In this document: piece by piece, positions 1 to 64,000 of the stretch | Position numbering within the stretch: position 1 is the stretch's first letter | Layout of the letters: every line of letters begins with the position of its first letter | Source of the DNA: Kordia zhangzhouensis | GTDB taxonomy: Bacteria; Bacteroidota; Bacteroidia; Flavobacteriales; Flavobacteriaceae | Direction: 5' to 3' | Assembly: GCF_001005305.1 (NCBI RefSeq) | Contig: NZ_LBMH01000006.1 | Coordinates: 1-64,000, forward strand | DNA: 64,000 nt | Notes under the pieces: generated by a model | What the model was told of the DNA's origin: nothing | Seen by the model: the letters and a program-made list of their open reading frames with translations, nothing else | Database searches by the model: none | Translations under genes and position numbers: made by a program

Positions 1-1560
1 GATAATCTCTGCATTGGCATCTGTTAAGGTAAAATCTGCAAAGCCATCTGTATCATCATCACATTCTTGTAGAGTTGTTGGCACAACTGCTATTGGCAGT
101 GGATTCACTGTAATCGTAAAGCTTGTGGTCGCAAAACAGATATTACCTGCTTGCGTACTGGTAGCACTTACATATATAGTTTCCGTTGGGTTTGTATTTG
201 AATACATAGCTGGCAACGGATTCACATTCGCATCAGCATCTGCTTGACTTGCGTGGAAGTTGATATTTACATCTGCTGGATTTTGTGTTCCTATAATTGC
301 TGGAATTTGCGTAGAAAAATCAAACGTTTCTACTCCATCATTCGAAGGATCATCACAAACAATTATATCTGCAGGTTGTGCTGCTAACGGCTGATAATCA
401 ACACAAATTTCAAAATTAGTCGTATCATAACATGTTGCATTCATTACGTTTGCGATTCTTACATAAATTTGCTCACATGCATTAGTATTATTGTAAGGAT
501 CAGGTAATGCATTTGCTCCAGCATCTGCATCTGCTTGCGAAATATGGTATGTTATTACAAATTGAACCGGATTTTGCGTTCCTAATACTTGCATATTGAA
601 CGCTGAGAGGTTAAATGTTTCTGTTCCGTCATTAGATGCGTCATCACACACCGTAACATCTGCCACAGCATTTGCAATAGGCAATGCATCAACCACTACG
701 TTAAATTGCGTTGTTGAAACACAGTTTGTTGTGTTATTTTCTACTCTTACTACAATCAAATCTGAAGGATTCACATTTGTATACATCGTAGGAAGTGGAT
801 TCGTATTCGCATCAGCATCTGCCTGACTTCCATGGAAAGTAGTCATAAAGTCCGCAGGGTTTTGTGTCCCTAGTATAATTGGTATTTGTGTAGATAAATC
901 GAATATTTCTACTCCGTCATTTGAAGCATCATCACAAACTACCATATCTGGTGCAGTCGTTAATGCTGGTTCTGGATTGAGGATTAAATTGAATGAAGTG
1001 ATTCCAAAACAAGTTGCATTGTTGTTATCTTGTACTCTTACATAAATATCATCAGTTGGCACAGAACCGTTGGTATATAAACAAGGTAAAGGATTTGCGC
1101 TGTTATCAGCATCTGCTTGTGTATCATGATATGTAACTGTATAGTTTGCAGGATCCTGTGTACCTAAAGCTAAAGGTGTTTGCGCACAAAGGTCAAATTG
1201 TTCCACACCATCATTGCCAATGTCACACAATACCAAATCAGGCACACCGTTGGCAGTCGTAGTTCCAATATTGATAGTAAATGATTCTGTTTCATAACAA
1301 TCAATCGCAGTAGTTCCTGTATAGGAGATTCGCACATAAATCACATCTCCATCCGTAGCTGTATACGCTTGTGCTTGCGCATCTGTAAGCGCATTGATTC
1401 CTGCATCTGCATCTGCTTGCGATAAGTGATAAGTTACCACCATATCTGTTGTATCTGTAATCGGAGCCAGTACAGGAGCCGTATTCACTGTTAAATCAAA
1501 TACTTCTGTTGTATTGTTAGAACAGTTTGACAAGTTAGACGGTAACCCATTGTTAATTTC
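1..1560 (-). repeat. Coding tandem repeats, period about 288-291 nt
   Basis: Within the large secreted protein gene, a diverged unit recurs. The codons for its Cys-Asp-Asp core lie near 1225, 934, 645, 355 and 60, giving a spacing of 288-291 bases (96-97 residues). An earlier, more diverged unit begins near 1560. Each unit also encodes a TYH.SQADADA core and an IYVRV strand. The units are similar in protein but clearly different in DNA, so they look old rather than recently amplified. Confidence 0.8.
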
Positions 1561-3087
1561 TGGTGTAACGTCAATACATACAGTTTCTGAATAAGTACAT
1601 CCTAAATCATCTGTTACTTCATACGTATAGCAATGTTGCCCCGGAGTTGTAGGTTGAACTGTAATTACATCTCCTACCGTATTTGTAATAGATGCATCCG
1701 GCAACCAAGCTTGCGTTTCAATTACTGGTGTAAATGATTCGTCTGCTGGTAAAATAGATGGATCAAAATCTAAGTTCCAACTAAAAATATATCCATTATC
1801 AATCCCAATATTATCTGTAACTCTAATTGTCCAGTTCCCATTAAGAGGACTTCCGATTAAATCGTCAAAACCATTAGAATCTATTGGAAGATATGTTCCT
1901 GGCTGCCACGAGTTGTTTGGAGGATTTGAACCTGCAGTAATCGTTGGCGCATTTTGCAAGAATACAGTACCAGATAAAGAGAAACAATAATCTGCTCCCA
2001 CACCTGGATCATTACTACCATCATCATTAGCTCCTCCAAAATACGTTCCTCCTCCTGCTTGCGTGAATAAATCTGCTTCTTGACCACTAGGACTAATGAT
2101 TACGATATCTAAATCTCCCGAATAAGAGTGTTCAATATTTAAACATATTTGAAGGATTTGAGATCCTGAAGTAAGTGTTTGTCCTGCATCAAAACAATCA
2201 ACAGGAATTGAAGTTTCGTACGATACTCCATTCCCGTCAGGTAAAAAAGTTTGCCCACTTACTGGCGGTGTACACTCAACAATGTACGGTGTTGGAGTTA
2301 CAACTCCTGCAATGTCAGTACTCTCACCAAAACAAATAATATCATCATTTGCTGCTGTACCAGTAAAATCAGGTGTTGTAGAAACTCTGACTACTTGATT
2401 TATAAGATTGTCATTTGTACAGTTATTGGTATCCGTAACATTCAAGTTAACAATATACGCTCCAGGGTTTGGAAAGGTATGCGTTACAGATTGTCCCATC
2501 GCTGAGTTTCCATCTCCGAAATCCCATTGATATTGTGCTCCTGTTCCATCTGAGGTAAATGTAGCGCTTCCATTAAACGTTACTGAATCTCCTTGACAAA
2601 TTTCGATGATATTGTTAGCATCTGCTGCTGGCACCGAAGAATCAAGTTGTGAAATAATTGTTTGACAAGGTGTAACACATGATATTGTTGCTGCCCAACC
2701 AATATTTACCCCTGCTGCATCTGAAGTAAATTCAATAGTAATACAGCCCGTCGTATTAGAATTGGTCGCAATTACTATTCCTGGTGCTGTAGTTCCTGTA
2801 AATGAACCAAACAATGGTGCTGTTGTATCATCACCATCATATATATTCATGAAATCACTCATGTCCTGCAATCCGAACGAAGTAAATTCTAATTGAACTT
2901 TATCTCCTGCATTATTAGGACATAAAGTCATGATAAAGTTTTCATTATTTGAATATTGTCCTGCACCATTTCCTCCTGTATCTAGAAATGTACCTTGACA
3001 AACATTGAAAGTACCATTTTCAATAATTACATTTTGTGCAAAGCAAAACAGTGGTGCTATAAGTAAAAAGAGAACTATTTTTTTCAT
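1..3087 (-). CDS. Large secreted multidomain repeat protein, N-terminal 1029 residues (3' end outside window)
   Basis: An open frame of 1029 codons runs leftward from an ATG at 3087 off the window edge. A signal peptide (MKKIVLFLLIAPLFCFAQ) is followed by a CUB-like domain (about residues 19-137), a PKD domain (about 162-215, with WDFGDG and THTF motifs), and a proprotein-convertase P-like domain (about 272-440, with SGDLDI and NGNWTI motifs). From about residue 509 come repeats of 96-97 residues, each with a CDD..NDG.E.FDLS start, a QADADA core and an IYVRV strand. In Bacteroidota such proteins are cell-surface or secreted, usually carried by the type IX secretion system and ending in a sorting or gliding-motility C-terminal domain. 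That end is not visible, so the route is inferred. The gene is 9 bases downstream of a small secreted protein gene. Confidence 0.85.
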   Translation of the reverse strand, partial: MKKIVLFLLIAPLFCFAQNVIIENGTFNVCQGTFLDTGGNGAGQYSNNENFIMTLCPNNAGDKVQLEFTSFGLQDMSDFMNIYDGDDTTAPLFGSFTGTTAPGIVIATNSNTTGCITIEFTSDAAGVNIGWAATISCVTPCQTIISQLDSSVPAADANNIIEICQGDSVTFNGSATFTSDGTGAQYQWDFGDGNSAMGQSVTHTFPNPGAYIVNLNVTDTNNCTNDNLINQVVRVSTTPDFTGTAANDDIICFGESTDIAGVVTPTPYIVECTPPVSGQTFLPDGNGVSYETSIPVDCFDAGQTLTSGSQILQICLNIEHSYSGDLDIVIISPSGQEADLFTQAGGGTYFGGANDDGSNDPGVGADYCFSLSGTVFLQNAPTITAGSNPPNNSWQPGTYLPIDSNGFDDLIGSPLNGNWTIRVTDNIGIDNGYIFSWNLDFDPSILPADESFTPVIETQAWLPDASITNTVGDVITVQPTTPGQHCYTYEVTDDLGCTYSETVCIDVTPEINNGLPSNLSNCSNNTTEVFDLTVNTAPVLAPITDTTDMVVTYHLSQADADAGINALTDAQAQAYTATDGDVIYVRISYTGTTAIDCYETESFTINIGTTTANGVPDLVLCDIGNDGVEQFDLCAQTPLALGTQDPANYTVTYHDTQADADNSANPLPCLYTNGSVPTDDIYVRVQDNNNATCFGITSFNLILNPEPALTTAPDMVVCDDASNDGVEIFDLSTQIPIILGTQNPADFMTTFHGSQADADANTNPLPTMYTNVNPSDLIVVRVENNTTNCVSTTQFNVVVDALPIANAVADVTVCDDASNDGTETFNLSAFNMQVLGTQNPVQFVITYHISQADADAGANALPDPYNNTNACEQIYVRIANVMNATCYDTTNFEICVDYQPLAAQPADIIVCDDPSNDGVETFDFSTQIPAIIGTQNPADVNINFHASQADADANVNPLPAMYSNTNPTETIYVSATSTQAGNICFATTSFTITVNPLPIAVVPTTLQECDDDTDGFADFTLTDANAEII

Positions 3088-3096
3088 CTCTATAGT

Positions 3097-3531
3097 TTAG
3101 TTTTGTAATTTAGGTTGTGGTTTGATAATCAATATATAGTCTGTATTATCTATTTCGTACATTCTGTATGACTGTATATCAAAAAATGCTAGTTTATATT
3201 TTAAAGGATTGAAAGTATTGATATTAAAAGTAGCATCATGCTTTAAGTTACTATTATAAGTATCCAACATTCCTTCTGCTGTTATTTTTGGAACTTTTTT
3301 CCCTTGTATCTCTGTTTTTTTTGCGATTTCCATTCGCTCGAGAATAAGTTTTTTAAATGATCCGTACAGATTTTGATTGGAAAAGATCAATTTTTGAGCT
3401 TGATCTCCATAAACTTCTTTAATGAAGTTATCTACTTGGTGTTCTTTAAAATTGTAACGATTATTTTTAGTTTGTGCGGTAACACAAAAACCTAAAAATA
3501 AAAACACCATACATACATAGATTTTACGCAT
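3097..3531 (-). CDS. Small secreted protein of unknown function
   Basis: I do not recognise a family. The protein is 144 residues with the start chosen at MRKIYVCM, because a signal peptide ending in TAQ follows at once. An upstream in-frame ATG at 3555 would add eight residues (MLDTIMTI) that spoil the signal peptide. The mature part is lysine-rich and polar with no transmembrane segment and no cysteines. The stop is 9 bases from the start of the giant repeat-protein gene, so the two are probably co-transcribed and this may be an accessory to it, which is inference. Confidence 0.65.
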   Translation of the reverse strand: MRKIYVCMVFLFLGFCVTAQTKNNRYNFKEHQVDNFIKEVYGDQAQKLIFSNQNLYGSFKKLILERMEIAKKTEIQGKKVPKITAEGMLDTYNSNLKHDATFNINTFNPLKYKLAFFDIQSYRMYEIDNTDYILIIKPQPKLQN

Positions 3532-3555
3532 AATAGTCATGATTGTATCTAACAT

Positions 3556-3879
3556 TTTTATTTGAAATGAAGCCGTTAGGGTATGATTAAATGTGCCTCA
3601 TCTCTTTACAATATATATAACAACAACATCTATGAAAACCCGACATTGTGTTAAAAAATTTATTTTGAATCGGGGAAAATTAAGAAAATTTTGTGATATA
3701 CATAACTCTTTAACACATTTATTTACGGCAGGTTCCAACGAATCATATTCAATAATTGACTATCTTTGCAATCTTGTTAATTTTTGAGAAAATGCGTGTA
3801 ATGACACCATCGAATTTTAGACCTAATATTCTGACGAATTACACTACTTTTTCGCATAAAAAAGAAATATATTAGATAC
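3556..3879. other. Divergent intergenic region before folE
   Basis: This AT-rich gap separates a minus-strand secreted protein gene from folE. It holds one clear -7 box for folE (3761-3768). No terminator or convincing small gene was seen, and the short open frame at 3593-3787 has no coding character. Confidence 0.6.
3761..3768 (+). promoter_or_regulatory. Bacteroidota -7 box for folE-cysS
   Basis: TATCTTTG is an exact match to TAnnTTTG, about 110 bases before the folE start. No TTG is seen at the expected -33 spacing. It is the best candidate promoter for the folE-cysS-yidD run. Confidence 0.5.
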
Positions 3880-4560
3880 ATGAAATTAGATAAGGCGCTA
3901 GAAGAAGAAATACAAGCCGTTGGAGACGATCACATCATGACTTCTTACGATACTCCTTTGCGTAAAGACGCTTTTGATGTAAGTGACGAAGAAAAGATTC
4001 AAAGCATCAAAAAAGACGTAGCCCATATTATGGAAACTTTAGGACTAGATATGACAGACGATAGTCTTAAAGGAACTCCTAATAGAGTTGCTAAGATGTT
4101 TGTTAAAGAAATTTTTGGTGGACTACATCCAAATCGAAAACCAACCTCTTCAACATTTGAAAATAAATATAAATATAATGAGATGCTGGTAGAAAAAAAT
4201 ATCACTGTATATTCTACCTGTGAACACCATTTATTACCCATAGTAGGTAGAGCGCATATTGCTTATATTTCTAATGGAACTGTAGTTGGACTTTCTAAAA
4301 TGAATCGTATAGTAGATTATTACGCAAAAAGACCGCAAGTACAAGAACGCTTAACTATTCAAATTGTAAAAGAACTTCAAAAAGTACTACATACAGAAGA
4401 TGTAGCCTGCGTTATTGATGCCAAACATTTATGTGTAAATTCTCGTGGAATTAGAGATATAGAAAGTAGTACTGTAACCGCAGAATTTGGTGGAAAATTT
4501 AAAAATGAAAAAACTCGCTTAGAATTCCTAGATTATATTAAATTAGATACGAAATTTTAA
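3880..4560 (+). CDS. folE: GTP cyclohydrolase I
   Basis: This enzyme converts GTP to 7,8-dihydroneopterin triphosphate, the first step of tetrahydrofolate and pterin synthesis, in the cytoplasm. The protein is 226 residues, a normal length. The zinc site is visible as Cys114 and His117 in TCEHHLLP and Cys185 in KHLC; the 71-residue spacing between the two cysteines equals that of the E. coli enzyme. GLSKMNRIVDYYAKRPQVQE is the conserved substrate-binding stretch. The N-terminal 40 residues are variable and acidic, as in relatives. cysS follows 27 bases downstream on the same strand. Confidence 0.97.
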   Translation: MKLDKALEEEIQAVGDDHIMTSYDTPLRKDAFDVSDEEKIQSIKKDVAHIMETLGLDMTDDSLKGTPNRVAKMFVKEIFGGLHPNRKPTSSTFENKYKYNEMLVEKNITVYSTCEHHLLPIVGRAHIAYISNGTVVGLSKMNRIVDYYAKRPQVQERLTIQIVKELQKVLHTEDVACVIDAKHLCVNSRGIRDIESSTVTAEFGGKFKNEKTRLEFLDYIKLDTKF

Positions 4561-4587
4561 CCAACTAATTTTTTTACCAAAATAACC

Positions 4588-6075
4588 ATGAAATTATACC
4601 AAGAACAAGAACTAAAAATATACAATTCCCTCACAAACCAAAAAGAAGTATTTAAACCTATTAATGAAGGTCATGTTGGAATGTATGTATGCGGTCCTAC
4701 TGTATACAGTAATGTACATTTAGGAAATGTACGCACGTTCATGTCATTTGATATGATTTTTAGGTATTTGACACATCTAGGATACAAAGTACGCTATGTT
4801 CGTAATATTACCGATGCAGGGCATTTAGAGAATGATGCTGATGAAGGAGAAGACAGAATTGCTAAAAAAGCACGCTTAGAGCAATTAGAACCTATGGAAA
4901 TTGTACAACGTTATACCGTTGACTTCCATACAATCTTACAAAAGTTCAACTTCAAGCCACCTAGTATTGAACCTACTGCTACAGGTCATATTATTGAACA
5001 AATTGAAATTGTCAAAGAAATCATCAAAAAAGGATTTGCTTACGAAGTAAACGGCTCTGTATATTTTGACGTACTTAAATTCAATGAAACTAATGACTAC
5101 GGAAAACTTAGCAAGCGTAATGTAGAAGACCTGGTTCATAATACTCGCACACTAGACGGACAAACAGACAAGAAAAACCCTCAAGATTTTGCTCTTTGGA
5201 AAAAAGCAGGCGAAAATCACATCATGCGCTGGCCTTCACCTTGGAGTGATGGATTTCCTGGTTGGCACTTAGAATGTACCGCAATGAGCACTAAATATTT
5301 AGGAGAACAATTTGACATTCACGGTGGCGGAATGGACTTAAAGTTCCCACATCATGAATGTGAAATTGCTCAAAACGAAGCCGCCAAAGGTACTTCTCCG
5401 GTAAACTATTGGATGCATGCCAATATGTTAACACTAAATGGTAAAAAAATGGCAAAATCGACAGGTAACAACATTCTTCCTGGCGAAATTTTTACTGGTA
5501 ACAGCAAGCATTTATCTAAAGGATTTGCTCCAAGTGTTGCACGTTTCTTTATGATGCAGGCACACTATCGTAGTATTCTTGATTTTAGTAATGATGCCTT
5601 ATTAGCTTCTGAAAAAGGGTTTAACAAACTCATGGAAGCAATGAAAACTTTGGATGAATTACAACCTTCTGGAGATAAAACTTCATTCAACCTAGCTGTT
5701 TGGAAGCGCAATTGTTATGATGCGCTAAATGACGATTTTAATACTCCTATCTTAATTGCAGATTTGTTTGAAGCTGTAAAATATATCAACCAACTAAAAG
5801 ATGGCAAAGCAACTATCTTAACCGAAGATTTACAGTCTCTAAAAGAAAGTATGCATGCATTTGTTTTTGAAATTCTAGGACTTGAAGAACAAAGTGTTAC
5901 TTCAGACGATAGTAATACACTCTCTGGTGTAGTTGATTTATTAATCAATTTACGCAATGAAGCACGTGCCAACAAAGATTTTGCTACATCCGATAAAATT
6001 CGTGACGAACTTGCTGCTTTAGGCGTACAACTAAAAGATGGAAAAGATGGGACGTCTTTTTCGTTAACTAAATAA
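4588..6075 (+). CDS. cysS: Cysteinyl-tRNA synthetase
   Basis: Charges tRNA-Cys with cysteine in the cytoplasm. The protein is 495 residues. The class I signatures are HLGN at residues 44-47 (HIGH motif) and KMAKS at 287-291. The zinc that discriminates cysteine is held by Cys35, Cys230, His255 and Glu259, with the same spacing as in E. coli CysS. The C-terminal helical and anticodon-binding part ([20 protein letters not shown]) is complete. The yidD frame continues in the same reading frame directly after the TAA stop. Confidence 0.98.
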
Positions 6076-6081
6076 ACGCAT

Positions 6082-6321
6082 ATCAAAAAGATACTAATAT
6101 ATCCTTTTTTACTTATCATTCGTTTCTACCAAACGGCTATTTCTCCATATACTCCTGCAACATGTAGATACTCTCCTACATGCTCACATTACACTGCAGA
6201 AGCATTGAAAAAGCATGGATTATTTCGCGGAGGTAAACTTGCAATTAAACGTATTTTAAGTTGCAACCCATTTGGCGGAAGCGGATATGATCCCGTACCA
6301 GACGAACTCCCAAAAAAATAA
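6082..6321 (+). CDS. yidD: Membrane protein insertion efficiency factor YidD, apparent ATC start
   Basis: The 79-codon frame encodes a YidD protein: [55 protein letters not shown]. YidD is a small membrane-associated protein thought to help YidC and Sec insertion. There is no ATG, GTG or TTG at the expected N-terminus and no methionine anywhere in the frame. The codon where relatives carry the initiator Met (before KKILIYPF) is ATC at 6082. This is two codons after the cysS TAA and in the same frame as cysS. Either a rare ATC start, readthrough of the cysS stop, or a sequence error must be involved. Identity is sure; the start is not. Confidence 0.85.
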
Positions 6322-6344
6322 CATTCCTTTACCATTTGCGTTCT

Positions 6345-6373
6345 TTGATTTCCGTTTGGTTTCCCTATATTTA
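6345..6373 (+). promoter_or_regulatory. Promoter of lgt
   Basis: TTG (6345-6347, within TTTG), an 18-base spacer, then TATATTTA (6366-6373), a 7 of 8 match to TAnnTTTG. The predicted transcript start is near 6380, some 17 bases before the lgt ATG. Confidence 0.55.
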
Positions 6374-6396
6374 CAATTTACAAATACGACCAATTT

Positions 6397-7260
6397 ATGC
6401 ACCTACTAAGTATCAACTGGAATCCGAGTGAAGTTTTATTGAATTTAGGACCGATTCAAATTAGGTATTACAGTTTAATGTTCATCATTGCTTTTAGTTT
6501 AGGTTATTACATTATGACCAAAATTTACAAAGCCGAAGATGTTCCATTAAAGTATTTGGACTCCTTGTTCATGTATACCGTAATCGCAACATTATTAGGT
6601 GCACGCTTAGGAGAAGTTTTCTTTTACAATTGGGAATACTATCAAAATCACTTGGTAGAAATTTTATTGCCTATAAAAGAAGATGCTAATGCAAGTCTAT
6701 TTGGCTTTATTGATGGATATAAATTTACAGGATTTGCTGGCTTGGCAAGTCACGGAGCAGCTATAGGAATTATTACTGCTATGTATCTTTATAGACGCAA
6801 ATACAAGTACAAATCTTTACTCTGGATTTTGGATCGAATTGTAATCCCTGTTGCCATTGGAGGCGTTTTTGTCCGCATCGGAAACTTTTTCAATTCTGAG
6901 ATTGTTGGAAAGTATACCAATTCTGACTTCGGAGTTGTATTCCAAGCCAATGGCGATACTTTACCAAGACATCCTGCGCAATTATATGAAGCATTTTGCT
7001 ATATTTTTGTATTTATCATTTTATGGTATACCTACTGGAAGACTGATAAAAAACACAAGCCTGGCTATATTTTTGGTTTGTTTTTAGTTATGTTATGGAC
7101 TATTCGCTTCCTTGTAGAGTTTGTAAAAAAAGCGCAAATAGAAGCTCGCGAAGATTGGTTGTTATTAACAGGACAATGGCTAAGTATTCCTTTTATCATC
7201 CTAGGTTTTTATTTTATGTTTAGAAAAACAGATACAAATACAACTACTGCTACCTCATGA
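6397..7260 (+). CDS. lgt: Prolipoprotein diacylglyceryl transferase
   Basis: Transfers diacylglycerol from phosphatidylglycerol to the lipobox cysteine of prolipoproteins, in the inner membrane. The 287-residue protein has about seven hydrophobic segments. It shows the Lgt hallmarks VRIGNFFNSE (from about residue 157; family signature HGRIGNFING-like) and RHPAQLYEA. The last four bases (ATGA) overlap the start of the next gene, which encodes a lipoprotein, so the enzyme and one of its probable substrates are translationally coupled. Confidence 0.95.
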   Translation: MHLLSINWNPSEVLLNLGPIQIRYYSLMFIIAFSLGYYIMTKIYKAEDVPLKYLDSLFMYTVIATLLGARLGEVFFYNWEYYQNHLVEILLPIKEDANASLFGFIDGYKFTGFAGLASHGAAIGIITAMYLYRRKYKYKSLLWILDRIVIPVAIGGVFVRIGNFFNSEIVGKYTNSDFGVVFQANGDTLPRHPAQLYEAFCYIFVFIILWYTYWKTDKKHKPGYIFGLFLVMLWTIRFLVEFVKKAQIEAREDWLLLTGQWLSIPFIILGFYFMFRKTDTNTTTATS

Positions 7261-7745
7261 AAAATATAGCTTTCCTATTAGTTGCTTTGGTAATCTTTTC
7301 TTGTGCGAATTCAGATAAAGATAAAAAAATTAAGACTGTTGAATTTACCTTTACCAAAGAAGGTCAGTTGACTCTTTCCAAAGCTAGCGGAAACGACATT
7401 ATAACACTAGATATTGAATTTGCTGAAACTCCGTACGAGCGCGAAACTGGATTAATGCATCGTTCTTCCATGAAAAACAACCAAGGAATGTTGTTTATAT
7501 TCTCAGAAGAATACCCAAGAAGCTTCTACATGAAAAACACTTTAATCCCGCTAGATATTATTTATATAGATGCCGATAAAAAAATTGTGAGTTTTCAAGA
7601 AAATGCAAAACCTTTAGATGAAACCGGCTTACCTTCAAAGGTTCCAGCAATGTATGTATTGGAAGTTAATGCCGGATTAGCCCAAAAATGGTTACTTGAA
7701 ATTGGTGATACAATTACTTTTGTAAAAGACGAATCTACACTTTAA
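7257..7745 (+). CDS. DUF192 family lipoprotein
   Basis: A 162-residue protein with a lipoprotein signal (hydrophobic stretch, then IFSCAN; Cys16 is the likely lipidation site). The rest is a DUF192 domain: ETGLMHRSSM, GMLFIF, FYMKNTLIPLDIIYID and VLEVNAG are the conserved stretches. The biochemical role of DUF192 is not established. It overlaps the end of lgt by four bases, so it is co-translated with the enzyme that should lipidate it. No obvious terminator follows. Confidence 0.88.
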   Translation: MKNIAFLLVALVIFSCANSDKDKKIKTVEFTFTKEGQLTLSKASGNDIITLDIEFAETPYERETGLMHRSSMKNNQGMLFIFSEEYPRSFYMKNTLIPLDIIYIDADKKIVSFQENAKPLDETGLPSKVPAMYVLEVNAGLAQKWLLEIGDTITFVKDESTL

Positions 7746-8055
7746 AAGTATTGTAAAAATAAACTCTGGATAGGCTGGATATTTTATCCGGACAAATTAC
7801 TCAACTCATCAGGACGAAAAATAAATTTATCTTGATGTTTTTTATGCTTCTCTAAATATTTTCAAAAGTAGATTGATTTTATAAAAAGAACAATCAACAG
7901 CAAGCATTATATTATATTCAAAAGGCTCGAGAAAAAATCCTACTTGGCAGAAACTAATAGATTTAGAAAGAGAGTTATCAAAATAGTAAGGTTTTCCCGT
8001 ACTTTTTTCTTGTATACGATATGTACCTTTAAATCGTCACTAAACCCACATTTAT
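7746..8055. other. Intergenic region with possible gene remnants
   Basis: No intact gene. Two stretches read like protein tails without starts. On the plus strand about 33 codons end at the TAG at 7984 and include SRKNPTWQKLIDLERELSK. On the minus strand a stretch around 7790-7850 reads LEKHKKHQDKFIFRPDEL and then stops. A near-consensus -7 box, TACCTTTA (8024-8031), lies just before the peptide gene at 8056. Confidence 0.35.
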
Positions 8056-8217
8056 ATGAAAGCTAGAAAACTTAATCGTTTATCACTACAAAAAACAGCA
8101 GTTTCAAAACTTACTTCGCATCAACTAACAGGCGGAGTTGCACCAACAACTCACAAAACCAACATTACATGTGGAGGTATTTGTGAAAACTCTGTTATTG
8201 TTTGTGACGAAAGATAA
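8056..8217 (+). CDS. GG-leader Cys-containing peptide (lanthipeptide-precursor-like)
   Basis: A 53-residue peptide. The basic leader has the pattern KLNRLSLQKTAVSKL and ends in Gly-Gly (LTGG), followed by a short Thr/Cys-containing core with three cysteines (ITCGGICE, VIVCDE). This matches the leader style of small peptides annotated in Flavobacteriia as class I lanthipeptide or natural-product precursors. No LanB/LanC-type modification enzyme or peptidase-containing exporter is in the window, so modification and activity are unknown. The gene stands alone and ends before a strong terminator. ATG 8056 is the only sensible start. Confidence 0.7.
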   Translation: MKARKLNRLSLQKTAVSKLTSHQLTGGVAPTTHKTNITCGGICENSVIVCDER

Positions 8218-8263
8218 AAGATTCTATATAATACAAATAACCATGAAAAAGAGTTTGTATTAT

Positions 8264-8297
8264 AAAAAAAGTGCCACGATATCGTGGCACTTTTTAT
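8264..8297. terminator. Bidirectional terminator between peptide gene and secDF
   Basis: A 30-base perfect palindrome (8266-8295) with the central stem GTGCCACGATATCGTGGCAC and A-rich/T-rich flanks on both sides. It serves the converging plus-strand peptide gene and the minus-strand secDF gene. Confidence 0.85.
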
Positions 8298-8328
8298 TTA
8301 TATACTTTACAATAGTTATTTAAAACTA

Positions 8329-11300
8329 CTACTTAGTTTCTTCTAGTCCTTTATTGATATCTCCTTTTTTTACTGTATCAAACATAATAGGCGTTGCAAT
8401 GAACATCGAAGAATAAGTACCTACTACAACACCTACAATTAAGGCAAACATAAATCCTCGAATAGATTCTCCACCGAAAATAAAGATTGCTAATAATACT
8501 ACTAACGTAGTTAGAGATGTATTTAAAGTTCTACTTAATGTACTGTTTAATGCTGAATTTACAACTTTACTAAGCTTCCAATTAGAATTCTCTTCCATAA
8601 ACTCACGAATTCTATCAAATACAACCACGGTATCGTTTAACGAGTAACCAATTACCGTTAAGATTGCCGCAATAAACGCTTGGTTAATCTCCATAGTAAA
8701 TGGTAAATATTTCCATGCCAATGAGAAGATACCTAATACGATTAATACATCATGGAATACTGCTACTACAGCACCTAATGAGAATTGCCACTTACGGAAA
8801 CGCAATAGGATATACAAGAATACTACTACAAGCGAACCTAATACAGCCCAGAAAGAGTCTTTTTTGATATCATCGGCAATCGTAGGACCTACTTTAACAG
8901 ATTGCATTACACCAATTTGCTTGTCTTCTGCTCCATCCACAAAACGCTCATAAGTCATATCGCTTGGCAAGTATTTCTTTACTCCGTCAAACAACATTTT
9001 CTTAATTTCTTCATCAACAGCAGTTCCAGTTTCGTTTACTTTATATTTCGTAGTAATTTTTAACTGATTGTCTTCTCCGAATGTTTTTACTTCTGGAGAG
9101 TTTTCACTTCCAAAAATTGCTGTTAAGTCATTCTTTACTTCTTGTGAGCTTACAGTTCCTTCAAAACGAACTTGATAAGAACGTCCTCCAACAAAGTCAA
9201 CACCTTGGTTTAATCCGTTACCAAAAATGATAGAACCTAAACCAATTGCGATTACAATTCCTGAAATAATGTATGCTATTTTACGCTTCTTTAAGAACTC
9301 AACATTCATGTTTCTGAATAAGTTCTTTGTAGCTCCTGTAGCAAAATCTAACGTATTTCCTTTGTCTACATACCAATCAATTAACAATCTTGTAATAAAA
9401 ATTGCTGTAAATAATGATGTTGCAATACCAATTAATAAAGTTGTAGCAAATCCTTTGATAGGGCCTGTACCGAATAAGAATAAGATTAATGCTGTTAATC
9501 CAGTAGTAATGTTAGCATCAAAGATAGACGACATAGCTCCTTTCCAGCTAAATGCGTGTTTGATTGCATCTTTCAACGCTTTTCCATTTGCCAGTTCTTC
9601 ACGAACTCTCTCAAATAAAAGTACATTTGCATCCACCGACATACCAATTGTTAATACAATACCGGCTATACCAGGAAGAGTTAATACAGCTCCTAAGTTT
9701 GCCAATACACCAAATATTAACAAGATGTTGAACGCTAATGCTACATCTGCAAAAAGACCCGCTTTTCCATAGTAAAATATCATCCAAACTAATACCAATC
9801 CTAAAGCGATTAAGAACGACATTAATCCGCTATCAATGGCCTCTTGTCCTAACGACGGACCAACAATCTCAGATTGTAAGATGTCTGCTTGAGCTGGTAA
9901 TTTACCTGCACGTAATACGTTTGCTAAATCCTGCGCTTCTTCTACTGTGAATTGCCCAGAGATTTCAGTATTTCCTCCTGAAATTTTACCACTAGATACT
10001 CCTGGAGCAGAGTATACGATGTTATCTAAAACAACCGCAATATTTACTCTTTCGTTGTATACTTCATCCGTTAATTTTTCCCATTGTTTTGCACCAATAC
10101 CGTTCATTTGCATGTTTACGTTTGGCTTTCCATTGTTTGCATACCCTTGTGCTGCACCATCTACCACATCACCACGCATTTGCGGTACTGCTTCTTTTCC
10201 TTTTCTTTCTCCTGCCAACGCATACAAGTCATATACTCCTTGTACATTTTGTTCTTTTCCAAAAGCAAATCGAACATAGCGTAATTCTGCAGGCATTACT
10301 TGCTTTAACTCTTCTCTAGCTAATAACTGAAGTACTGCTTCTTTATCTTCTTCTTTAGCACTTCCTATAACACCTCCTGTGTTTCCTCCTGGAATGATGT
10401 TAAGTTTGTCAAATAAAGGATTGATTACATTTAATGAATCTTCTTCCGTAGAAGTGATTAACTCCTCCGTTTCATCAGTTTCTTTTTTTGTAGCAAACTC
10501 TGGAAGTTCTTTAAGTTTTTGATTCGCCGCAATTAGATATTGTGCTAACTTCGAATTGTCATTGTATGTTTTCCAAAATTCTAACTCTGCAGTAGTTTGT
10601 AAAAGTTTTTCAATACGAATTACATCTTTTGCTCCTGGAAGCTCAATTAAGATACGACCTGAAGTTCCCAAACGCTGAATGTTTGGTTGAGTTACTCCAA
10701 ATTGGTCAATACGCTTACTTAATACTTCTTTTGCCGACACGATAGATTGGTCAACTTTACGACGTAGTACATTTTTAACTACTTCATCTGTAACATTCAA
10801 TGGATCATCTCCATATTCTTCTTCTAATGATTGCGTAAAGAAGATATTTGGATCTGCCAAGCGCAATCCTTCTGGCTTCAATTCATCAAAAGCTCTAAAG
10901 AAAGATTCTACGTAGTCTTCTTGTGCATCTGTTTGTAAAACATCAGCTCTATCTAATGCTTTTCTAAAAGTTTCATCTTGAGAACCATTTGCAAGTCCTA
11001 TTAAGATGTCTTTTACAGAAATTTGAAGAATCACATTGATTCCTCCTTTAAGGTCAAGACCTTTGTTTAATTCCTTTTCTTTAGCTTCTTCATAAGTGAA
11101 TGAAGTAAAACCAAAACTAATTGGTTCATGTTTGTTGATAGAATCTAAGTATTCTTTTTCTACTAAACTTCTTCTATCTGAGTTTTCTTTCGTGTCAATA
11201 CCATCAGCTGGTTTTGGCACTTGCGCTACCGCATATGCTTTTGCATCGTCTTCAATTTTATCTGTGATAAATGTAAACGATAATTGATAAATACTTACCA

Positions 11301-11346
11301 ATCCGAATAAAAGCGCAAATAATTTTACTAATCCTTTGTTTTGCAT
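8329..11346 (-). CDS. secDF: Protein translocase SecDF fusion
   Basis: Uses the proton motive force to pull secreted proteins through SecYEG. The 1005-residue chain fuses SecD and SecF, with 12 membrane segments expected. The SecD part carries the large periplasmic domain (FGVTQPNIQRLGTSGRILIE) and the TM4 motif IGMSVDANVLLFERVREEL with its conserved Asp. The SecF part starts near residue 680 and contains IGYSLNDTVVVFDRIRE. Fused SecDF is usual in Bacteroidota; the periplasmic part between the SecD motifs is long and acidic here. A promoter lies 36 bases upstream, and a terminator follows. Confidence 0.97.
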   Translation of the reverse strand: MQNKGLVKLFALLFGLVSIYQLSFTFITDKIEDDAKAYAVAQVPKPADGIDTKENSDRRSLVEKEYLDSINKHEPISFGFTSFTYEEAKEKELNKGLDLKGGINVILQISVKDILIGLANGSQDETFRKALDRADVLQTDAQEDYVESFFRAFDELKPEGLRLADPNIFFTQSLEEEYGDDPLNVTDEVVKNVLRRKVDQSIVSAKEVLSKRIDQFGVTQPNIQRLGTSGRILIELPGAKDVIRIEKLLQTTAELEFWKTYNDNSKLAQYLIAANQKLKELPEFATKKETDETEELITSTEEDSLNVINPLFDKLNIIPGGNTGGVIGSAKEEDKEAVLQLLAREELKQVMPAELRYVRFAFGKEQNVQGVYDLYALAGERKGKEAVPQMRGDVVDGAAQGYANNGKPNVNMQMNGIGAKQWEKLTDEVYNERVNIAVVLDNIVYSAPGVSSGKISGGNTEISGQFTVEEAQDLANVLRAGKLPAQADILQSEIVGPSLGQEAIDSGLMSFLIALGLVLVWMIFYYGKAGLFADVALAFNILLIFGVLANLGAVLTLPGIAGIVLTIGMSVDANVLLFERVREELANGKALKDAIKHAFSWKGAMSSIFDANITTGLTALILFLFGTGPIKGFATTLLIGIATSLFTAIFITRLLIDWYVDKGNTLDFATGATKNLFRNMNVEFLKKRKIAYIISGIVIAIGLGSIIFGNGLNQGVDFVGGRSYQVRFEGTVSSQEVKNDLTAIFGSENSPEVKTFGEDNQLKITTKYKVNETGTAVDEEIKKMLFDGVKKYLPSDMTYERFVDGAEDKQIGVMQSVKVGPTIADDIKKDSFWAVLGSLVVVFLYILLRFRKWQFSLGAVVAVFHDVLIVLGIFSLAWKYLPFTMEINQAFIAAILTVIGYSLNDTVVVFDRIREFMEENSNWKLSKVVNSALNSTLSRTLNTSLTTLVVLLAIFIFGGESIRGFMFALIVGVVVGTYSSMFIATPIMFDTVKKGDINKGLEETK

Positions 11347-11381
11347 TATTCAATGTTTTTGGTCAAATTTTTTAAAACGAG

Positions 11382-11412
11382 CAAATATAGAATTTACACT
11401 CGCATTTGACAA
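11382..11412 (-). promoter_or_regulatory. Promoter of secDF
   Basis: On the minus strand: TTG (11412-11410), a 20-base spacer, TATATTTG (11389-11382). This is a full match to the Bacteroidota consensus. The transcript should start near 11376, about 30 bases before the secDF ATG. Confidence 0.75.
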
Positions 11413-11548
11413 TTTATTTTTTAGGTGTTTTGATGATGATGTTGTGCCTCATAACTCAACGTTTTGAAAGACATTTTTACCTGTTCTTTTTTAGAACACA
11501 TAAAGAAACATAGAGAGAATATTTTTTGATAGTTTCTCTACGATTTAC

Positions 11549-12181
11549 TTATGCAAGAGAGATAGGCCCTGCACGAACATCAGGAGTTTCATACGAAGTA
11601 GCATCTTTATAGATTGCTTTATAATGAGATACTGTATGTGTTGATATTTTTACATATCCATTAATTTTTGCTATGTATGAATCGTACAGAGCAAATGAAT
11701 TAGGACTTGGCGATTTGTCATATTCTTTTTGCAATGACAAAATAAATTTGCCTTGCATTCCGATATAAGAATCAGAAGCGGTTTGCAACTCGTACACATC
11801 GATTTTATACCCGTCAGTTGTCGCAAATTCATCAATAAGAATTGTGTTAGACGCATTTTTGAACGGAAGTTCTTGAAGCGGAAACTCACTTTCAAATCCG
11901 GCATCAACCAATAAAGCTTTAATTGCGGCAACTTCTTGTTGACTATGATAGGCAATTTTTAATGTTTGACTTGATTGCTGACGAACCGTAATATTCTTAA
12001 CATCAAGCATTTCAAGCTTGCTTTTAATTGCTTGAATGATTTCTTCCGCTTGTAATGGTTGAGTGATTGCATTGGCAAATTGCAACTCAATCTCTTGGTT
12101 TTGCGCAGGTGTTTGTTCCTTGTAAAAACCAAGCAGAGTTAGTAATATTATCAGTGCAGAAATGTACTTTTTTGCAATCAT
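11549..12181 (-). CDS. Secreted or membrane-anchored protein of unknown function next to secDF
   Basis: The protein has 210 residues with an N-terminal hydrophobic segment (SALIILLTLLGF) that could be a signal anchor. No family is recognised with certainty. Residues 35-90 (FANAITQPLQAEEIIQAIKS, LDVKNITVRQ, TLKIAYHS, VAAIKALLVDAGFESEF) follow the order of the SecD periplasmic P1 base (RIDQFGV, PNIQR, ILIELPG, LLQTTAELEF), which hints at a related alpha/beta fold. This is a visual resemblance only. It is on the same strand as secDF, 200 bases upstream. A TATATTTG box touches its start codon. Confidence 0.6.
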   Translation of the reverse strand: MIAKKYISALIILLTLLGFYKEQTPAQNQEIELQFANAITQPLQAEEIIQAIKSKLEMLDVKNITVRQQSSQTLKIAYHSQQEVAAIKALLVDAGFESEFPLQELPFKNASNTILIDEFATTDGYKIDVYELQTASDSYIGMQGKFILSLQKEYDKSPSPNSFALYDSYIAKINGYVKISTHTVSHYKAIYKDATSYETPDVRAGPISLA

Positions 12182-12185
12182 CCGC

Positions 12186-12193
12186 CAAATATA
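12186..12193 (-). promoter_or_regulatory. -7 box abutting the start codon of the 210-residue protein
   Basis: The minus strand reads TATATTTG, an exact TAnnTTTG match, ending only 5 bases before the ATG (12181). A transcript from it would have almost no leader. No TTG occurs at -33 spacing, so it may be fortuitous. Confidence 0.3.
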
Positions 12194-12200
12194 AAAAGAA

Positions 12201-12225
12201 AGACTGCAATTACGCAGTCTTTTAT
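12201..12225. terminator. Small hairpin with T-rich flanks
   Basis: AGACTGC, a 6-base loop, then GCAGTCT (12201-12220) with T-rich sequence on both outer sides when read on either strand. It may insulate the 210-residue protein gene from upstream transcription. Confidence 0.4.
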
Positions 12226-12372
12226 TGATTTATTTTATACTAAAAGTTTGAAAATGATTATCCTAAAATGACAGCAATATCAACTACTTCCCTTTTTACA
12301 TACTTTTATAACCTTCAGGCAGAGTAGTATTAAATAGAATGCTAGATACTTTTTATTTTTCGATTTTATGAT

Positions 12373-12495
12373 TTAAAACATTGAAACGCCACTACACTCA
12401 TAAAAATGTTCTCTATACAATGTACTCATCGTAACTTCGTCATTTAAATAGCCTCCTACTTCTCCATCAATATTTATTAGCCATTGCGATTGCAT
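12373..12495 (-). CDS. Possible 40-residue small protein or gene remnant
   Basis: The minus-strand frame from ATG 12495 to TAA encodes 40 residues with a balanced composition (QWLINIDGEVGGYLNDEV, then STLYREHFYECSGV) unlike the low-complexity translations around it. No signal peptide, no transmembrane segment, no ribosome site and no family recognised. It could be the fragment of a decayed gene. Confidence 0.25.
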   Translation of the reverse strand: MQSQWLINIDGEVGGYLNDEVTMSTLYREHFYECSGVSMF

Positions 12496-12697
12496 AATAA
12501 TTACACATGATTAAGACATTAGGATTGATTTTTCCAGAAATTTCAGATTGCTCTTTTTTATTTAGCTTTTTATGCTTTTGTTCTTTAATAGTTTTTCTAA
12601 CATCATTCAATCAATTTATAAGTATTATGTTAAAAACACTACTTTTTAGTAAAGTTTTAATTTATAATACTGTTTTTTTCAAATTAGTGAACAACAA

Positions 12698-12728
12698 AAA
12701 ACCTCAACAAAATACATGTTGAGGTTTT
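12698..12728 (-). terminator. Terminator of mdh
   Basis: AAAACCTCAACA, 7-base loop, TGTTGAGGTTTT: a 12-base-pair perfect stem just left of the mdh stop. On the minus strand it is followed by a T-run. Confidence 0.85.
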
Positions 12729-12749
12729 GTATATATTATTGTGGAAATA

Positions 12750-13676
12750 TTATAATTCTAATAATCCGTTTGTCTTCTTAACTCCTTCTGCACTTTCAGC
12801 TAAATGCGCTTTTTCTGCATCACTTAAATTAATTTCTACAATCTTCTCGATTCCATTTTTTCCTAAAATTACAGGAACTCCGATACATAAATCATTTAAA
12901 CCGTATTCACCTTCTAATAGCGCTGAACATGGATACATTTTTTGCAAATCACAAGCAATAGCTTGTACCAATCCAGAAACAGCTGCTCCAGGTGCATACC
13001 AAGCAGAAGTTCCAAGCAATTTAGTTAATGTTGCTCCTCCTACTTTGGTATCTTCTTTTACTTGATTTAAACGCTCTTCAGATAAAAACTCAGATACTTT
13101 TACACTGTTACGTGTTGCATGAGCCGTTAATGGCACCATTCCTTTATCACTGTGTCCTCCAATTACCATTCCGTCAACATCAGAAATTGGAGCTCCTAAA
13201 GCTTCTGCCAATCGGTATTTGAAACGAGCACTATCTAACGCTCCTCCCATACCAATAATTTTATTCTTTGGCAATCCTGTTGTTTTATGAACTAAATAAG
13301 TCATTGTATCCATTGGATTACTTACAACGATAATGATTGTGTTTGGAGAGTGCTCTATTAAACTAGAAGAAACTGTTTTTACAATTCCAGCGTTAATTCC
13401 AATTAACTCTTCACGTGTCATTCCTGGTTTTCTAGGAATTCCAGAAGTAATCACACAAATATCGCTACCAGCTGTTTTAGAGTAGTCGTTAGTGCTTCCA
13501 GTAATTTTGGTGTCAAAACCATTTAGAGAAGCCGTTTGCATCAAGTCCATCGCTTTTCCTTCAGCAAAACCTTCTTTAATATCTAATAAAACGACTTCCG
13601 AAGCAAAATTTTTGATAGCAATATATTCTGCACAACTAGCACCTACTGCTCCTGCTCCTACAACTGTAACTTTCAT
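12750..13676 (-). CDS. mdh: Malate dehydrogenase
   Basis: Interconverts malate and oxaloacetate with NAD in the TCA cycle. The 308-residue protein is of the LDH-like MDH type common in Bacteroidota. It shows the Rossmann motif VVGAGAVGAS at the N-terminus, SGIPRKPGMTREELI (mobile loop with the substrate arginines), VSNPMDTMTY, and the catalytic histidine in VIGGHSDKGMVPL. An Asp at the end of the second strand (LLDIKEG) fits NAD preference. A single gene with its own promoter box and a strong terminator. Confidence 0.96.
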   Translation of the reverse strand: MKVTVVGAGAVGASCAEYIAIKNFASEVVLLDIKEGFAEGKAMDLMQTASLNGFDTKITGSTNDYSKTAGSDICVITSGIPRKPGMTREELIGINAGIVKTVSSSLIEHSPNTIIIVVSNPMDTMTYLVHKTTGLPKNKIIGMGGALDSARFKYRLAEALGAPISDVDGMVIGGHSDKGMVPLTAHATRNSVKVSEFLSEERLNQVKEDTKVGGATLTKLLGTSAWYAPGAAVSGLVQAIACDLQKMYPCSALLEGEYGLNDLCIGVPVILGKNGIEKIVEINLSDAEKAHLAESAEGVKKTNGLLEL

Positions 13677-13711
13677 ATTTTTAATGTTTTTTATGTATTG
13701 TTTATTGGCTG

Positions 13712-13719
13712 CAAAAGTA
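13712..13719 (-). promoter_or_regulatory. -7 box of mdh
   Basis: The minus strand reads TACTTTTG, an exact TAnnTTTG match, 35 bases before the mdh ATG. No TTG lies at the usual -33 spacing. Confidence 0.5.
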
Positions 13720-13764
13720 CAAATTAATCTGCTTTTTAGAAAAGAACTAGTACTTAAATTATCC

Positions 13765-14778
13765 TTAAAAAGAAAAGTTCAATCCTAAACTTGCACTATC
13801 AAAATCTCCTATTGTGTAATCAGCATTTAGACTGAAAAAACCAAGTTTTAGATTGGCTCCAAGTGTTCCTCTTACAGCAGATATGTCACGCTCAACAGAG
13901 AAAGGATCTGTAATTGTTTGAGAAAACACAACTCCGTTAGTAACCGTATATGAACCCAGTAAATCGGTTGTAGCATCTCCTGTAATATACCCTAGCCCTC
14001 CATAGAAATTGATTACTTTGAACTTAGTTCCTACTATAAGCTGAAATAGCAAGGTATTGACATCTGTTTCTACTCGTTGATTATCTCCTTGAATCCCCGT
14101 TTGATCAGTAAAATCATAACTTGCGTCTAAATGTGAATAAGCAATAAGACCTGAAATAGCCACAGGAATAGTTTTTTCTGCCGGCAACCAAGAGGTAAAT
14201 TCTTGTTGAATGCCAAAACCATACGTACTAAAATCCACATCTTCCGTATCAATTTTTGGAAAAAAGCGCCCTTTTAATTGAGTTCCGCGAAATGGAGAGA
14301 AACTTGCTTGCACAAAGGCCGTTGGAACAATACTAACTCCTTCTGAGCCAATACCTGTTGGCAGTGTTAATTCTACTTCTTGATTTCCAAATATTGGATC
14401 GTCATAAGTCACAATTACAGTAACATCAGGATTATTATCTCCTAGAGCCGTAGCCACCATTTTGGAAGGACTATTGTCTGGAAAACGTATATTTTCATAG
14501 TCCGCTACATTGAGTTGAAATGATTCTTTTTCTTCATTACTAAACACTCCATTTGCAATAAGTGAAATTTCAAAACCATATTTTTTAGGCGCATTTGCCG
14601 TGTTAAACCAACCTGCATTGATTCCAAATGCCAACGCATCAGAAGCAGGTGCAATATAATCTGTAGTAAATCTTTTAGCATCTTCCACACCGGCGGCCAA
14701 AAGTTCATTGATGTTTTCTTGAGCATTTACAAAAGCCATTGTAAATACAGACATAAGTAGGATACCTTTATTTTTCAT
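13765..14778 (-). CDS. Outer-membrane protein, DUF6588-like
   Basis: The 337-residue protein has a signal peptide ending in VNAQ and a body rich in alternating beta-strand patterns, ending in a C-terminal Phe (LGLNFSF), typical of outer-membrane beta-barrels. The N-terminal ENINELLAAGVEDAKRFTTD, the YGFGIQQEF motif and the NFYGGLGY motif resemble Bacteroidota proteins annotated as DUF6588; that assignment is from memory and moderate. Function is unknown. It is monocistronic, with its own promoter, placed between gyrB and mdh on the same strand. Confidence 0.75.
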   Translation of the reverse strand: MKNKGILLMSVFTMAFVNAQENINELLAAGVEDAKRFTTDYIAPASDALAFGINAGWFNTANAPKKYGFEISLIANGVFSNEEKESFQLNVADYENIRFPDNSPSKMVATALGDNNPDVTVIVTYDDPIFGNQEVELTLPTGIGSEGVSIVPTAFVQASFSPFRGTQLKGRFFPKIDTEDVDFSTYGFGIQQEFTSWLPAEKTIPVAISGLIAYSHLDASYDFTDQTGIQGDNQRVETDVNTLLFQLIVGTKFKVINFYGGLGYITGDATTDLLGSYTVTNGVVFSQTITDPFSVERDISAVRGTLGANLKLGFFSLNADYTIGDFDSASLGLNFSF

Positions 14779-14807
14779 TGGGTTACGTTTTTTATTGAAT
14801 AAATGTA

Positions 14808-14836
14808 CAAAATTATGAGAGCAATAGATAGCTCAA
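14808..14836 (-). promoter_or_regulatory. Promoter of the DUF6588-like outer-membrane protein gene
   Basis: Minus strand: TTG (14836-14834), an 18-base spacer, TAATTTTG (14815-14808). This is a full consensus match about 30 bases before the ATG. Confidence 0.7.
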
Positions 14837-14855
14837 ATCATTTTAAAGTTGTCGT

Positions 14856-14894
14856 AAAAAAAAACAACTACGCATATAATATACGTAGTTGTTT
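14856..14894 (-). terminator. Terminator of gyrB
   Basis: AAACAACTACG (14862-14872), an 11-base loop, CGTAGTTGTTT (14884-14894): an 11-base-pair perfect stem. On the minus strand it is followed by a run of about ten T. Confidence 0.85.
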
Positions 14895-14925
14895 GTATGT
14901 CCGTTTTATATTTTTAGAGATTTAT

Positions 14926-17222
<2,297 letters not shown>

Positions 17223-17849
17223 CTAAAATATATAAGTGATTTTGGGCACTAACGCCAAACCTCCAATATTTTCTCTAACAGCTCCTTCCACTTTGTAGGG
17301 AGCATAGTTCAAGCTCATTCCGATAATAAATTTAGTTCCTTTATTAAAAGTATGTGTATATTCAAACCCTGGACTGAATAATATTGCGGTTATTGTTTCG
17401 TATTTTTCTTCACCTTCTTCTCCACTATAAAAAGGATTTCGAGCATCGGTTGTAATGGCTGAAGCTCCCACTCCAATCTTGACATCTAGAATTGATGTAT
17501 TTGTTTCGGTAAGTGTTTTTTTGAAATCTACTGTAAAATTGAGCATCATTGTACTTTTTACTTGAATTGTATCTATTGTTCTTCTGTAGAGGAAATCGTC
17601 TTTTTGATTTGGAACTACTACCTGAAGTGTCATTCCTATTGCCTTTTTCCGCTTTAACGGAAGATGTCCACTAATTTCAAAGAATGGTGCTGTTCCAAAG
17701 TAAGTACTCAGATTTCCTTGAGGCATAAAAATACCTCCTCCCAAAGAAAGTGTTGCCTTGTCAAACAAGTTCGAGTTACTTGTATCGCTCTGCGCCAAAA
17801 CACTGCTGGCACATAATAGAATGATAAAACTGATAAATAGTGACCTCAT
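17223..17849 (-). CDS. Putative outer-membrane beta-barrel protein
   Basis: A 208-residue protein with a clear signal peptide (LLCASSVLAQ). The body has repeated amphipathic strands (LSLGGGIFMPQGNLSTYF, FEISGHLPL, VKIGVGASAI, FIIGMSLNYAPYKVEG) and ends in a strand with terminal Phe (KITYIF), the usual outer-membrane-barrel end. About eight strands would fit. No specific family or function is recognised. It sits between gyrB and the dipeptide epimerase gene on the same strand with about 100 bases on its upstream side. Confidence 0.65.
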   Translation of the reverse strand: MRSLFISFIILLCASSVLAQSDTSNSNLFDKATLSLGGGIFMPQGNLSTYFGTAPFFEISGHLPLKRKKAIGMTLQVVVPNQKDDFLYRRTIDTIQVKSTMMLNFTVDFKKTLTETNTSILDVKIGVGASAITTDARNPFYSGEEGEEKYETITAILFSPGFEYTHTFNKGTKFIIGMSLNYAPYKVEGAVRENIGGLALVPKITYIF

Positions 17850-17950
17850 ACTGATTTCTTTTTATGTTATTTTCAAATGTATTGTGAATTACACATTACA
17901 TATAGATAAAAACACGAAATCAGTTTTTATTTTTTGCGATTTTCGCAAAA

Positions 17951-18964
17951 TTAAATCAAGTTACTTCCTGCTCCATTTTTATTTGGAAAGATTATGTTTC
18001 CTTCTTGAAATGTTACGCCTGTTGCTATGTCTTCTTGAAGTAGTAAAGCTCCATCTGCATCTATGTAATCTAATAGTGGTGCTAATTGGGTTATATTAGA
18101 AATACCTATTGTAGATTCTGTCATACAACCTGCCATAACTTTTACTCCTGCCATTTTAGCTTGATGTATCATTTGCAAAGCAGGTGTAATTCCTCCACAT
18201 TTCATGAGTTTGATATTGATTCCATGAAAAGTTTTTATACATTTTGAAACATCTACTAATTTTTGACAACTTTCATCTGCGATGATTGGCAAGACAGATT
18301 TTTCTTTTACAATTTGCATTCCGCTCCAATTATCGGCATGTAAAGGTTGCTCTATGAATTCTACATTTAATTTTTGTAAAATCTTGGCATTATGCAACGT
18401 TTCTTCTACTGTCCAGGCGCAATTGGCATCTACACGAAATATAGCATTTGTAACTGTACGCAGTGAGCGAATGATATCGAGATCGTTCTGTGTTCCTAGT
18501 TTGATTTTGTAAATTGGCCAAGGCGTTTGCTTTATTTTTGACTTCATTACTTCTATAGAATCTATTCCAATAGTGTAATTTGTTTTAGGAAGTGATTGAT
18601 TGTGATTACTCCAAAACTCACGAAGCGTTTTTTTTTGTTGGCGTGCATATAAATCCCAGTATGCACAATCAATAGCGCAAAGTGCAAAATAATTATCGGC
18701 AAGTTCTGGTTCAATATTTTTCCACAACTCTTCGGGATGAATTGTTGCATTGACACGCTCAATAATTGGCTTTATTTTCTCTATAGATTTTTTTAATCGC
18801 TCTACAGAACTATCATAGTAAGGGTTTACTGTTGCTTCTCCATACCCTGTGTTTTTTCCATCAGAAATGGACACTACCATGGTTTTTTGCGTTGTAACCG
18901 TGTATCTAGAAATCGTAAATGGATTTTTTAACGATAGTTCAAAAAAATGTGCTGATAGCTTCAT
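17951..18964 (-). CDS. Dipeptide epimerase (L-Ala-D/L-Glu epimerase type, enolase superfamily)
   Basis: Enolase-superfamily enzymes of this kind epimerise dipeptides from murein, such as L-Ala-D-Glu, during peptidoglycan recycling. The 337-residue protein shows the KxK base pair (Lys153, Lys155 in YKIKLG), magnesium ligands Asp179 (VDAN), Glu205 (FIEQP) and Asp230 (IADES), and the opposing lysine in IKLMKCGG (Lys252/Lys255). The C-terminal CMTESTIGIS and DADGALLL motifs are those of the dipeptide epimerases. Substrate specificity cannot be read from sequence alone. Confidence 0.87.
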   Translation of the reverse strand: MKLSAHFFELSLKNPFTISRYTVTTQKTMVVSISDGKNTGYGEATVNPYYDSSVERLKKSIEKIKPIIERVNATIHPEELWKNIEPELADNYFALCAIDCAYWDLYARQQKKTLREFWSNHNQSLPKTNYTIGIDSIEVMKSKIKQTPWPIYKIKLGTQNDLDIIRSLRTVTNAIFRVDANCAWTVEETLHNAKILQKLNVEFIEQPLHADNWSGMQIVKEKSVLPIIADESCQKLVDVSKCIKTFHGINIKLMKCGGITPALQMIHQAKMAGVKVMAGCMTESTIGISNITQLAPLLDYIDADGALLLQEDIATGVTFQEGNIIFPNKNGAGSNLI

Positions 18965-19018
18965 TTTTTAAAGATACATATCCGCTTTTAGTTTTCACAG
19001 GAAAGAAATAGGTTCTTT

Positions 19019-19462
19019 TTAGTTTTCTTTAGAAAAGTGAGTATCTAGAAGTTCTTTCAAAGTATTTTCAGTAACAATATCCAAATACTTTTCTTTTTTT
19101 CCTTCCAAAATAAATTTGACCGTAGGACAGTATTCTACATCAAAATATGCATGGGGTCTATCATCCACCAGAAGCACAAAAACAGGTTCATATTTGCACT
19201 TTCTTGCTAAAGGCACATAATTATCCTTGTTTTTGAATTCTTTTAGAAATGCAGTACGTTTTTCTCCTGTTAACTCTTTTTGCTGCACAACTTCTCTTCG
19301 CTCATAGTATGTTTTGTCTTTCTTTTGTTCGTCTGCCGAATAAACTTCTTCGCTTAACAGTCCTATGGTAATTGTTTCCGAATCATTAATTTCAAATACA
19401 TCTTTCATTTCACTACACGAATTGATGACTAAAGCTATGATTAATAAGGTGATTTTTTTCAT
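19019..19462 (-). CDS. Lipoprotein of unknown function, partner of the caspase-like gene
   Basis: A 147-residue protein with a lipoprotein signal (LIIALVINSCSE; lipobox Cys16). The mature part is charged, rich in Lys and Glu, with two further cysteines (RKCKYEP and VEYCPTV) that may pair. No family recognised. It lies 6 bases downstream of the caspase-like gene on the same strand, so the two are surely co-transcribed, suggesting a joint role at the envelope. Confidence 0.65.
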   Translation of the reverse strand: MKKITLLIIALVINSCSEMKDVFEINDSETITIGLLSEEVYSADEQKKDKTYYERREVVQQKELTGEKRTAFLKEFKNKDNYVPLARKCKYEPVFVLLVDDRPHAYFDVEYCPTVKFILEGKKEKYLDIVTENTLKELLDTHFSKEN

Positions 19463-19468
19463 TTTTTC

Positions 19469-21208
19469 TTAGTTATACGTTATAGTATTGCTATTAAAGC
19501 CTGACTGACCGTACTTGCCATTTTGATTACGTTGATAGCGAGTACTATTTTTTGCATCCGTGTAAGCTCTATTAAACAAATTATTCCATGAACCTGTATT
19601 GCTATTTACTTTACTAGCTTCTTTTGCAAAAGAATTAATGAAAGCATTGGTAAAATGTCCATTACCCATCGTACCATTGGCATTTGTCATACAGTACGAC
19701 CATTCGCCCTTACTCGAGGATGTTGATATCAGTGAGCCTCTTGATCGTAAAAACAAGCGTTTTAATTTAGCTTCATCAAACAAAAATCCAGATTTGAACG
19801 GAATTTCCTCAGATCGTGTTGTACCATTTCGAGAACGAGGAATAGAGTTGCAAAGGTCTCCAACAGTTATGTTTAAGCGTGCCCCTTTTTGTTTGATGAA
19901 TTTATGAATACTTTCCAGTCCTAAATCTGTTCCGTCCAAGCTCATGTTTGGAAAACGATTGTATTGTGAAATATCATTGTAACCGTGTCCTGAATAGTAA
20001 AATATTACAACATCGTTTGATTTGATTTCTAAGCTATTGATTTTTGAAATGATACTATTTTTATCAAAAGTATTACCGTATAGTTTATTGATACTATATT
20101 TCACATTGATTTCACGGGCTGCTTTTTCAAACAGATTAGATACATCATTTAGGTCTTGTTGTACACTTGCACCAATTTTAGGATCTTTGGTATCAGCAAC
20201 CATGATAAGATGCAATTTTACATTTTTATTATTCCCTGTAGAAGTGTTGGTAGAAGTACTAGTTCCTTCAGACGTACCGGTAACGGTTCCTCCACTATCT
20301 GTAAGTTTTGTACAAGTAATATTGGTAACCCAAGAACCGTATTCAGCATCTGATTTTTTAAGTTTTCTAAACCCATATTTTTTTCCTTTATAGGTTCGCA
20401 TATTGTCTTTATCACTCCAAACCGATTTTCCATCAGTTGATTTGGCGTAATAGTAAAAAATACGGTTTGGTGAATCTTCTACATATACTGTTTTATTGGG
20501 CTGAATTGTCCACCAACCTTTTGATGTCCAATTGTCATTAAAATCCAAATATCGAATTAAAACCTTAATTGGTTTTATACACTTATTTTTGAATTTTAAT
20601 CGGTAATAAGATTCGTTAGAACTTGAACTTGAGCTATAATCTGAGCTACTACTAGTGGTGCTTACATTGGTAGTGCTTGAAGAATTTGTAACTAAACTAG
20701 TGTACGTGGTATACTCTGGTTCGTTTTTCCAATAATAACTATTGATATATGCAGAGGTAAAATCTTTAGAGGGATCTAATTTTTTAAATTTTGCATCCTT
20801 TATATTATCTAGCTTACCATCTTTTAGGTCTTGATCATCGTACGTGTATAGCTTTTCAAATTTATTTTGCGAATTGATATTTTTAAACACAAAATTATCT
20901 GCAGAATACCCTGTTTTACTTCCTTTGGAAGAGTAGACCATTTCTGCATCTTTTCCATCAAAAATAAAATATTTTTCTCCTTCTTCATTATAGTGGTAAC
21001 TTCCTGTACATTTATATTTTGCCACTTTATACTCACCATCGGTCATGGTATATTTTACACGTACTTTAATGTTTTCTTTTTCAAAGAATTCAACCAAAGC
21101 CGTATATACAACACCATTATCACCTTTCCATTCGATCTCGTAAAAATTCTGTGAAATACACCATTGAACACTACAAATAAATGCTAAAAGAGTGAGTATT
21201 TTTTTCAT
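19469..21208 (-). CDS. Secreted caspase-like cysteine peptidase with DUF1036-like domain
   Basis: A 579-residue protein with a signal peptide (to about residue 20). Residues 21-165 are a beta-rich region without recognised family. A Ser/Thr linker (170-199) leads to a DUF1036-like domain (about 201-300) recognised from NDNWTSKGWWTIQPNKTVYV. A second Thr/Ser/Gly linker precedes a C14-type caspase-fold domain (330-560). The catalytic pair is visible: His408 in YYSGHGY and Cys453 in VGDLCNS; HLIMVADT is the first core strand. Such peptidases usually cleave after basic or acidic residues; specificity is unknown. It is upstream of a lipoprotein gene in one operon. Confidence 0.85.
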   Translation of the reverse strand: MKKILTLLAFICSVQWCISQNFYEIEWKGDNGVVYTALVEFFEKENIKVRVKYTMTDGEYKVAKYKCTGSYHYNEEGEKYFIFDGKDAEMVYSSKGSKTGYSADNFVFKNINSQNKFEKLYTYDDQDLKDGKLDNIKDAKFKKLDPSKDFTSAYINSYYWKNEPEYTTYTSLVTNSSSTTNVSTTSSSSDYSSSSSSNESYYRLKFKNKCIKPIKVLIRYLDFNDNWTSKGWWTIQPNKTVYVEDSPNRIFYYYAKSTDGKSVWSDKDNMRTYKGKKYGFRKLKKSDAEYGSWVTNITCTKLTDSGGTVTGTSEGTSTSTNTSTGNNKNVKLHLIMVADTKDPKIGASVQQDLNDVSNLFEKAAREINVKYSINKLYGNTFDKNSIISKINSLEIKSNDVVIFYYSGHGYNDISQYNRFPNMSLDGTDLGLESIHKFIKQKGARLNITVGDLCNSIPRSRNGTTRSEEIPFKSGFLFDEAKLKRLFLRSRGSLISTSSSKGEWSYCMTNANGTMGNGHFTNAFINSFAKEASKVNSNTGSWNNLFNRAYTDAKNSTRYQRNQNGKYGQSGFNSNTITYN

Positions 21209-21374
21209 AATTCTGATTGTTTTAAGGCAGCCTCTTTAGACTTATACTTTAGGTCTTTAATTTTCAATATTCTAATAAGTTAGATAGTATTTTCGGGGAA
21301 TGAATAAATATACAATTTTTATTTTATTTAAGATTATACACATATGTAGGTATTTGCATTTAAAGTGTACTTTA

Positions 21375-21411
21375 TAAAAAAAGTGCTTTACAAGAATGTA
21401 AAGCACTTTTA
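21375..21411 (-). terminator. Terminator of asnB
   Basis: AAAAGTGCTTTACA (21379-21392), 4-base loop, TGTAAAGCACTTTT (21397-21410): a 14-base-pair perfect stem. A T-run follows on the minus strand. Confidence 0.85.
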
Positions 21412-21439
21412 GTGTAAGTATAACTAAGAAATATAGGTA

Positions 21440-23104
21440 CTAGTAAGCTTCCTCATGCACATTTGCAACCGCTCTACCTGATGGATCGTTCATATTTTTG
21501 AATGATTCATCCCACTCTAAAGCCGTTACAGAACTGCAGGCTACAGAAGGCACTGAAGGCACTGTGAGTGAAGCCGTTTCTGATGGAAAATGCTCTTCAA
21601 AAATAGTTCTATAATAATATTCTTCTTTAGCTCTTGGTGTTTGAATTGGGAAACGATATTTTGCATTTGCTAATTGCTCATCAGAAACTTCGCTTTCTAC
21701 CAATTCTTTTAAAGTATCAATCCAGTTGTACCCTACACCGTCACTAAATTGTTCTTTTTGTCTCCACGCTACACTTTCTGGCAAATATGACTCAAAAGCT
21801 TTTCGTAACACCCATTTTTCCATACGCTCACCATTAATCATTTTATCTTGTGGATTGATACGCATTGCAACATCCATAAATTCTTTATCTAAGAATGGAA
21901 CACGACCTTCAATTCCCCAAGCAGCAAGTGACTTGTTGGCACGCAAACAGTCATATTGATATAATTTATCTAGCTTACGAACAGTTTCTTTATGTAATTC
22001 TTCCGCATTTGGAGCTTTATGGAAATATAGATATCCTCCAAAAATTTCATCAGAACCTTCTCCAGATAACACCATTTTAATTCCCATAGATTTGATTACT
22101 CTAGCCATTAAATACATTGGCGTAGAAGCTCTCACCGTAGTAATATCATACGTTTCTAAATGATATATTACATCTTTAATAGCGTCTAATCCTTCTTGAA
22201 TTGTAAACGTAATTTCATGATGAACAGTTCCAATATGATCTGCAACTTTTCTAGCTGCAGCCAAATCAGGAGAACCTTCAAGTCCTATAGAGAATGAGTG
22301 CAATTGTGGCCACCAAGCTTCTGTTGTATCGTCAGATTCAATACGCATTTGCGCATATTTTTTAGCGACTGCTGAAGTAATAGAAGAATCTAACCCACCT
22401 GAAAGCAATACTCCATATGGCACATCCGACATTAATTGTCTGTGAATAGCAGCTTCTAATGCTTCACGTAGTTCATCGATACTTGTTTGATTATTTTTTA
22501 CTGCTTCATAATCCATCCAATCACGTTGGTACCATTGTTTTAATTCTCCTTCAACACTATCTAAATAATATCCTGGAGGAAAAACTTCGATTTTACTACA
22601 TACACCTTCCAAAGCTTTCAATTCTGAAGCAACATAAAAAGTTCCGTGTTTGTCCCAACCCATATATAAAGGAATGATACCCATGTGGTCTCTTGCTACT
22701 AAATATCGATCTTGTTTTTCATCATATAAAGCAAATCCAAAAATCCCATTAAGATCGTCTAAAAATGTACTTCCTTTCTCTTGGTATAGTGCTAAAATCA
22801 CTTCACAATCTGATTGTGTTTGAAATTTGTACTTTCCTTCAAATTGTTTACGAAGCTGTCTATGATTATAGATTTCACCATTTGCAGCCAAGATTAATTG
22901 TTTGTCTTCACTAAACAAAGGTTGTTTTCCCGAAGCTGGATCAACAATTGCCAAACGCTCATGTGCTAAAATAGCTTTATCATTGCTATAAATTCCACTC
23001 CAATCCGGACCTCTATGACGGATTTTTTTTGACATTTCTAATAATTGAGGTCTCAACGCTTCTGCTTTTTCTTTCAAATCGAAAGCACATACAATTCCAC
23101 ACAT
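21440..23104 (-). CDS. asnB: Asparagine synthase (glutamine-hydrolysing), class B
   Basis: Makes asparagine from aspartate, ATP and glutamine. The 554-residue protein begins MCGIVCAF; Cys2 is the glutaminase nucleophile. The glutaminase domain includes RHRGPDWSGI, AHERLAIVDP and ANGEIYNHR. The synthetase domain has the PP-loop VLLSGGLDSSITSAVAKKYA and a GEGSDEIFGGY motif. Length and order match the E. coli AsnB type. It is monocistronic with a strong terminator. The upstream gap has a near-consensus -7 box (CATATTTG on the minus strand, 23141-23148). Confidence 0.97.
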   Translation of the reverse strand: MCGIVCAFDLKEKAEALRPQLLEMSKKIRHRGPDWSGIYSNDKAILAHERLAIVDPASGKQPLFSEDKQLILAANGEIYNHRQLRKQFEGKYKFQTQSDCEVILALYQEKGSTFLDDLNGIFGFALYDEKQDRYLVARDHMGIIPLYMGWDKHGTFYVASELKALEGVCSKIEVFPPGYYLDSVEGELKQWYQRDWMDYEAVKNNQTSIDELREALEAAIHRQLMSDVPYGVLLSGGLDSSITSAVAKKYAQMRIESDDTTEAWWPQLHSFSIGLEGSPDLAAARKVADHIGTVHHEITFTIQEGLDAIKDVIYHLETYDITTVRASTPMYLMARVIKSMGIKMVLSGEGSDEIFGGYLYFHKAPNAEELHKETVRKLDKLYQYDCLRANKSLAAWGIEGRVPFLDKEFMDVAMRINPQDKMINGERMEKWVLRKAFESYLPESVAWRQKEQFSDGVGYNWIDTLKELVESEVSDEQLANAKYRFPIQTPRAKEEYYYRTIFEEHFPSETASLTVPSVPSVACSSVTALEWDESFKNMNDPSGRAVANVHEEAY

Positions 23105-23490
23105 ACTATTTCTTTTTTTCTTTTGTTATAAATTACGTTACAAATATGATTTTTAACTTTCATATTAAAAACATAAAATCAATTTATGATTACATTTTAA
23201 AACTATAAAAACTGATTTTAATTATTTTTAAAACTTTTTAAGTCAAAAAACACTTATAAACTTTAGATGTGTAAAAGTAATTTAGAAGTAATTCGTTTTC
23301 ATTACACTAATTAGTAGTTTCATGGTAATTTTCCGTGTATTGGTTTTTAAATACTTAAAGAAGTATGGTTATTCCTTACTTTTTTAACCGAACATTATTC
23401 TTCTTAGAAAATAATTTTAACATCTTAAACAAAAGTTTAACAAAATGCTAAGAAGAAGTTTTAGTACATTTATATCGAAAAATTTGCACT
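23105..23490. other. Divergent intergenic region between asnB and the DUF2911 gene
   Basis: Strongly AT-rich, 386 bases. Only a near-consensus -7 box for asnB (23141-23148) was found. I see no small gene, hairpin or clear plus-strand promoter. Confidence 0.5.
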
Positions 23491-24030
23491 ATGAAAAAGC
23501 ACTTCTTTGCTACAGGACTACTTATTATCATTATGTTATTTACTGTAAATGTTTCTGCTCAAAAATTTAGCGACATTGACAAAAGCCCACATGATATTAG
23601 TTATTATAAAGCAAAACGAAATGCTCCTCCAGTAATTAAAGTTTTGTATGGAAGACCTCAAAAAAAAGGACGCCGTATTTTTGGAAACTTAGTACCGTAT
23701 GACAAAGTATGGAGAACTGGAGCAAATGAAGCTACGGAAATTACATTTTTTCAAGATGTAAAATTAGGAAATCAAGAAATTAAAGCAGGAACTTATACAT
23801 TGTTTACGATTCCTGGTAAAGATACATGGACTATTATTATTAACTCGGATACTGATATTTGGGGATCTTATTACTACAATAAAGAAAAAGATGTTGCCCG
23901 ATTAGAGGTTCCTGTAAAAGACTCGGAGGCAATTGAATATTTTTCAATTGCATTCACAAAAGAAACTGATGGTGCACGCATGATACTAGCATGGGACAAT
24001 ATTAGTGTTGCGGTACCGTTTAGTTTTTAA
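23491..24030 (+). CDS. DUF2911 secreted protein
   Basis: A 179-residue protein with a signal peptide (TVNVSAQ). The remainder is a DUF2911 domain: VIKVLYGRPQKKGR, NLVPYDKVWRTGANEATEIT, IKAGTYTLFTIP and WTIIINSD are the conserved parts. This family is common and secreted in Bacteroidota; its function is unknown. It stands alone, divergent from asnB, and ends in a strong terminator. Confidence 0.9.
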   Translation: MKKHFFATGLLIIIMLFTVNVSAQKFSDIDKSPHDISYYKAKRNAPPVIKVLYGRPQKKGRRIFGNLVPYDKVWRTGANEATEITFFQDVKLGNQEIKAGTYTLFTIPGKDTWTIIINSDTDIWGSYYYNKEKDVARLEVPVKDSEAIEYFSIAFTKETDGARMILAWDNISVAVPFSF

Positions 24031-24067
24031 TTATTCTTTATTTATTGTTATTATTGGTTATTTGAAG

Positions 24068-24097
24068 AACTCAGAAGCAATATTGCTTCTGAGTTTT
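24068..24097 (+). terminator. Terminator of the DUF2911 gene
   Basis: A 28-base perfect palindrome (24068-24095, core AGAAGCAATATTGCTTCT) followed by a T-run. It also faces the converging amidohydrolase gene. Confidence 0.85.
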
Positions 24098-24112
24098 TTG
24101 TTTTTTTATAAG

Positions 24113-25741
24113 TTATTTTACTTTTTCTCCAGCAATGAATGTTTGTAATACTTTTGTTTGTAATATCTTATCTTCAGGGATTTGCATAATATCTTGATCT
24201 ACTATAATAAAATCAGCAAACTTTCCTACTTCAATACTTCCTTTTTCATTTTCTTCAAAATTACTATATGCCGCCCAAATCGTCATTCCTTTAAGTGTTT
24301 CTTCTCGTGATAAAGCATTTTCCATTTGGTATCCATCTTTAGGATATTGTGCCGCATCTTTACGAGCTACAGCTGCATAGAATGTTTTAAATGGACTCAC
24401 ATGTTCTACAGGAAAATCAGTTCCAAGAGCTAACTGTCCCGAAATATCTAGCAAGCGCTTGTAAGCATAGGCTCCTTTCTCACGTTTTTCCCCTAACCGA
24501 TCTCCAGCCCAATACATATCACTGGTTGCATGTGTTGGTTGTACTGACGGAATAATATTTTTGTTTTGAAAGGCAGAAAAATCAGATTCATCAATGACTT
24601 GTGCATGCTCAATTTTCCAGCGACGATCAGTTTGGTTTTTCAATACACTTGTATAGGTTTTCAATACTTGGCAGTTTGCAGAATCACCAATTGCATGTGT
24701 ATTCATTTGGTATTTCGTTTGTGCTATGCGACCTGCTAGTTTTTCTAATTCTATTGGACTAATAACCATCGCTCCATAATGATTCTCTTTATCAGTATAC
24801 GATTCTTTCAACGCAGCTCCACGAGATCCTAAAGCTCCATCACCATATACTTTGAATGAACATACATTTAAATGAGTCGTTTTATATGGTTCTTTGTGAA
24901 TGTAATATTCAACATTTTCTGGCGTATTGCTAATCATTGCATACATACGAATATTTAATAGCTTCGCTTTCTGTAAGCTATCAATCAATTCAATGACTTG
25001 CCTATCTAAACCTGCATCGTTTACTGTGGTTAATCCGTACGAAAAGCACTCTTGTTGTGCATCTAACAATGCTTGAATTTGCTGATTTTTATTAGGTTGT
25101 GGAATTACTTTATCAATCAAGTCCATTGGATTATCTATGATTATCCCCGTAAGTTTTCCTTCTTTTTGTTGAATTTCACCTCCTTCTACTTTGGTTTCTA
25201 TAGTAATTCCTGCCATATCCAAAGCTTTTTGATTTACTAAATACGCATGTCCGTCAACTCTAGTTAAAGCAATTGGTGTATTAGGAAATAATTTATCCAA
25301 ACGTTCTTTTGTTGGAAACTCTTGGATTTCCCAGTCGTTCTGATCCCATCCTCGACCGCGTATAAATGGCAGATTTTTAACTTTTTGAAAGTCATAAATA
25401 CGTTGAATGACTTCTTCAAAACTTTTTGTTCCTACTAGATTTACATTTTGTTTTTCCAATCCTAATCCATAAAAGTGACAATGGGCATCAATAAAGCCAG
25501 GAAAAATAATTTTTCCTTTCGCATCAATAGTATTTAAAGCTTCATAATTAGACTGAATGTCTTCTGCGTTGCCCACAGCAACAAATTTTCCTTCTTTTAC
25601 AGCAAATGCTTCAGCATGAGAAAAGGTATCATTGACAGTATATACTTTTGCATTGTATACAATCGTATCAACCGTTTGCTTTTTTTCTGTACAGGCAATA
25701 GCTTGAATAATAAGTAATGCTAGTAGTAGTTTTTTGGTCAT
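24113..25741 (-). CDS. YtcJ-like metal-dependent amidohydrolase, lipoprotein
   Basis: The 542-residue protein has a lipoprotein signal (IIQAIACTEKK, Cys17), then an amidohydrolase-3 (YtcJ) fold. Visible metal and active-site motifs are GFIDAHCHFYGLG (HxH), FKVYGDGALGSRGA (with the Lys/carboxylate strand), MNTHAIGDSAN, KIEHAQVID, and LGTDFPVEHVSP (final Asp). The C-terminal GSIEVGKFADFIIVD is typical. Substrates of YtcJ proteins are mostly unknown. A lipid anchor puts this one at the envelope. It is followed on the right by a gap with no clear promoter. Confidence 0.9.
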   Translation of the reverse strand: MTKKLLLALLIIQAIACTEKKQTVDTIVYNAKVYTVNDTFSHAEAFAVKEGKFVAVGNAEDIQSNYEALNTIDAKGKIIFPGFIDAHCHFYGLGLEKQNVNLVGTKSFEEVIQRIYDFQKVKNLPFIRGRGWDQNDWEIQEFPTKERLDKLFPNTPIALTRVDGHAYLVNQKALDMAGITIETKVEGGEIQQKEGKLTGIIIDNPMDLIDKVIPQPNKNQQIQALLDAQQECFSYGLTTVNDAGLDRQVIELIDSLQKAKLLNIRMYAMISNTPENVEYYIHKEPYKTTHLNVCSFKVYGDGALGSRGAALKESYTDKENHYGAMVISPIELEKLAGRIAQTKYQMNTHAIGDSANCQVLKTYTSVLKNQTDRRWKIEHAQVIDESDFSAFQNKNIIPSVQPTHATSDMYWAGDRLGEKREKGAYAYKRLLDISGQLALGTDFPVEHVSPFKTFYAAVARKDAAQYPKDGYQMENALSREETLKGMTIWAAYSNFEENEKGSIEVGKFADFIIVDQDIMQIPEDKILQTKVLQTFIAGEKVK

Positions 25742-25840
25742 GGTTAGAATGTTTAAAGCTTTGTTCTTTTATGAATCCTTAAAAATACAACTTTTAGCAT
25801 TGTTCCTTTTTATTTTTCAAGAAGTGAAGAAAAATTCACA

Positions 25841-25869
25841 AAAAAAGCGCTCCATGTGATGGAACGCTT
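25841..25869 (-). terminator. Terminator of the TPR/barrel operon
   Basis: The stem AAGCG.TCCA/TGGA.CGCTT (25845-25869) is preceded on the plus strand by an A-run, so on the minus strand it ends in a T-run. It lies just past the barrel gene stop. Confidence 0.75.
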
Positions 25870-25896
25870 AGAGATATTATTTATAATTTATTTCTT

Positions 25897-27657
25897 CTAA
25901 AAGTCAAATTTATAGGTAGCTCCCGCCATGATTTGAAATTGCTGTACAGGGAAATTTACCCAACGTTGATAGTTTTGACTTGCAATATTATTGGCTTTTG
26001 CAAATACTGACAAACGGTCGTTGAAACGATATCCTAAGTGTGCATTTATATCAAAAAAACCATCTAGAGTAACTACTGTTGGCGATGGCGACATAAGACT
26101 GTTTCCAAAAGTTACTTCGTCTGTACGTTCTCCAATATAAAAAATATTTGCTCCAGCAAACCAATTTTCAGTAATCTGATAATCCGCAAATACCGAAGCT
26201 TCTATGTTTGGTAAGTTCCAAGCTTCTTCTTCATTGTCTGTATTGAAATTAAAGTATTCTGCTTTTACCCCAAATTTAAAATTACTTGTAATATCTACAT
26301 TGATTTCTCCAAAAACAGAAATTGTATTGATATCATCATAAACCACATTGAACGAGTTTCCATAGGTATATCCATTGTCTGCATTCGACGAAGGATTGAA
26401 CGTGTTTACTTTAAATAAAGGTTTATTTTTTTCAGAAATATACGATGCACGAGCGTTATAACTTACATTAGAAGTTAATTTCCCTTTGATTCCCAAATAT
26501 CCATTGTATTGCTGATCAGTTGGTGCGATTCCTAATGTTGGCGACACGAAATAGTTTTCTTGTACAAAATCATAATAAGAATTTTGTTTTAAATCACCTT
26601 CTAGTCCTGCATAAGCGATAATATCGTCACCACTTAGTCTGTATTGCGCTGTAATTCTAGGATAAATAAAGAAATCACTTTCACTGTTTTCTGCATCCAA
26701 AGCATAATAAATTCCGGCTCCTAAATTAACCGTTAAATCGTCACGCAAAATAACCAAACTTGGCGAAATTCCTGCTTTTAACACACTGTAGTCTATACTC
26801 GCAGTTTCAGCATAGTTGTTTTCAAACGTTCCTCCTACATAATCAACATCTATCATAGCATTGATCAATTCGCCAGCAATTTCTACTTCAAATTCAGGTT
26901 GTAGTATCAATCGATTTTCTCCAGAACTAAATGCATCAAACATGCGTCTGTATTGCAGTTTTCCTCCATTAAAAAAAGAATTCTCCATTTCAACATCTCC
27001 ACCAAGGTAAAAATTATGATAGGTTTGTTGCTCACTAATTCCACCTATTTGAGCGGGTGTTAACATATTTTCTGGCAATCCGTACCAATTATATATTTGA
27101 TGCTGATACCCTGCTTTTGCTTTCCATGACATGTCACGACTACGATTGATATACGCTAAATCTAGTTTTGTGTCAAAAAAGTTATTGTCCAATTCAACTC
27201 CATCAATATCTCCTTGTGACGAATGATGACGCAACATAATGTCAAAAGTTTCATCTCTACTAATCGCTCTACTTGTAAAGAAATCTAATGCAGCTGTATT
27301 ATAGTTTCCTAATCCTAAAGAAACATAAGTGTTGTAAAGTTTTTCTTTTTTTGCTTTTTTGAGTCCTTCGGCTTTTCCTTTAGCTGGTGTAAATGTTGAT
27401 GCTACAGGAAAAGAAAAAATAGCGTATTTAATTTCCTTTTTTTGTTGTGTTTCTTTATCGTTTAGCGAAGGCGTTTGTCTTATTTTGAATGCATCTGACA
27501 CAGAAGGCGAATAGGGTTTTACCACATTCACTACTTCTGTACCAATGTTTTTATCTTTATCCTTGTCTTTGTCCTTATCTTCATCTTGAGCAGTTGCCAA
27601 ATTCGCTATAAAAAATATCGCTAATATGAACGTTGATTTTATGATTTGGTGTCGCAT
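25897..27657 (-). CDS. TonB-dependent-receptor-like outer-membrane barrel, short form
   Basis: A 586-residue protein with a signal peptide (IANLATAQ), then a charged low-complexity tract of Asp-Lys repeats, then a beta-rich barrel ending in a terminal Phe (GATYKFDF). Barrel strands such as NIFYIGERTDEV and NAHLGYRFNDRLSVFAKANN are those of TonB-dependent receptors. No plug domain of the usual about 110 residues can be recognised; only a short EVVNVVKPYSPSVSDAFKI segment precedes the barrel. It is 45 bases downstream of the giant TPR gene, a pairing I recall as common in Flavobacteriia, so they likely act together at the envelope. Confidence 0.75.
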   Translation of the reverse strand: MRHQIIKSTFILAIFFIANLATAQDEDKDKDKDKDKNIGTEVVNVVKPYSPSVSDAFKIRQTPSLNDKETQQKKEIKYAIFSFPVASTFTPAKGKAEGLKKAKKEKLYNTYVSLGLGNYNTAALDFFTSRAISRDETFDIMLRHHSSQGDIDGVELDNNFFDTKLDLAYINRSRDMSWKAKAGYQHQIYNWYGLPENMLTPAQIGGISEQQTYHNFYLGGDVEMENSFFNGGKLQYRRMFDAFSSGENRLILQPEFEVEIAGELINAMIDVDYVGGTFENNYAETASIDYSVLKAGISPSLVILRDDLTVNLGAGIYYALDAENSESDFFIYPRITAQYRLSGDDIIAYAGLEGDLKQNSYYDFVQENYFVSPTLGIAPTDQQYNGYLGIKGKLTSNVSYNARASYISEKNKPLFKVNTFNPSSNADNGYTYGNSFNVVYDDINTISVFGEINVDITSNFKFGVKAEYFNFNTDNEEEAWNLPNIEASVFADYQITENWFAGANIFYIGERTDEVTFGNSLMSPSPTVVTLDGFFDINAHLGYRFNDRLSVFAKANNIASQNYQRWVNFPVQQFQIMAGATYKFDF

Positions 27658-27702
27658 ATATTGCTTGCTTTGTGTTTGTAATTGTTTTGTTTGATGATGT
27701 AA

Positions 27703-30700
27703 TTAGTTTCCACCTTCTTGATCTACCGGATTTACCGAAGAGTTTCTTTTTGCTTCTTCTGTTTTGATACGCGTCAATACTTTTTCGGCTTCGGCCACTT
27801 CTTCAGGATACTTAGTGAAATTTTTGATTACACTTTCCAGAATGTACGTTGCTTGGAACGAGTCTTCTAACGCATAGAAATTTTTTGCCATAATGATTAA
27901 TCCTTTAGCAGCAAATTGCTTGTAACTTGCATAATCTTTGACTAGTTTTTGTACAACTTCGTTTGATTCATCGTATTTTTTTTCTTTATTTTTAAAATAC
28001 GCATCATAGTACAAAGCTTCGGCTGCTAGTTTTCCAGTTGCAATTTTCTGTACTTCTTGATAAGCTACTTTCGCTTTTGCTTCATCATTAGTAGCTATTG
28101 CAGAACGTGCAATAAATACATGAGCATCGCTCTTAATTCGATCGTCTATTTTATCATTTGCCAATACTTTTTCAGCATATGTTACAGTTTCAGTATAATT
28201 GTTCAGTTCGTAATTTGACTTCATTAAGTTAGACTGTGCAAAAGTGATATTTTGAGGAAAATCAGCACTTTCTTCCAATCGCTTTAACACAGGAATTGCT
28301 TTTGCATAATTGTTTGCTTCTAAGAAGACTTGCGACAATCGAGCCAGTGCTTGCTCTGTATATTCATTACGCTCGTTTTGCAATACGTATTCATAGTGCG
28401 GAACCGTTTTTTGATTTTCTCCTTTACTGAAGTATGATTGTGCCAAATAGAAGTTTGCTTTGACAGCATTTATCCCATTTGGAAATTGCTGAAGGTACTT
28501 TTTAAATCCTTCAATAGCTTTATCCGTATTGTTTTGAAAAAATTGCTTTTCAGCAGATTCGTAGGTAGCTTTGTCTAATTCTGCATCTGATACTTCCACA
28601 AAGTCAAGATTTTCTACCCAATTTGCATACGTTTCTACTTGTCCCAATTCAATGTAAATCAATTTTGCCGTTGCTACTGCCTGAATGGCTTCTTCTGTAT
28701 TTGGGAACTTTGCCACAACAGAGCGAAACTTCGTTAATGCCACTTGGTTTTTACCATCATTATAATTGATGAGTCCTTGCTTAAGCATTGCTTTTGGCAC
28801 ATAGGAACTTTTAGGATATTCTGTAATCATTTTTTCATATGCATTCAATCCTTTAGCTGTATTTCCGTCGTTGATATACGTATTTCCTAGTTCATACAAA
28901 GCATCATCACGTAGAGATGAATTTGTATATTTTTTTGTAAATTTTTCAAGTTCAGCGATCTTTGTATTCGTTTTTCCTGTAAAGCCATAGCTAATCGCTT
29001 TTTGAAAATACGCATAATCTTCATCAACTCCTTTTAATGCAATTGCTTTATCATAGGCTTTGATTGCATTATCGTAATCACTAGTCACAAAATGACTATC
29101 ACCCAAGCGCAAGTAACTATCATTTACACGATCTGTATCGTCTTCTTGAGTACGGATAAATTTCTCAAAACTCGCAATTGCCTTTGCATATTCCTTTTGT
29201 TTAAAGTAGGTATACGCCAAATTATAATCGATAGTTTTTGCTTCGTCCGTATCGGTCATATTTGCATTGGCAAACGTTTGAAAGCCTTGCAAAGCAGTAT
29301 CGTAGTTATCTAATAAATAGTTGGTTTCTGCTTTCCAAAAAGTAGCTCTTGCTATATATTCTTCAGATTCATTTTCTTTTAATGATTTTTCAAAAAACTC
29401 CAACGCTTCTTGATATTTACTATCATTAAATAATTCGATTGCTCTATAAAAAGCTACCTTTTGATACGTCGCTTTGTCACTATATTTTTTACTAGCTTCC
29501 AACAGATTTAAAGCCGCTTCATAATCCTTAGATGTTATATATGAGCTCACCAACAACTCTTCAAGTTCTCCCTGGTGCTCTGTTTCTGGATATTTTTTCA
29601 AGTATGAAGTCAAAACAGAAGGTACACTTTCGTATGGATTTCCAATCTCGTAACTCAAACGCGCATAATTCAGTCCAGCATCTTCTTGAATTTTCAAATC
29701 AAAATCCATTTGAAATGCATTTCGAAAAGCGTTCAATGCTTCTTGTTTTTTATCTGTATTCAAATAACATTCTCCCAAATGATAGTATGCATTTTGAGCT
29801 ACAAAGTTACTTCCGTCAACAATTTTATTAAATTGTTTAATGGCGTTTTCGTAATCTTTTTGCTGATAATAAGCATATCCTAACTGATAAAAATCAGTAT
29901 TGTTCCATTTTCCCTTTTTACCTTTATATTCTGTCAAATACGGAATTGCTTCTTTGTATTCTTTAAGATTAAAATAACTTTCGCCAATAATTTTGTTTAA
30001 CTCTGAAAGCTCTTTTCGATCTGCATTTGGCAATTCTTTTTTAGACAATTCAATTGCCTTTTGAAAATTCCCAAGTTTGAAATTCATATCTGCTTTGAAG
30101 TAAGATAACTTTTCATTGTATTCATCTTCTTCAGAAACTCCTTCAAAATATTCATTGGCTTCTTTGTAATTATCTTCTTGATAAGCAATATATCCTGTAT
30201 AGTACTTAGCCTGCGAACCGTATTTTGGAGAGTCTAGCAACTTTTGAAAGTATGTTTTTGCTTGATCGTAGCTTTTTGCTGTAAAATATGCATATCCTTT
30301 CTTGAAGTTATAATCTTCACGTTGCGCATTTGTCAAATTTGTTTCACCAGATTTATTATACCAAGTTAAGGCACGTGCATATTTTCCATTTTCAAAATAA
30401 TAATCTGCCACATCAATAAACGCCGAATTACGTTTTGTACTTGTAGGATACTTTTTTACAAACTCTTCCATCATATTATCTGCCCCAAGTTGATTCAGTC
30501 GCACGGCACAATTGGCAATATAATAAGCACAATTTGCTTTGGTTTCATAATCTGAAGTAGCACCTTTTACTTTATCAAAAAGTGCTTGAGAAGCTTGGTA
30601 TTGCTTGCTATTGTATAAATGCAATGCTTCATTATACTCTTTTAAATCATGCGTGTACACTTTTGTTTTTTGAGCTTGTAAAAGCTGAAAACTTAGCAAC

Positions 30701-30738
30701 ACAACACACAAAAGGAATTGAAGATTTTTTTTGCTCAT
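27703..30738 (-). CDS. Giant periplasmic tetratricopeptide repeat protein
   Basis: A 1011-residue protein with a signal peptide (SFQLLQAQ). Almost its whole length is TPR units of 34-36 residues with the A/Y-x-x-G pattern (YQLGYAYYQQKDYENAIKQF, FWKAETNYLLDNYDTALQGF), and it resembles the TolA-binding YbgF/Tol-Pal type repeats. The last 30 residues are charged and disordered. TPRs are protein-binding scaffolds; the partner is probably the barrel protein encoded 45 bases downstream. No enzymatic domain is present. Confidence 0.88.
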   Translation of the reverse strand: MSKKNLQFLLCVVLLSFQLLQAQKTKVYTHDLKEYNEALHLYNSKQYQASQALFDKVKGATSDYETKANCAYYIANCAVRLNQLGADNMMEEFVKKYPTSTKRNSAFIDVADYYFENGKYARALTWYNKSGETNLTNAQREDYNFKKGYAYFTAKSYDQAKTYFQKLLDSPKYGSQAKYYTGYIAYQEDNYKEANEYFEGVSEEDEYNEKLSYFKADMNFKLGNFQKAIELSKKELPNADRKELSELNKIIGESYFNLKEYKEAIPYLTEYKGKKGKWNNTDFYQLGYAYYQQKDYENAIKQFNKIVDGSNFVAQNAYYHLGECYLNTDKKQEALNAFRNAFQMDFDLKIQEDAGLNYARLSYEIGNPYESVPSVLTSYLKKYPETEHQGELEELLVSSYITSKDYEAALNLLEASKKYSDKATYQKVAFYRAIELFNDSKYQEALEFFEKSLKENESEEYIARATFWKAETNYLLDNYDTALQGFQTFANANMTDTDEAKTIDYNLAYTYFKQKEYAKAIASFEKFIRTQEDDTDRVNDSYLRLGDSHFVTSDYDNAIKAYDKAIALKGVDEDYAYFQKAISYGFTGKTNTKIAELEKFTKKYTNSSLRDDALYELGNTYINDGNTAKGLNAYEKMITEYPKSSYVPKAMLKQGLINYNDGKNQVALTKFRSVVAKFPNTEEAIQAVATAKLIYIELGQVETYANWVENLDFVEVSDAELDKATYESAEKQFFQNNTDKAIEGFKKYLQQFPNGINAVKANFYLAQSYFSKGENQKTVPHYEYVLQNERNEYTEQALARLSQVFLEANNYAKAIPVLKRLEESADFPQNITFAQSNLMKSNYELNNYTETVTYAEKVLANDKIDDRIKSDAHVFIARSAIATNDEAKAKVAYQEVQKIATGKLAAEALYYDAYFKNKEKKYDESNEVVQKLVKDYASYKQFAAKGLIIMAKNFYALEDSFQATYILESVIKNFTKYPEEVAEAEKVLTRIKTEEAKRNSSVNPVDQEGGN

Positions 30739-31033
30739 GAATCGTGTGGTTTTATGAGTTCTTTTTACTGTTTTTACGATTAGATTGTATTTACTACAAA
30801 CTTAACGCAAATAAATAGCTTTCGCCAATTTTGGAAAGTTAAGATATATGTTAACTTTTCTATATAACGTTTGTTTTTTGTGATAAGTATGCAGATACAA
30901 AAAAGAAAACACTTGATTTTTCTTTGTATAATTTACAATCTGATAATTTCTTAATGCATTTACATCAATAAGTTTTTCGTATTGCCGTTTAATTGTTTAC
31001 TTTGTGTATTCTATTCAAAAACGATGCACTTTC

Positions 31034-31714
31034 ATGGAACACATACTCAATCTTAGAAATGTTTCTATTTTTCAACGTGAAAATTTGATTCTTTCTGATG
31101 TCAATCTTACAATCAATAAAGGCGATTTTGTGTATCTAATCGGAAAAACAGGTTCTGGAAAAAGTAGTTTTATGAAAACCCTTTATGGTGATTTGCCATT
31201 AACTGAAGGAGAAGGAACAATTGTCGATTTTGATTTAAAAAAACTCCGAGAAAAAGACATTCCTTATTTACGAAGAAAGCTAGGAATTGTTTTTCAAGAT
31301 TTTCAATTATTACAAGATCGTACCGTTGCGGCAAACTTGCAATTTGTACTTAAGGCTACTGGATGGAAAGATAAAGACAAAATGCAAGCAAAAATTGATG
31401 AAGTATTGGACAAAGTCGGAATGAAAACGAAAAACTTCAAATTTCCACATCAACTTTCGGGAGGCGAACAACAACGTGTGGCTATTGCGCGTGCACTTTT
31501 AAACGATCCTGAATTGATTATTGCTGATGAACCTACTGGAAATTTAGATCCACAAACAAGTATTGAAGTAATGCAAGTGTTGCAAGAAATCAATAAAAAT
31601 GGGCGTACTATTTTAATGGCTACACATGATTATGCGTTACTATTAAAATATCCTTCAAAAACTTTAAAATGTGATGAAGGAAAAGTTTTTGAAGTTGTTC
31701 AAAAAAATACATAG
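31034..31714 (+). CDS. ftsE: FtsE-like ABC transporter ATP-binding protein
   Basis: A 226-residue ATPase of the FtsE/LolD group. Walker A is GKTGSGKSS, the Q-loop VFQDFQLL, the signature LSGGEQQRVAIARAL, Walker B LIIADEP, and the H-loop ATHDYALL. FtsE with the membrane protein FtsX controls peptidoglycan hydrolysis at the septum. The start at 31034 (MEHILNL) fits the family; an ATG at 31004 would add ten unrelated residues. No ftsX lies beside it, which as far as I recall is normal in Bacteroidota. It is divergent from the TPR/barrel operon. Confidence 0.8.
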   Translation: MEHILNLRNVSIFQRENLILSDVNLTINKGDFVYLIGKTGSGKSSFMKTLYGDLPLTEGEGTIVDFDLKKLREKDIPYLRRKLGIVFQDFQLLQDRTVAANLQFVLKATGWKDKDKMQAKIDEVLDKVGMKTKNFKFPHQLSGGEQQRVAIARALLNDPELIIADEPTGNLDPQTSIEVMQVLQEINKNGRTILMATHDYALLLKYPSKTLKCDEGKVFEVVQKNT

Positions 31715-31815
31715 TCCTTTTATCAAGAGATTTCATCATTTCACAAAGAACTTAGTAAATGATATGAAAATAAAGCTTATTTTGGCTCCGTAAACTGTAT
31801 TCATATTCACAATGT

Positions 31816-32712
31816 ATGCTTTCCCTTTTAATACCTACATACAATTATGATATTTCTACTCTCGTAGAAAAAATCCATACCCAAGTTGTACGCACAGGTA
31901 TTGTTTTTGAAATCTTATGTTTGGATGATCATTCTCACAATCAACATTCTATTCAACAAAATCAGGTTATTAACAAATTACCAAATGCTTCCTATGAGGT
32001 TTTATCTGAAAATATTGGTCGCAGCCGAATTCGAAATGTATTAGCTGAACGTGCGCAGTATCAATGGTTACTATTTTTAGATGCTGACGTAATTCCTGTT
32101 CATGATGATTTTATTGCGAAGTATGTTGCTAGTATTTCAGCAGAGAAAGAAGTGATTTATGGAGGTATTTTGTATGAAGATATCAAACCTCCACAAGAAC
32201 ATGTTTTACGTTGGGTTTATGGGAGAGAGCGTGAAGCCTTAAGTGTACAACAGAGAGAAGAGGCTTCCTATCTACGTTTTTTAACGCTGAGTTTTTTGAT
32301 TAAAAAAACAGTGTTTCAAAAAGTAAAGTTTAATGAAGATATTCCTAATGCAAGACATGAAGATACTTTATTTGCTAACGATTTAAAACATGCCAATGTA
32401 CACATGACTCATATTCACAATCCTGTGTATCATTTAGGCTTAGACACTAGTAAAGAGTTTATACAAAAGTCATTAGAATCTGTAGCAGTATTGATTTTAT
32501 TTTTAAAAAATGGCTTGATAGAGCATAATGATATTTTGATTACCAAAGTTTTTAAACGAGTTAAAATGTTCGGTTTTAATCATATTTTAGCAATCATGTA
32601 TCGTTGGTTTGGAACATCTTTTGAAAAGAATTTAGTTTCTAACAATCCTTCCATGTTTATTTTTGACTTCTATAGATTAACGTATCTTTGCTACTTAGAT
32701 AAGCGTTCATAA
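31816..32712 (+). CDS. Family 2 glycosyltransferase
   Basis: A 298-residue GT-A enzyme. LSLLIPTYNYD begins the nucleotide-binding fold, ILCLDDHS follows, and WLLFLDADVIP carries the DxD metal site. The C-terminal half lacks transmembrane segments. GT2 enzymes of this kind add sugars to lipid-linked or cell-surface glycans at the cytoplasmic face. Donor and acceptor cannot be told. Its stop overlaps the start of the next GT gene by one base (TAATG), so the two are translationally coupled. Confidence 0.88.
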   Translation: MLSLLIPTYNYDISTLVEKIHTQVVRTGIVFEILCLDDHSHNQHSIQQNQVINKLPNASYEVLSENIGRSRIRNVLAERAQYQWLLFLDADVIPVHDDFIAKYVASISAEKEVIYGGILYEDIKPPQEHVLRWVYGREREALSVQQREEASYLRFLTLSFLIKKTVFQKVKFNEDIPNARHEDTLFANDLKHANVHMTHIHNPVYHLGLDTSKEFIQKSLESVAVLILFLKNGLIEHNDILITKVFKRVKMFGFNHILAIMYRWFGTSFEKNLVSNNPSMFIFDFYRLTYLCYLDKRS

Positions 32713-33650
32713 TGCCACTTTTTTCTGTAATCATTCCTTTGTACAACAAAGAAAACTACATTCAAGAAACTATTGAAAGTGTGTTACAACAAACTTTCAC
32801 AGATTTTGAATTGCTGGTAGTAAATGACGCTAGCTCTGATTCAAGTGCTTCGATTGTATCAAAAATTAAAGATGATAGAATTCAATTATTGGAAAATTCA
32901 TCGAATTTGGGACTTTCAGCCACTCGAAATCATGGAATCTCTAAAGCTTCTGGCAACATCATTGCTCTGTTAGATGCTGATGACACGTGGCTTCCTACTT
33001 TTTTGCACACAATTAAAAATTTATTCGAATCATTTCCTGAAGCTCATATTTTTGGAACTGATTATATTGAAAGTTATCCAACACAAGCGTTAACTCCACA
33101 TAAAAATCTGGATGCTTCATTACAAGGAAACTCTTTTTTAGTTACAGATTTTTTTGATGCGAGCATGTTTCAACCCATTTTTGTACAAAGTTGTATCGCT
33201 TTCAAAAAAGAAATTACAAATAATACTGTAGTTTTTAATCCTGCAATTACTTTTGCTGAAGATATTGATTTTTATATAAAATTTGGCTCTAAATATCGCA
33301 TTGCGTATCATTTTGAAGCCTTGGCTAAAGTACGCTTTGAAGTACCTAATCAAATGACACGAACTACTATTGCAAATAAGACGCTTCCAGATTTAAATCA
33401 GTACGAAGAATTGGCTCTATCTAACCTTTCTTTGAAAAAATACTTGGATTTGTACCGATATATTTTTGCCATTTTATATCGTTTGGAGAATGCGATTCCA
33501 CAACAGCAAAAAATGCTTGAAAAAATAGATTACAATAATTTGACTGCTAAACAGCGTTTTCTATTGAAAAGTCCACGGTTTGTTTTATTATTCTTGAAAA
33601 GAATTAAAGGTTTTTTATTAAAACGCAATATCAGAGTTACGTCTTTTTAG
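32712..33650 (+). CDS. Family 2 glycosyltransferase
   Basis: A 312-residue GT2 enzyme: FSVIIPLYNKENYIQETIES, LLVVNDASSDSS, NLGLSATRNHGISKASG, and IALLDADDTWLP with the DxD site; TFAEDIDFYIKFG supplies the probable catalytic acidic residue. Basic C-terminal tail. It is coupled by a one-base overlap to the previous GT and converges on the FdtA-like gene 16 bases away. Part of the surface-polysaccharide region. Confidence 0.92.
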   Translation: MPLFSVIIPLYNKENYIQETIESVLQQTFTDFELLVVNDASSDSSASIVSKIKDDRIQLLENSSNLGLSATRNHGISKASGNIIALLDADDTWLPTFLHTIKNLFESFPEAHIFGTDYIESYPTQALTPHKNLDASLQGNSFLVTDFFDASMFQPIFVQSCIAFKKEITNNTVVFNPAITFAEDIDFYIKFGSKYRIAYHFEALAKVRFEVPNQMTRTTIANKTLPDLNQYEELALSNLSLKKYLDLYRYIFAILYRLENAIPQQQKMLEKIDYNNLTAKQRFLLKSPRFVLLFLKRIKGFLLKRNIRVTSF

Positions 33651-33666
33651 TATAGAATCCATAAAG

Positions 33667-34092
33667 TTATTTAGAAAGCTTTACATCTTCCTTGGTGATT
33701 AAAAAATCTTGATAGTCACGAATATAGTCTGATTCATCAAATTCGTCAGAAGCCAATACCAAACAAACGGCTCCAGAAGAAAAGTTTTCCAATTCACGCC
33801 AAATTCCATGCGGAATAAGACATCCTTGATTCGGTTTATTCAATGAAATACGTCTTTTACTAGTTCCATCTTTAAAAATTACTTCAAAACTTCCACTCAA
33901 TGCAATAAGCACTTCATGTTGCTCTACATGTGCATGTCCGCCACGCTTAGCTCCACTCGGAATATCATATAAATAATATACTCGTTTGCATGTAAAGGGA
34001 ATCGTTTCGCCTTCAATGACAGAAATATTTCCTCTAAAATCTTCAATTTTGGGGATTGAAATGAGTTGTATATCAGCAACAGTTGTAGACAT
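33667..34092 (-). CDS. FdtA/WxcM-like sugar 3,4-ketoisomerase (cupin)
   Basis: A 141-residue single-domain cupin. IPKIEDFRGNISVIE, RVYYLYDIPSGAKRGGHAH and CLIPHGIWRELENFS match FdtA/QdtA enzymes, which isomerise dTDP-4-keto-6-deoxyglucose to the 3-keto sugar for later transamination. The start at 34092 (MSTTVADIQ) is preferred because it leaves two bases after the upstream GT4 stop; an earlier ATG at 34119 would overlap it. With the FdtB-like aminotransferase at 40529, it implies a 3-amino-3,6-dideoxyhexose in the surface glycan. Confidence 0.85.
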   Translation of the reverse strand: MSTTVADIQLISIPKIEDFRGNISVIEGETIPFTCKRVYYLYDIPSGAKRGGHAHVEQHEVLIALSGSFEVIFKDGTSKRRISLNKPNQGCLIPHGIWRELENFSSGAVCLVLASDEFDESDYIRDYQDFLITKEDVKLSK

Positions 34093-34094
34093 AT

Positions 34095-35180
34095 TTAGGC
34101 ATTTAAGAGTTGAATCCACAGGGGAATTACGTTCTTTTCAGTAAATTTTTTTATGGAAGATACAGCATTTTGTTTACAAATTGCGTACAATTCCAAATTT
34201 TCGATTAACAGTCGCATTGCATCTTTAAAATTCGCAAAATTTTGATTTTCAACGAGCAAACCATTGATTTTATGCTGAATAATTTCATTAGGTCCCGAGA
34301 GACAGTCAAATGAAATAACAGGTGTTTTTTGTTGCAATGCCTCTATTAAAACCATTGGAAAGCCTTCTACCCTACTTGATAATACTAAAAACTTAGCTTG
34401 ACGAATGTAATCGTCTATATTTTCTACAAAACCTAGGAGTTGTACATGAGCTTCTAATTGTAGTTTTTTGATTAATTCTTGCAAAACTTTTCTATCCTGT
34501 CCATCGCCACAAATTACTAGCTTTATTCCTTTTTCGGCTATTTTTGATGCTTTATAAGCTTCAATTAATTTATCAAATTGCTTGATATGATTGTCCAAAC
34601 GTCCCACAGCAATAATGTAATCCTCATCTAGTTGAACTGTCGCTTGACTGCAAGAAACTTCCGAAGTTATGTAGTTTGGAATGTGAATAACATTTTTAAA
34701 ATCGTATGTTTTTTCAACATTTTTGCAAATTGCTTCTGAAACTGCAACTACTGCTTTTGCTTTCGCATATATTTTTGTAAAAAATCTTCCTTTGGGAATA
34801 TGCCAATCGATTTTATAACTATGAATAACAAAAATCATTTTAGCATTGTCAAACACCCACTTGTGTAGAACAAACTCCATACGTTTTCTTGTTCGTGTTC
34901 TAAAGTCTATATACACATCTGCATTGCAGTGTTGATAGGCTTTTTTGAATGCGATAAGTTTTTGAGCCTGTTTAACAATTTTTATGGAAGATTCCTTTTT
35001 TCCTAAATTATATAATGTTCCTGCGTATTCGTATGAAATTTTGTCTTTGAGAGTAATGATAGACACTTCAAAACCTTCTTTTTCTAGCGATTTTGAAAAG
35101 TTGGCCGCTTGTTTTTCTGCGCCGCCTATGCTTAGACATTCAACAATTAGACAGATTTTCTTTTTAGAATTTTGCAGCAT
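34095..35180 (-). CDS. Family 4 glycosyltransferase
   Basis: A 361-residue GT-B enzyme. The N-terminal domain has CLSIGGAEKQAANFSKSL, a typical acceptor-side glycine loop. The C-terminal domain has AVGRLDNHIKQFDKLIEAYK, LVICGDGQDR, LLGFVENIDDYI and VEGFPMVLIEALQ with the E-x7-E-type donor site. It builds a surface glycan from nucleotide sugars. It probably forms an operon with the FdtA-like gene. Its promoter overlaps that of the divergent GT gene at 35219. Confidence 0.92.
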   Translation of the reverse strand: MLQNSKKKICLIVECLSIGGAEKQAANFSKSLEKEGFEVSIITLKDKISYEYAGTLYNLGKKESSIKIVKQAQKLIAFKKAYQHCNADVYIDFRTRTRKRMEFVLHKWVFDNAKMIFVIHSYKIDWHIPKGRFFTKIYAKAKAVVAVSEAICKNVEKTYDFKNVIHIPNYITSEVSCSQATVQLDEDYIIAVGRLDNHIKQFDKLIEAYKASKIAEKGIKLVICGDGQDRKVLQELIKKLQLEAHVQLLGFVENIDDYIRQAKFLVLSSRVEGFPMVLIEALQQKTPVISFDCLSGPNEIIQHKINGLLVENQNFANFKDAMRLLIENLELYAICKQNAVSSIKKFTEKNVIPLWIQLLNA

Positions 35181-35201
35181 AAAGTTTTCCCACTATCTTT
35201 C
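35172..35201 (+). promoter_or_regulatory. Promoter of the glycosyltransferase gene at 35219
   Basis: TTG (35172-35174), a 19-base spacer, TATCTTTC (35194-35201), 7 of 8 to TAnnTTTG. The start point would be near 35208, about 11 bases before the ATG. It overlaps the divergent promoter. Confidence 0.5.
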
Positions 35202-35204
35202 ACG

Positions 35205-35212
35205 CAAATATA
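35205..35212 (-). promoter_or_regulatory. -7 box of the GT4/FdtA-like operon
   Basis: The minus strand reads TATATTTG, an exact match, 25 bases before the ATG at 35180. It lies 3 bases from the plus-strand -7 box, so the two polymerases would compete. No -33 TTG is seen. Confidence 0.55.
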
Positions 35213-35218
35213 CTGTTT

Positions 35219-36361
35219 ATGCGCATATTATTGGTAGGAGAATACAGTAGATTTCACAATTCGTTAAAAGAAGGTCTACAGTTATTACAACACGATGTGA
35301 CATTGATCGGTCGCGCTGACAGCTTTAAAAACTACCCTATAGATATTTCATTGGAAGCGACTTTTTTTCAGAAAAAGATTCCCAATGTGTTTCGACAATT
35401 CTTTTTTAGATTGACCAAAGTAGATATTGCTTTTTTAGAAATTGCTTATCGTTTTTACAAACATCGACATTCGTTTCAACATTACGATGCGGTTCAGCTT
35501 ATTAATGAATTTCCTTTTGCCACAACTCCTTTTGTAGAGCGAAAATTACTTGCTTATATTTTTAAGCACAATAAAAATGTTTTTGTTTCCTCTTGTGGAG
35601 ATGATTTTTATTATTTGAATTATATTTTACATGCCAAGCTTCCTTATCATATTTTAACACCTTATGTAAATAATTCTGCACATAAAAAACACTTTAAATA
35701 TTCCCTTCAATATTTAACAAAAGCACATAAAAAACTACATCAATTTGTAATTAATAATGTGCAAGGTGTCATTCCTGCAAATTTTGATTATGAAATGGCA
35801 TATACAAATCATCCAAAAGCATTGCCATTAATTCCTTTTCCAATCAATATTGATCTTTTGAAATTTTCTCCGTTAACTTATGATGGAAAAGTACTTATTT
35901 TTCATGGAGTTAATAAAGTGAATTATTTAAAAAAAGGGAATGACATCATCGAAAAAGCACTTCAAATCATTGAGAAAAAATTCCCTGATTGTGTAGAAGT
36001 TAAAACAGCCTATAGCTTGCCCTATAAAGAATACATAAAAACCTATGACAAGGCACACATTATTATGGATCAATTGTACGGTTACGATCAAGGATATAAT
36101 GCATTGGAAGCAATGGCTAAAGGAAAAGTAGTGTTTTCTGGAGCTGAAACAGCTTTTCAGGAATTTTACAAGTTGCCAGAAACAGTGGTAATCAACGCTA
36201 CTCCAAATATTGATGATTTGGTTGAAAAATTATCATTTCTGATTGAAAATCCTGAAAAAATGATTCAAATAGGTAAAAATGCGCGTGCTTTTGTGGAAAA
36301 ATTTCATCATTATCAAAAGGTAGCCAAATCATACACAGAGCACTGGAAATCTACAGAATAA
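35219..36361 (+). CDS. GT-B-type glycosyltransferase
   Basis: The 380-residue protein begins MRILLVGEYSRFHNSLKEGL and has a C-terminal half with FHGVNKVNYLKKGNDIIEKA, DQLYGYDQGYNALEAMAKGK and an acidic donor-site helix, typical of GT-B glycosyltransferases (GT4/Glyco_trans_1_2 style). The middle is rich in aromatic and basic residues and has no transmembrane segments. The sugar is unknown. It is divergent from the GT4 gene and converges on the CIA30 gene 14 bases away. Confidence 0.78.
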   Translation: MRILLVGEYSRFHNSLKEGLQLLQHDVTLIGRADSFKNYPIDISLEATFFQKKIPNVFRQFFFRLTKVDIAFLEIAYRFYKHRHSFQHYDAVQLINEFPFATTPFVERKLLAYIFKHNKNVFVSSCGDDFYYLNYILHAKLPYHILTPYVNNSAHKKHFKYSLQYLTKAHKKLHQFVINNVQGVIPANFDYEMAYTNHPKALPLIPFPINIDLLKFSPLTYDGKVLIFHGVNKVNYLKKGNDIIEKALQIIEKKFPDCVEVKTAYSLPYKEYIKTYDKAHIIMDQLYGYDQGYNALEAMAKGKVVFSGAETAFQEFYKLPETVVINATPNIDDLVEKLSFLIENPEKMIQIGKNARAFVEKFHHYQKVAKSYTEHWKSTE

Positions 36362-36375
36362 ATCCGTTGAAATCG

Positions 36376-36924
36376 TTATTCAAATTTGATGTAATCTACT
36401 TCTATTTTAAAAGAAGTAGCTCGTTTTTCATTGGTAATAAATCCTATTCTAAGGATGTTTTGGAGTTCTTCATTGGATATTTTTCCTTTTCGTTTTCTCC
36501 CTATATTGTATCGAATGAAATCTGAAAAAGGAATTTCTATTTCCTTCCATTTCCATTGTGTAGAAGGTAAATCTGCTTTGTAATACGGAACAAACCAGCG
36601 TTTATCCAACTCTAACGTAAAGCCTATTGCACATTTTTTGGAACGATAACGAATAATTACTTTAGAAAAAGAAGAGAGGTCTCGTTTTTGAAAATTACTT
36701 TTAAATGAAGAAAATCCGCCATTATTTTCAAGAGAAATTTTTCCTTCAAAAACGACTCCTCCATCTGTAAATCTGTAGTTCCCTTGAGAAAAACCGCCCA
36801 TCACACCATCATTTACAATTTCCCAACGTTCTCCATCACCATATTTACTGAAATCAATTGTAGATTCTTGAGCATATATGATTTGAAAAAAAATTAGGAA
36901 ACAATATATGAGTACTTTTTTCAT
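36376..36924 (-). CDS. CIA30 family secreted protein
   Basis: A 182-residue protein with a signal peptide (FQIIYAQ). The WEIVNDGVMGGFSQGNYRF motif, VVFEGKISLENNGGFSSFKS and the ending RIGFITNEKRATSFKIEVDY are typical of the CIA30 family, a beta-jelly-roll fold first described in a complex I assembly factor. In bacteria the role is unknown and not linked to complex I. The signal peptide makes this one periplasmic. Confidence 0.85.
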   Translation of the reverse strand: MKKVLIYCFLIFFQIIYAQESTIDFSKYGDGERWEIVNDGVMGGFSQGNYRFTDGGVVFEGKISLENNGGFSSFKSNFQKRDLSSFSKVIIRYRSKKCAIGFTLELDKRWFVPYYKADLPSTQWKWKEIEIPFSDFIRYNIGRKRKGKISNEELQNILRIGFITNEKRATSFKIEVDYIKFE

Positions 36925-37179
36925 AAGTCTTTTCTAGCTTTTTTTAAAGATACAAATAATTAGTGTAAGCTTTTGATAAATTGAAGCACTATATCATTTG
37001 TTAAAATATGTTAAAATTGAAGAATTTTACTACTTTTTCAGTTTTCCATTAATTTTTACATTTTTTAGTAATTTACATGATTTTCGCCAGTTTTTATATA
37101 ATTTCCATATTGATTTTTTATAAAAAGAAGTCTTTTTTGCGATTTTTTCGTAAAAATTAATTTTTCTCAACAAAAATAC

Positions 37180-37197
37180 ATGTTAAATATTTAACAT
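37180..37197. promoter_or_regulatory. 18-bp perfect palindrome, possible operator upstream of dps
   Basis: ATGTTAAATATTTAACAT is self-complementary over all 18 bases. It is 69 bases before the TTGACA-like element and 224 before the dps ATG. Its length suits a dimeric helix-turn-helix regulator; AT-richness raises the chance of coincidence. Confidence 0.4.
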
Positions 37198-37265
37198 TTC
37201 ATCTCCTCTATTTAACACTTTTTATGTTATTTTTTTAATCTACAAGTTAAGTGTTGTTAAAACGC

Positions 37266-37293
37266 TTGACAAAATTTCTCTAGCCCGTATATT
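37266..37293 (+). promoter_or_regulatory. Possible TTGACA/TATATT promoter of dps
   Basis: TTGACA (37266-37271), 16-base spacer, TATATT (37288-37293). This resembles an enterobacterial sigma-70 promoter rather than the local TAnnTTTG type, so confidence is low. Confidence 0.3.
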
Positions 37294-37420
37294 ACAGTTG
37301 TGATTTGAAATCATCACAAGTAAAACACTGATTGAAAAGTTATTAAACTGATATTAACTAATCAAGAAATGCGTGTTTTTTCAGAAAACTGATTATTAAT
37401 CCTAAAAAAGAATTATAACA

Positions 37421-37924
37421 ATGAATTATTTGAATATGAGCGACAAAAAGTTAGTTCCTGTAGTTGTAGAGTTAAATACATTACTCGCTAATTATAATGT
37501 CTACTATCAAAAATTAAGAAACTTTCATTGGAATATTTTAGGTAAAAATTTCTTTGAGCTACACGATCAGTTTGAGCAGCTCTACACTGCTGCACAAACA
37601 AAGATTGATGAAATTGCAGAGCGAATTTTGACTTTAAAATACCATCCAATTAGTAAAATGGGAGACTATTTAGAAATCTCACAAATTGAGGAATCAAGTC
37701 CTTTATTAACAGATAAAGAAATGGTTGAAATTTTGATCAATGACCACAAAATATTATTGTCCCAAATGAAAGTAGTAATTGATCATGCTAATAACGCAGA
37801 AGATGAAGGTACCATTGACATGCTTGGAGCATATGTTAGAGAACTAGAAAAATCTAGTTGGATGCTCAATGCATGGGCCAAGGAAACTTCTGCTCAATTA
37901 AACAATTCGATGGTAAAAGCATAA
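37421..37924 (+). CDS. dps: Dps family ferritin-like DNA-protection protein
   Basis: Dodecameric iron-storage protein that oxidises Fe(II) with peroxide and protects DNA. The 167-residue protein is a four-helix bundle. The ferroxidase motif is seen in QKLRNFHWNILGKNFFELHD followed by FEQLY, with His, Asp and Glu in the Dps positions. The N-terminal tail is short with few lysines, so direct DNA binding is uncertain. Start at MNYLNMSDKK; an internal Met six residues in is possible. Preceded by a long AT-rich region with a palindrome. Confidence 0.93.
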   Translation: MNYLNMSDKKLVPVVVELNTLLANYNVYYQKLRNFHWNILGKNFFELHDQFEQLYTAAQTKIDEIAERILTLKYHPISKMGDYLEISQIEESSPLLTDKEMVEILINDHKILLSQMKVVIDHANNAEDEGTIDMLGAYVRELEKSSWMLNAWAKETSAQLNNSMVKA

Positions 37925-38032
37925 GTATTCAAATTTTAAAAATCTTATCATGTATAAGTAGCTGTTGAAGACATTGTTGCAGCTTTCAAAATTGAATAGT
38001 GTCATTAATAACAAAAAATAAATAAAGAAATT

Positions 38033-38545
38033 ATGAAAAAGTATATTAAATTTTTAGTCCCGTCAATTTTATTATCAACTTCAATTGCATTTGCGCAAGA
38101 TAGTGTGAATGGAGATCCTGTGGTAAGAGAGAATAGTGCCGCATATGAAATTGTAGAAATGGAATTGGAAAATAATTCTAAAATATATCAAGAAACGAAA
38201 GCTACATATCCTGTAGTATTTGATGAGAGTGACCGATATAAGTTGAATCAAGATCGAATTGTAGTTGCTCCTAGATTGGAAACTACTTTCAAATTAGATT
38301 CAGATAATGATTCTACTTATGAAAGAGAGATTACTATTAAGTATGTAAGACCAGAAAATTTTAGATATGATTTTATGCTTACAGAAAATGGTTTACAAGT
38401 ATGGTCAAACAACATGAAAGAAATTCATAGGATTGATTCATACAACAACAAGAAAAAAGTAAACATGTTGTCTTCTGAAGGTATATATAATATTATTTCT
38501 ACCAATGGAGAAGTTTATGAAATTGAAGTGGTAGACATGAAGTAA
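38033..38545 (+). CDS. Small secreted protein of unknown function
   Basis: A 170-residue protein with a signal peptide (STSIAFAQ). The mature part is acidic and mostly beta (EREITIKYVRPENFRYDFML, IYNIISTNGEVYEIEVVD) with no cysteine. No family recognised. It lies 108 bases after dps on the same strand and ends in a strong terminator, so it could be the last gene of the dps unit. Confidence 0.65.
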   Translation: MKKYIKFLVPSILLSTSIAFAQDSVNGDPVVRENSAAYEIVEMELENNSKIYQETKATYPVVFDESDRYKLNQDRIVVAPRLETTFKLDSDNDSTYEREITIKYVRPENFRYDFMLTENGLQVWSNNMKEIHRIDSYNNKKKVNMLSSEGIYNIISTNGEVYEIEVVDMK

Positions 38546-38581
38546 TACAACTCATTTACTTGAATAACCGATATATTATAA

Positions 38582-38613
38582 AAACCGTTCCTTAGAAGGA
38601 ATGGTTTTTTTTA
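38582..38613 (+). terminator. Terminator after the small secreted protein gene
   Basis: AAACCGTTCC, 6-base loop, GGAATGGTTT (one G-U pair) followed by further T. It reaches the end of the converging acyltransferase gene. Confidence 0.8.
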
Positions 38614-39174
38614 TGAAACTTGATTGATTTGTTTAGCGGGTACGCCAGCGATAATGGAATTATTTGGAAAGCTTTTTGTAACTACAGCACCGCTTCCTAC
38701 AACTACATTTTTCCCTAAGTTTACTCCTTTAAGAATGGTAACATTATTCCCAATAAACACATTTTCATCAATAAAAACTTCTTGTGGCTGCGGATCTGTT
38801 TCGTGTCGTTTGTCAATGTCTAAGTTATGAAAAGAACTATCACTGATATGGCAATTATACCCTATTACTGTATTTTTAGAAATAGTGATTTTTTTTTCAG
38901 CAGTAAATACACACGAATTATTGATTGCCACATTATCTGCAATATAAATATGCGCTAAGCTTTCACGAGCTTCCATATAGCCATATCCACTAAAGAGATA
39001 TGGAGATCGCAATATTCCGAAACTTACATTCTGTCCAAACTCAATTGTCCCATTACCTTCTAGCAATAAAGGTTGAAAACGTTTTGGCTTTCCAATCACG
39101 TTTTTACAGTTACTCAAAAAGTTATATTTCCATACGTTAAAACGAAGTAGATAATGTCTTATGGATTGTTTCAC
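38611..39174 (-). CDS. Hexapeptide-repeat acyltransferase (maltose O-acetyltransferase-like)
   Basis: A 187-residue left-handed beta-helix protein. The hexapeptide repeats run from about residue 70 to 175 (ISKNTVIGYNCHISDSSFHN, VFIDENVFIGNNVTILKGV, NLGKNVVVGSGAVVTKSFPN), ending with SIIAGVPAKQI, the hallmark of the maltose/galactoside acetyltransferase group. It probably O- or N-acetylates a sugar of the surface polysaccharide. Given the FdtA/FdtB-like enzymes nearby it could be the FdtC step, but its N-terminal part is not typical of FdtC. Confidence 0.85.
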   Translation of the reverse strand: MKQSIRHYLLRFNVWKYNFLSNCKNVIGKPKRFQPLLLEGNGTIEFGQNVSFGILRSPYLFSGYGYMEARESLAHIYIADNVAINNSCVFTAEKKITISKNTVIGYNCHISDSSFHNLDIDKRHETDPQPQEVFIDENVFIGNNVTILKGVNLGKNVVVGSGAVVTKSFPNNSIIAGVPAKQINQVS

Positions 39175-39233
39175 TCGTGTTTCCTTATTTTAATGAATTA
39201 AAAATACGTATTTTATACAAGTCTCGGCTTTTT

Positions 39234-40532
39234 TTACTGTTTTTCACTCTCTATTATTCCAAATAAAGATTTTCTAAAGATTGTCACGATTAAAAGTAGT
39301 GCTATAAAGCTTCGAATACAATGCGCCATCACAACTCCTTCAATTCCTTTTGCATTTGTTAAATAAATGCTTAATCCATAAAATAAAAGAATGGAGCTTA
39401 TTTCGACTAATAAATAATGCCCCAACATTTTTTTTGCATATAATTGATACGCAATAACCAATGATATTACTTTAAAAAAATCACCTAAAAGCTGCCAAAA
39501 AAATAAACCTTCAGTTGCTAAAAACTCTTCATTGTATATGATTTTTATGATAGGAACTCGCAAGAAATAAATTCCTAGTAACCCTAAAATAAAAAACGGC
39601 AAGATGGTTTTATAAAAACCAAACACAATATCCCTGAACCCCTGTATAGAGTGATTTTCAGCAAGTTTAGGCAATACATATAACGACAATAAAGAAGTTA
39701 CAAAAATTAAATATTGATTGGAAATTCGAAGCATCGCTTCCCAATATCCTGCTTCTGTTTCTCCTATCGTTTCTATGATATGGTTTCGAACAAATACGTA
39801 GACCATCGGAAAAATAACCGCAGAAACCGCCGCCATTAGGGTATAAGACATAAACTTTTTTACATACCTTTTCGAAAAATGTCTTGAATGGAATTTAGGA
39901 AGTGCTCCGCGTTCTCTATACAGAATTATCAAACTAAAAATTAAGAGTATTGATGGAATGATAATTAACGAGAGTAAAGCTCCGTCCAACTGGTATTGCC
40001 AAACTAACGCTACCGTTACAAGTAAATTGACCAAATAACCCGCTATATTAATTGCAATGAATTGTTTATATTTTTCTAATCCATTGATAATTCCCAAACA
40101 AAACATATTCAATGCATATAATGGTAATACTACTGCAAGTACTCGAAATATGTAACCAAATTCTTTTCCTTCAAAAATCAAATTATTCCAATAAGAAGCT
40201 CCTACAAACAGTCCTATACTAACTAAAATGGTTGCTACAAGAATAATGAACAAAGCCGTAGATAATACCCGTTGAAGTTGGTTTGGCTTGTTTTTATATT
40301 CTGAAGTATATTTTACAATTCCTGAATAAATCCCAAATGTTGCCAAAGCATATATGGTTTTTAGAAAATCTTTTAAATTTCCGACTGATGCCATTCCTTT
40401 AGGTCCTACAAATTCTGCCAATGCTTTTGAAGTCAATACGCCAACCAAAACATTGATTAAAATTGCAAAACTGTTGAAAGAGGTTATTTTCAACAGAATA
40501 TTATTTCCAATATAGGCACGTAGTTTTTTCAA
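39234..40532 (-). CDS. Wzx-type polysaccharide flippase
   Basis: A 432-residue integral membrane protein with 12 predicted segments. The N-terminal [40 protein letters not shown] and [13 protein letters not shown] are typical of O-antigen translocases of the WzxE/MATE-like superfamily. It would flip lipid-linked oligosaccharide units across the inner membrane. It overlaps the end of the aminotransferase gene by four bases, so the amino-sugar step and flipping are co-translated. Confidence 0.88.
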
Positions 40533-41632
40533 GAATACTTATTTAAAACACTAACTATTTTCGTAACTTCTTCTTTTGTTAATAGTGGATTAATTGGCAC
40601 GCTTAAACATGTTGCATGAATTTTTTCCGTAATCGGAAAATGTAGCTCATTCCATTCTTGATATGCTTCTTGTTTATGCGGAGGAATTTCGTAATGAATC
40701 ATCGTTGCTATTCCGTTTTCAAAAAGATATTCCTTTAATTGCATTCGGTTTTCTGTTCTAATAACGAATTGGTGGAAAACATGAGAAGCATCATGAGCAT
40801 ATTTGGGTAAAATAATCTTTGCGTTTTTAATTTCGCTAAGATATCTGCTCGCAATTTTTCGACGAATTTCATTGTCTGCATTCAGTAAAGGTAATTTTAT
40901 ACGTAAAAAAGCAGCTTGAATTTCATCTAATCGATTATTTACCCCTTTATACTGATTGACGTATTTTGAAGAAGTTCCATAATTGCGTAATTTCCTGATG
41001 ATTTCTGCTAATTCAGAATCGTTTGTAGTAACTGCTCCTGCTTCTCCTAACGCTCCTAAATTTTTTGTTGGATAAAAACTAAATCCGGCTGCATCACTAA
41101 GATTTCCTGCTTTTTTACCTTTACTCGTTTCTGCTCCATGTGCTTGTGCTGCATCTTCTATAATCAATAGATTGTGCGCATTTGCTAACTTTTGTAAAGT
41201 AGACATTTCTACCAATTGCCCATACAAATGAACCACCATAATTCCTTTGGTTTTTGGTGTCATGGCTGCTTCGATTTTGGTGCTATCTATAGTGTAGGTT
41301 TCAAGTGTAGGTTCAACCAACACCGGAACCAATCCAACTTTCGAAATTGCTAATATACTTGCGATGTAGGTATTTGCTGGAACGATAATTTCATCTCCTT
41401 CTTTCAGTTTTCCTAAAATTTTATACGCTTCCAATATCAAAATCAACGCATCTAAACCGTTACTTACACCTATGCAAAATTTCGTCCCACAATAATCTGC
41501 AAATGATTGCTCAAAACTTTTTACATTCTCACCTAGCACATAATATCCACTCGTAAGGAATTGCGTGAATTTTTCTTGAAATTCCGTTTCAAAGCGCGCA
41601 TTGAGTTTTTGTAAATCTAAAAACGGTATCAT
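40529..41632 (-). CDS. FdtB/QdtB-like sugar aminotransferase (DegT/DnrJ/EryC1 family)
   Basis: A 367-residue PLP enzyme: [68 protein letters not shown] (Asp for the pyridine nitrogen) and [19 protein letters not shown] with the Schiff-base Lys. This combination is that of the FdtB/QdtB group, which transaminates dTDP-3-keto-6-deoxyhexose. The FdtA-like ketoisomerase at 33667 supplies that substrate. It overlaps the FemAB-like gene upstream and the flippase gene downstream by four bases each. Confidence 0.92.
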
Positions 41633-42567
41633 AGCAAAATTTTAAAAATATCTTGTGTGACACATACACACCCTAATTCTTCTTTTTGTTTTAATAAACC
41701 TGCATTAAACCCTATTTCTGTAGCTGCATCTACAGTTCCCATACTAAAATAGTGCATTCTTTCTTGTTGAAACTTTTCAATTAAGTATATAAATAAATAT
41801 TCTAAAGCACGCAAAGAAGCGCCTTTCTTAGTATTGGCTCCATATTGCGATTTGACTATTTTTTTATGCTTAAAAATAGTTATCCCCGCTAAGATTTCAT
41901 TTTCTAATTTGATATTGTATTGAATGATGTTTTGAGGAAATAACTTTTCTAGTTTTTTAATTTCTTCTAATGAATGTACTGGCGTTGCTTCATATTTGTC
42001 ATTCAATTTTGGAATTAACACCTGATTCCAAAACTCAGAAAGACTCCCCTTTTCTACAATTTCAAAACCTGTATGATGATTTTTTTCGTAATGCTTTAAT
42101 TTGGTTTTATGAATATGAAAACCTGCTCGATAATCAATCGTTAATACCAAATTTCGCGAATGCAATGTCCCCTTTTGTGCTAAAAAATACAACAATTCAT
42201 TGCTTTGAACTGTATAGTAAAAAGAGGGCATTGTTTTGACAACAATTGCGTTACATCCATGTTTTTTTGCATAATTTATAACCAACTCTAATAATTGATA
42301 CACCTCGTATGCATTTTGTTTTTTTTGCAAAATGAAACTTCCAAATGTCAATCCTTGATGCGAGTATAGTGTGTTGTCACGTAGATTTGCAGGAAATAGC
42401 GCTACTAACTTGTCTTTTTTGTATAGTAGTAAGGAATGGTCTTCGAAACGATCACTATGATATTCCATAAAGTTTCGATAGAACAAAAACGAACTATTTG
42501 TCGCTTTTGAAACAAACTCGTCCCAAAGCGCTTGTTGCTCTTTTGTGTATTTAGTTAATGTATAAAT
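41629..42567 (-). CDS. FemAB/GNAT-like acyltransferase, apparent ATT start
   Basis: The reading frame of 312 residues has a GNAT fold of the FemAB type: [20 protein letters not shown] near the start, [40 protein letters not shown], and the C-terminal [16 protein letters not shown]. The family N-terminus ([17 protein letters not shown]) is present in frame, yet no ATG, GTG or TTG precedes it after the stop at 42580-42582. ATT at 42567 stands where relatives have Met. The first standard start, TTG at 42486, would cut off a conserved 27-residue segment. The likely role is transfer of an amino acid or acyl group to a surface sugar. Confidence 0.75.
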
Positions 42568-42690
42568 TGAGTTGGTCTTTTAGAAAAAGTGAAGTTACTA
42601 ATTTTAATGTGAGTTTGGTAAAAGTCGTATAGAAAAATAGTTTTGACTTTGTAGAACTATCTTTATTACTTTTAAATGATATGAAAAAAC

Positions 42691-44169
42691 TCACTTTTGC
42701 ACCTTTTCAAAAACTACATTTCCTTCGCTGTCAATATATTTATACACATTTCCCCAAAAACCATTTTTAATGATTGAATAACTAGCATCTTCTTGCAGAT
42801 GATTTAACAATGATTTGTTTTCGCCTAAGTACGCAAATAGTGTTCTAAAAAGATTGACAGGTGTTTTAAGTTTTTCATCGTACTCGGGTGCAAGTTTATT
42901 AGGCCATTTAATTGCCAATGCCGCAGAAAACCCAGAATATATTAGTTCTCTATCTGTTTGTTTTTGGAAAAGTTCTTTCGTGTAATTAAGTCCGACGTAG
43001 CCACCGTGATCCGCTGCAATGACAATCAAACCATTTGGATCATTTTCCGTAATAACAGCAACTATTTCACGCAACCACTTATTGGCTTCTTTTATTTGCA
43101 TAAGGTAATTTTCTCGCTCTTTTTTTACACCTAATGCTTGCTCTTTAAAAGTGGTAATATGTCCTGGAGCAATTTTTTCAATAAAGTAAAAATTACGTTT
43201 CCCTTGTTGTTCTTGGATTGTTTCTTTTAATGGTTCGATGAGTTTTTTTTGTATTCCAAATGCTCCAATTCCAAACCAAGGAACTTCATTCATAGGAAAA
43301 TTGCTCTTGTCATAAGCAATTGTTGGTCGGTTGAGCAAAATGTATGGATTTTCAATAAAAAGAAAGGTTTGATACTCATTCTTCTTTAGCGTTTCTATTA
43401 CTGGATTGTTTCCTGCTATGACTTCTCTTGCACCAAATAACTGTTCTCCATGATAATGATGCTTCATGGCAAACATAGAGCTGTTGGATAGTATGGTTGA
43501 AGTATAATTACTACGATAATTGGTATATAGCTTGAATCCACTTGTTTCTAGGAATGATTCAAATTCACTATTCTCAAAATTGTATGGATTTTTAGCCAAT
43601 TCACGAAAATTCACATAACCATCTGGTTGAATTATGTATATGTTTGGAAACTGCTTGAATTTTGTTTCTACAATGGCATCAGGTTGTTCTTGCCAGATAT
43701 TTGAAGAGCTAATAGCTCGAAATAATGTGGGCAATAGAGTTATAAATGCAACAAATGCCATTATGAATTGGATTACTACAATTTTTTTGTACTGCTTCCT
43801 AAGTATAATTGCGAATACCACAGAAACAATCATTGCCAATAAAATAAGCTTTCGATGTTGAAAACTATACATTCTTCCTACAAAATAAAAACTAAAAAAC
43901 GCTGCATTCAGTATTGGCAACAAATACGGTTGCAATTTTTGCAACGGCTTGATATACTGTACGCATTTCCAAGAAATTACACATACAATTATAGGCAATA
44001 TTAAATAGGCAGCTAAAATTACCACCAACTGAAATACCGAATTTACCAGCATAAAATTGGAATGGTATACATATATGAATGAGTATAAACCTGCAGCTAT
44101 TGCAAATACAATTGGGTATTCACGCTGACTGGCTACAAATTTTTCTATATGTTTCCGTATGGCTGACAT
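42691..44169 (-). CDS. Membrane protein with sulfatase/alkaline-phosphatase-fold domain
   Basis: A 492-residue protein with five hydrophobic segments in the first 160 residues, then a large domain of the sulfatase/phosphoethanolamine-transferase superfamily. FPNIYIIQPDGYVNF provides the first metal-binding Asp, TILSNSSMFAMKHH lies at the usual nucleophile position (Ser/Thr, no Cys), and LIVIAADHGGYVG carries the metal-binding DH. It may transfer a phospho-group to surface glycans, but the substrate is unknown. It overlaps the methyltransferase stop by one base (TAATG). Confidence 0.75.
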   Translation of the reverse strand: MSAIRKHIEKFVASQREYPIVFAIAAGLYSFIYVYHSNFMLVNSVFQLVVILAAYLILPIIVCVISWKCVQYIKPLQKLQPYLLPILNAAFFSFYFVGRMYSFQHRKLILLAMIVSVVFAIILRKQYKKIVVIQFIMAFVAFITLLPTLFRAISSSNIWQEQPDAIVETKFKQFPNIYIIQPDGYVNFRELAKNPYNFENSEFESFLETSGFKLYTNYRSNYTSTILSNSSMFAMKHHYHGEQLFGAREVIAGNNPVIETLKKNEYQTFLFIENPYILLNRPTIAYDKSNFPMNEVPWFGIGAFGIQKKLIEPLKETIQEQQGKRNFYFIEKIAPGHITTFKEQALGVKKERENYLMQIKEANKWLREIVAVITENDPNGLIVIAADHGGYVGLNYTKELFQKQTDRELIYSGFSAALAIKWPNKLAPEYDEKLKTPVNLFRTLFAYLGENKSLLNHLQEDASYSIIKNGFWGNVYKYIDSEGNVVFEKVQK

Positions 44170-45551
44170 TATTTTTTCTTTTTGAAAAGATACAGTACAC
44201 GCTCTGAATCATTAATTGGTCGTTTATCAACTAACTCAAAATAAAAACTATATGCTTTTTCAAAATTTTCTATTTGGTAATGTTCAAAATGATTTTTGAA
44301 TTCTGCTTTTGCATTGAGCAACCGTTGAACATATGAATCTGTTCGCTTTGGGAATTCAATTAAAAGGTTGTTAGAAATTGATGCAAAAAATTGAGCTGAA
44401 TTTTCAAAAGGCACATTCCCTGTTAGTGACAGATGATGAATTAACGCTAATGCAAGTGTTACATCGGGTTGGAAGTTTGCTACACGTTTGATGAATGAAA
44501 AACGTTCTGTATTTTGAAAACCGATAGCTGGAGAAGGGTTTAACAGATCAATCGTAAAAGGAATTATATGTGCTTCTTTGTTTTTCTTAACCAAATAATA
44601 ATTTTGATTGACTGCATTATTGTCAATATCGCCTACCAATGCAAGTGTGATATCAGCACTTATTTGCCGCACAAAAGTTCCGTCGTTTCCACCAACATCA
44701 ATTATTTTCTTAGCATTTAGCTGCTGAATCCAATCGTTGATAATTGTTGATTTTTGTTGAAAAGCCGTATCTGAATAGTTGGTTTTTTGATAGTAATCTC
44801 CCCATTCAGATTGCTCCTTGAGCTTTATTTTTTTTATATAATTGTATAAACTATCAATAATATTAAACAGCCCTTTTTTAGACAATGTAGCTTGTTTCCT
44901 TTTCTCTACATTTTCTTCTTGATGCTTGTGCTCATATCTTGCTAACAAATGAATATTAGTATATAAAAACGGATTCAACTTGGTTCGAGTTGGTAGCAAG
45001 GATGAGAGCAACTTCAACGGAATTCCATCGATAAAACTAGTCATTGTTTTTAAAAAATCTGCTCCATGATATTTAGCTAACACCAAAGGCCCTAAAAAGT
45101 GTGTAATGAATTGTTTGTAAGCTCGCCAAGGTGTATTTTCTTTATAAAAATCTAACGAAAGTGTATCAATAAAGATTGCCTTTCCATGAAAAAAAGCAAC
45201 ATTATAAGCAGTTGCATCTTTTAACGAAAACCCATGTTGCAATGCATATTTTTGAAGCTTAAGTGTCAGTAAAGCAGCTTCTTTATATTGTTGAAAACTC
45301 CATTCGTATGGATAGGTAATAAAAGGAATTTGTGTTGGCTGAATGTGAATTTCAGTTTCAGAAACTTTCAATTCTTCATGCGGTATCAATAATTGATGCT
45401 GAAATGCCTTTTGAAAAAAACCAGTATTTTGTAGCGCTTTGTATTGCGAAAAATAGGTAGAAAAAATAACTCGCTTAATAATTCCATTCTCTACATACAC
45501 GTGTCCACTAGGATCGCGATAGGAAGAAGCATGACGCGAATTATTGGTCAT
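44169..45551 (-). CDS. Class I SAM-dependent methyltransferase (NoeA-like)
   Basis: A 460-residue protein. The C-terminal half holds a Rossmann methyltransferase: IIDVGGNDGTFVRQIS (SAM loop), LVGDIDNNAV (acidic residue after strand 2) and LALALIHHLSLTGN. The N-terminal half (KDATAYNVAFFHGKAIFIDT, FITHFLGPLVLAKY) resembles the nodulation protein NoeA group. The start MTNNSRHASS at 45551 is preferred: it reduces the overlap with the small membrane protein gene to 11 bases versus 41 for the earlier ATG at 45581. The methyl acceptor is unknown. Confidence 0.8.
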   Translation of the reverse strand: MTNNSRHASSYRDPSGHVYVENGIIKRVIFSTYFSQYKALQNTGFFQKAFQHQLLIPHEELKVSETEIHIQPTQIPFITYPYEWSFQQYKEAALLTLKLQKYALQHGFSLKDATAYNVAFFHGKAIFIDTLSLDFYKENTPWRAYKQFITHFLGPLVLAKYHGADFLKTMTSFIDGIPLKLLSSLLPTRTKLNPFLYTNIHLLARYEHKHQEENVEKRKQATLSKKGLFNIIDSLYNYIKKIKLKEQSEWGDYYQKTNYSDTAFQQKSTIINDWIQQLNAKKIIDVGGNDGTFVRQISADITLALVGDIDNNAVNQNYYLVKKNKEAHIIPFTIDLLNPSPAIGFQNTERFSFIKRVANFQPDVTLALALIHHLSLTGNVPFENSAQFFASISNNLLIEFPKRTDSYVQRLLNAKAEFKNHFEHYQIENFEKAYSFYFELVDKRPINDSERVLYLFKKKK

Positions 45552-45750
45552 TTTTAGATGGTTTTTTGAGTGATTTGTCATCTACATCGATATCGTCAAA
45601 AACTTCTTCAGAAGACTCCTTATGAAGTCCAAAAATAGTTTTGATTTTATATTTGATACTTTTATAGAATACTGCAACTCCTGCAACAACTGCAACAGCA
45701 GCTTGTGCTAACATTGCGCCTAAACCCGCATCAAAATAAAGAAATTCCAT
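45541..45750 (-). CDS. Small single-span membrane protein
   Basis: A 69-residue protein: a glycine- and alanine-rich hydrophobic stretch (AGLGAMLAQAAVAVVAGVAV), then a basic segment (FYKSIKYKIKTIFG), then an acidic tail. A single helix with cytoplasmic C-terminus is likely. It overlaps the methyltransferase gene and is followed by it in the operon. No family recognised, but small proteins like this occur next to such methyltransferase/sulfatase pairs in Flavobacteriia as far as I recall. Confidence 0.7.
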   Translation of the reverse strand: MEFLYFDAGLGAMLAQAAVAVVAGVAVFYKSIKYKIKTIFGLHKESSEEVFDDIDVDDKSLKKPSKNDQ

Positions 45751-45781
45751 ACTATCTGATTTCTGGTAAAGATATAAAATT

Positions 45782-46021
45782 TTACTTTTTACGAGCGCTC
45801 AAGTGATAGATATTGATGCCTAAAATTGCTAAGTTGGTAATGATTATTGGCAATCCTACACGTAATGTTGGCATTAAGCAACCATACACAACAAAAAGCA
45901 AACAACCAATTCCATTAATCATTCGTAACTTTTTTAAATCTTTCATTGTAAATGAAATCAATACTGCTATTGATGCCATATATCCAATCCACTCTGTAAT
46001 TGTAATTCCTAGAATATCCAT
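45782..46021 (-). CDS. YgjV/SemiSWEET-like small membrane protein
   Basis: A 79-residue protein with three hydrophobic helices. EWIGYMASIAVLISFTMKDL, KKLRMINGIGCLLFVVYG and LGINIYHL are characteristic of YgjV-like (Imp-YgjV) and PQ-loop half-transporters, which work as dimers. Relatives are sometimes mislabelled uroporphyrinogen decarboxylase. The transported substrate is unknown. It heads a possible minus-strand operon of four genes ending at 42691. Confidence 0.75.
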   Translation of the reverse strand: MDILGITITEWIGYMASIAVLISFTMKDLKKLRMINGIGCLLFVVYGCLMPTLRVGLPIIITNLAILGINIYHLSARKK

Positions 46022-46080
46022 AGTATAAATTTAAAATTATTGATTGAAAAGTTTCTAATACTGTAGAAATTATTTGTGAT

Positions 46081-46117
46081 AAAAAAGGTTTCACTACAAT
46101 GTGTAATGAAACCTTTT
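46081..46117 (-). terminator. Terminator of typA
   Basis: AAAAGGTTTCA (46083-46093), 13-base loop, TGAAACCTTTT (46107-46117), 11-base-pair perfect stem, ending in a T-run on the minus strand. Confidence 0.8.
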
Positions 46118-46140
46118 AAGTATTTAATATGTTATATTTT

Positions 46141-47940
46141 TTAAATTGATTTATTACGCTTTCGTTCTACTTCTGTAAGATATATTTTTCGAAGTCGTAA
46201 ATGATTTGGCGTTACTTCTACATATTCATCTTTTTGAATATATTCTAACGCTTCTTCTAATGAGAATTTGATTGCTGGAACAATTTTCGCTTTGTCATCT
46301 GCTCCGGCAGAACGTACGTTTGATAACTTTTTAGTTTTAGTAACGTTGATTGTCATATCGTCTCCACGAGAGTTTTCTCCAATCACTTGTCCTTCATAAA
46401 TTTCTTCTCCTGGATCGATAAAAAACTTTCCTCGTTCTTGTAATTTATCAATAGAATACGGAATTGCTGTTCCTTTTTCCATTGATACTAGTGACCCATT
46501 TTGACGTTCTGGAATACCACCTCGAACTGGCTGATATTCTTTGAATCTATGAGCCATGATTGCTTCTCCAGCAGTAGCTGTTAACAATTGATTACGCAAC
46601 CCAATAATACCACGTGATGGAATTAAAAATTCACAAATCATACGATCACCTTTGGCTTCCATACTTAATAAATCACCTTTACGAAGCGTGACCATTTCTA
46701 CCGCTTTTCCAGAAACATGCTCTGGCAAATCTATTGTCAATTCTTCAATAGGCTCACATTTTACACCATCAATTTCTTTGATAATTACTTGCGGCTGACC
46801 AATTTGCAGTTCATATCCTTCTCTACGCATCGTTTCAATCAATACAGACAAGTGTAATACACCACGACCAAATACTAAGAATTTGTCTGCACTATCCGTT
46901 TCTTGTACACGAAGTGCTAAGTTTTTTTCTAATTCTTTTGTTAAGCGGTCTTTGATATGGCGAGAGGTAACATATTTTCCATCTTTTCCAAAGAAAGGAG
47001 AATCGTTGATAGTAAACAACATGCTCATCGTTGGTTCATCGATTGCAATGGTTTGTAATCCTTCAGGATTTTCAGCATCTGCAATTGTATCACCTATTTC
47101 AAAACCTTCTAATCCAACAATTGCACAAATATCACCTACCTGAATTTCAGTCGCTTTTTTACGTCCTAATCCTTCAAAAGTGTGTAATTCTTTAATTCTT
47201 GATTTTACCGTAGAACCATCACGCTTTACCAATGACACTTGCATCCCTTCTTTTAATGTTCCGCGTTGCAAACGTCCAATAGCAATTCGCCCTGTGAAAG
47301 AAGAGTAATCTAACGAGGTAATTAACATTTGTGTACTTCCTTCATCAAATTTCGGAGAAGGAATATGCTCCATTACCATATCTAATAAAGGCTCGATAGA
47401 GTCTGTTTGTTTTTGCCAATCGTCTGACATCCAGTTTTGCTTTGCAGAACCGTAGACTACAGGAAAATCCAACTGCCATTCTTCAGCTCCTAATTCAAAC
47501 ATTAGGTCAAATACTTTTTCATACACTTCATCAGGTGTACAATTTTCTTTGTCTACTTTATTGACAACTACACAAGGTTTTAATCCTAAATCAATTGCCT
47601 TTTGCAACACAAAACGAGTTTGCGGCATAGGCCCTTCAAAAGCATCTACTAATAGTAAAACACCATCTGCCATATTCAATACACGCTCTACTTCTCCACC
47701 AAAATCGGCGTGCCCTGGTGTATCAATAATATTGATTTTAGTTCCTTTGTAAGTAACAGATACGTTTTTAGACGTAATAGTGATTCCTCGTTCACGCTCC
47801 AAGTCGTTGTTATCGAGAATCAAATCACCTGTATTTTCGTTTTCACGAAATAGCTGACAGTGATACATTATTTTATCAACCAAGGTTGTTTTTCCGTGGT
47901 CAACGTGTGCAATAATTGCGATATTTTTAATTGAAGCCAT
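46141..47940 (-). CDS. typA: Translational GTPase TypA/BipA
   Basis: A ribosome-associated GTPase that aids growth and ribosome assembly under stress. The 599-residue protein has the G1 motif AHVDHGKTTLVD, G2 RGITI, G3 DTPGHADFGG, G4 NKVDK and G5 GSAKQ. The EF-G-like domains follow (FGRGVLHLSVLIETMRREGY) and the TypA-specific C-terminal domain (VEVTPNHLRLRK). A typical-length single gene with its own promoter and a strong terminator. Confidence 0.97.
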   Translation of the reverse strand: MASIKNIAIIAHVDHGKTTLVDKIMYHCQLFRENENTGDLILDNNDLERERGITITSKNVSVTYKGTKINIIDTPGHADFGGEVERVLNMADGVLLLVDAFEGPMPQTRFVLQKAIDLGLKPCVVVNKVDKENCTPDEVYEKVFDLMFELGAEEWQLDFPVVYGSAKQNWMSDDWQKQTDSIEPLLDMVMEHIPSPKFDEGSTQMLITSLDYSSFTGRIAIGRLQRGTLKEGMQVSLVKRDGSTVKSRIKELHTFEGLGRKKATEIQVGDICAIVGLEGFEIGDTIADAENPEGLQTIAIDEPTMSMLFTINDSPFFGKDGKYVTSRHIKDRLTKELEKNLALRVQETDSADKFLVFGRGVLHLSVLIETMRREGYELQIGQPQVIIKEIDGVKCEPIEELTIDLPEHVSGKAVEMVTLRKGDLLSMEAKGDRMICEFLIPSRGIIGLRNQLLTATAGEAIMAHRFKEYQPVRGGIPERQNGSLVSMEKGTAIPYSIDKLQERGKFFIDPGEEIYEGQVIGENSRGDDMTINVTKTKKLSNVRSAGADDKAKIVPAIKFSLEEALEYIQKDEYVEVTPNHLRLRKIYLTEVERKRNKSI

Positions 47941-47962
47941 TGCGCCTTTATTTTTAAGCGTG

Positions 47963-47989
47963 CAAATGTACAGTTTATTTAATAGACAA
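47963..47989 (-). promoter_or_regulatory. Promoter of typA
   Basis: Minus strand: TTG (47989-47987), a 16-base spacer (slightly short), TACATTTG (47970-47963), an exact -7 box 22 bases before the ATG. Confidence 0.6.
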
Positions 47990-48184
47990 AAGAATTTTAC
48001 TTACTTTTTTAGCTTAAATTATTGTTAACTAATATTTTACTTGATTTCTACCTGTGTTTCAACAGGTTTTAGCTAAAAGAAATGCGTTTCTATGTTTTCC
48101 TAGTACTTTCTTTCATGTGTTTCCGTAAGCTATTCACATATGAATCTTGTAACTTATCAACTGTTTAACCATAAAAAAATTACT

Positions 48185-48394
48185 ATGTTAAAAAGTATTT
48201 TACGTATCCAAGGGACTAAAATTTTGAGTAAAAAAGAGCAACAAAACGTAACAGGCGGAAATAGTTGTAACTCTTATAATGGTCCAAGTTGTTTTGGTCC
48301 AATGCCTGGCTGCGCAAGCTGTGCCAGATGGCAAGCCTTACCGTTAGAATATAAAAACTGTGCTTTTGTAGATGTTTCGTGTGCTGAAAATTAA
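48185..48394 (+). CDS. GG-leader Cys-rich peptide (lanthipeptide-precursor-like)
   Basis: A 69-residue peptide. The start at ATG 48185 (MLKSILRIQGTKILSKKEQQ) is preferred over 48140 because the leader then fits the family. The leader ends VTGG, followed by a core with six cysteines (SCNSYNGPSCFGPMPGCASC, NCAFVDVSC). Such double-Gly leaders are processed during export of bacteriocins and lanthipeptides. No modification enzymes or dedicated transporter nearby. A hairpin follows the stop. It is monocistronic between typA and a lipoprotein gene. Confidence 0.7.
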   Translation: MLKSILRIQGTKILSKKEQQNVTGGNSCNSYNGPSCFGPMPGCASCARWQALPLEYKNCAFVDVSCAEN

Positions 48395-48406
48395 ACACTA
48401 AAACCT

Positions 48407-48440
48407 GAGCGACGTTGTTGCGTCGCTCTCTCTTCAACTT
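48407..48440 (+). terminator. Terminator of the GG-leader peptide gene
   Basis: GAGCGACG, 6-base loop, CGTCGCTC (48407-48428), G/C-rich 8-base-pair stem. It is followed by a pyrimidine-rich tract rather than a pure T-run. Confidence 0.6.
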
Positions 48441-48544
48441 CTCTTAAAAATTGCTAGACAACCCATCTTCCTTCTTTTTAATCAATCTTTCTAGTAAAAA
48501 AAGTTTCTTTCGGTCTTTTCTATCTATTAATTGGTATATATTTT

Positions 48545-48552
48545 TATTTTTG
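48545..48552 (+). promoter_or_regulatory. -7 box of the DUF4836-like gene
   Basis: TATTTTTG matches TAnnTTTG exactly, 55 bases before the ATG. No TTG at the usual spacing. Confidence 0.4.
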
Positions 48553-48606
48553 TGCTCCTCCACATATTAATAGCATTATTTAATCCTTTAACGACTTCAT
48601 TATATT

Positions 48607-50271
48607 ATGAAAAATTTTTTATGCCTATTCGCAGTTGCCATAATGATTATTAGCTGCGGAAAGAAGAGTTCAGAATCGTCATACATTCCTAAAGATGCAA
48701 TTGGCGTTATGTATGTAAATCTTGAATCCTTGTCTAAAAAGAGTGAAGGTGTTGATTTTAAGAATTTGAAATTAAGTCAAGTATTCGAAAAAGAAGCACC
48801 CAAAGAGATGCAAGATTTTATGAATGAATATGTTACTACGGAAAATATTGATGCTACATTTCGCAAAGAGTTTCTATTAGGGTACGTATCTGTAGATCGT
48901 ATGACTGGAACTGGAGGATTCATTATTCCTATAAAAAGTGCTGCTGCATTTGAAAAGATGATTCAACCTTTATTGGAAAAATCATCCATGCAAAAAGAGG
49001 AAAATGTTGGAAAAAATGATGCTTTTACGGTGTACTCTACGGGTCAAATGGCAATTGGTTGGAATGATAAAACAGCCTTAATTATTGGAGCTAGAGATTA
49101 TGCTTCGACAGAATTGATTGATTTGACCAATATGGACTCTTCAGATAATATATATACGACTAATTATTTTAAAAGATTTTTTGACACCGATAAAGATATG
49201 GGTGTTCATATTTCTTCAACTCCTTTAGCAACTTTGGCAAATTCTCTTGCCTCTATGTTAGCCGGTATAGATATAAATCTTGAAAATAATAATTTTTATT
49301 ACCATATGAATTTTGAAGATGATCGTATTCACTCGGAAGCGAAGCTAAATCTTAATGACGACTTTGAATCTTTGATTGGACATAAGTCTTGGATGACAAC
49401 CAGTTATGAATCTTCTCTTCTAAAAGCTATTCCTGAGAACCCAAGTTTCTTACTCAAGGTTTCTATTAATCCTACTGCTTTATATGACCATATTGAAGGC
49501 TTACAAGACAATAGAATCATTCCAAAAGAAGCCCGTGCAGAATTAAAGCAAGGTTTTAGAAACATGAACCGTGGAATGAAACGAGAGGTTGGAATGACTG
49601 GAAAAGATCTTGCGGAAGTTTTTGAAGGTTCTATGTTGCTTTCCTTATCTGAAGGAAAAACTATAAAAGATACTATACACTCATATGATTATTACACAGA
49701 CGAAGATGAGTATGAAATTTTAGACATAAAAATTCCAAATGTATACAGTGCTATTGCTATTAAAGACAAAGCTAAGTTTGATGCATTGATGACAGTCATT
49801 TTGAAGAAAGAAGCTCCAAAAGCAACCAAAGGAAAAGACTATTACGAATTAGGAAACAATATGTTTGCTGTTATTACAGATGATTTCTTATTTCTCACAA
49901 ACGATGAAGCAAAAGCAGATGAAGTATATGCAAATGGTTCACTAGCTGCCAATCTTTCAAACTTTGAACACAAATCTTATCTTTCGCATTCGGTATATAT
50001 GTTTATGACTCCAAATGCTACTGAAATGTATGGAAATTTCTTGTCTTCGTATACTTCTAGATTAAATTCTTATGGCTCATTTTCAACTGATTTCTCTACT
50101 GAATCAGCTGAATTGTATAAAAAATACTTTGCGGACACTCACTATTTCCTTGATGCTGATGGTATGGAAAGCTATACCTATACAAAAGGAGAAAATAATT
50201 CTTGGATAAACCTGATTCAATACTCTGACGCAATAGCAAATCAAGCAGCCAACATGGCTAAGAAATTCTAA
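48607..50271 (+). CDS. Lipoprotein, DUF4836-like
   Basis: The 554-residue protein has a lipoprotein signal (IMIISCGKKSSE; lipobox Cys17). The start of the mature part (YIPKDAIGVMYVNLESLSKK) and the two later blocks on the same plan (AGIDINLENNNFYYHMNFED, YELGNNMFAVITDDFLFLTN) resemble the DUF4836 family, a Bacteroidota envelope lipoprotein with duplicated alpha/beta domains. Function unknown. It is the first gene of a run with the ABC transporter genes. Confidence 0.75.
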   Translation: MKNFLCLFAVAIMIISCGKKSSESSYIPKDAIGVMYVNLESLSKKSEGVDFKNLKLSQVFEKEAPKEMQDFMNEYVTTENIDATFRKEFLLGYVSVDRMTGTGGFIIPIKSAAAFEKMIQPLLEKSSMQKEENVGKNDAFTVYSTGQMAIGWNDKTALIIGARDYASTELIDLTNMDSSDNIYTTNYFKRFFDTDKDMGVHISSTPLATLANSLASMLAGIDINLENNNFYYHMNFEDDRIHSEAKLNLNDDFESLIGHKSWMTTSYESSLLKAIPENPSFLLKVSINPTALYDHIEGLQDNRIIPKEARAELKQGFRNMNRGMKREVGMTGKDLAEVFEGSMLLSLSEGKTIKDTIHSYDYYTDEDEYEILDIKIPNVYSAIAIKDKAKFDALMTVILKKEAPKATKGKDYYELGNNMFAVITDDFLFLTNDEAKADEVYANGSLAANLSNFEHKSYLSHSVYMFMTPNATEMYGNFLSSYTSRLNSYGSFSTDFSTESAELYKKYFADTHYFLDADGMESYTYTKGENNSWINLIQYSDAIANQAANMAKKF

Positions 50272-50296
50272 TAAGTCTTCTTTATAGTGTCGTTCC

Positions 50297-50929
50297 ATGA
50301 AGATACAGATGAAATCAGTCATACCAACTTATTTTACTCCTGCTTCGTCTGAAGTATGGAGTAAAATAGTTGATTTTTCTCCCAAAGAATTGCATTTGAT
50401 ACATGCTGTTTCTGGAAGTGGAAAAAGTTCTCTATTCAATTTTCTTTACGGCTTGAATAACAAATTTTCTGGGACGATTTTTTTTGATGATAATGATATT
50501 TCAAAATTTACAGAAGACGAATGGACTGATATACGAAGAAAAAAGATTTCTATTGTTTTTCAAGGGTTGCGCCTTTTTCCGGAGCTGTCTGCTTTAGAAA
50601 ATATTCAGCTAAAAAATACACTTACCAATTACAAATCTGAAACTGAGATTTTGACTTGTATGGAACGTTTGGATATGGCTCAGCTAGCTAATAAAAAAGT
50701 AGAAACTTTATCATATGGGCAACAACAACGAATAGCTATTGTTAGAGCGCTTTGTCAACCTTTTGAAGTGTTACTTCTTGACGAACCTTTTAGTCATATC
50801 GATGCTACGCAAATTCAAAATGCCAAATCGTTGATACTTGATGAGGTAAAAGCTCAAAATGCGAGTCTTTTATTAGCTAGTTTAGGAGATTCCTATACTG
50901 TACAATATTCTAAAATTTACTCGCTGTGA
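50297..50929 (+). CDS. ABC transporter ATP-binding protein (LolD/MacB-like)
   Basis: A 210-residue ATPase: Walker A AVSGSGKSS (residues 37-45), Q-loop VFQGLRLF (Gln89), signature LSYGQ (138-142, instead of LSGGQ), Walker B VLLLDEP (158-164), D-loop SHID. Where the switch His is expected the sequence reads LLLASLGDS, and no His is visible. The enzyme is paired with the permease gene downstream by a GTGA overlap. The substrate is unknown; the permease topology is that of MacB/LolCE exporters. Confidence 0.85.
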   Translation: MKIQMKSVIPTYFTPASSEVWSKIVDFSPKELHLIHAVSGSGKSSLFNFLYGLNNKFSGTIFFDDNDISKFTEDEWTDIRRKKISIVFQGLRLFPELSALENIQLKNTLTNYKSETEILTCMERLDMAQLANKKVETLSYGQQQRIAIVRALCQPFEVLLLDEPFSHIDATQIQNAKSLILDEVKAQNASLLLASLGDSYTVQYSKIYSL

Positions 50930-52119
50930 TTCGTTCTTTATTACACAAACAATTACGCATATCACAGCTGCTTTTTTTTGCGCTTACTTCTAGTATAGGT
51001 TTAGGCATACTATTGGTAGTTTTTCAATTATTTATAGATACGCGCCCCCTTTTTGATACTTCAAATGATTTATTAGGAAAACAGAATCTCATTATTTATA
51101 AAAATGTTGGAAAAAACAACGTTTTTACAAGGGGAGAAATTCAAGAAATAGCGCAGCAAAACTTCACCAAAAAAGTAGGCGGTTTTACACATGGAACCTA
51201 TCGCGTAGCAGCTAGCGTAACACTTCCTAATTATGCTAGTATTTCTACAGAAATGTTCTTGGAAGCAATCCCCGATGATTTTATTGATATAAAAAGTGAT
51301 GAATGGAATTGGAAACCTGGAGATCGAGAAGTTCCAATCATTATTCCAAAAAATTATATTAATCTGTACAATTTTGGGTATGCGGCTAGTACAGGCATGC
51401 CGCAAATCAATGAAACCATTATTCGTGAAATTCCTATCGATCTTTCTCTAGTAGGTACCACACAACAAAAAAACTATCGTGCGTATGTATTAGCGGCTTC
51501 AGAAAAACTAAATTCTATATTAGTTCCTGCTTCATTTTTAAAACACACCAATCAACTATTGAGTCCTAATAAAACTCCTAAAATCTCCCGCTTAATCATA
51601 GAAGTTACCAATCCTTCAGATCCGAGCATATTAGATTTTTTAGAAAAAAAGAAGTTTAAATATCTTAAAAATGACGTTCAAACTTCTAGAATTAGTTATT
51701 TTTTACAATTAATTCTCTGGATTGTTCTGAGCATTGGCTTCTTAATAACTGCCTTATCTATACTCTTGGTGATTACCAACATCAATTTGCTTATTCTGAA
51801 AAATAAACAAACTATTTGTCAACTCTATTTTTTAGGATATTCAAGAAAAAACATTGCCAAGGTATATCTTAATATTGCTCTAAAAATACTGGCTTTTTCT
51901 ATTGTTATCGCTTTGGTAATCGCTATTATATGCAAATGTGCTCTGAGTTCGTATTTAGAAATTTTACAGTCAAACACAACGATATTTTCAATTGGTTATC
52001 TAGTAATTTTTGCTGCAATACTTTTTATTGTATTTGCATCTTATTACCGTAGACATATTTATCAAAAAATTACACAATTAACCAAAGTTAATACAAGCTT
52101 ACTCACTACTGAAATTTAG
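50926..52119 (+). CDS. FtsX-like ABC transporter permease
   Basis: A 397-residue protein starting at GTG 50926, inside the TGA of the ATPase gene. One transmembrane helix at about residues 14-34, a periplasmic domain of about 215 residues, then three C-terminal helices (IVLSIGFLITALSILLVITN and two more). This is the MacB/LolCE topology, used to extract or export lipoproteins, peptides or toxins. No MacA-type adaptor gene is adjacent. The kdsA promoter lies just past its end. Confidence 0.82.
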   Translation: MIRSLLHKQLRISQLLFFALTSSIGLGILLVVFQLFIDTRPLFDTSNDLLGKQNLIIYKNVGKNNVFTRGEIQEIAQQNFTKKVGGFTHGTYRVAASVTLPNYASISTEMFLEAIPDDFIDIKSDEWNWKPGDREVPIIIPKNYINLYNFGYAASTGMPQINETIIREIPIDLSLVGTTQQKNYRAYVLAASEKLNSILVPASFLKHTNQLLSPNKTPKISRLIIEVTNPSDPSILDFLEKKKFKYLKNDVQTSRISYFLQLILWIVLSIGFLITALSILLVITNINLLILKNKQTICQLYFLGYSRKNIAKVYLNIALKILAFSIVIALVIAIICKCALSSYLEILQSNTTIFSIGYLVIFAAILFIVFASYYRRHIYQKITQLTKVNTSLLTTEI

Positions 52120-52121
52120 CG

Positions 52122-52129
52122 TATCTTTG
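52122..52129 (+). promoter_or_regulatory. -7 box of kdsA
   Basis: TATCTTTG, an exact match, 16 bases before the kdsA ATG and just after the permease stop. Upstream there is TTA instead of TTG at a 20-base spacing. The leader would be very short. Confidence 0.55.
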
Positions 52130-52145
52130 TGCAAAATTTCAATTT

Positions 52146-52964
52146 ATGCAACTGAATTCGATTCCAAAAATCAAACATACAACATCTGATAATTTTTTCT
52201 TGCTTGCAGGTCCGTGCGCTATTGAAAGTGAAGATATGGCGTTACGCATTGCTGAAAAAGTCGTTAAAATTACTGATGAATTAGAAATACCTTACGTATT
52301 TAAAGGAAGTTTTAAAAAAGCCAATCGAAGTCGCATTGACAGTTTTACAGGTATTGGTGATGAGAAAGCCCTAAAAATCCTTAAAAAGGTTTCTGATACA
52401 TTTGATATACCAACAATTACTGATATTCATGAAATTTCTGATGCTGCCAAAGCAGCCGAATATGTAGATGTACTTCAAATTCCAGCCTTTTTAGTACGAC
52501 AAACAGATCTTGTTGTAGCTGCTGCACAAACAGGAAAAGTTGTAAACCTTAAAAAAGGGCAATTTATGAGTCCTGAAAGTATGAAACATGCGGTAAAAAA
52601 AGTACATGATTCTGGCAATCAAAATGCATGGATTACCGATAGAGGTACGATGTTTGGCTACCAAGATATGATTGTAGATTTTCGAGGGATCCCAACGATG
52701 AAACAATTTGCACCGACAGTTTTAGATGTAACTCATTCACTACAACAACCTAACCAGTCAAGCGGTGTTACAGGTGGGCGTCCTGAAATGATTGAAACAA
52801 TTGCACGTGCTGGTGTAGTAAATAATGTAGACGGGCTATTCATCGAAACACATTTTGACCCTGCCAATGCAAAAAGTGATGGTGCTAATATGTTGCATTT
52901 GGATTACTTGCAAAAACTACTTACCAATTTGGTGAAAATTCGACAAACAATTAACAATCTTTAA
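52146..52964 (+). CDS. kdsA: 3-deoxy-8-phosphooctulonate synthase (Kdo-8-P synthase), metal-dependent class
   Basis: Condenses arabinose 5-phosphate with phosphoenolpyruvate to Kdo 8-phosphate, for the LPS inner core. The 272-residue protein has the family motifs VFKGSFKKANRSRIDSFTG, LQIPAFLVRQTDLV and DVTHSLQQPNQ. Cys24 in LLAGPCAIES, with His197, Glu234 and Asp245, makes the metal site seen in the Aquifex enzyme, where E. coli has Asn in place of the Cys. The spacing between these residues agrees with the Aquifex set, so this should be a metal-dependent KdsA. It is monocistronic with a strong terminator. Confidence 0.96.
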   Translation: MQLNSIPKIKHTTSDNFFLLAGPCAIESEDMALRIAEKVVKITDELEIPYVFKGSFKKANRSRIDSFTGIGDEKALKILKKVSDTFDIPTITDIHEISDAAKAAEYVDVLQIPAFLVRQTDLVVAAAQTGKVVNLKKGQFMSPESMKHAVKKVHDSGNQNAWITDRGTMFGYQDMIVDFRGIPTMKQFAPTVLDVTHSLQQPNQSSGVTGGRPEMIETIARAGVVNNVDGLFIETHFDPANAKSDGANMLHLDYLQKLLTNLVKIRQTINNL

Positions 52965-52979
52965 TAAGCTATAAACTTA

Positions 52980-53014
52980 AAGAAGCCGCTAGTAATAACT
53001 AGCGGCTTCTTTTA
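52980..53014. terminator. Bidirectional terminator kdsA / DUF1801 gene
   Basis: AAGAAGCCGCTAGT, 4-base loop, ACTAGCGGCTTCTT, followed by T: a 14-base-pair perfect stem (52980-53011). Most of it is inside the coding end of the minus-strand DUF1801 gene, whose stop is at 52989-52991. Confidence 0.85.
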
Positions 53015-53336
53015 ATACATCTGATAGTATTGTTGGGTTAATATGTTTGATGTTTTGGTAGCGAAGTGACGCCATTTTCTTTCTATCTTTCGTAACCAAA
53101 TCAGAAGAATGAACTTGAATATTTCCTCCTTTAACAATCCCAACATCTACATATTGTCGTTTGTGACTTGCATTTAGATAACAAAATGGTTTACCGTTTA
53201 AATAATAAAAAGGAATTTTATACTTATACTTCAACTCTATTCTTGGAAAATCATGTTCTATCAACACTTGTAGTTGTAGCAATATAGTTTTATATGGTTC
53301 TGGTTGATTTAATATGTACAGTTCTGCTGGATTCAT
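52989..53336 (-). CDS. DUF1801 family protein
   Basis: A 115-residue cytoplasmic protein. LQVLIEHDFPRIELKYKYKI, PFYYLNGKPFCYLNASHKR and YVDVGIVKGG match the DUF1801 (YdhG-like) fold, a small alpha/beta protein whose role is not established. Its last eight codons (LKEAASYY) and stop lie within the kdsA terminator stem. A TATATTTG box sits about 14 bases before the ATG. Confidence 0.85.
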   Translation of the reverse strand: MNPAELYILNQPEPYKTILLQLQVLIEHDFPRIELKYKYKIPFYYLNGKPFCYLNASHKRQYVDVGIVKGGNIQVHSSDLVTKDRKKMASLRYQNIKHINPTILSDVLKEAASYY

Positions 53337-53349
53337 GACTTCTAAAACT

Positions 53350-53357
53350 CAAATATA
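53350..53357 (-). promoter_or_regulatory. -7 box of the DUF1801 gene
   Basis: The minus strand reads TATATTTG, an exact match ending 13 bases before the ATG. At the -33 spacing ATG is found instead of TTG. Confidence 0.45.
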
Positions 53358-53380
53358 GTTTTTATGAATGTTTCGGCATA

Positions 53381-53412
53381 AAAAAAGACCTACGATAGCA
53401 GGTCTTTTTTTC
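53381..53412. terminator. Terminator of the GG-leader peptide gene at 53430
   Basis: AAAAAAGACCT, 8-base loop, AGGTCTTTTTT (53381-53410), 11-base-pair perfect stem with A/T flanks on both strands. It lies between the DUF1801 gene and the peptide gene. Confidence 0.85.
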
Positions 53413-53429
53413 AATACAGTTTGTTTTTT

Positions 53430-53732
53430 TTAACACCTTCTTGTTTCCAAACAATCCATCTTAGTCGGTTCGTCGCTTCCTCCACAAAAATCTGTAGCTC
53501 CATTTTGCGTATTTGTAGGTCGTGTACATACGTTTGTTTCTACAGACATACATGCGCATGTATCATACAGCGTTTCATTTAAACAATCACGAGTTCCACA
53601 AGTTAAAGGATCTGAAAGCGGAATAGTTTCACCGTTTTGAATAGCGCCACCTCTTACGCGACCCATCGCTTTAAATGATACTACAGTAGTTTTTTGGAAT
53701 TGTAATTTGGAGGTAAATTGTTTTTTCTTCAT
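53430..53732 (-). CDS. GG-leader Cys-rich peptide A (lanthipeptide-precursor-like)
   Basis: A 100-residue peptide from ATG 53732 (MKKKQFTSKLQFQKTTVVSF; an ATG two codons earlier is possible). The basic leader ends RVRGG. The core has eight cysteines (LTCGTRDCLN, DTCACMSV, NVCTRP, DFCGGS, MDCLET and a final Cys), many Thr and an acidic character. Precursor-like, but no enzyme for modification is nearby. It stands directly downstream of a TPR-AraC regulator gene and has its own full-consensus promoter. Confidence 0.7.
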   Translation of the reverse strand: MKKKQFTSKLQFQKTTVVSFKAMGRVRGGAIQNGETIPLSDPLTCGTRDCLNETLYDTCACMSVETNVCTRPTNTQNGATDFCGGSDEPTKMDCLETRRC

Positions 53733-53759
53733 AATCATTAGGTTTCATAAGTTTTCATC

Positions 53760-53791
53760 CAAATATATGTGTAGACATTCTACTTATACAA
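53760..53791 (-). promoter_or_regulatory. Promoter of GG-leader peptide A
   Basis: Minus strand: TTG (53791-53789), a 21-base spacer, TATATTTG (53767-53760). This is a full consensus promoter lying between the regulator stop and the peptide start, so the peptide can be transcribed without the regulator gene. Confidence 0.7.
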
Positions 53792-53832
53792 GAAAATATC
53801 TAGAAATTCATAAATTACGAGTGCAAAAAAAA

Positions 53833-55635
53833 TCATTCAATCCCTTTATTATCAAGGTTTTTTATATAATACGAGGGATACAATCCTGTTTTGTTTTTGA
53901 ATGCTCTAGAAAACGATTCTGAACGATTAAAACCAATTTCTTGTGCGATGGAATCGATAGTGTACGAACGAAATTTCTTATCATCTTTTAATCTTCTAAT
54001 TGCATAATTAATACGAAGATCTGTAATATATGCCGAAAAAGATTTCCCTTTGTGCGAGTTAACCAACTTCGACAAATAAGATGTATTTGTTTTTAATTTT
54101 TTAGCAACTTCATTCAAACTACAGTTACGACTTAGGTATTGCTCTTTAGTTTCAAACTTTTCTAATTTTTTTAATAAACGAACTTTGGTTTCATCAATGA
54201 TTTCAACTTCTTTGGCCTCAATCTTTTTTTCAGGAAGTTTTTCGGTTGTTTTTTCTTCTAGTTTTTCTTGAGTGACTTGGGCAATTTTTTCAACAATCTC
54301 TTCTTTTTCATCTTCTAAACTTTGAAGGATTGCCGCAAATTTCCGTTGATTTTCTTTTTCACGCTGTTTATAAAAGTAAACCAACCAGATAACTGTAATT
54401 ATGGCAAGAAAAACACTCACAAATAAAATAATCTTCGTTATATATGAGTTTTCTTCTGCCAAGCTTAATTCTTCTTTAAGCGATTGAAGATCATATTTCC
54501 GAATGATATTGATACTTATATTTTCTTGTCGTTTATCATTTTGCTTGTATATATCATTCGCTTTCTCAAAATATTTTATACTATTATTAATGTCTCCCAA
54601 TTCATTATATGACTTAGCCAGTAAAGCATAGGTTTCTTCTAACTTGATAAAATTAAGATGATTAGCATTCATCAACTTTTCAGATTTTACTAAATACTCA
54701 ACCGCTTTTTCATATTTTCCTTCATAATAGTAAACTTCTCCTTTTTCAAAATATATAAGCGGAATTTCTGGGTCGATAGATTTAATTTGATGGGCTATTT
54801 CCAGCGAAGCATCCAACAATTCGTGAGCTCTATCATAGTTTTTATTCAACCCTTCAATTGTCCCTAAAAAAGATAAAAAATAGAACTTAGATTCAGTTAA
54901 ATTGTTTTGGTTACTAAGTACTATCCCTTGTTCGCAATATTGTTTCGCTTTGGTGTAATCTTCAGTATATATATATCCTTTTATCAACGCTACGTAAACT
55001 TTAGTTTTGAAAGGCGTTAAATCACCTGCTGTTCCAGTTTCAATTGTCGCAATGATTTTTTCAAGGATTTCAATAGCTCCAGAATTATCATTCGTTTGTT
55101 GTTTAATTAATGCGATATTAAGTGATATGGCAAGTTCGCGTTTGAGATTTTTGGTTTTTCGAGCCAGTTCAAGTGCTTCTAGATTATATTCCATTGATTC
55201 TTTGTAAGAACCAAATGCATAATAAAAATTGCCTTTATTAATCAGAGCCGATAAAATCAAATCATTCTCATTCATTTTTTTGGCAATTACGTAGAGTCTA
55301 TCTACATAATTTAATGATTCTTCCAAGCGCATCTGACTGTGGTACCAGTGAGCCAATACAAAATTTCCCCAAAACTGTGTTCGGAGTTCTTTTGAGGAAA
55401 GCATGACAGATTCTGCGTAATCGACGCTAATCTTTGTTTTGATAGAATCTAACTTGTACTGTTGCGTAAATAAACGAGCAAACTCTTTAGGTTCAATATC
55501 ACTCAAGGACTTTTTGAACGCTTCTTGATCAAAAGATGCTATATGATTTTGTACAATCGTATTTGCATATAAATGTTGATTAGAGGAAATAATAAAAATG
55601 AGTAGTAAACACACTACATATTTTTGAAGGAGCAT
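53833..55635 (-). CDS. Transmembrane TPR-AraC regulator A
   Basis: A 600-residue one-component regulator. A signal peptide (to about residue 25) is followed by TPR helices up to about residue 390 (EYNLEALELARKTKNLKREL, YIYTEDYTKAKQYCEQGI). One transmembrane helix lies at about 403-423, then a Lys/Glu coiled coil, and a C-terminal AraC helix-turn-helix (about 495-600: LNEVAKKLKTNTSYLSKLVN, DSIAQEIGFNRSESFSRAFK). The TPR should be in the periplasm and the AraC domain in the cytoplasm. A close paralogue is at 56138 and a peptide gene follows each. The targets are unknown. Confidence 0.9.
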   Translation of the reverse strand: MLLQKYVVCLLLIFIISSNQHLYANTIVQNHIASFDQEAFKKSLSDIEPKEFARLFTQQYKLDSIKTKISVDYAESVMLSSKELRTQFWGNFVLAHWYHSQMRLEESLNYVDRLYVIAKKMNENDLILSALINKGNFYYAFGSYKESMEYNLEALELARKTKNLKRELAISLNIALIKQQTNDNSGAIEILEKIIATIETGTAGDLTPFKTKVYVALIKGYIYTEDYTKAKQYCEQGIVLSNQNNLTESKFYFLSFLGTIEGLNKNYDRAHELLDASLEIAHQIKSIDPEIPLIYFEKGEVYYYEGKYEKAVEYLVKSEKLMNANHLNFIKLEETYALLAKSYNELGDINNSIKYFEKANDIYKQNDKRQENISINIIRKYDLQSLKEELSLAEENSYITKIILFVSVFLAIITVIWLVYFYKQREKENQRKFAAILQSLEDEKEEIVEKIAQVTQEKLEEKTTEKLPEKKIEAKEVEIIDETKVRLLKKLEKFETKEQYLSRNCSLNEVAKKLKTNTSYLSKLVNSHKGKSFSAYITDLRINYAIRRLKDDKKFRSYTIDSIAQEIGFNRSESFSRAFKNKTGLYPSYYIKNLDNKGIE

Positions 55636-55680
55636 ATACAGTTTTTTTGATTCTATTATTTATCAAAATAGGCAGTATAT

Positions 55681-55688
55681 CAAAAATA
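55681..55688 (-). promoter_or_regulatory. -7 box of regulator A
   Basis: The minus strand reads TATTTTTG, an exact TAnnTTTG match, 45 bases before the ATG. The paralogous regulator gene has the same box. Confidence 0.4.
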
Positions 55689-55758
55689 AAGGTTTTTATA
55701 GAATTTAACACCTTCTTTTACTGTCAATTTTATGTTTCTATGAAAGAATAGCAATAAA

Positions 55759-55785
55759 AAACTCTCTAAATGGCTTAGAGAGTTT
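55759..55785 (-). terminator. Terminator of GG-leader peptide B
   Basis: AAACTCTCTAA, 5-base loop, TTAGAGAGTTT: 11-base-pair perfect stem. On the minus strand a T-run follows. Confidence 0.85.
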
Positions 55786-55808
55786 ACTATATAGGTTGGT
55801 TGAGTGTT

Positions 55809-56027
55809 TTAACATTTGTCAACAGAAGCATCTATGCAAAACTCTTCTGTATCATTTGAGAGTGTGATGCCAGTTTTACAGTCAGCTCCAAGAATAGTTA
55901 CCCTGATAGTTGTGATAATGCAAACATCATCTATAGAAGGTTGGGGATCGTTTCCTCCTACAATGTTATTTAGCCTTGACACACTCACTTTTCTGACCTC
56001 TAGCTTCAATTTTCTTCCTTTTTTCAT
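55809..56027 (-). CDS. GG-leader Cys-containing peptide B (lanthipeptide-precursor-like)
   Basis: A 72-residue peptide. The leader (KKGRKLKLEVRKVSVSRLNN) ends IVGG and is the classic Flavobacteriia form. The core has four cysteines and many Thr/Ser (DDVCIITTIRVTI, ADCKTGITLS, EFCIDASVDKC). It is between the two TPR-AraC regulator genes on the same strand, with its own -7 box and terminator. No modifying enzyme in the window. Confidence 0.72.
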   Translation of the reverse strand: MKKGRKLKLEVRKVSVSRLNNIVGGNDPQPSIDDVCIITTIRVTILGADCKTGITLSNDTEEFCIDASVDKC

Positions 56028-56058
56028 AATGATACGTTTTGTTTAATTTGTATTGTTT

Positions 56059-56066
56059 CAAATATA
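56059..56066 (-). promoter_or_regulatory. -7 box of GG-leader peptide B
   Basis: The minus strand reads TATATTTG, an exact match, 32 bases before the ATG. At -33 spacing CTG replaces TTG. Confidence 0.5.
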
Positions 56067-56137
56067 CTAGAAAATGATAGCGAGCCCAGATATAGCTAGT
56101 CGTGATTTATAAATAACGACTACACACACTTACTAAA

Positions 56138-57940
56138 TTACTGTTTTTCAAGCTCTTTTATAAAGTATGATGGATATAATCCTGTTTTTACTTTGAATGC
56201 TTTAGAGAATGATTCGGAGCGTTTAAATCCAATTTCTTGAGCAATAGCACCAATAGTAAAGGATCTAAATTTTCGATCCGTTGATAATTTTTCAATTGCA
56301 TACTCTACTCGAAGATCAGTGATATAGGAGGTAAACGATTTTTGTTTGTGTCGATTAATGACTTTAGACAGATACGTTGTATTGGTTTGTAATTTTTTAG
56401 CAACTTCTACCAAAGTACTCTCCGGACTTAAAAACATTTCCTGCGTTTCAAACGCATCTAACTTGTTTAATATTTCTAGCGTAATTTCATCAATTTCTTC
56501 AATATCTTCAGGCTCTTCCGTTTCTTTCTTTACTAATACTTCAGGTTCTTTATGAGCGTTTTTTTCATTTAGTACTACCTCTTTTCGTGCTTTTTCTTGC
56601 TGTCGTTTTTCTTCTAATTGTAGCATCAAGCTTTTAAAACGTTCTTTATTTTTTTTCTGTTGTCGTTTGTTAAAAAATAATAATCCTACTATAATCAATA
56701 CCAAGCTTACAATACCTACTGTATAGATATACTTGGTTTGTTTTGATTTTTCCTGTAAGGTGTTGATTTCTTCTTTTAGTTGTACTAAATCAAACTTTTT
56801 GACAATGTTTGCATTTAGTTCATTCATTTTTTTATCATTCTCTGTATCAATCTCAATAGCTTTTTCATGATATTTTACACCCATTTCAGCATTACCAAGT
56901 GCCGTATACGATTTGGCTATATAGTAGTACATCTCTTGAAGACTTAAGAAATCTAATTTGTGCGTTTCTTTGAGTTCTTCTATTTTTTGTAATTCTTCTA
57001 TTGCTTTTTGATATTTTTTTTCACCATAATATGTTTTCCCTCTGTAAAATTTGGCAAATAAATTCAAACTTTCATTTCCCACCATATTATCAATAAGTGT
57101 TTCGGTTTTATCTAAAAGTGTATGCGCTTTTTGATAATTGCCTTTGGCTGTTTCAATCTCTGCAAAAGCTGACAAAAAATGAGCTTCTGCTCGCTTATTA
57201 TTGATTGTTTCATTTAATTGCACGCCTTTATCACAATACAATGTAGCTAACTCATATTCTTCAATATATGTATAAGCTCCACATAAATTCACGTAGATAT
57301 TCAACTTTTGTTTGTCATTGATAATTGACGGATTATTATTGATAATTTCTAAATTTTCCAATAAAAGTGCAATAGCAGCTTTTGTGTCATTCGCTTGCAT
57401 TTTTACTAAGGCTATATTTCCTGTTACAGCAACTTTTCGTTTAAGATCATTCGCTTCTTTAGCGATTTCTAATGCATTGTAATAGGAACGTAAGGCTGGA
57501 AAATTTTTCCCCGATTTAAAATAAAAAAAACCTTTTCGAAGATGAGCTAAGTATAGTATACTATCATTTTTTATTGTACTAGCAAGATTAATTCCTTTAT
57601 CAAATAGCGCTATTGCTGCTTCTAAATTCCCTACTTTGTCTTCCCAATAAGGCAATGTAATTGCTGTAGAAGCTGCTATTTTAGGATTGGAAGCGTTGAG
57701 ATAATGTTCTTTAAGGTAAGATGCAACGAGAGCCGCTTTGAGAGAATCTTTATTTTTTTCAGCATGAAATATTCGTGTGAGCTTGTAAAAAGAATGTGAA
57801 GGCAAAGCTTCTCTAAACGCTTGTAGTGTATCATTTCGATCATGAGACAATTTCGTTTGTGCTGCCATATCACTACTTATAAAACTTACAAAAAACAAAA
57901 TTAGTAGAATATGAGAAGAACAATAAAATCGAATTGACAT
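56138..57940 (-). CDS. Transmembrane TPR-AraC regulator B
   Basis: A 600-residue paralogue of the regulator at 53833 with the same order: signal peptide (SFISSDMAAQ), TPR helices, transmembrane helix at about 403-423 (TVGIVSLVLIIVGLLFF), charged coiled coil, and AraC helix-turn-helix at about 497-600 (VEVAKKLQTNTTYLSKVINR, IAQEIGFKRSESFSKAF). The AraC and linker parts agree more closely with the paralogue than the TPR parts, which suggests different ligands and similar DNA sites. It follows the tandem histidine kinase genes with a gap of 72 bases. Confidence 0.9.
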   Translation of the reverse strand: MSIRFYCSSHILLILFFVSFISSDMAAQTKLSHDRNDTLQAFREALPSHSFYKLTRIFHAEKNKDSLKAALVASYLKEHYLNASNPKIAASTAITLPYWEDKVGNLEAAIALFDKGINLASTIKNDSILYLAHLRKGFFYFKSGKNFPALRSYYNALEIAKEANDLKRKVAVTGNIALVKMQANDTKAAIALLLENLEIINNNPSIINDKQKLNIYVNLCGAYTYIEEYELATLYCDKGVQLNETINNKRAEAHFLSAFAEIETAKGNYQKAHTLLDKTETLIDNMVGNESLNLFAKFYRGKTYYGEKKYQKAIEELQKIEELKETHKLDFLSLQEMYYYIAKSYTALGNAEMGVKYHEKAIEIDTENDKKMNELNANIVKKFDLVQLKEEINTLQEKSKQTKYIYTVGIVSLVLIIVGLLFFNKRQQKKNKERFKSLMLQLEEKRQQEKARKEVVLNEKNAHKEPEVLVKKETEEPEDIEEIDEITLEILNKLDAFETQEMFLSPESTLVEVAKKLQTNTTYLSKVINRHKQKSFTSYITDLRVEYAIEKLSTDRKFRSFTIGAIAQEIGFKRSESFSKAFKVKTGLYPSYFIKELEKQ

Positions 57941-57974
57941 AGCTAAAACGTTGAAATAGTTAACAGGGAATACT

Positions 57975-57982
57975 CAAAAATA
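57975..57982 (-). promoter_or_regulatory. -7 box of regulator B
   Basis: The minus strand reads TATTTTTG, an exact match and the same octamer as before regulator A, 34 bases before the ATG. Confidence 0.4.
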
Positions 57983-58012
57983 GAAAATTTAATTCCAAAA
58001 TAGATAATGCGA

Positions 58013-59302
58013 TTAATTTTTCATCTTTTTAGGAATTTGAAAGCTAAAAGTAGCGCCTTTACCTTCTGAGCTTTCTAGGTAAATTTCACCTTCATTACGC
58101 TCTACTATCTTTTTGACCAAAGCTAACCCAATACCAATTGCTTCTCCATCTGTATCAATTTGCAATTTCTGAAACAATTCAAACACTTTTTTATGATAAC
58201 GAGTGTGAATTCCTGGGCCATTATCTTTAATAGAGAATCGATAATCTGTTTTTGTTTCTTGATAATCAATTGTTATTTCAATAAGATCTTTGTCATTATG
58301 TTTAATCGCATTTTGAATTAAATTTTGAAATACTTGAGTAAGCTGCGATTCATTAAAAAGAATTCTAGGTAATTTTTTTTCTATCGTACAGTTGATATGA
58401 TTAGCTTCATATGTGCGTAAAATTCTCTTTACCAACGTATGTACATTCACTTCTTTTACTTCTTGTTCTGGATTTCCTTGAAGCGAATAATTTAAGATTC
58501 CTTCTACCAAAAGGTCCATTTGCGTTACTTGTTTTTTGATATGAAATAAGCTTTGATTTGCAGCATCGTTTAACTGTTTATCTTCGTCTTCTATCAACCA
58601 ATCTGTCAGTGTATAAATGTTTCGCAATGGACGTTTGAGATCGTGTGATACTACATATGCAAACTCTTCCAAATCTTTATTTTTTCGCAATAATTCTTTG
58701 GCGCGAAGCTCAGAATCTTTAGTCCGTTTTTTAATTACTTTTTCAAGATTTGTATTAATCACTTCCAATTTTTTACGATAGCGAATAAAGCCATTCGTAA
58801 TCAGAAAGGAAAGTATAAAAATAATGCTTATCGTAGCTAAAATGCTACTCTCATGTACAGGATCTAAATCAGATATATATACATAATAGGCTAAGTGAAT
58901 CGTTTCTGTAGTGCTGTATATAATTACTAATATTCGGTTACTTAACAGCAATACAGAACCAAAAATAAACACATAAGTAACCAATAGGAAGTCTAGTGAA
59001 AAATTATTTAAATAAGTTGCATACGTTAAATAGTGCTGGAATGCCATTGTAGAAAAAAAGACAAATAAACCATAGTACTGCAAAATGAATTTATTCTTCA
59101 AATTGGGTAAAATTCCAATTAGTAAAAATAAAACTGCAAACACCATATTTCCATAAAAAGGTATAATAACCTCTGGATGATAATATTTCATGATTTCCAT
59201 ATACACAAACGTACTAGGTGCACCAAGACATAACGTTATGCCACTATTGCGAATTTCAAAAGGTTCCAGCCTTCCTAAAGTTTTAAATACGTTTTTTATC
59301 AT
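58013..59302 (-). CDS. Membrane histidine kinase B
   Basis: A 429-residue sensor kinase with six hydrophobic segments in the first about 175 residues, a short coiled coil, then HisKA and HATPase domains. The H-box is FAYVVSHDLKRPLRNIYTLT, N-box NLIQNAIKH, G1 DNGPGI, F-box FELFQKL, G2 GIGLALVKKI. It is a tandem paralogue of the next gene upstream (30-base gap). No response regulator gene is nearby. The membrane part is unusual in having no clear periplasmic loop, so it may sense the membrane itself. Confidence 0.9.
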   Translation of the reverse strand: MIKNVFKTLGRLEPFEIRNSGITLCLGAPSTFVYMEIMKYYHPEVIIPFYGNMVFAVLFLLIGILPNLKNKFILQYYGLFVFFSTMAFQHYLTYATYLNNFSLDFLLVTYVFIFGSVLLLSNRILVIIYSTTETIHLAYYVYISDLDPVHESSILATISIIFILSFLITNGFIRYRKKLEVINTNLEKVIKKRTKDSELRAKELLRKNKDLEEFAYVVSHDLKRPLRNIYTLTDWLIEDEDKQLNDAANQSLFHIKKQVTQMDLLVEGILNYSLQGNPEQEVKEVNVHTLVKRILRTYEANHINCTIEKKLPRILFNESQLTQVFQNLIQNAIKHNDKDLIEITIDYQETKTDYRFSIKDNGPGIHTRYHKKVFELFQKLQIDTDGEAIGIGLALVKKIVERNEGEIYLESSEGKGATFSFQIPKKMKN

Positions 59303-59332
59303 GAAAGTTTGAGGCAGTTTATGTTTTAATTT

Positions 59333-60616
59333 TTAAGATGGTATTGTAAAAATAAATTGAGCTCCTTTGCCTAGTTCACTCTCTATGTAAATTTTTCCTC
59401 CATTCCGTTCAATGATTTTTTTCACTAAAGCCAAGCCAATTCCTATAGAATCTACTTCTTTTTTAACATCAAGCTTTTGAAAGAGTTCAAAAATCTTTTT
59501 ATGGTATTTCTCTTCAATTCCAGGACCATTATCTTTGATAGAAAATTGATGCATTCTTTCTAATTTTTGATAATCAATCGTAATATCAACATGATCTTTA
59601 TCGGTATGCTTTATAGCATTTTGAATTAAATTCTGAAAAACTTGTAGTAATTGCGACTCATTAAACATTACTTTTGGAAGTTTTTTCTTTAAATGGATAC
59701 GTACCGTTTCACTAGAATTTACTGTAATTATACGTTCTACCAACGCTTGAGAATCTACACTATTGACAGGCAACTCTTTGTCCATTTGCAAGGAATAGTT
59801 CAAAATTCCTTCTACTAATAGATCCATTTGTGTCACTTGTTCTTTAATCAATCGAAAACTTTGATTCGTTTCATCATTAAACTGATATTCATCGTCATCA
59901 GTAAGCCAATCAGTAAGTGTATAAATATTTCGTAGTGGGCGTTTAAGATCGTGAGATACTACATAAGCAAACTCTTCCAAATCTTTATTTTTTCGCAATA
60001 ATTCTTTTGCTCTATTCTCTAAATCGTTTGTGCGTTGTTTTATTCGTTCTTCCAGTTCAACATTTACCGCTTCTAACTTTTTTCGATAACGAATCAACCC
60101 ATTCATAACTAAAAAAGAAAAGATAAAAATAGTGCTCATGGATACCATAATTGCACTTTCTGACATACGATCTAATGTAGAATAATATACCCTATATGCA
60201 AGGTGTAATAACTGCGAAGCACTAAAAATAATAACTAATAATCGATTGCTTAAAAGTAATACAGAACCAAAAATAAAGACATACGTTACCAATAAATAAT
60301 CTAATGAAAAATCATTCAATGCCGTTGCATAAGTTAGATAGTATTGAAAGGTCATTAGTGTGGCAAAAGAAATCCAACCATACATTTCGTTGAGACGTTT
60401 ATGCTTAAAATAAGGAATAGCTCCTACTAGCACAAAAAGCAACGAAAATACTATTTCACCGTAAAAAGGAATGTTGAGATCAGGGTTGTAATGTAGCATG
60501 AATATCACATAGATATACGTGCTTGGTCCTGCAAGCAAAAAAGTGATACTACTGTTCTTTATTTCAAAAGGTTCTAATCGTCCAACATCTTTAAGATATT
60601 TTACAATTTTATCCAA
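59333..60616 (-). CDS. Membrane histidine kinase A
   Basis: A 427-residue paralogue of the kinase at 58013, first gene of the pair. It begins with the shared GRLEPFEI motif, then six hydrophobic segments and the cytoplasmic YRKKLEAVN linker. The H-box VVSHDLKRPLRN, N-box NLIQNAIKH, G1 DNGPGIEEK and G2 GIGLALVKKI are complete, so both copies look active. The kinase core is nearly the same in both; the membrane parts are also close. No partner regulator gene is adjacent. Confidence 0.9.
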   Translation of the reverse strand: MDKIVKYLKDVGRLEPFEIKNSSITFLLAGPSTYIYVIFMLHYNPDLNIPFYGEIVFSLLFVLVGAIPYFKHKRLNEMYGWISFATLMTFQYYLTYATALNDFSLDYLLVTYVFIFGSVLLLSNRLLVIIFSASQLLHLAYRVYYSTLDRMSESAIMVSMSTIFIFSFLVMNGLIRYRKKLEAVNVELEERIKQRTNDLENRAKELLRKNKDLEEFAYVVSHDLKRPLRNIYTLTDWLTDDDEYQFNDETNQSFRLIKEQVTQMDLLVEGILNYSLQMDKELPVNSVDSQALVERIITVNSSETVRIHLKKKLPKVMFNESQLLQVFQNLIQNAIKHTDKDHVDITIDYQKLERMHQFSIKDNGPGIEEKYHKKIFELFQKLDVKKEVDSIGIGLALVKKIIERNGGKIYIESELGKGAQFIFTIPS

Positions 60617-60717
60617 ATAACTAATTTTATGTTAAGGTTTTAAAGTTATGGAAAATGATTTTAAAAAAAATGTATTAAAAATGATTTTTTACTTGTTTGT
60701 CAACAACATTTTACATT

Positions 60718-60739
60718 ACTTTGTATTTCAAAGTACTTT
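60718..60739. promoter_or_regulatory. Operator-like site in front of the membrane protein/regulator operon
   Basis: ACTTTG.A.TTCAAAGTACTTT occurs here and again before creD (61778-61799), with 20 of 22 bases the same. It contains an inverted repeat (TACTTTG/CAAAGTA) and ends 3 bases before the ATG, so a bound protein would block initiation. The encoded winged-helix protein is the obvious candidate ligand. Confidence 0.65.
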
Positions 60740-60742
60740 AAT

Positions 60743-61381
60743 ATGGCATCATCAGACTATTTAAACGATATTAAAGAGATTAAGCACCTAATGAATAGGT
60801 CGTCTCGATTCATTTCACTCAGTGGGCTTTCAGGAGTAATGGCTGGTATTTATGCGCTTATTGGAGCTTGGTTTGCTAAACAAGAATTGGCAAAAGCTGC
60901 TTTAAACAAAATTGATATGCGTACTGGACATTATGAAGCGACAACTAGTGAAGTTACTTTTAATTTATTGCTTATTGCAACAATTGTTGTTGTCCTTGCT
61001 ATTGTTACTGGGATTTTTCTTACGCAACGAAAAGCCAAGAAAAATAATGAAAAAATGCTTGATAAGTCAGCAATTAAACTACTTGTCAACTTTTTGATTC
61101 CATTAATTACAGGTGGTATTTTTACACTTGTAATTTTGCAAAGAGGTTTGGTGGGATTGGTTGCTCCTACAACGCTTATTTTTTATGGGTTGGCATGTGT
61201 AAGTGCAAGTAAGTTTACGTATGGACATGTAAAATATTTAGGATTTTCCAATATCATTTTGGGATTAATTGCCACTCAATATATTGGATATGGTTTGTAT
61301 TTTTGGGCAATTGGTTTTGGTATATTTCATATTGTTTATGGCACGTGGATGTACATCCTTTTAGAACAAAATACAAAATAA
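60743..61381 (+). CDS. Six-helix membrane protein, operon with winged-helix regulator
   Basis: A 212-residue integral membrane protein with about six hydrophobic segments after a charged start (SSDYLNDIKEIKHLMNRSSR). No named family recognised, but in Bacteroidota a protein of this type commonly precedes a small winged-helix regulator and CreD. It ends 4 bases before the regulator start. An operator-like site lies directly upstream. Confidence 0.75.
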   Translation: MASSDYLNDIKEIKHLMNRSSRFISLSGLSGVMAGIYALIGAWFAKQELAKAALNKIDMRTGHYEATTSEVTFNLLLIATIVVVLAIVTGIFLTQRKAKKNNEKMLDKSAIKLLVNFLIPLITGGIFTLVILQRGLVGLVAPTTLIFYGLACVSASKFTYGHVKYLGFSNIILGLIATQYIGYGLYFWAIGFGIFHIVYGTWMYILLEQNTK

Positions 61382-61385
61382 AAAA

Positions 61386-61682
61386 GTGAGTATCCTTAAT
61401 AATATAAATAAAGCATTTGATCACCGAATTCGTTTGGGCATTATGTCTGTGTTGATGGTAAACGAGTATGCTGATTTTAAAACATTAAAAGAACTTTTAG
61501 ATGCCACAGATGGGAATTTAGCCAGCCATGCCAAAGCACTTGAAAAAGTAGCTTATATAAAAGTGGAAAAACAATTTATTGAGCGAAAGCCTAATACGAG
61601 ATATAGTGCTACTATATTAGGAAAAACTGAATTCAAAAAGCATATAGAAGCCCTAGAACAACTTATTCGAAACAGTGAATAA
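61386..61682 (+). CDS. Winged-helix transcriptional regulator
   Basis: A 98-residue protein starting at GTG 61386, four bases after the previous stop. It is a single winged-helix domain: LNNINKAFDHRIRLGIMSVL, LKELLDATDGNLASHAKALE (recognition helix) and the wing FIERKPNTRYSATILGKTEF. It matches the ArsR/MarR-like HTH_34 (PF13601-type) family. It probably binds the near-identical 22-bp sites before its own operon and before creD, giving autoregulation. The effector is unknown. Confidence 0.9.
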   Translation: MSILNNINKAFDHRIRLGIMSVLMVNEYADFKTLKELLDATDGNLASHAKALEKVAYIKVEKQFIERKPNTRYSATILGKTEFKKHIEALEQLIRNSE

Positions 61683-61777
61683 TCAAATTTTGAAATACAT
61701 GAGCACACTTACAATTAATTATACCTTACGCCCATTCTTACTACTGAGAATGAAAAATTAAAAAAATTTTATATACA

Positions 61778-61799
61778 ACTTTGAAATTCAAAGTACTTT
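61778..61799. promoter_or_regulatory. Operator-like palindrome in front of creD
   Basis: The core ACTTTGAAATTCAAAGT (61778-61794) is a perfect palindrome of two 8-base arms around one base. The 22-base site matches 60718-60739 at 20 positions. It ends 13 bases before the creD ATG. Confidence 0.7.
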
Positions 61800-61812
61800 T
61801 AAATTATAAACA

Positions 61813-63219
61813 ATGGAAATATCACAAAAAAACACAAATCAAAACGGAAAGTTTGTTACTTGGTTTCGAACTTCAATCACAGCTCGTATGCTCATTATGG
61901 GAACCTTGGTTTTTCTTTTAATGATTCCTCTTGCGCTAGTACAAGAACTAATTATTGAACGTGAACATCGACAACGTAGTGTCATGAATGAAATCAATGA
62001 TAATTGGGGAAATGAAATCGTTTTTTATGGTCCTATATTGAAAGTTCCATACAAAACCTATGAAGAAACAGTAACCTATAATGCAGAAACAGAAGAAAGT
62101 TTTAAAGAGAAACGCACCATATTGAATTATGCATATTTTTTCCCAGAGCAGTTGAATATTGACACTCATGTGGATACGGAGCGAAAAAAGCGAAATAATT
62201 TTGATACCGCAGTATTCAAAGCAGGTATTAAAGCTACAGGTCATTTTGAAACTCCTAATTTTTCTACAAAATCAATTCTAGAAGAAGATATTGTTTGGGA
62301 CAAAGCCGCTTTAATAATCCATAGTTCTAACTTAAAAGGACTTAAAAGTGAAGTAAAGCTTACTCTTAATGGAAATGAGTATGGTTTTGAAACAAATTAT
62401 ACAATCCAAAATAATGGGTATCCACACTTGGAAGAACTTGAAAGTTCCTTCATAGCTCTTGCAGATATTCCAAAAACAAATACAAGCGATTTTCAATTTG
62501 AGCTAGAATATAACGGAAGCGAACAAATTGAATTTGTTCCCATTGGAAAAGTTACTAATATACATATGACTTCCGATTGGAAAGATCCTAAACATATTGG
62601 CAATTTTACAACACAAAACGAACAGACAACTGCTAATGGCGGATTTGAAGCCGAATGGAAAATTTTGAGCACGAATCGATCATTTTCTCAACAATTTTTT
62701 CAAAACTTACCGCAACTTACAAGTTATGCCGTAGGCACAAATTTTATCTTTCCTCTTGATGAATATCAAAAGAGTCAACGTTCTGCCAAATATGGCTTTT
62801 TAGTCATTGGACTCACATTTTTAGTATTCTTTTTAATTCAAACTCTAAGTAAAATATCCATTCATCCTTTTCAATATATAATGATTGGGCTTGCATTGAT
62901 TATGTTTTACACTTTATTAATTTCTATTTCAGAACACAGCAGTTTCTTAAAAGCGTATCTCATCGCAGGTGTCGCCGTCATTGTGATGATTACTTTATAT
63001 TCTAGATCAATCTTGAAAAAGTGGAAATTTCCACTCTTTATCGGAGCCACGTTAACCACTATGTACGGATTTATTTTTGTGATTATTCAATTAGAAAGTT
63101 ACGCCCTTTTAGTGGGAAGCATTGGCCTGTTTATCATTTTGGGTATAGTAATGTATGTATCTCGAAAAATAGATTGGTATGTTGACCCTTCAAATTCACA
63201 GCAGGTACAATCTGCATAA
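61813..63219 (+). CDS. creD: Cell envelope integrity protein CreD
   Basis: A 468-residue inner-membrane protein. One N-terminal helix (MLIMGTLVFLLMIPLALVQ) is followed by a long periplasmic domain (FYGPILKVPYKTYEE, FFPEQLNIDTHVDTERK, WKILSTNRSFSQQF) and about five C-terminal helices. This is the CreD family, induced under envelope stress in proteobacteria; its mechanism is not established. In Bacteroidota it is commonly found with a winged-helix regulator, as here. It is separated from the regulator by 130 bases with an operator-like palindrome. Confidence 0.92.
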   Translation: MEISQKNTNQNGKFVTWFRTSITARMLIMGTLVFLLMIPLALVQELIIEREHRQRSVMNEINDNWGNEIVFYGPILKVPYKTYEETVTYNAETEESFKEKRTILNYAYFFPEQLNIDTHVDTERKKRNNFDTAVFKAGIKATGHFETPNFSTKSILEEDIVWDKAALIIHSSNLKGLKSEVKLTLNGNEYGFETNYTIQNNGYPHLEELESSFIALADIPKTNTSDFQFELEYNGSEQIEFVPIGKVTNIHMTSDWKDPKHIGNFTTQNEQTTANGGFEAEWKILSTNRSFSQQFFQNLPQLTSYAVGTNFIFPLDEYQKSQRSAKYGFLVIGLTFLVFFLIQTLSKISIHPFQYIMIGLALIMFYTLLISISEHSSFLKAYLIAGVAVIVMITLYSRSILKKWKFPLFIGATLTTMYGFIFVIIQLESYALLVGSIGLFIILGIVMYVSRKIDWYVDPSNSQQVQSA

Positions 63220-63240
63220 AAATTGATTTGTTAGTTTGAT

Positions 63241-63298
63241 GAGAAAACGATTCCTAGCTTTTAAACTTTTTAGCGAAAAAAGCATAGGTTTCGTTTTC
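63241..63298 (+). terminator. Long imperfect stem-loop after creD
   Basis: GAAAACGA (63243-63250) pairs with TCGTTTTC (63291-63298), and CCTA pairs with TAGG inside it, leaving an AT-rich loop. An A/T tract follows. It could end the creD transcript, though the flanking T-run is weak. Confidence 0.4.
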
Positions 63299-63315
63299 AT
63301 TTAAAAAAAATTATC

Positions 63316-63618
63316 ATGAATATTCCTTATATCTACACGCTTTTAAAAACAGCTAAAATCACCGCTATTTTGAGTTTTTTAGGTGGAACTTTTTTACTTA
63401 TCTGCTATTTGTATAATGCAGGATCTCAAACAATTCTCAATTTAGGAATTTACTATGCATTATTCACATTACTCATGAACAGTATATTATTTTTTACTCT
63501 ATGTATCATTTTCATGCATAGTGAAGTAAAACGCAAAAATATTCTTAAATCATTGCTATTGATGATACTGAATATTCCTATCAGTTTATGTTATGTAATA
63601 CTGATTGCTAATTATTAA
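63316..63618 (+). CDS. Small three-helix membrane protein of unknown function
   Basis: A 100-residue protein with three hydrophobic helices (ITAILSFLGGTFLLICYLY, a second at about residues 40-68, and LLLMILNIPISLCYVILI). Charged linker VKRKN between helices 2 and 3. No family recognised. It is 17 bases upstream of a DUF1361 gene, so the two probably form an operon with or after creD. Confidence 0.6.
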   Translation: MNIPYIYTLLKTAKITAILSFLGGTFLLICYLYNAGSQTILNLGIYYALFTLLMNSILFFTLCIIFMHSEVKRKNILKSLLLMILNIPISLCYVILIANY

Positions 63619-63635
63619 TTAAATAAGAGAATAAA

Positions 63636-64000
63636 ATGTTATTAGACGCTACTAAATTGAATCGTTTTTTGCTCATTTTCAGCATATTTTGCATGGTATT
63701 ACTTTCATTTCGCATGCTCCTAACCGAAAGTTTATTTTATGGTTTTCTAGTGTGGAATTTGTTCTTAGCAATGGTTCCATATGGAATCTCTTCCTGGTTA
63801 ATACACACACATTGGATACGAAAACATAGTTTTCCTTTACTTTTATTCTTAGGAATTTGGTTGTTATTTTTACCAAATGCACCTTATGTCATTACAGATC
63901 TTAAGCATTTAAGATATGCCAAATCTTCTTTGAGTTGGTTTGATCCTTTTATGCTATTTGCTTTTGCTCTAAACAGTTTACTTTATGGAGTTATTTCAAT
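63636..64000 (+). CDS. DUF1361 membrane protein, N-terminal part (gene runs off the window)
   Basis: The first 121 codons of an integral membrane protein from ATG 63636. FYGFLVWNLFLAMVPYGISS, WLLFLPNAPYVITDLKHLRY and the WFDPFMLFAFALNSLLYG stretch match the DUF1361 family, an inner-membrane family of unknown function with 5-6 helices. It follows the small three-helix protein gene with 17 bases between. Confidence 0.82.
   Translation, partial: MLLDATKLNRFLLIFSIFCMVLLSFRMLLTESLFYGFLVWNLFLAMVPYGISSWLIHTHWIRKHSFPLLLFLGIWLLFLPNAPYVITDLKHLRYAKSSLSWFDPFMLFAFALNSLLYGVIS

What the first reader, a model, noticed from the sequence alone, without database searches (positions are those of the whole stretch)
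53430..60616. Duplicated block of sensor kinases, transmembrane TPR-AraC regulators and GG-leader peptides
On one strand, two paralogous six-helix histidine kinases (30-base gap) are followed by two paralogous regulators of the same 600-residue architecture (signal peptide, TPR, one TM helix, coiled coil, AraC). Each regulator gene is followed by a small Cys-bearing GG-leader peptide gene with its own promoter box and terminator. Seen: order, duplication, architecture. Known: TPR domains bind peptides in the RRNPP regulators, and AraC proteins activate transcription. Inferred: the exported peptides, or products made from them, are ligands for the periplasmic TPR domains, so the block would be two related peptide-sensing circuits. 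I know of no described system of this exact form.
Basis: partly seen in the sequence, partly recalled or inferred. Interest (0 to 1): 0.78.

Follow-up and report, generated by a model that had tools for sequence, protein, structure and literature searches.

The report
Regulator-peptide gene pairs in Kordia
Marine Kordia bacteria carry many copies of a small gene cassette, a membrane-spanning regulator next to its own exported-peptide gene, and these may be parallel peptide-signalling or peptide-weapon circuits that share one processing line.

Summary
The window lies in a Kordia genome (Flavobacteriaceae). Regulators W1 and W2 belong to a TPR-TM-AraC family with 15-49 matches in each of 11 Kordia genomes. 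In three genomes 46 of 49 full-length members are followed on the same strand by a leader peptide gene (loose-rule control 10 of 147 genes); in 80 further Kordia loci 71 by rule, 74 with three added by eye; outside Kordia 18 of 60. The peptides resemble Bacteroidetes class I lanthipeptide precursors (LxLxKx5L-like leader, GG). Each Kordia genome has one LanB gene, beside one TPR-AraC gene, so most cassettes look like satellites of one maturation locus. About half the cassettes have a TTTATAAA-centred palindrome about 78 nt before the peptide start; its arms vary with the AraC domain, not the TPR domain, so I read it as the regulator's operator. The kinase pair is a conserved neighbour here, but is absent from 11 other loci of this genome with 4 kb upstream. 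That the adjacent peptide is the TPR ligand is untested; a coevolution test gave no support. Best reading: each regulator switches on its own adjacent peptide gene; peptide sensing is plausible but inferred.

The parts
59333..60616 (-). HK2, membrane histidine kinase (HisKA + HATPase_c), TTG start; conserved neighbour, probably not part of the cassette family
58013..59302 (-). HK1, paralogue of HK2 (63% identical), 30-base gap
56138..57940 (-). W2: TPR-TM-AraC regulator, 600 aa
56097..56122 (.). Proposed operator of W2: palindrome TAGTCGTgATTTATAAATaACGACTA, centre 43 nt upstream of the -7 box and 82 nt before the peptide start; only copy in the window at up to 3 mismatches
56059..56066 (-). 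-7 type promoter box TATATTTG of peptide 2
55809..56027 (-). Peptide 2: 72-aa GG-leader, lanthipeptide-like precursor (leader ends LEVRKVSVSRLNNIVGG); not hit by NF038153
55759..55785 (-). Terminator hairpin after peptide 2
53833..55635 (-). W1: TPR-TM-AraC regulator, 600 aa
53800..53821 (-). Proposed operator of W1: CTCGTAATTTATGAATTTCTAG (imperfect palindrome), centre 78 nt before the peptide start; only copy in the window at up to 3 mismatches
53760..53767 (-). -7 type promoter box TATATTTG of peptide 1
53430..53738 (-). Peptide 1: about 100-aa GG-leader, lanthipeptide-like precursor (NF038153 at 20.6 bits, cut-off 22; 22.8 with frame neighbours); likely start at 53732
53384..53407 (-). Terminator-like hairpin AAAGACCT...AGGTCTTT plus T run after peptide 1
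   Evidence: read by eye from the sequence printed; not listed by the scan

Best explanation
Each regulator-peptide pair is a self-contained cassette. The TPR-TM-AraC protein is a membrane one-component regulator: TPR sensor in the periplasm, one membrane helix, AraC domain in the cytoplasm (predicted). The AraC domain binds a palindromic operator with centre TTTATAAA about 78 nt upstream of the next gene and activates that gene's promoter. The gene encodes a GG-leader RiPP precursor of the Bacteroidetes class I lanthipeptide type, dehydrated by LanB (with LanC where present), then cut and exported by the C39 peptidase transporter; in Kordia these enzymes come from one hub locus elsewhere in the genome. 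My commitment for the input step is that the exported product, or one like it, is bound by the TPR domain and closes a positive feedback loop. Shown by computation: linkage, leader type, hub, position of the palindrome, covariation of its arms with the AraC domain. Inferred: binding, activation, processing in trans and above all the peptide as ligand (about 0.4 taken alone).
For: Linkage 46 of 49 in three Kordia genomes, 71 of 80 by rule in further Kordia loci plus three variant leaders, 18 of 60 in other genera of the family. Relaxed LxLxKx5L leader in 145 of 156 proximal peptides, strict in 40; that motif with GG and C39 is described in PMC7268733 (passages). One LanB match in each of 11 Kordia genomes, 1.2-1.7 kb upstream of a TPR-AraC gene on the same strand (coordinates); own hub LanC, LanB N-part, LanB C-part, TPR-AraC, two peptides, HlyD, C39 transporter. 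Outside Kordia, 13 genomes with a rule-linked pair have C39 in 13 and LanB in 12; 23 others 7 and 4 (Fisher). Palindrome centre in 76 of 156 cassettes (shuffles 7.8); centre-to-start quartiles 77-80 nt, stop-to-centre quartiles 11-30; at 74-84 nt in 66 of 156 cassettes against 6 of 176 other genes. Arms follow AraC given TPR (partial 0.43, 0.35, 0.27; 0 of 1000 permutations as high), but TPR given AraC only 0.07, -0.03, -0.12 (57, 701 and 990 of 1000; 35 cassettes). Same site 82-83 nt before a MatE gene in 3 of 3 orthologous loci and before second peptides in 2 loci. Centres 21-22 bp apart upstream of 10 of 134 regulator genes, about 0.5 in shuffles.
Against: No sign that TPR and peptide core diverge together once AraC is held fixed (partial 0.01, 419 of 1000 permutations as high). 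TPR divergence at fixed AraC identity is as strong in unlinked members. Regulator arrays without any peptide exist (L121, L123). About half of the cassettes have no recognisable centre, and only 21 of 87 have an exact TANNTTTG box (shuffles 4.6). In the further set only 7 of 15 palindrome-to-box distances fell in the windows set beforehand (shuffled 0.42), and that set includes orthologues of the first. The 21-22 bp pairing was suggested by four of the ten loci that show it. 10 of 152 scored cores have no Cys, so cannot form lanthionine rings. LanC is missing in 8 of 13 linked non-Kordia genomes, and LanC-like proteins outside the hub, some in frames of 974-982 aa, mean that LanB may not be the only lanthipeptide enzyme in Kordia. 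Nothing is shown experimentally.
Confidence: 0.6

Rival explanations
1. The regulator controls its peptide gene, but the TPR domain senses something else: a foreign peptide, a competitor product, an envelope state or a nutrient. The peptide is an effector such as a bacteriocin, and each cassette is a private alarm-and-weapon pair.
For: The palindrome evidence concerns the output only. TPR and peptide core do not covary. TPR domains are hypervariable also where no peptide is linked and occur in peptide-free arrays. One palindrome also fronts a MatE efflux gene, and in L079 and L091 a larger gene stands where the peptide would be, 83 and 77 nt after a TTTATAAA centre.
Against: Why each peptide should need a private sensor is less obvious than under private ligands; some cores have no Cys and look little like a ringed weapon.
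Confidence: 0.35
2. Negative feedback or immunity: the exported peptide is sensed by the TPR domain to shut down or tune its own gene.
For: Paired centres upstream of some regulator genes point to autoregulation of unknown sign.
Against: The palindrome lies well upstream of the -7 box (about 43 nt where both are found), a place usual for activators (recalled), not over the promoter.
Confidence: 0.1
3. The palindrome is only the regulator's transcription terminator, and peptide genes sit downstream by ancestral linkage without being controlled.
For: It lies after the regulator stop codon, and complementary arms of varied sequence also suit an RNA hairpin.
Against: Its distance is steadier to the next start codon than to the stop (in L010 172 nt from the stop but 81 nt from the start). 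The same sequence recurs before a MatE gene and before second peptides, and similar centres lie upstream of some regulator genes.
Confidence: 0.06
4. The two kinases and two regulators form one four-gene phosphorelay that controls the peptides.
For: Same strand and order; at least one of the kinases lies beside the block in each of 7 other Kordia genomes compared, both in 5 of them.
Against: No receiver domain among the Pfam hits shown for W1 and W2. In L053, L266 and L267 a gene on the opposite strand separates kinases from regulators. No homologue of these kinases in the other family loci held, 11 of them with 4 kb or more upstream.
Confidence: 0.05

Closest known systems
Bacteroidetes class I lanthipeptide clusters (LxLxKx5L leader, GG, C39, split LanB as in pinensin), as described in PMC7268733 (passages read)
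   Same: Leader motif, GG end, LanB split into N and C parts on separate genes, LanC and C39 transporter in the own hub.
   Different: Most precursors here lie far from the enzymes, and many have their own TPR-TM-AraC regulator; the main text of that paper has no occurrence of AraC or tetratricopeptide.
RRNPP peptide receptors (Rap, NprR, PlcR, Rgg)
   Same: TPR superhelix sensor (structural matches to NprR and Rap; sequence profile matches) next to a small peptide gene.
   Different: Membrane-spanning, sensor predicted outside the cytoplasm, AraC instead of the N-terminal HTH of RRNPP regulators (recalled), peptide with a GG leader rather than a short Sec-exported propeptide (recalled).
Pneumococcal rtg locus: Rgg-type regulator, C39 transporter and several GG peptides (PMC7018657, abstract and section list seen)
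   Same: A TPR-type regulator (Rgg fold, recalled), one C39 transporter and a coregulated set of GG peptides.
   Different: Cytoplasmic regulator with a separate small pheromone (RtgR/RtgS); one locus, not many cassettes; I recall no LanB there.
Prochlorosins (one LanM, many precursors; recalled)
   Same: One modifying enzyme serving many dispersed precursors.
   Different: Class II enzyme; I recall no dedicated regulator beside each precursor.
TPR-like genes near RiPP clusters of Bacteroidales (PMC10352776, passages read)
   Same: The authors note TPR-like genes in two clusters with GG precursors and mention pheromone binding of such domains.
   Different: No fused TM-AraC protein, no one-to-one pairing and no operator in the passages read.

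Membership tests
Class I lanthipeptide precursor (Bacteroidetes type) | Leader with LxLxKx5L-like motif ending in GG | tested here: met
   145 of 156 proximal peptides relaxed, 40 of 156 strict; leader split at GG in 130 of 156. W1 and W2 peptides fit the relaxed form only (read from sequence)
Class I lanthipeptide precursor (Bacteroidetes type) | LanB and LanC encoded in the genome | tested here: met
   Own genome and the 10 other Kordia genomes
Class I lanthipeptide precursor (Bacteroidetes type) | Precursor gene clustered with LanB/LanC | tested here: not met
   Met for the hub on contig C12 only; the W1/W2 peptides lie on contig C40, the one LanB on C12. I therefore call them lanthipeptide-like
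Class I lanthipeptide precursor (Bacteroidetes type) | Cys with Ser/Thr in the core | tested here: inconclusive
   Met for W1 and W2; 10 of 152 scored cores have no Cys (an eleventh zero is a mis-split leader), 25 have one
Class I lanthipeptide precursor (Bacteroidetes type) | Lanthionine rings in the product | not testable with these tools
   needs mass spectrometry
RRNPP receptor | TPR superhelix similar to Rap/NprR | tested here: met
   Foldseek NprR rank 29, Rap rank 31 and on; the TPR domain of LGN and designed TPRs rank higher
RRNPP receptor | Cytoplasmic protein with imported peptide | tested here: not met
   N-terminal hydrophobic stretch plus internal TM helix in W1 and W2, both over a strict hydropathy threshold in 32 of 49 members, the rest weak at the N-terminus only; by prediction only
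RRNPP receptor | Cognate peptide binds the TPR domain | not testable with these tools
   no complex prediction available here
AraC/XylS regulator | HTH_18 domain over curated cut-off | tested here: met
   58.6 and 48.4 bits, cut-off 33.6
AraC/XylS regulator | Binding sites repeated about two helical turns apart (recalled for AraC) | tested here: inconclusive
   Centres 21-22 bp apart upstream of 10 of 134 regulator genes; the peptide-side site is a single palindrome
GG-pheromone with histidine-kinase receptor (ComCDE type) | Kinase receptor linked to the peptide gene | tested here: not met
   Homologues of this kinase pair were found only at this locus and its orthologues among the loci held; a different LytTR/His_kinase pair lies upstream of L008's regulator

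The most novel reading that the evidence does not exclude
Every peptide-linked TPR-TM-AraC protein is a private receptor for the matured product of the peptide gene beside it. A Kordia cell would then run many parallel, mutually distinct peptide channels (15 of 15 and 19 of 21 full-length regulators are peptide-linked in the two single-contig genomes examined; up to 49 family matches in another), all matured and exported by one shared LanB/LanC/C39 line: a membrane-spanning counterpart of the Gram-positive RRNPP systems in a phylum for which I recall no characterised peptide pheromone receptor.
Probability: 0.33. Interest if true: 0.92.

Novelty: new variant of a known kind. Interest (0 to 1): 0.75.

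Why it matters
It gives a large, testable family of regulator-site-peptide cassettes in marine Bacteroidota, with predicted binding sites for 76 of 156 and natural controls (peptide-free members, cassettes whose palindrome fronts another gene). If the peptides are the ligands it would be a new route for peptide signalling across a Gram-negative envelope. If they are effectors, it explains how a genome can hold dozens of lanthipeptide-like precursors under separate control with few enzymes.

Tried and rejected
Mirror-tree test of TPR against peptide core: negative. The contrast of fast TPR against slow AraC looked like a receptor-ligand signature, but unlinked members show it too, so I dropped it as evidence. 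Kinases as part of the system: rejected for the family at large, with the limit that loci of G002 and G003 had only about 0.5-0.7 kb upstream. Palindrome as terminator: judged unlikely from its steadier distance to the next gene. Helical phasing of palindrome and -7 box: distances cluster at 42-44 with a few at 52-54.5 and, before the MatE genes, 55-56 by my count on the sequences; counts are small (8 of 11; 7 of 15) and some scored palindromes are clearly spurious, so I claim only a preferred spacing. Two literature searches with kinase and pinensin terms listed nothing on point by title and abstract.

Dropped rows: the three-genome count uses full-length members only: own genome 13 of 15 matches at E 1e-30 (the other two were not listed and not examined), G002 15 of 18, G003 21 of 25. 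Left out in G002 and G003 were short or broken frames and one full-length, weaker member of G002 (703715-705412, fetched as L072, not scored). The 80 further Kordia regions come from the visible part's list; 13 more listed there were not fetched (12 of G001, one of G008), and unlisted ones not at all. Three of the 80 overlap L053 and were left out of the operator tests. Family and class searches scored only 6 and 3 candidates per genome, so absences there are not firm. Of 16 loci read from the class search, 2 (L170, L178) have a leader peptide next; they are not in the 18 of 60. The 60 were the best matches plus chosen arrays, not a random sample. Four members counted as unlinked in the tree or (L025, L219, L221, L251) have variant leaders. 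G204's second regulator has five peptides starting about 470 nt away and counts as unlinked by the 320-nt rule.
Full report
The finding was checked first as stated. The two kinases, two regulators and two small peptide genes are at the given coordinates and strand. The kinases are 63% identical with a 30-base gap. The regulators are both 600 aa, 37% identical, and carry TPR and AraC (HTH_18) domains with a hydrophobic N-terminus and one internal membrane stretch. AlphaFold2 of W1 gives a TPR superhelix, a long helix through the membrane stretch and an AraC domain. The peptides have GG leaders and hold Cys; each is preceded by a TATATTTG box. A terminator hairpin follows peptide 2; one after peptide 1 is read by eye from the sequence.

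The window lies on contig C40 of a 4.03 Mb genome. The three named hits to W1 are all Kordia, and all 11 genomes of the genus that were searched hold many members of the family, 15 to 49 matches each at E 1e-30. In the own genome 12 of 13 full-length members have a leader peptide next on the same strand, in G002 15 of 15 and in G003 19 of 21, together 46 of 49 (earlier passes missed variants ending GRG or GKG). Among 147 other genes over 200 aa in the same loci and window, 10 met the same loose rule, four or five of them convincing by eye, one of these itself a shorter AraC gene. In 80 further Kordia loci 71 met the rule and three more have leaders ending in GK. Other Kordia loci bring the tree set to 69 of 77 by rule; outside the genus 18 of 60 meet it, and 2 of 16 loci from the wider class search do. 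On a tree of 137 members the linkage changes 14 times against 40.7 for shuffled labels (near-copies add to this), so it is an old trait of some clades, lost or replaced in others.

What the peptides are: 145 of 156 proximal peptides match a relaxed form of the LxLxKx5L leader and 40 the strict form. That motif, with GG and a C39 protease, is reported for class I lanthipeptide precursors of Bacteroidetes in PMC7268733 (passages read). The own genome has 84 hits at E up to 10 to the lanthipeptide leader model NF038153, 12 over its cut-off, one clear C39 transporter with a weaker second hit, and one LanB. The hub on C12 holds LanC, LanB N-part, LanB C-part, a TPR-AraC gene, two peptides, HlyD and the C39 transporter. 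Each of 11 Kordia genomes has one LanB match, 1.2-1.7 kb upstream of a TPR-AraC gene (coordinates). LanC-like proteins also occur elsewhere in these genomes, three of them in frames of 974-982 aa, so other lanthipeptide enzymes are possible. In other genera, 13 genomes with a rule-linked pair have C39 in 13 and LanB in 12; 23 others have them in 7 and 4 (Fisher p 5e-5 and 2e-5). LanC is present in 5 of those 13, and 10 of 152 scored cores have no Cys, so not all products can be ringed lanthipeptides.

How the cassette works: between regulator stop and peptide start there is often a palindrome with centre TTTATAAA and variable arms. A TTTATAAA-like centre is found in 76 of 156 cassettes against 7.8 expected in shuffles. 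Its distance to the peptide start is nearly constant (quartiles 77-80 nt, sd 13) while its distance from the regulator stop varies more (quartiles 11-30, sd 21, extremes 4 and 172). At 74-84 nt it occurs in 66 of 156 cassettes and before 6 of 176 other genes. An exact TANNTTTG box stands 10-75 nt before the peptide in 21 of 87 cassettes (shuffles 4.6); where box and a good palindrome are both present the centre lies mostly 42-44 nt upstream of the box (8 of 11; in the further set 7 of 15 distances in the windows noted beforehand, shuffled mean 0.42). The arms vary with the AraC domain and not clearly with the TPR domain (35 cassettes). In one orthologous group the same sequence stands a second time 82-83 nt before a MatE efflux gene in 3 of 3 genomes, and in two loci before the second peptide. 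In L079 and L091, which lack a peptide, a TTTATAAA centre stands 83 and 77 nt before another gene. Centres 21-22 bp apart are found upstream of 10 of 134 regulator genes against about 0.5 expected; four of the ten had suggested the test. I read this as the regulator's own binding site, controlling the next gene and in some cassettes the regulator itself.

The input is open. The TPR model matches the TPR domain of LGN best and the pheromone receptors NprR and Rap well, which shows a peptide-binding type of fold and no more. TPR and peptide-core divergence do not track each other once AraC is held constant. In peptide-linked and unlinked members alike the TPR domain diverges far faster than the AraC domain, in the extreme 27% against 93% identity (L117 and L119). 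Two genomes of other genera carry arrays of regulators with no peptide between them. I therefore give the adjacent peptide as ligand about 0.4 and an unrelated cue about 0.35.

The kinase pair stays beside this block in the other Kordia loci compared: both genes in G002, G004, G005, G006 and G010, one in G003, and one seen at the edge of L053. Another gene separates kinases from regulators in L053, L266 and L267. No homologue of the pair (over 32% identity, 150 aa) lies in the other family loci held, of which 11 in this genome have 4.0-6.9 kb upstream and many others much less. I treat it as a neighbour.

Literature: in the listings of searches I saw no paper on a TPR-TM-AraC regulator paired with peptide genes. 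The nearest are PMC10352776, which notes TPR-like genes in Bacteroidales RiPP clusters (passages), and PMC7018657 (abstract and section list). Two papers on Kordia or Flavobacteriaceae gene clusters mention lanthipeptides in the passages seen and hold no AraC term in their main text (PMC7477175; PMC10734526). The Kordia algicida transcriptome paper PMC10565126 holds none of AraC, lanthipeptide or tetratricopeptide in its main text. Subscription papers are mostly not in the library.

Noticed in passing
window 48140-48394 +: Another small peptide gene with a different GG leader (ILSKKEQQNVTGG) and a Cys-rich core, no TPR-AraC beside it; the same leader type occurs in L002 (6718-6933) and L004 (3606-4194).
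   Followed up: partly
window 8056-8217 +: Orphan lanthipeptide-leader peptide (NF038153, 23 bits) between a DUF192 gene and a secDF gene, without a regulator beside it.
   Followed up: partly
L017:4855-7000: A 370-aa AraC gene without TPR is followed by four lanthipeptide-leader peptides: a second regulator type paired with the same precursors.
   Followed up: no
L121, L123: Tandem arrays of seven and five TPR-AraC genes with no peptide genes between them; array members up to 99% alike in AraC but far less in TPR.
   Followed up: partly
L117 and L119: Regulators of two genera, 93% identical in the AraC domain but 27% in the TPR domain, as if the sensor domain had been exchanged.
   Followed up: no
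L004, L063, L086: The palindrome of the C41-type cassette recurs 82-83 nt before a GTG-started MatE efflux gene, a possible immunity or export partner.
   Followed up: yes
L125:6039-6916: Five GG-leader peptides in a row, the first about 470 nt after a TPR-AraC gene: a peptide array outside Kordia.
   Followed up: no
whole genome G000: 84 hits to the lanthipeptide leader model (E up to 10) for a single LanB; by position most are not beside one of the 13 TPR-AraC genes.
   Followed up: partly
L008:1079-2868 -: A LytTR response regulator and His_kinase pair lies about 1.2 kb upstream of the C22b regulator, the only other two-component genes I checked near a cassette.
   Followed up: partly
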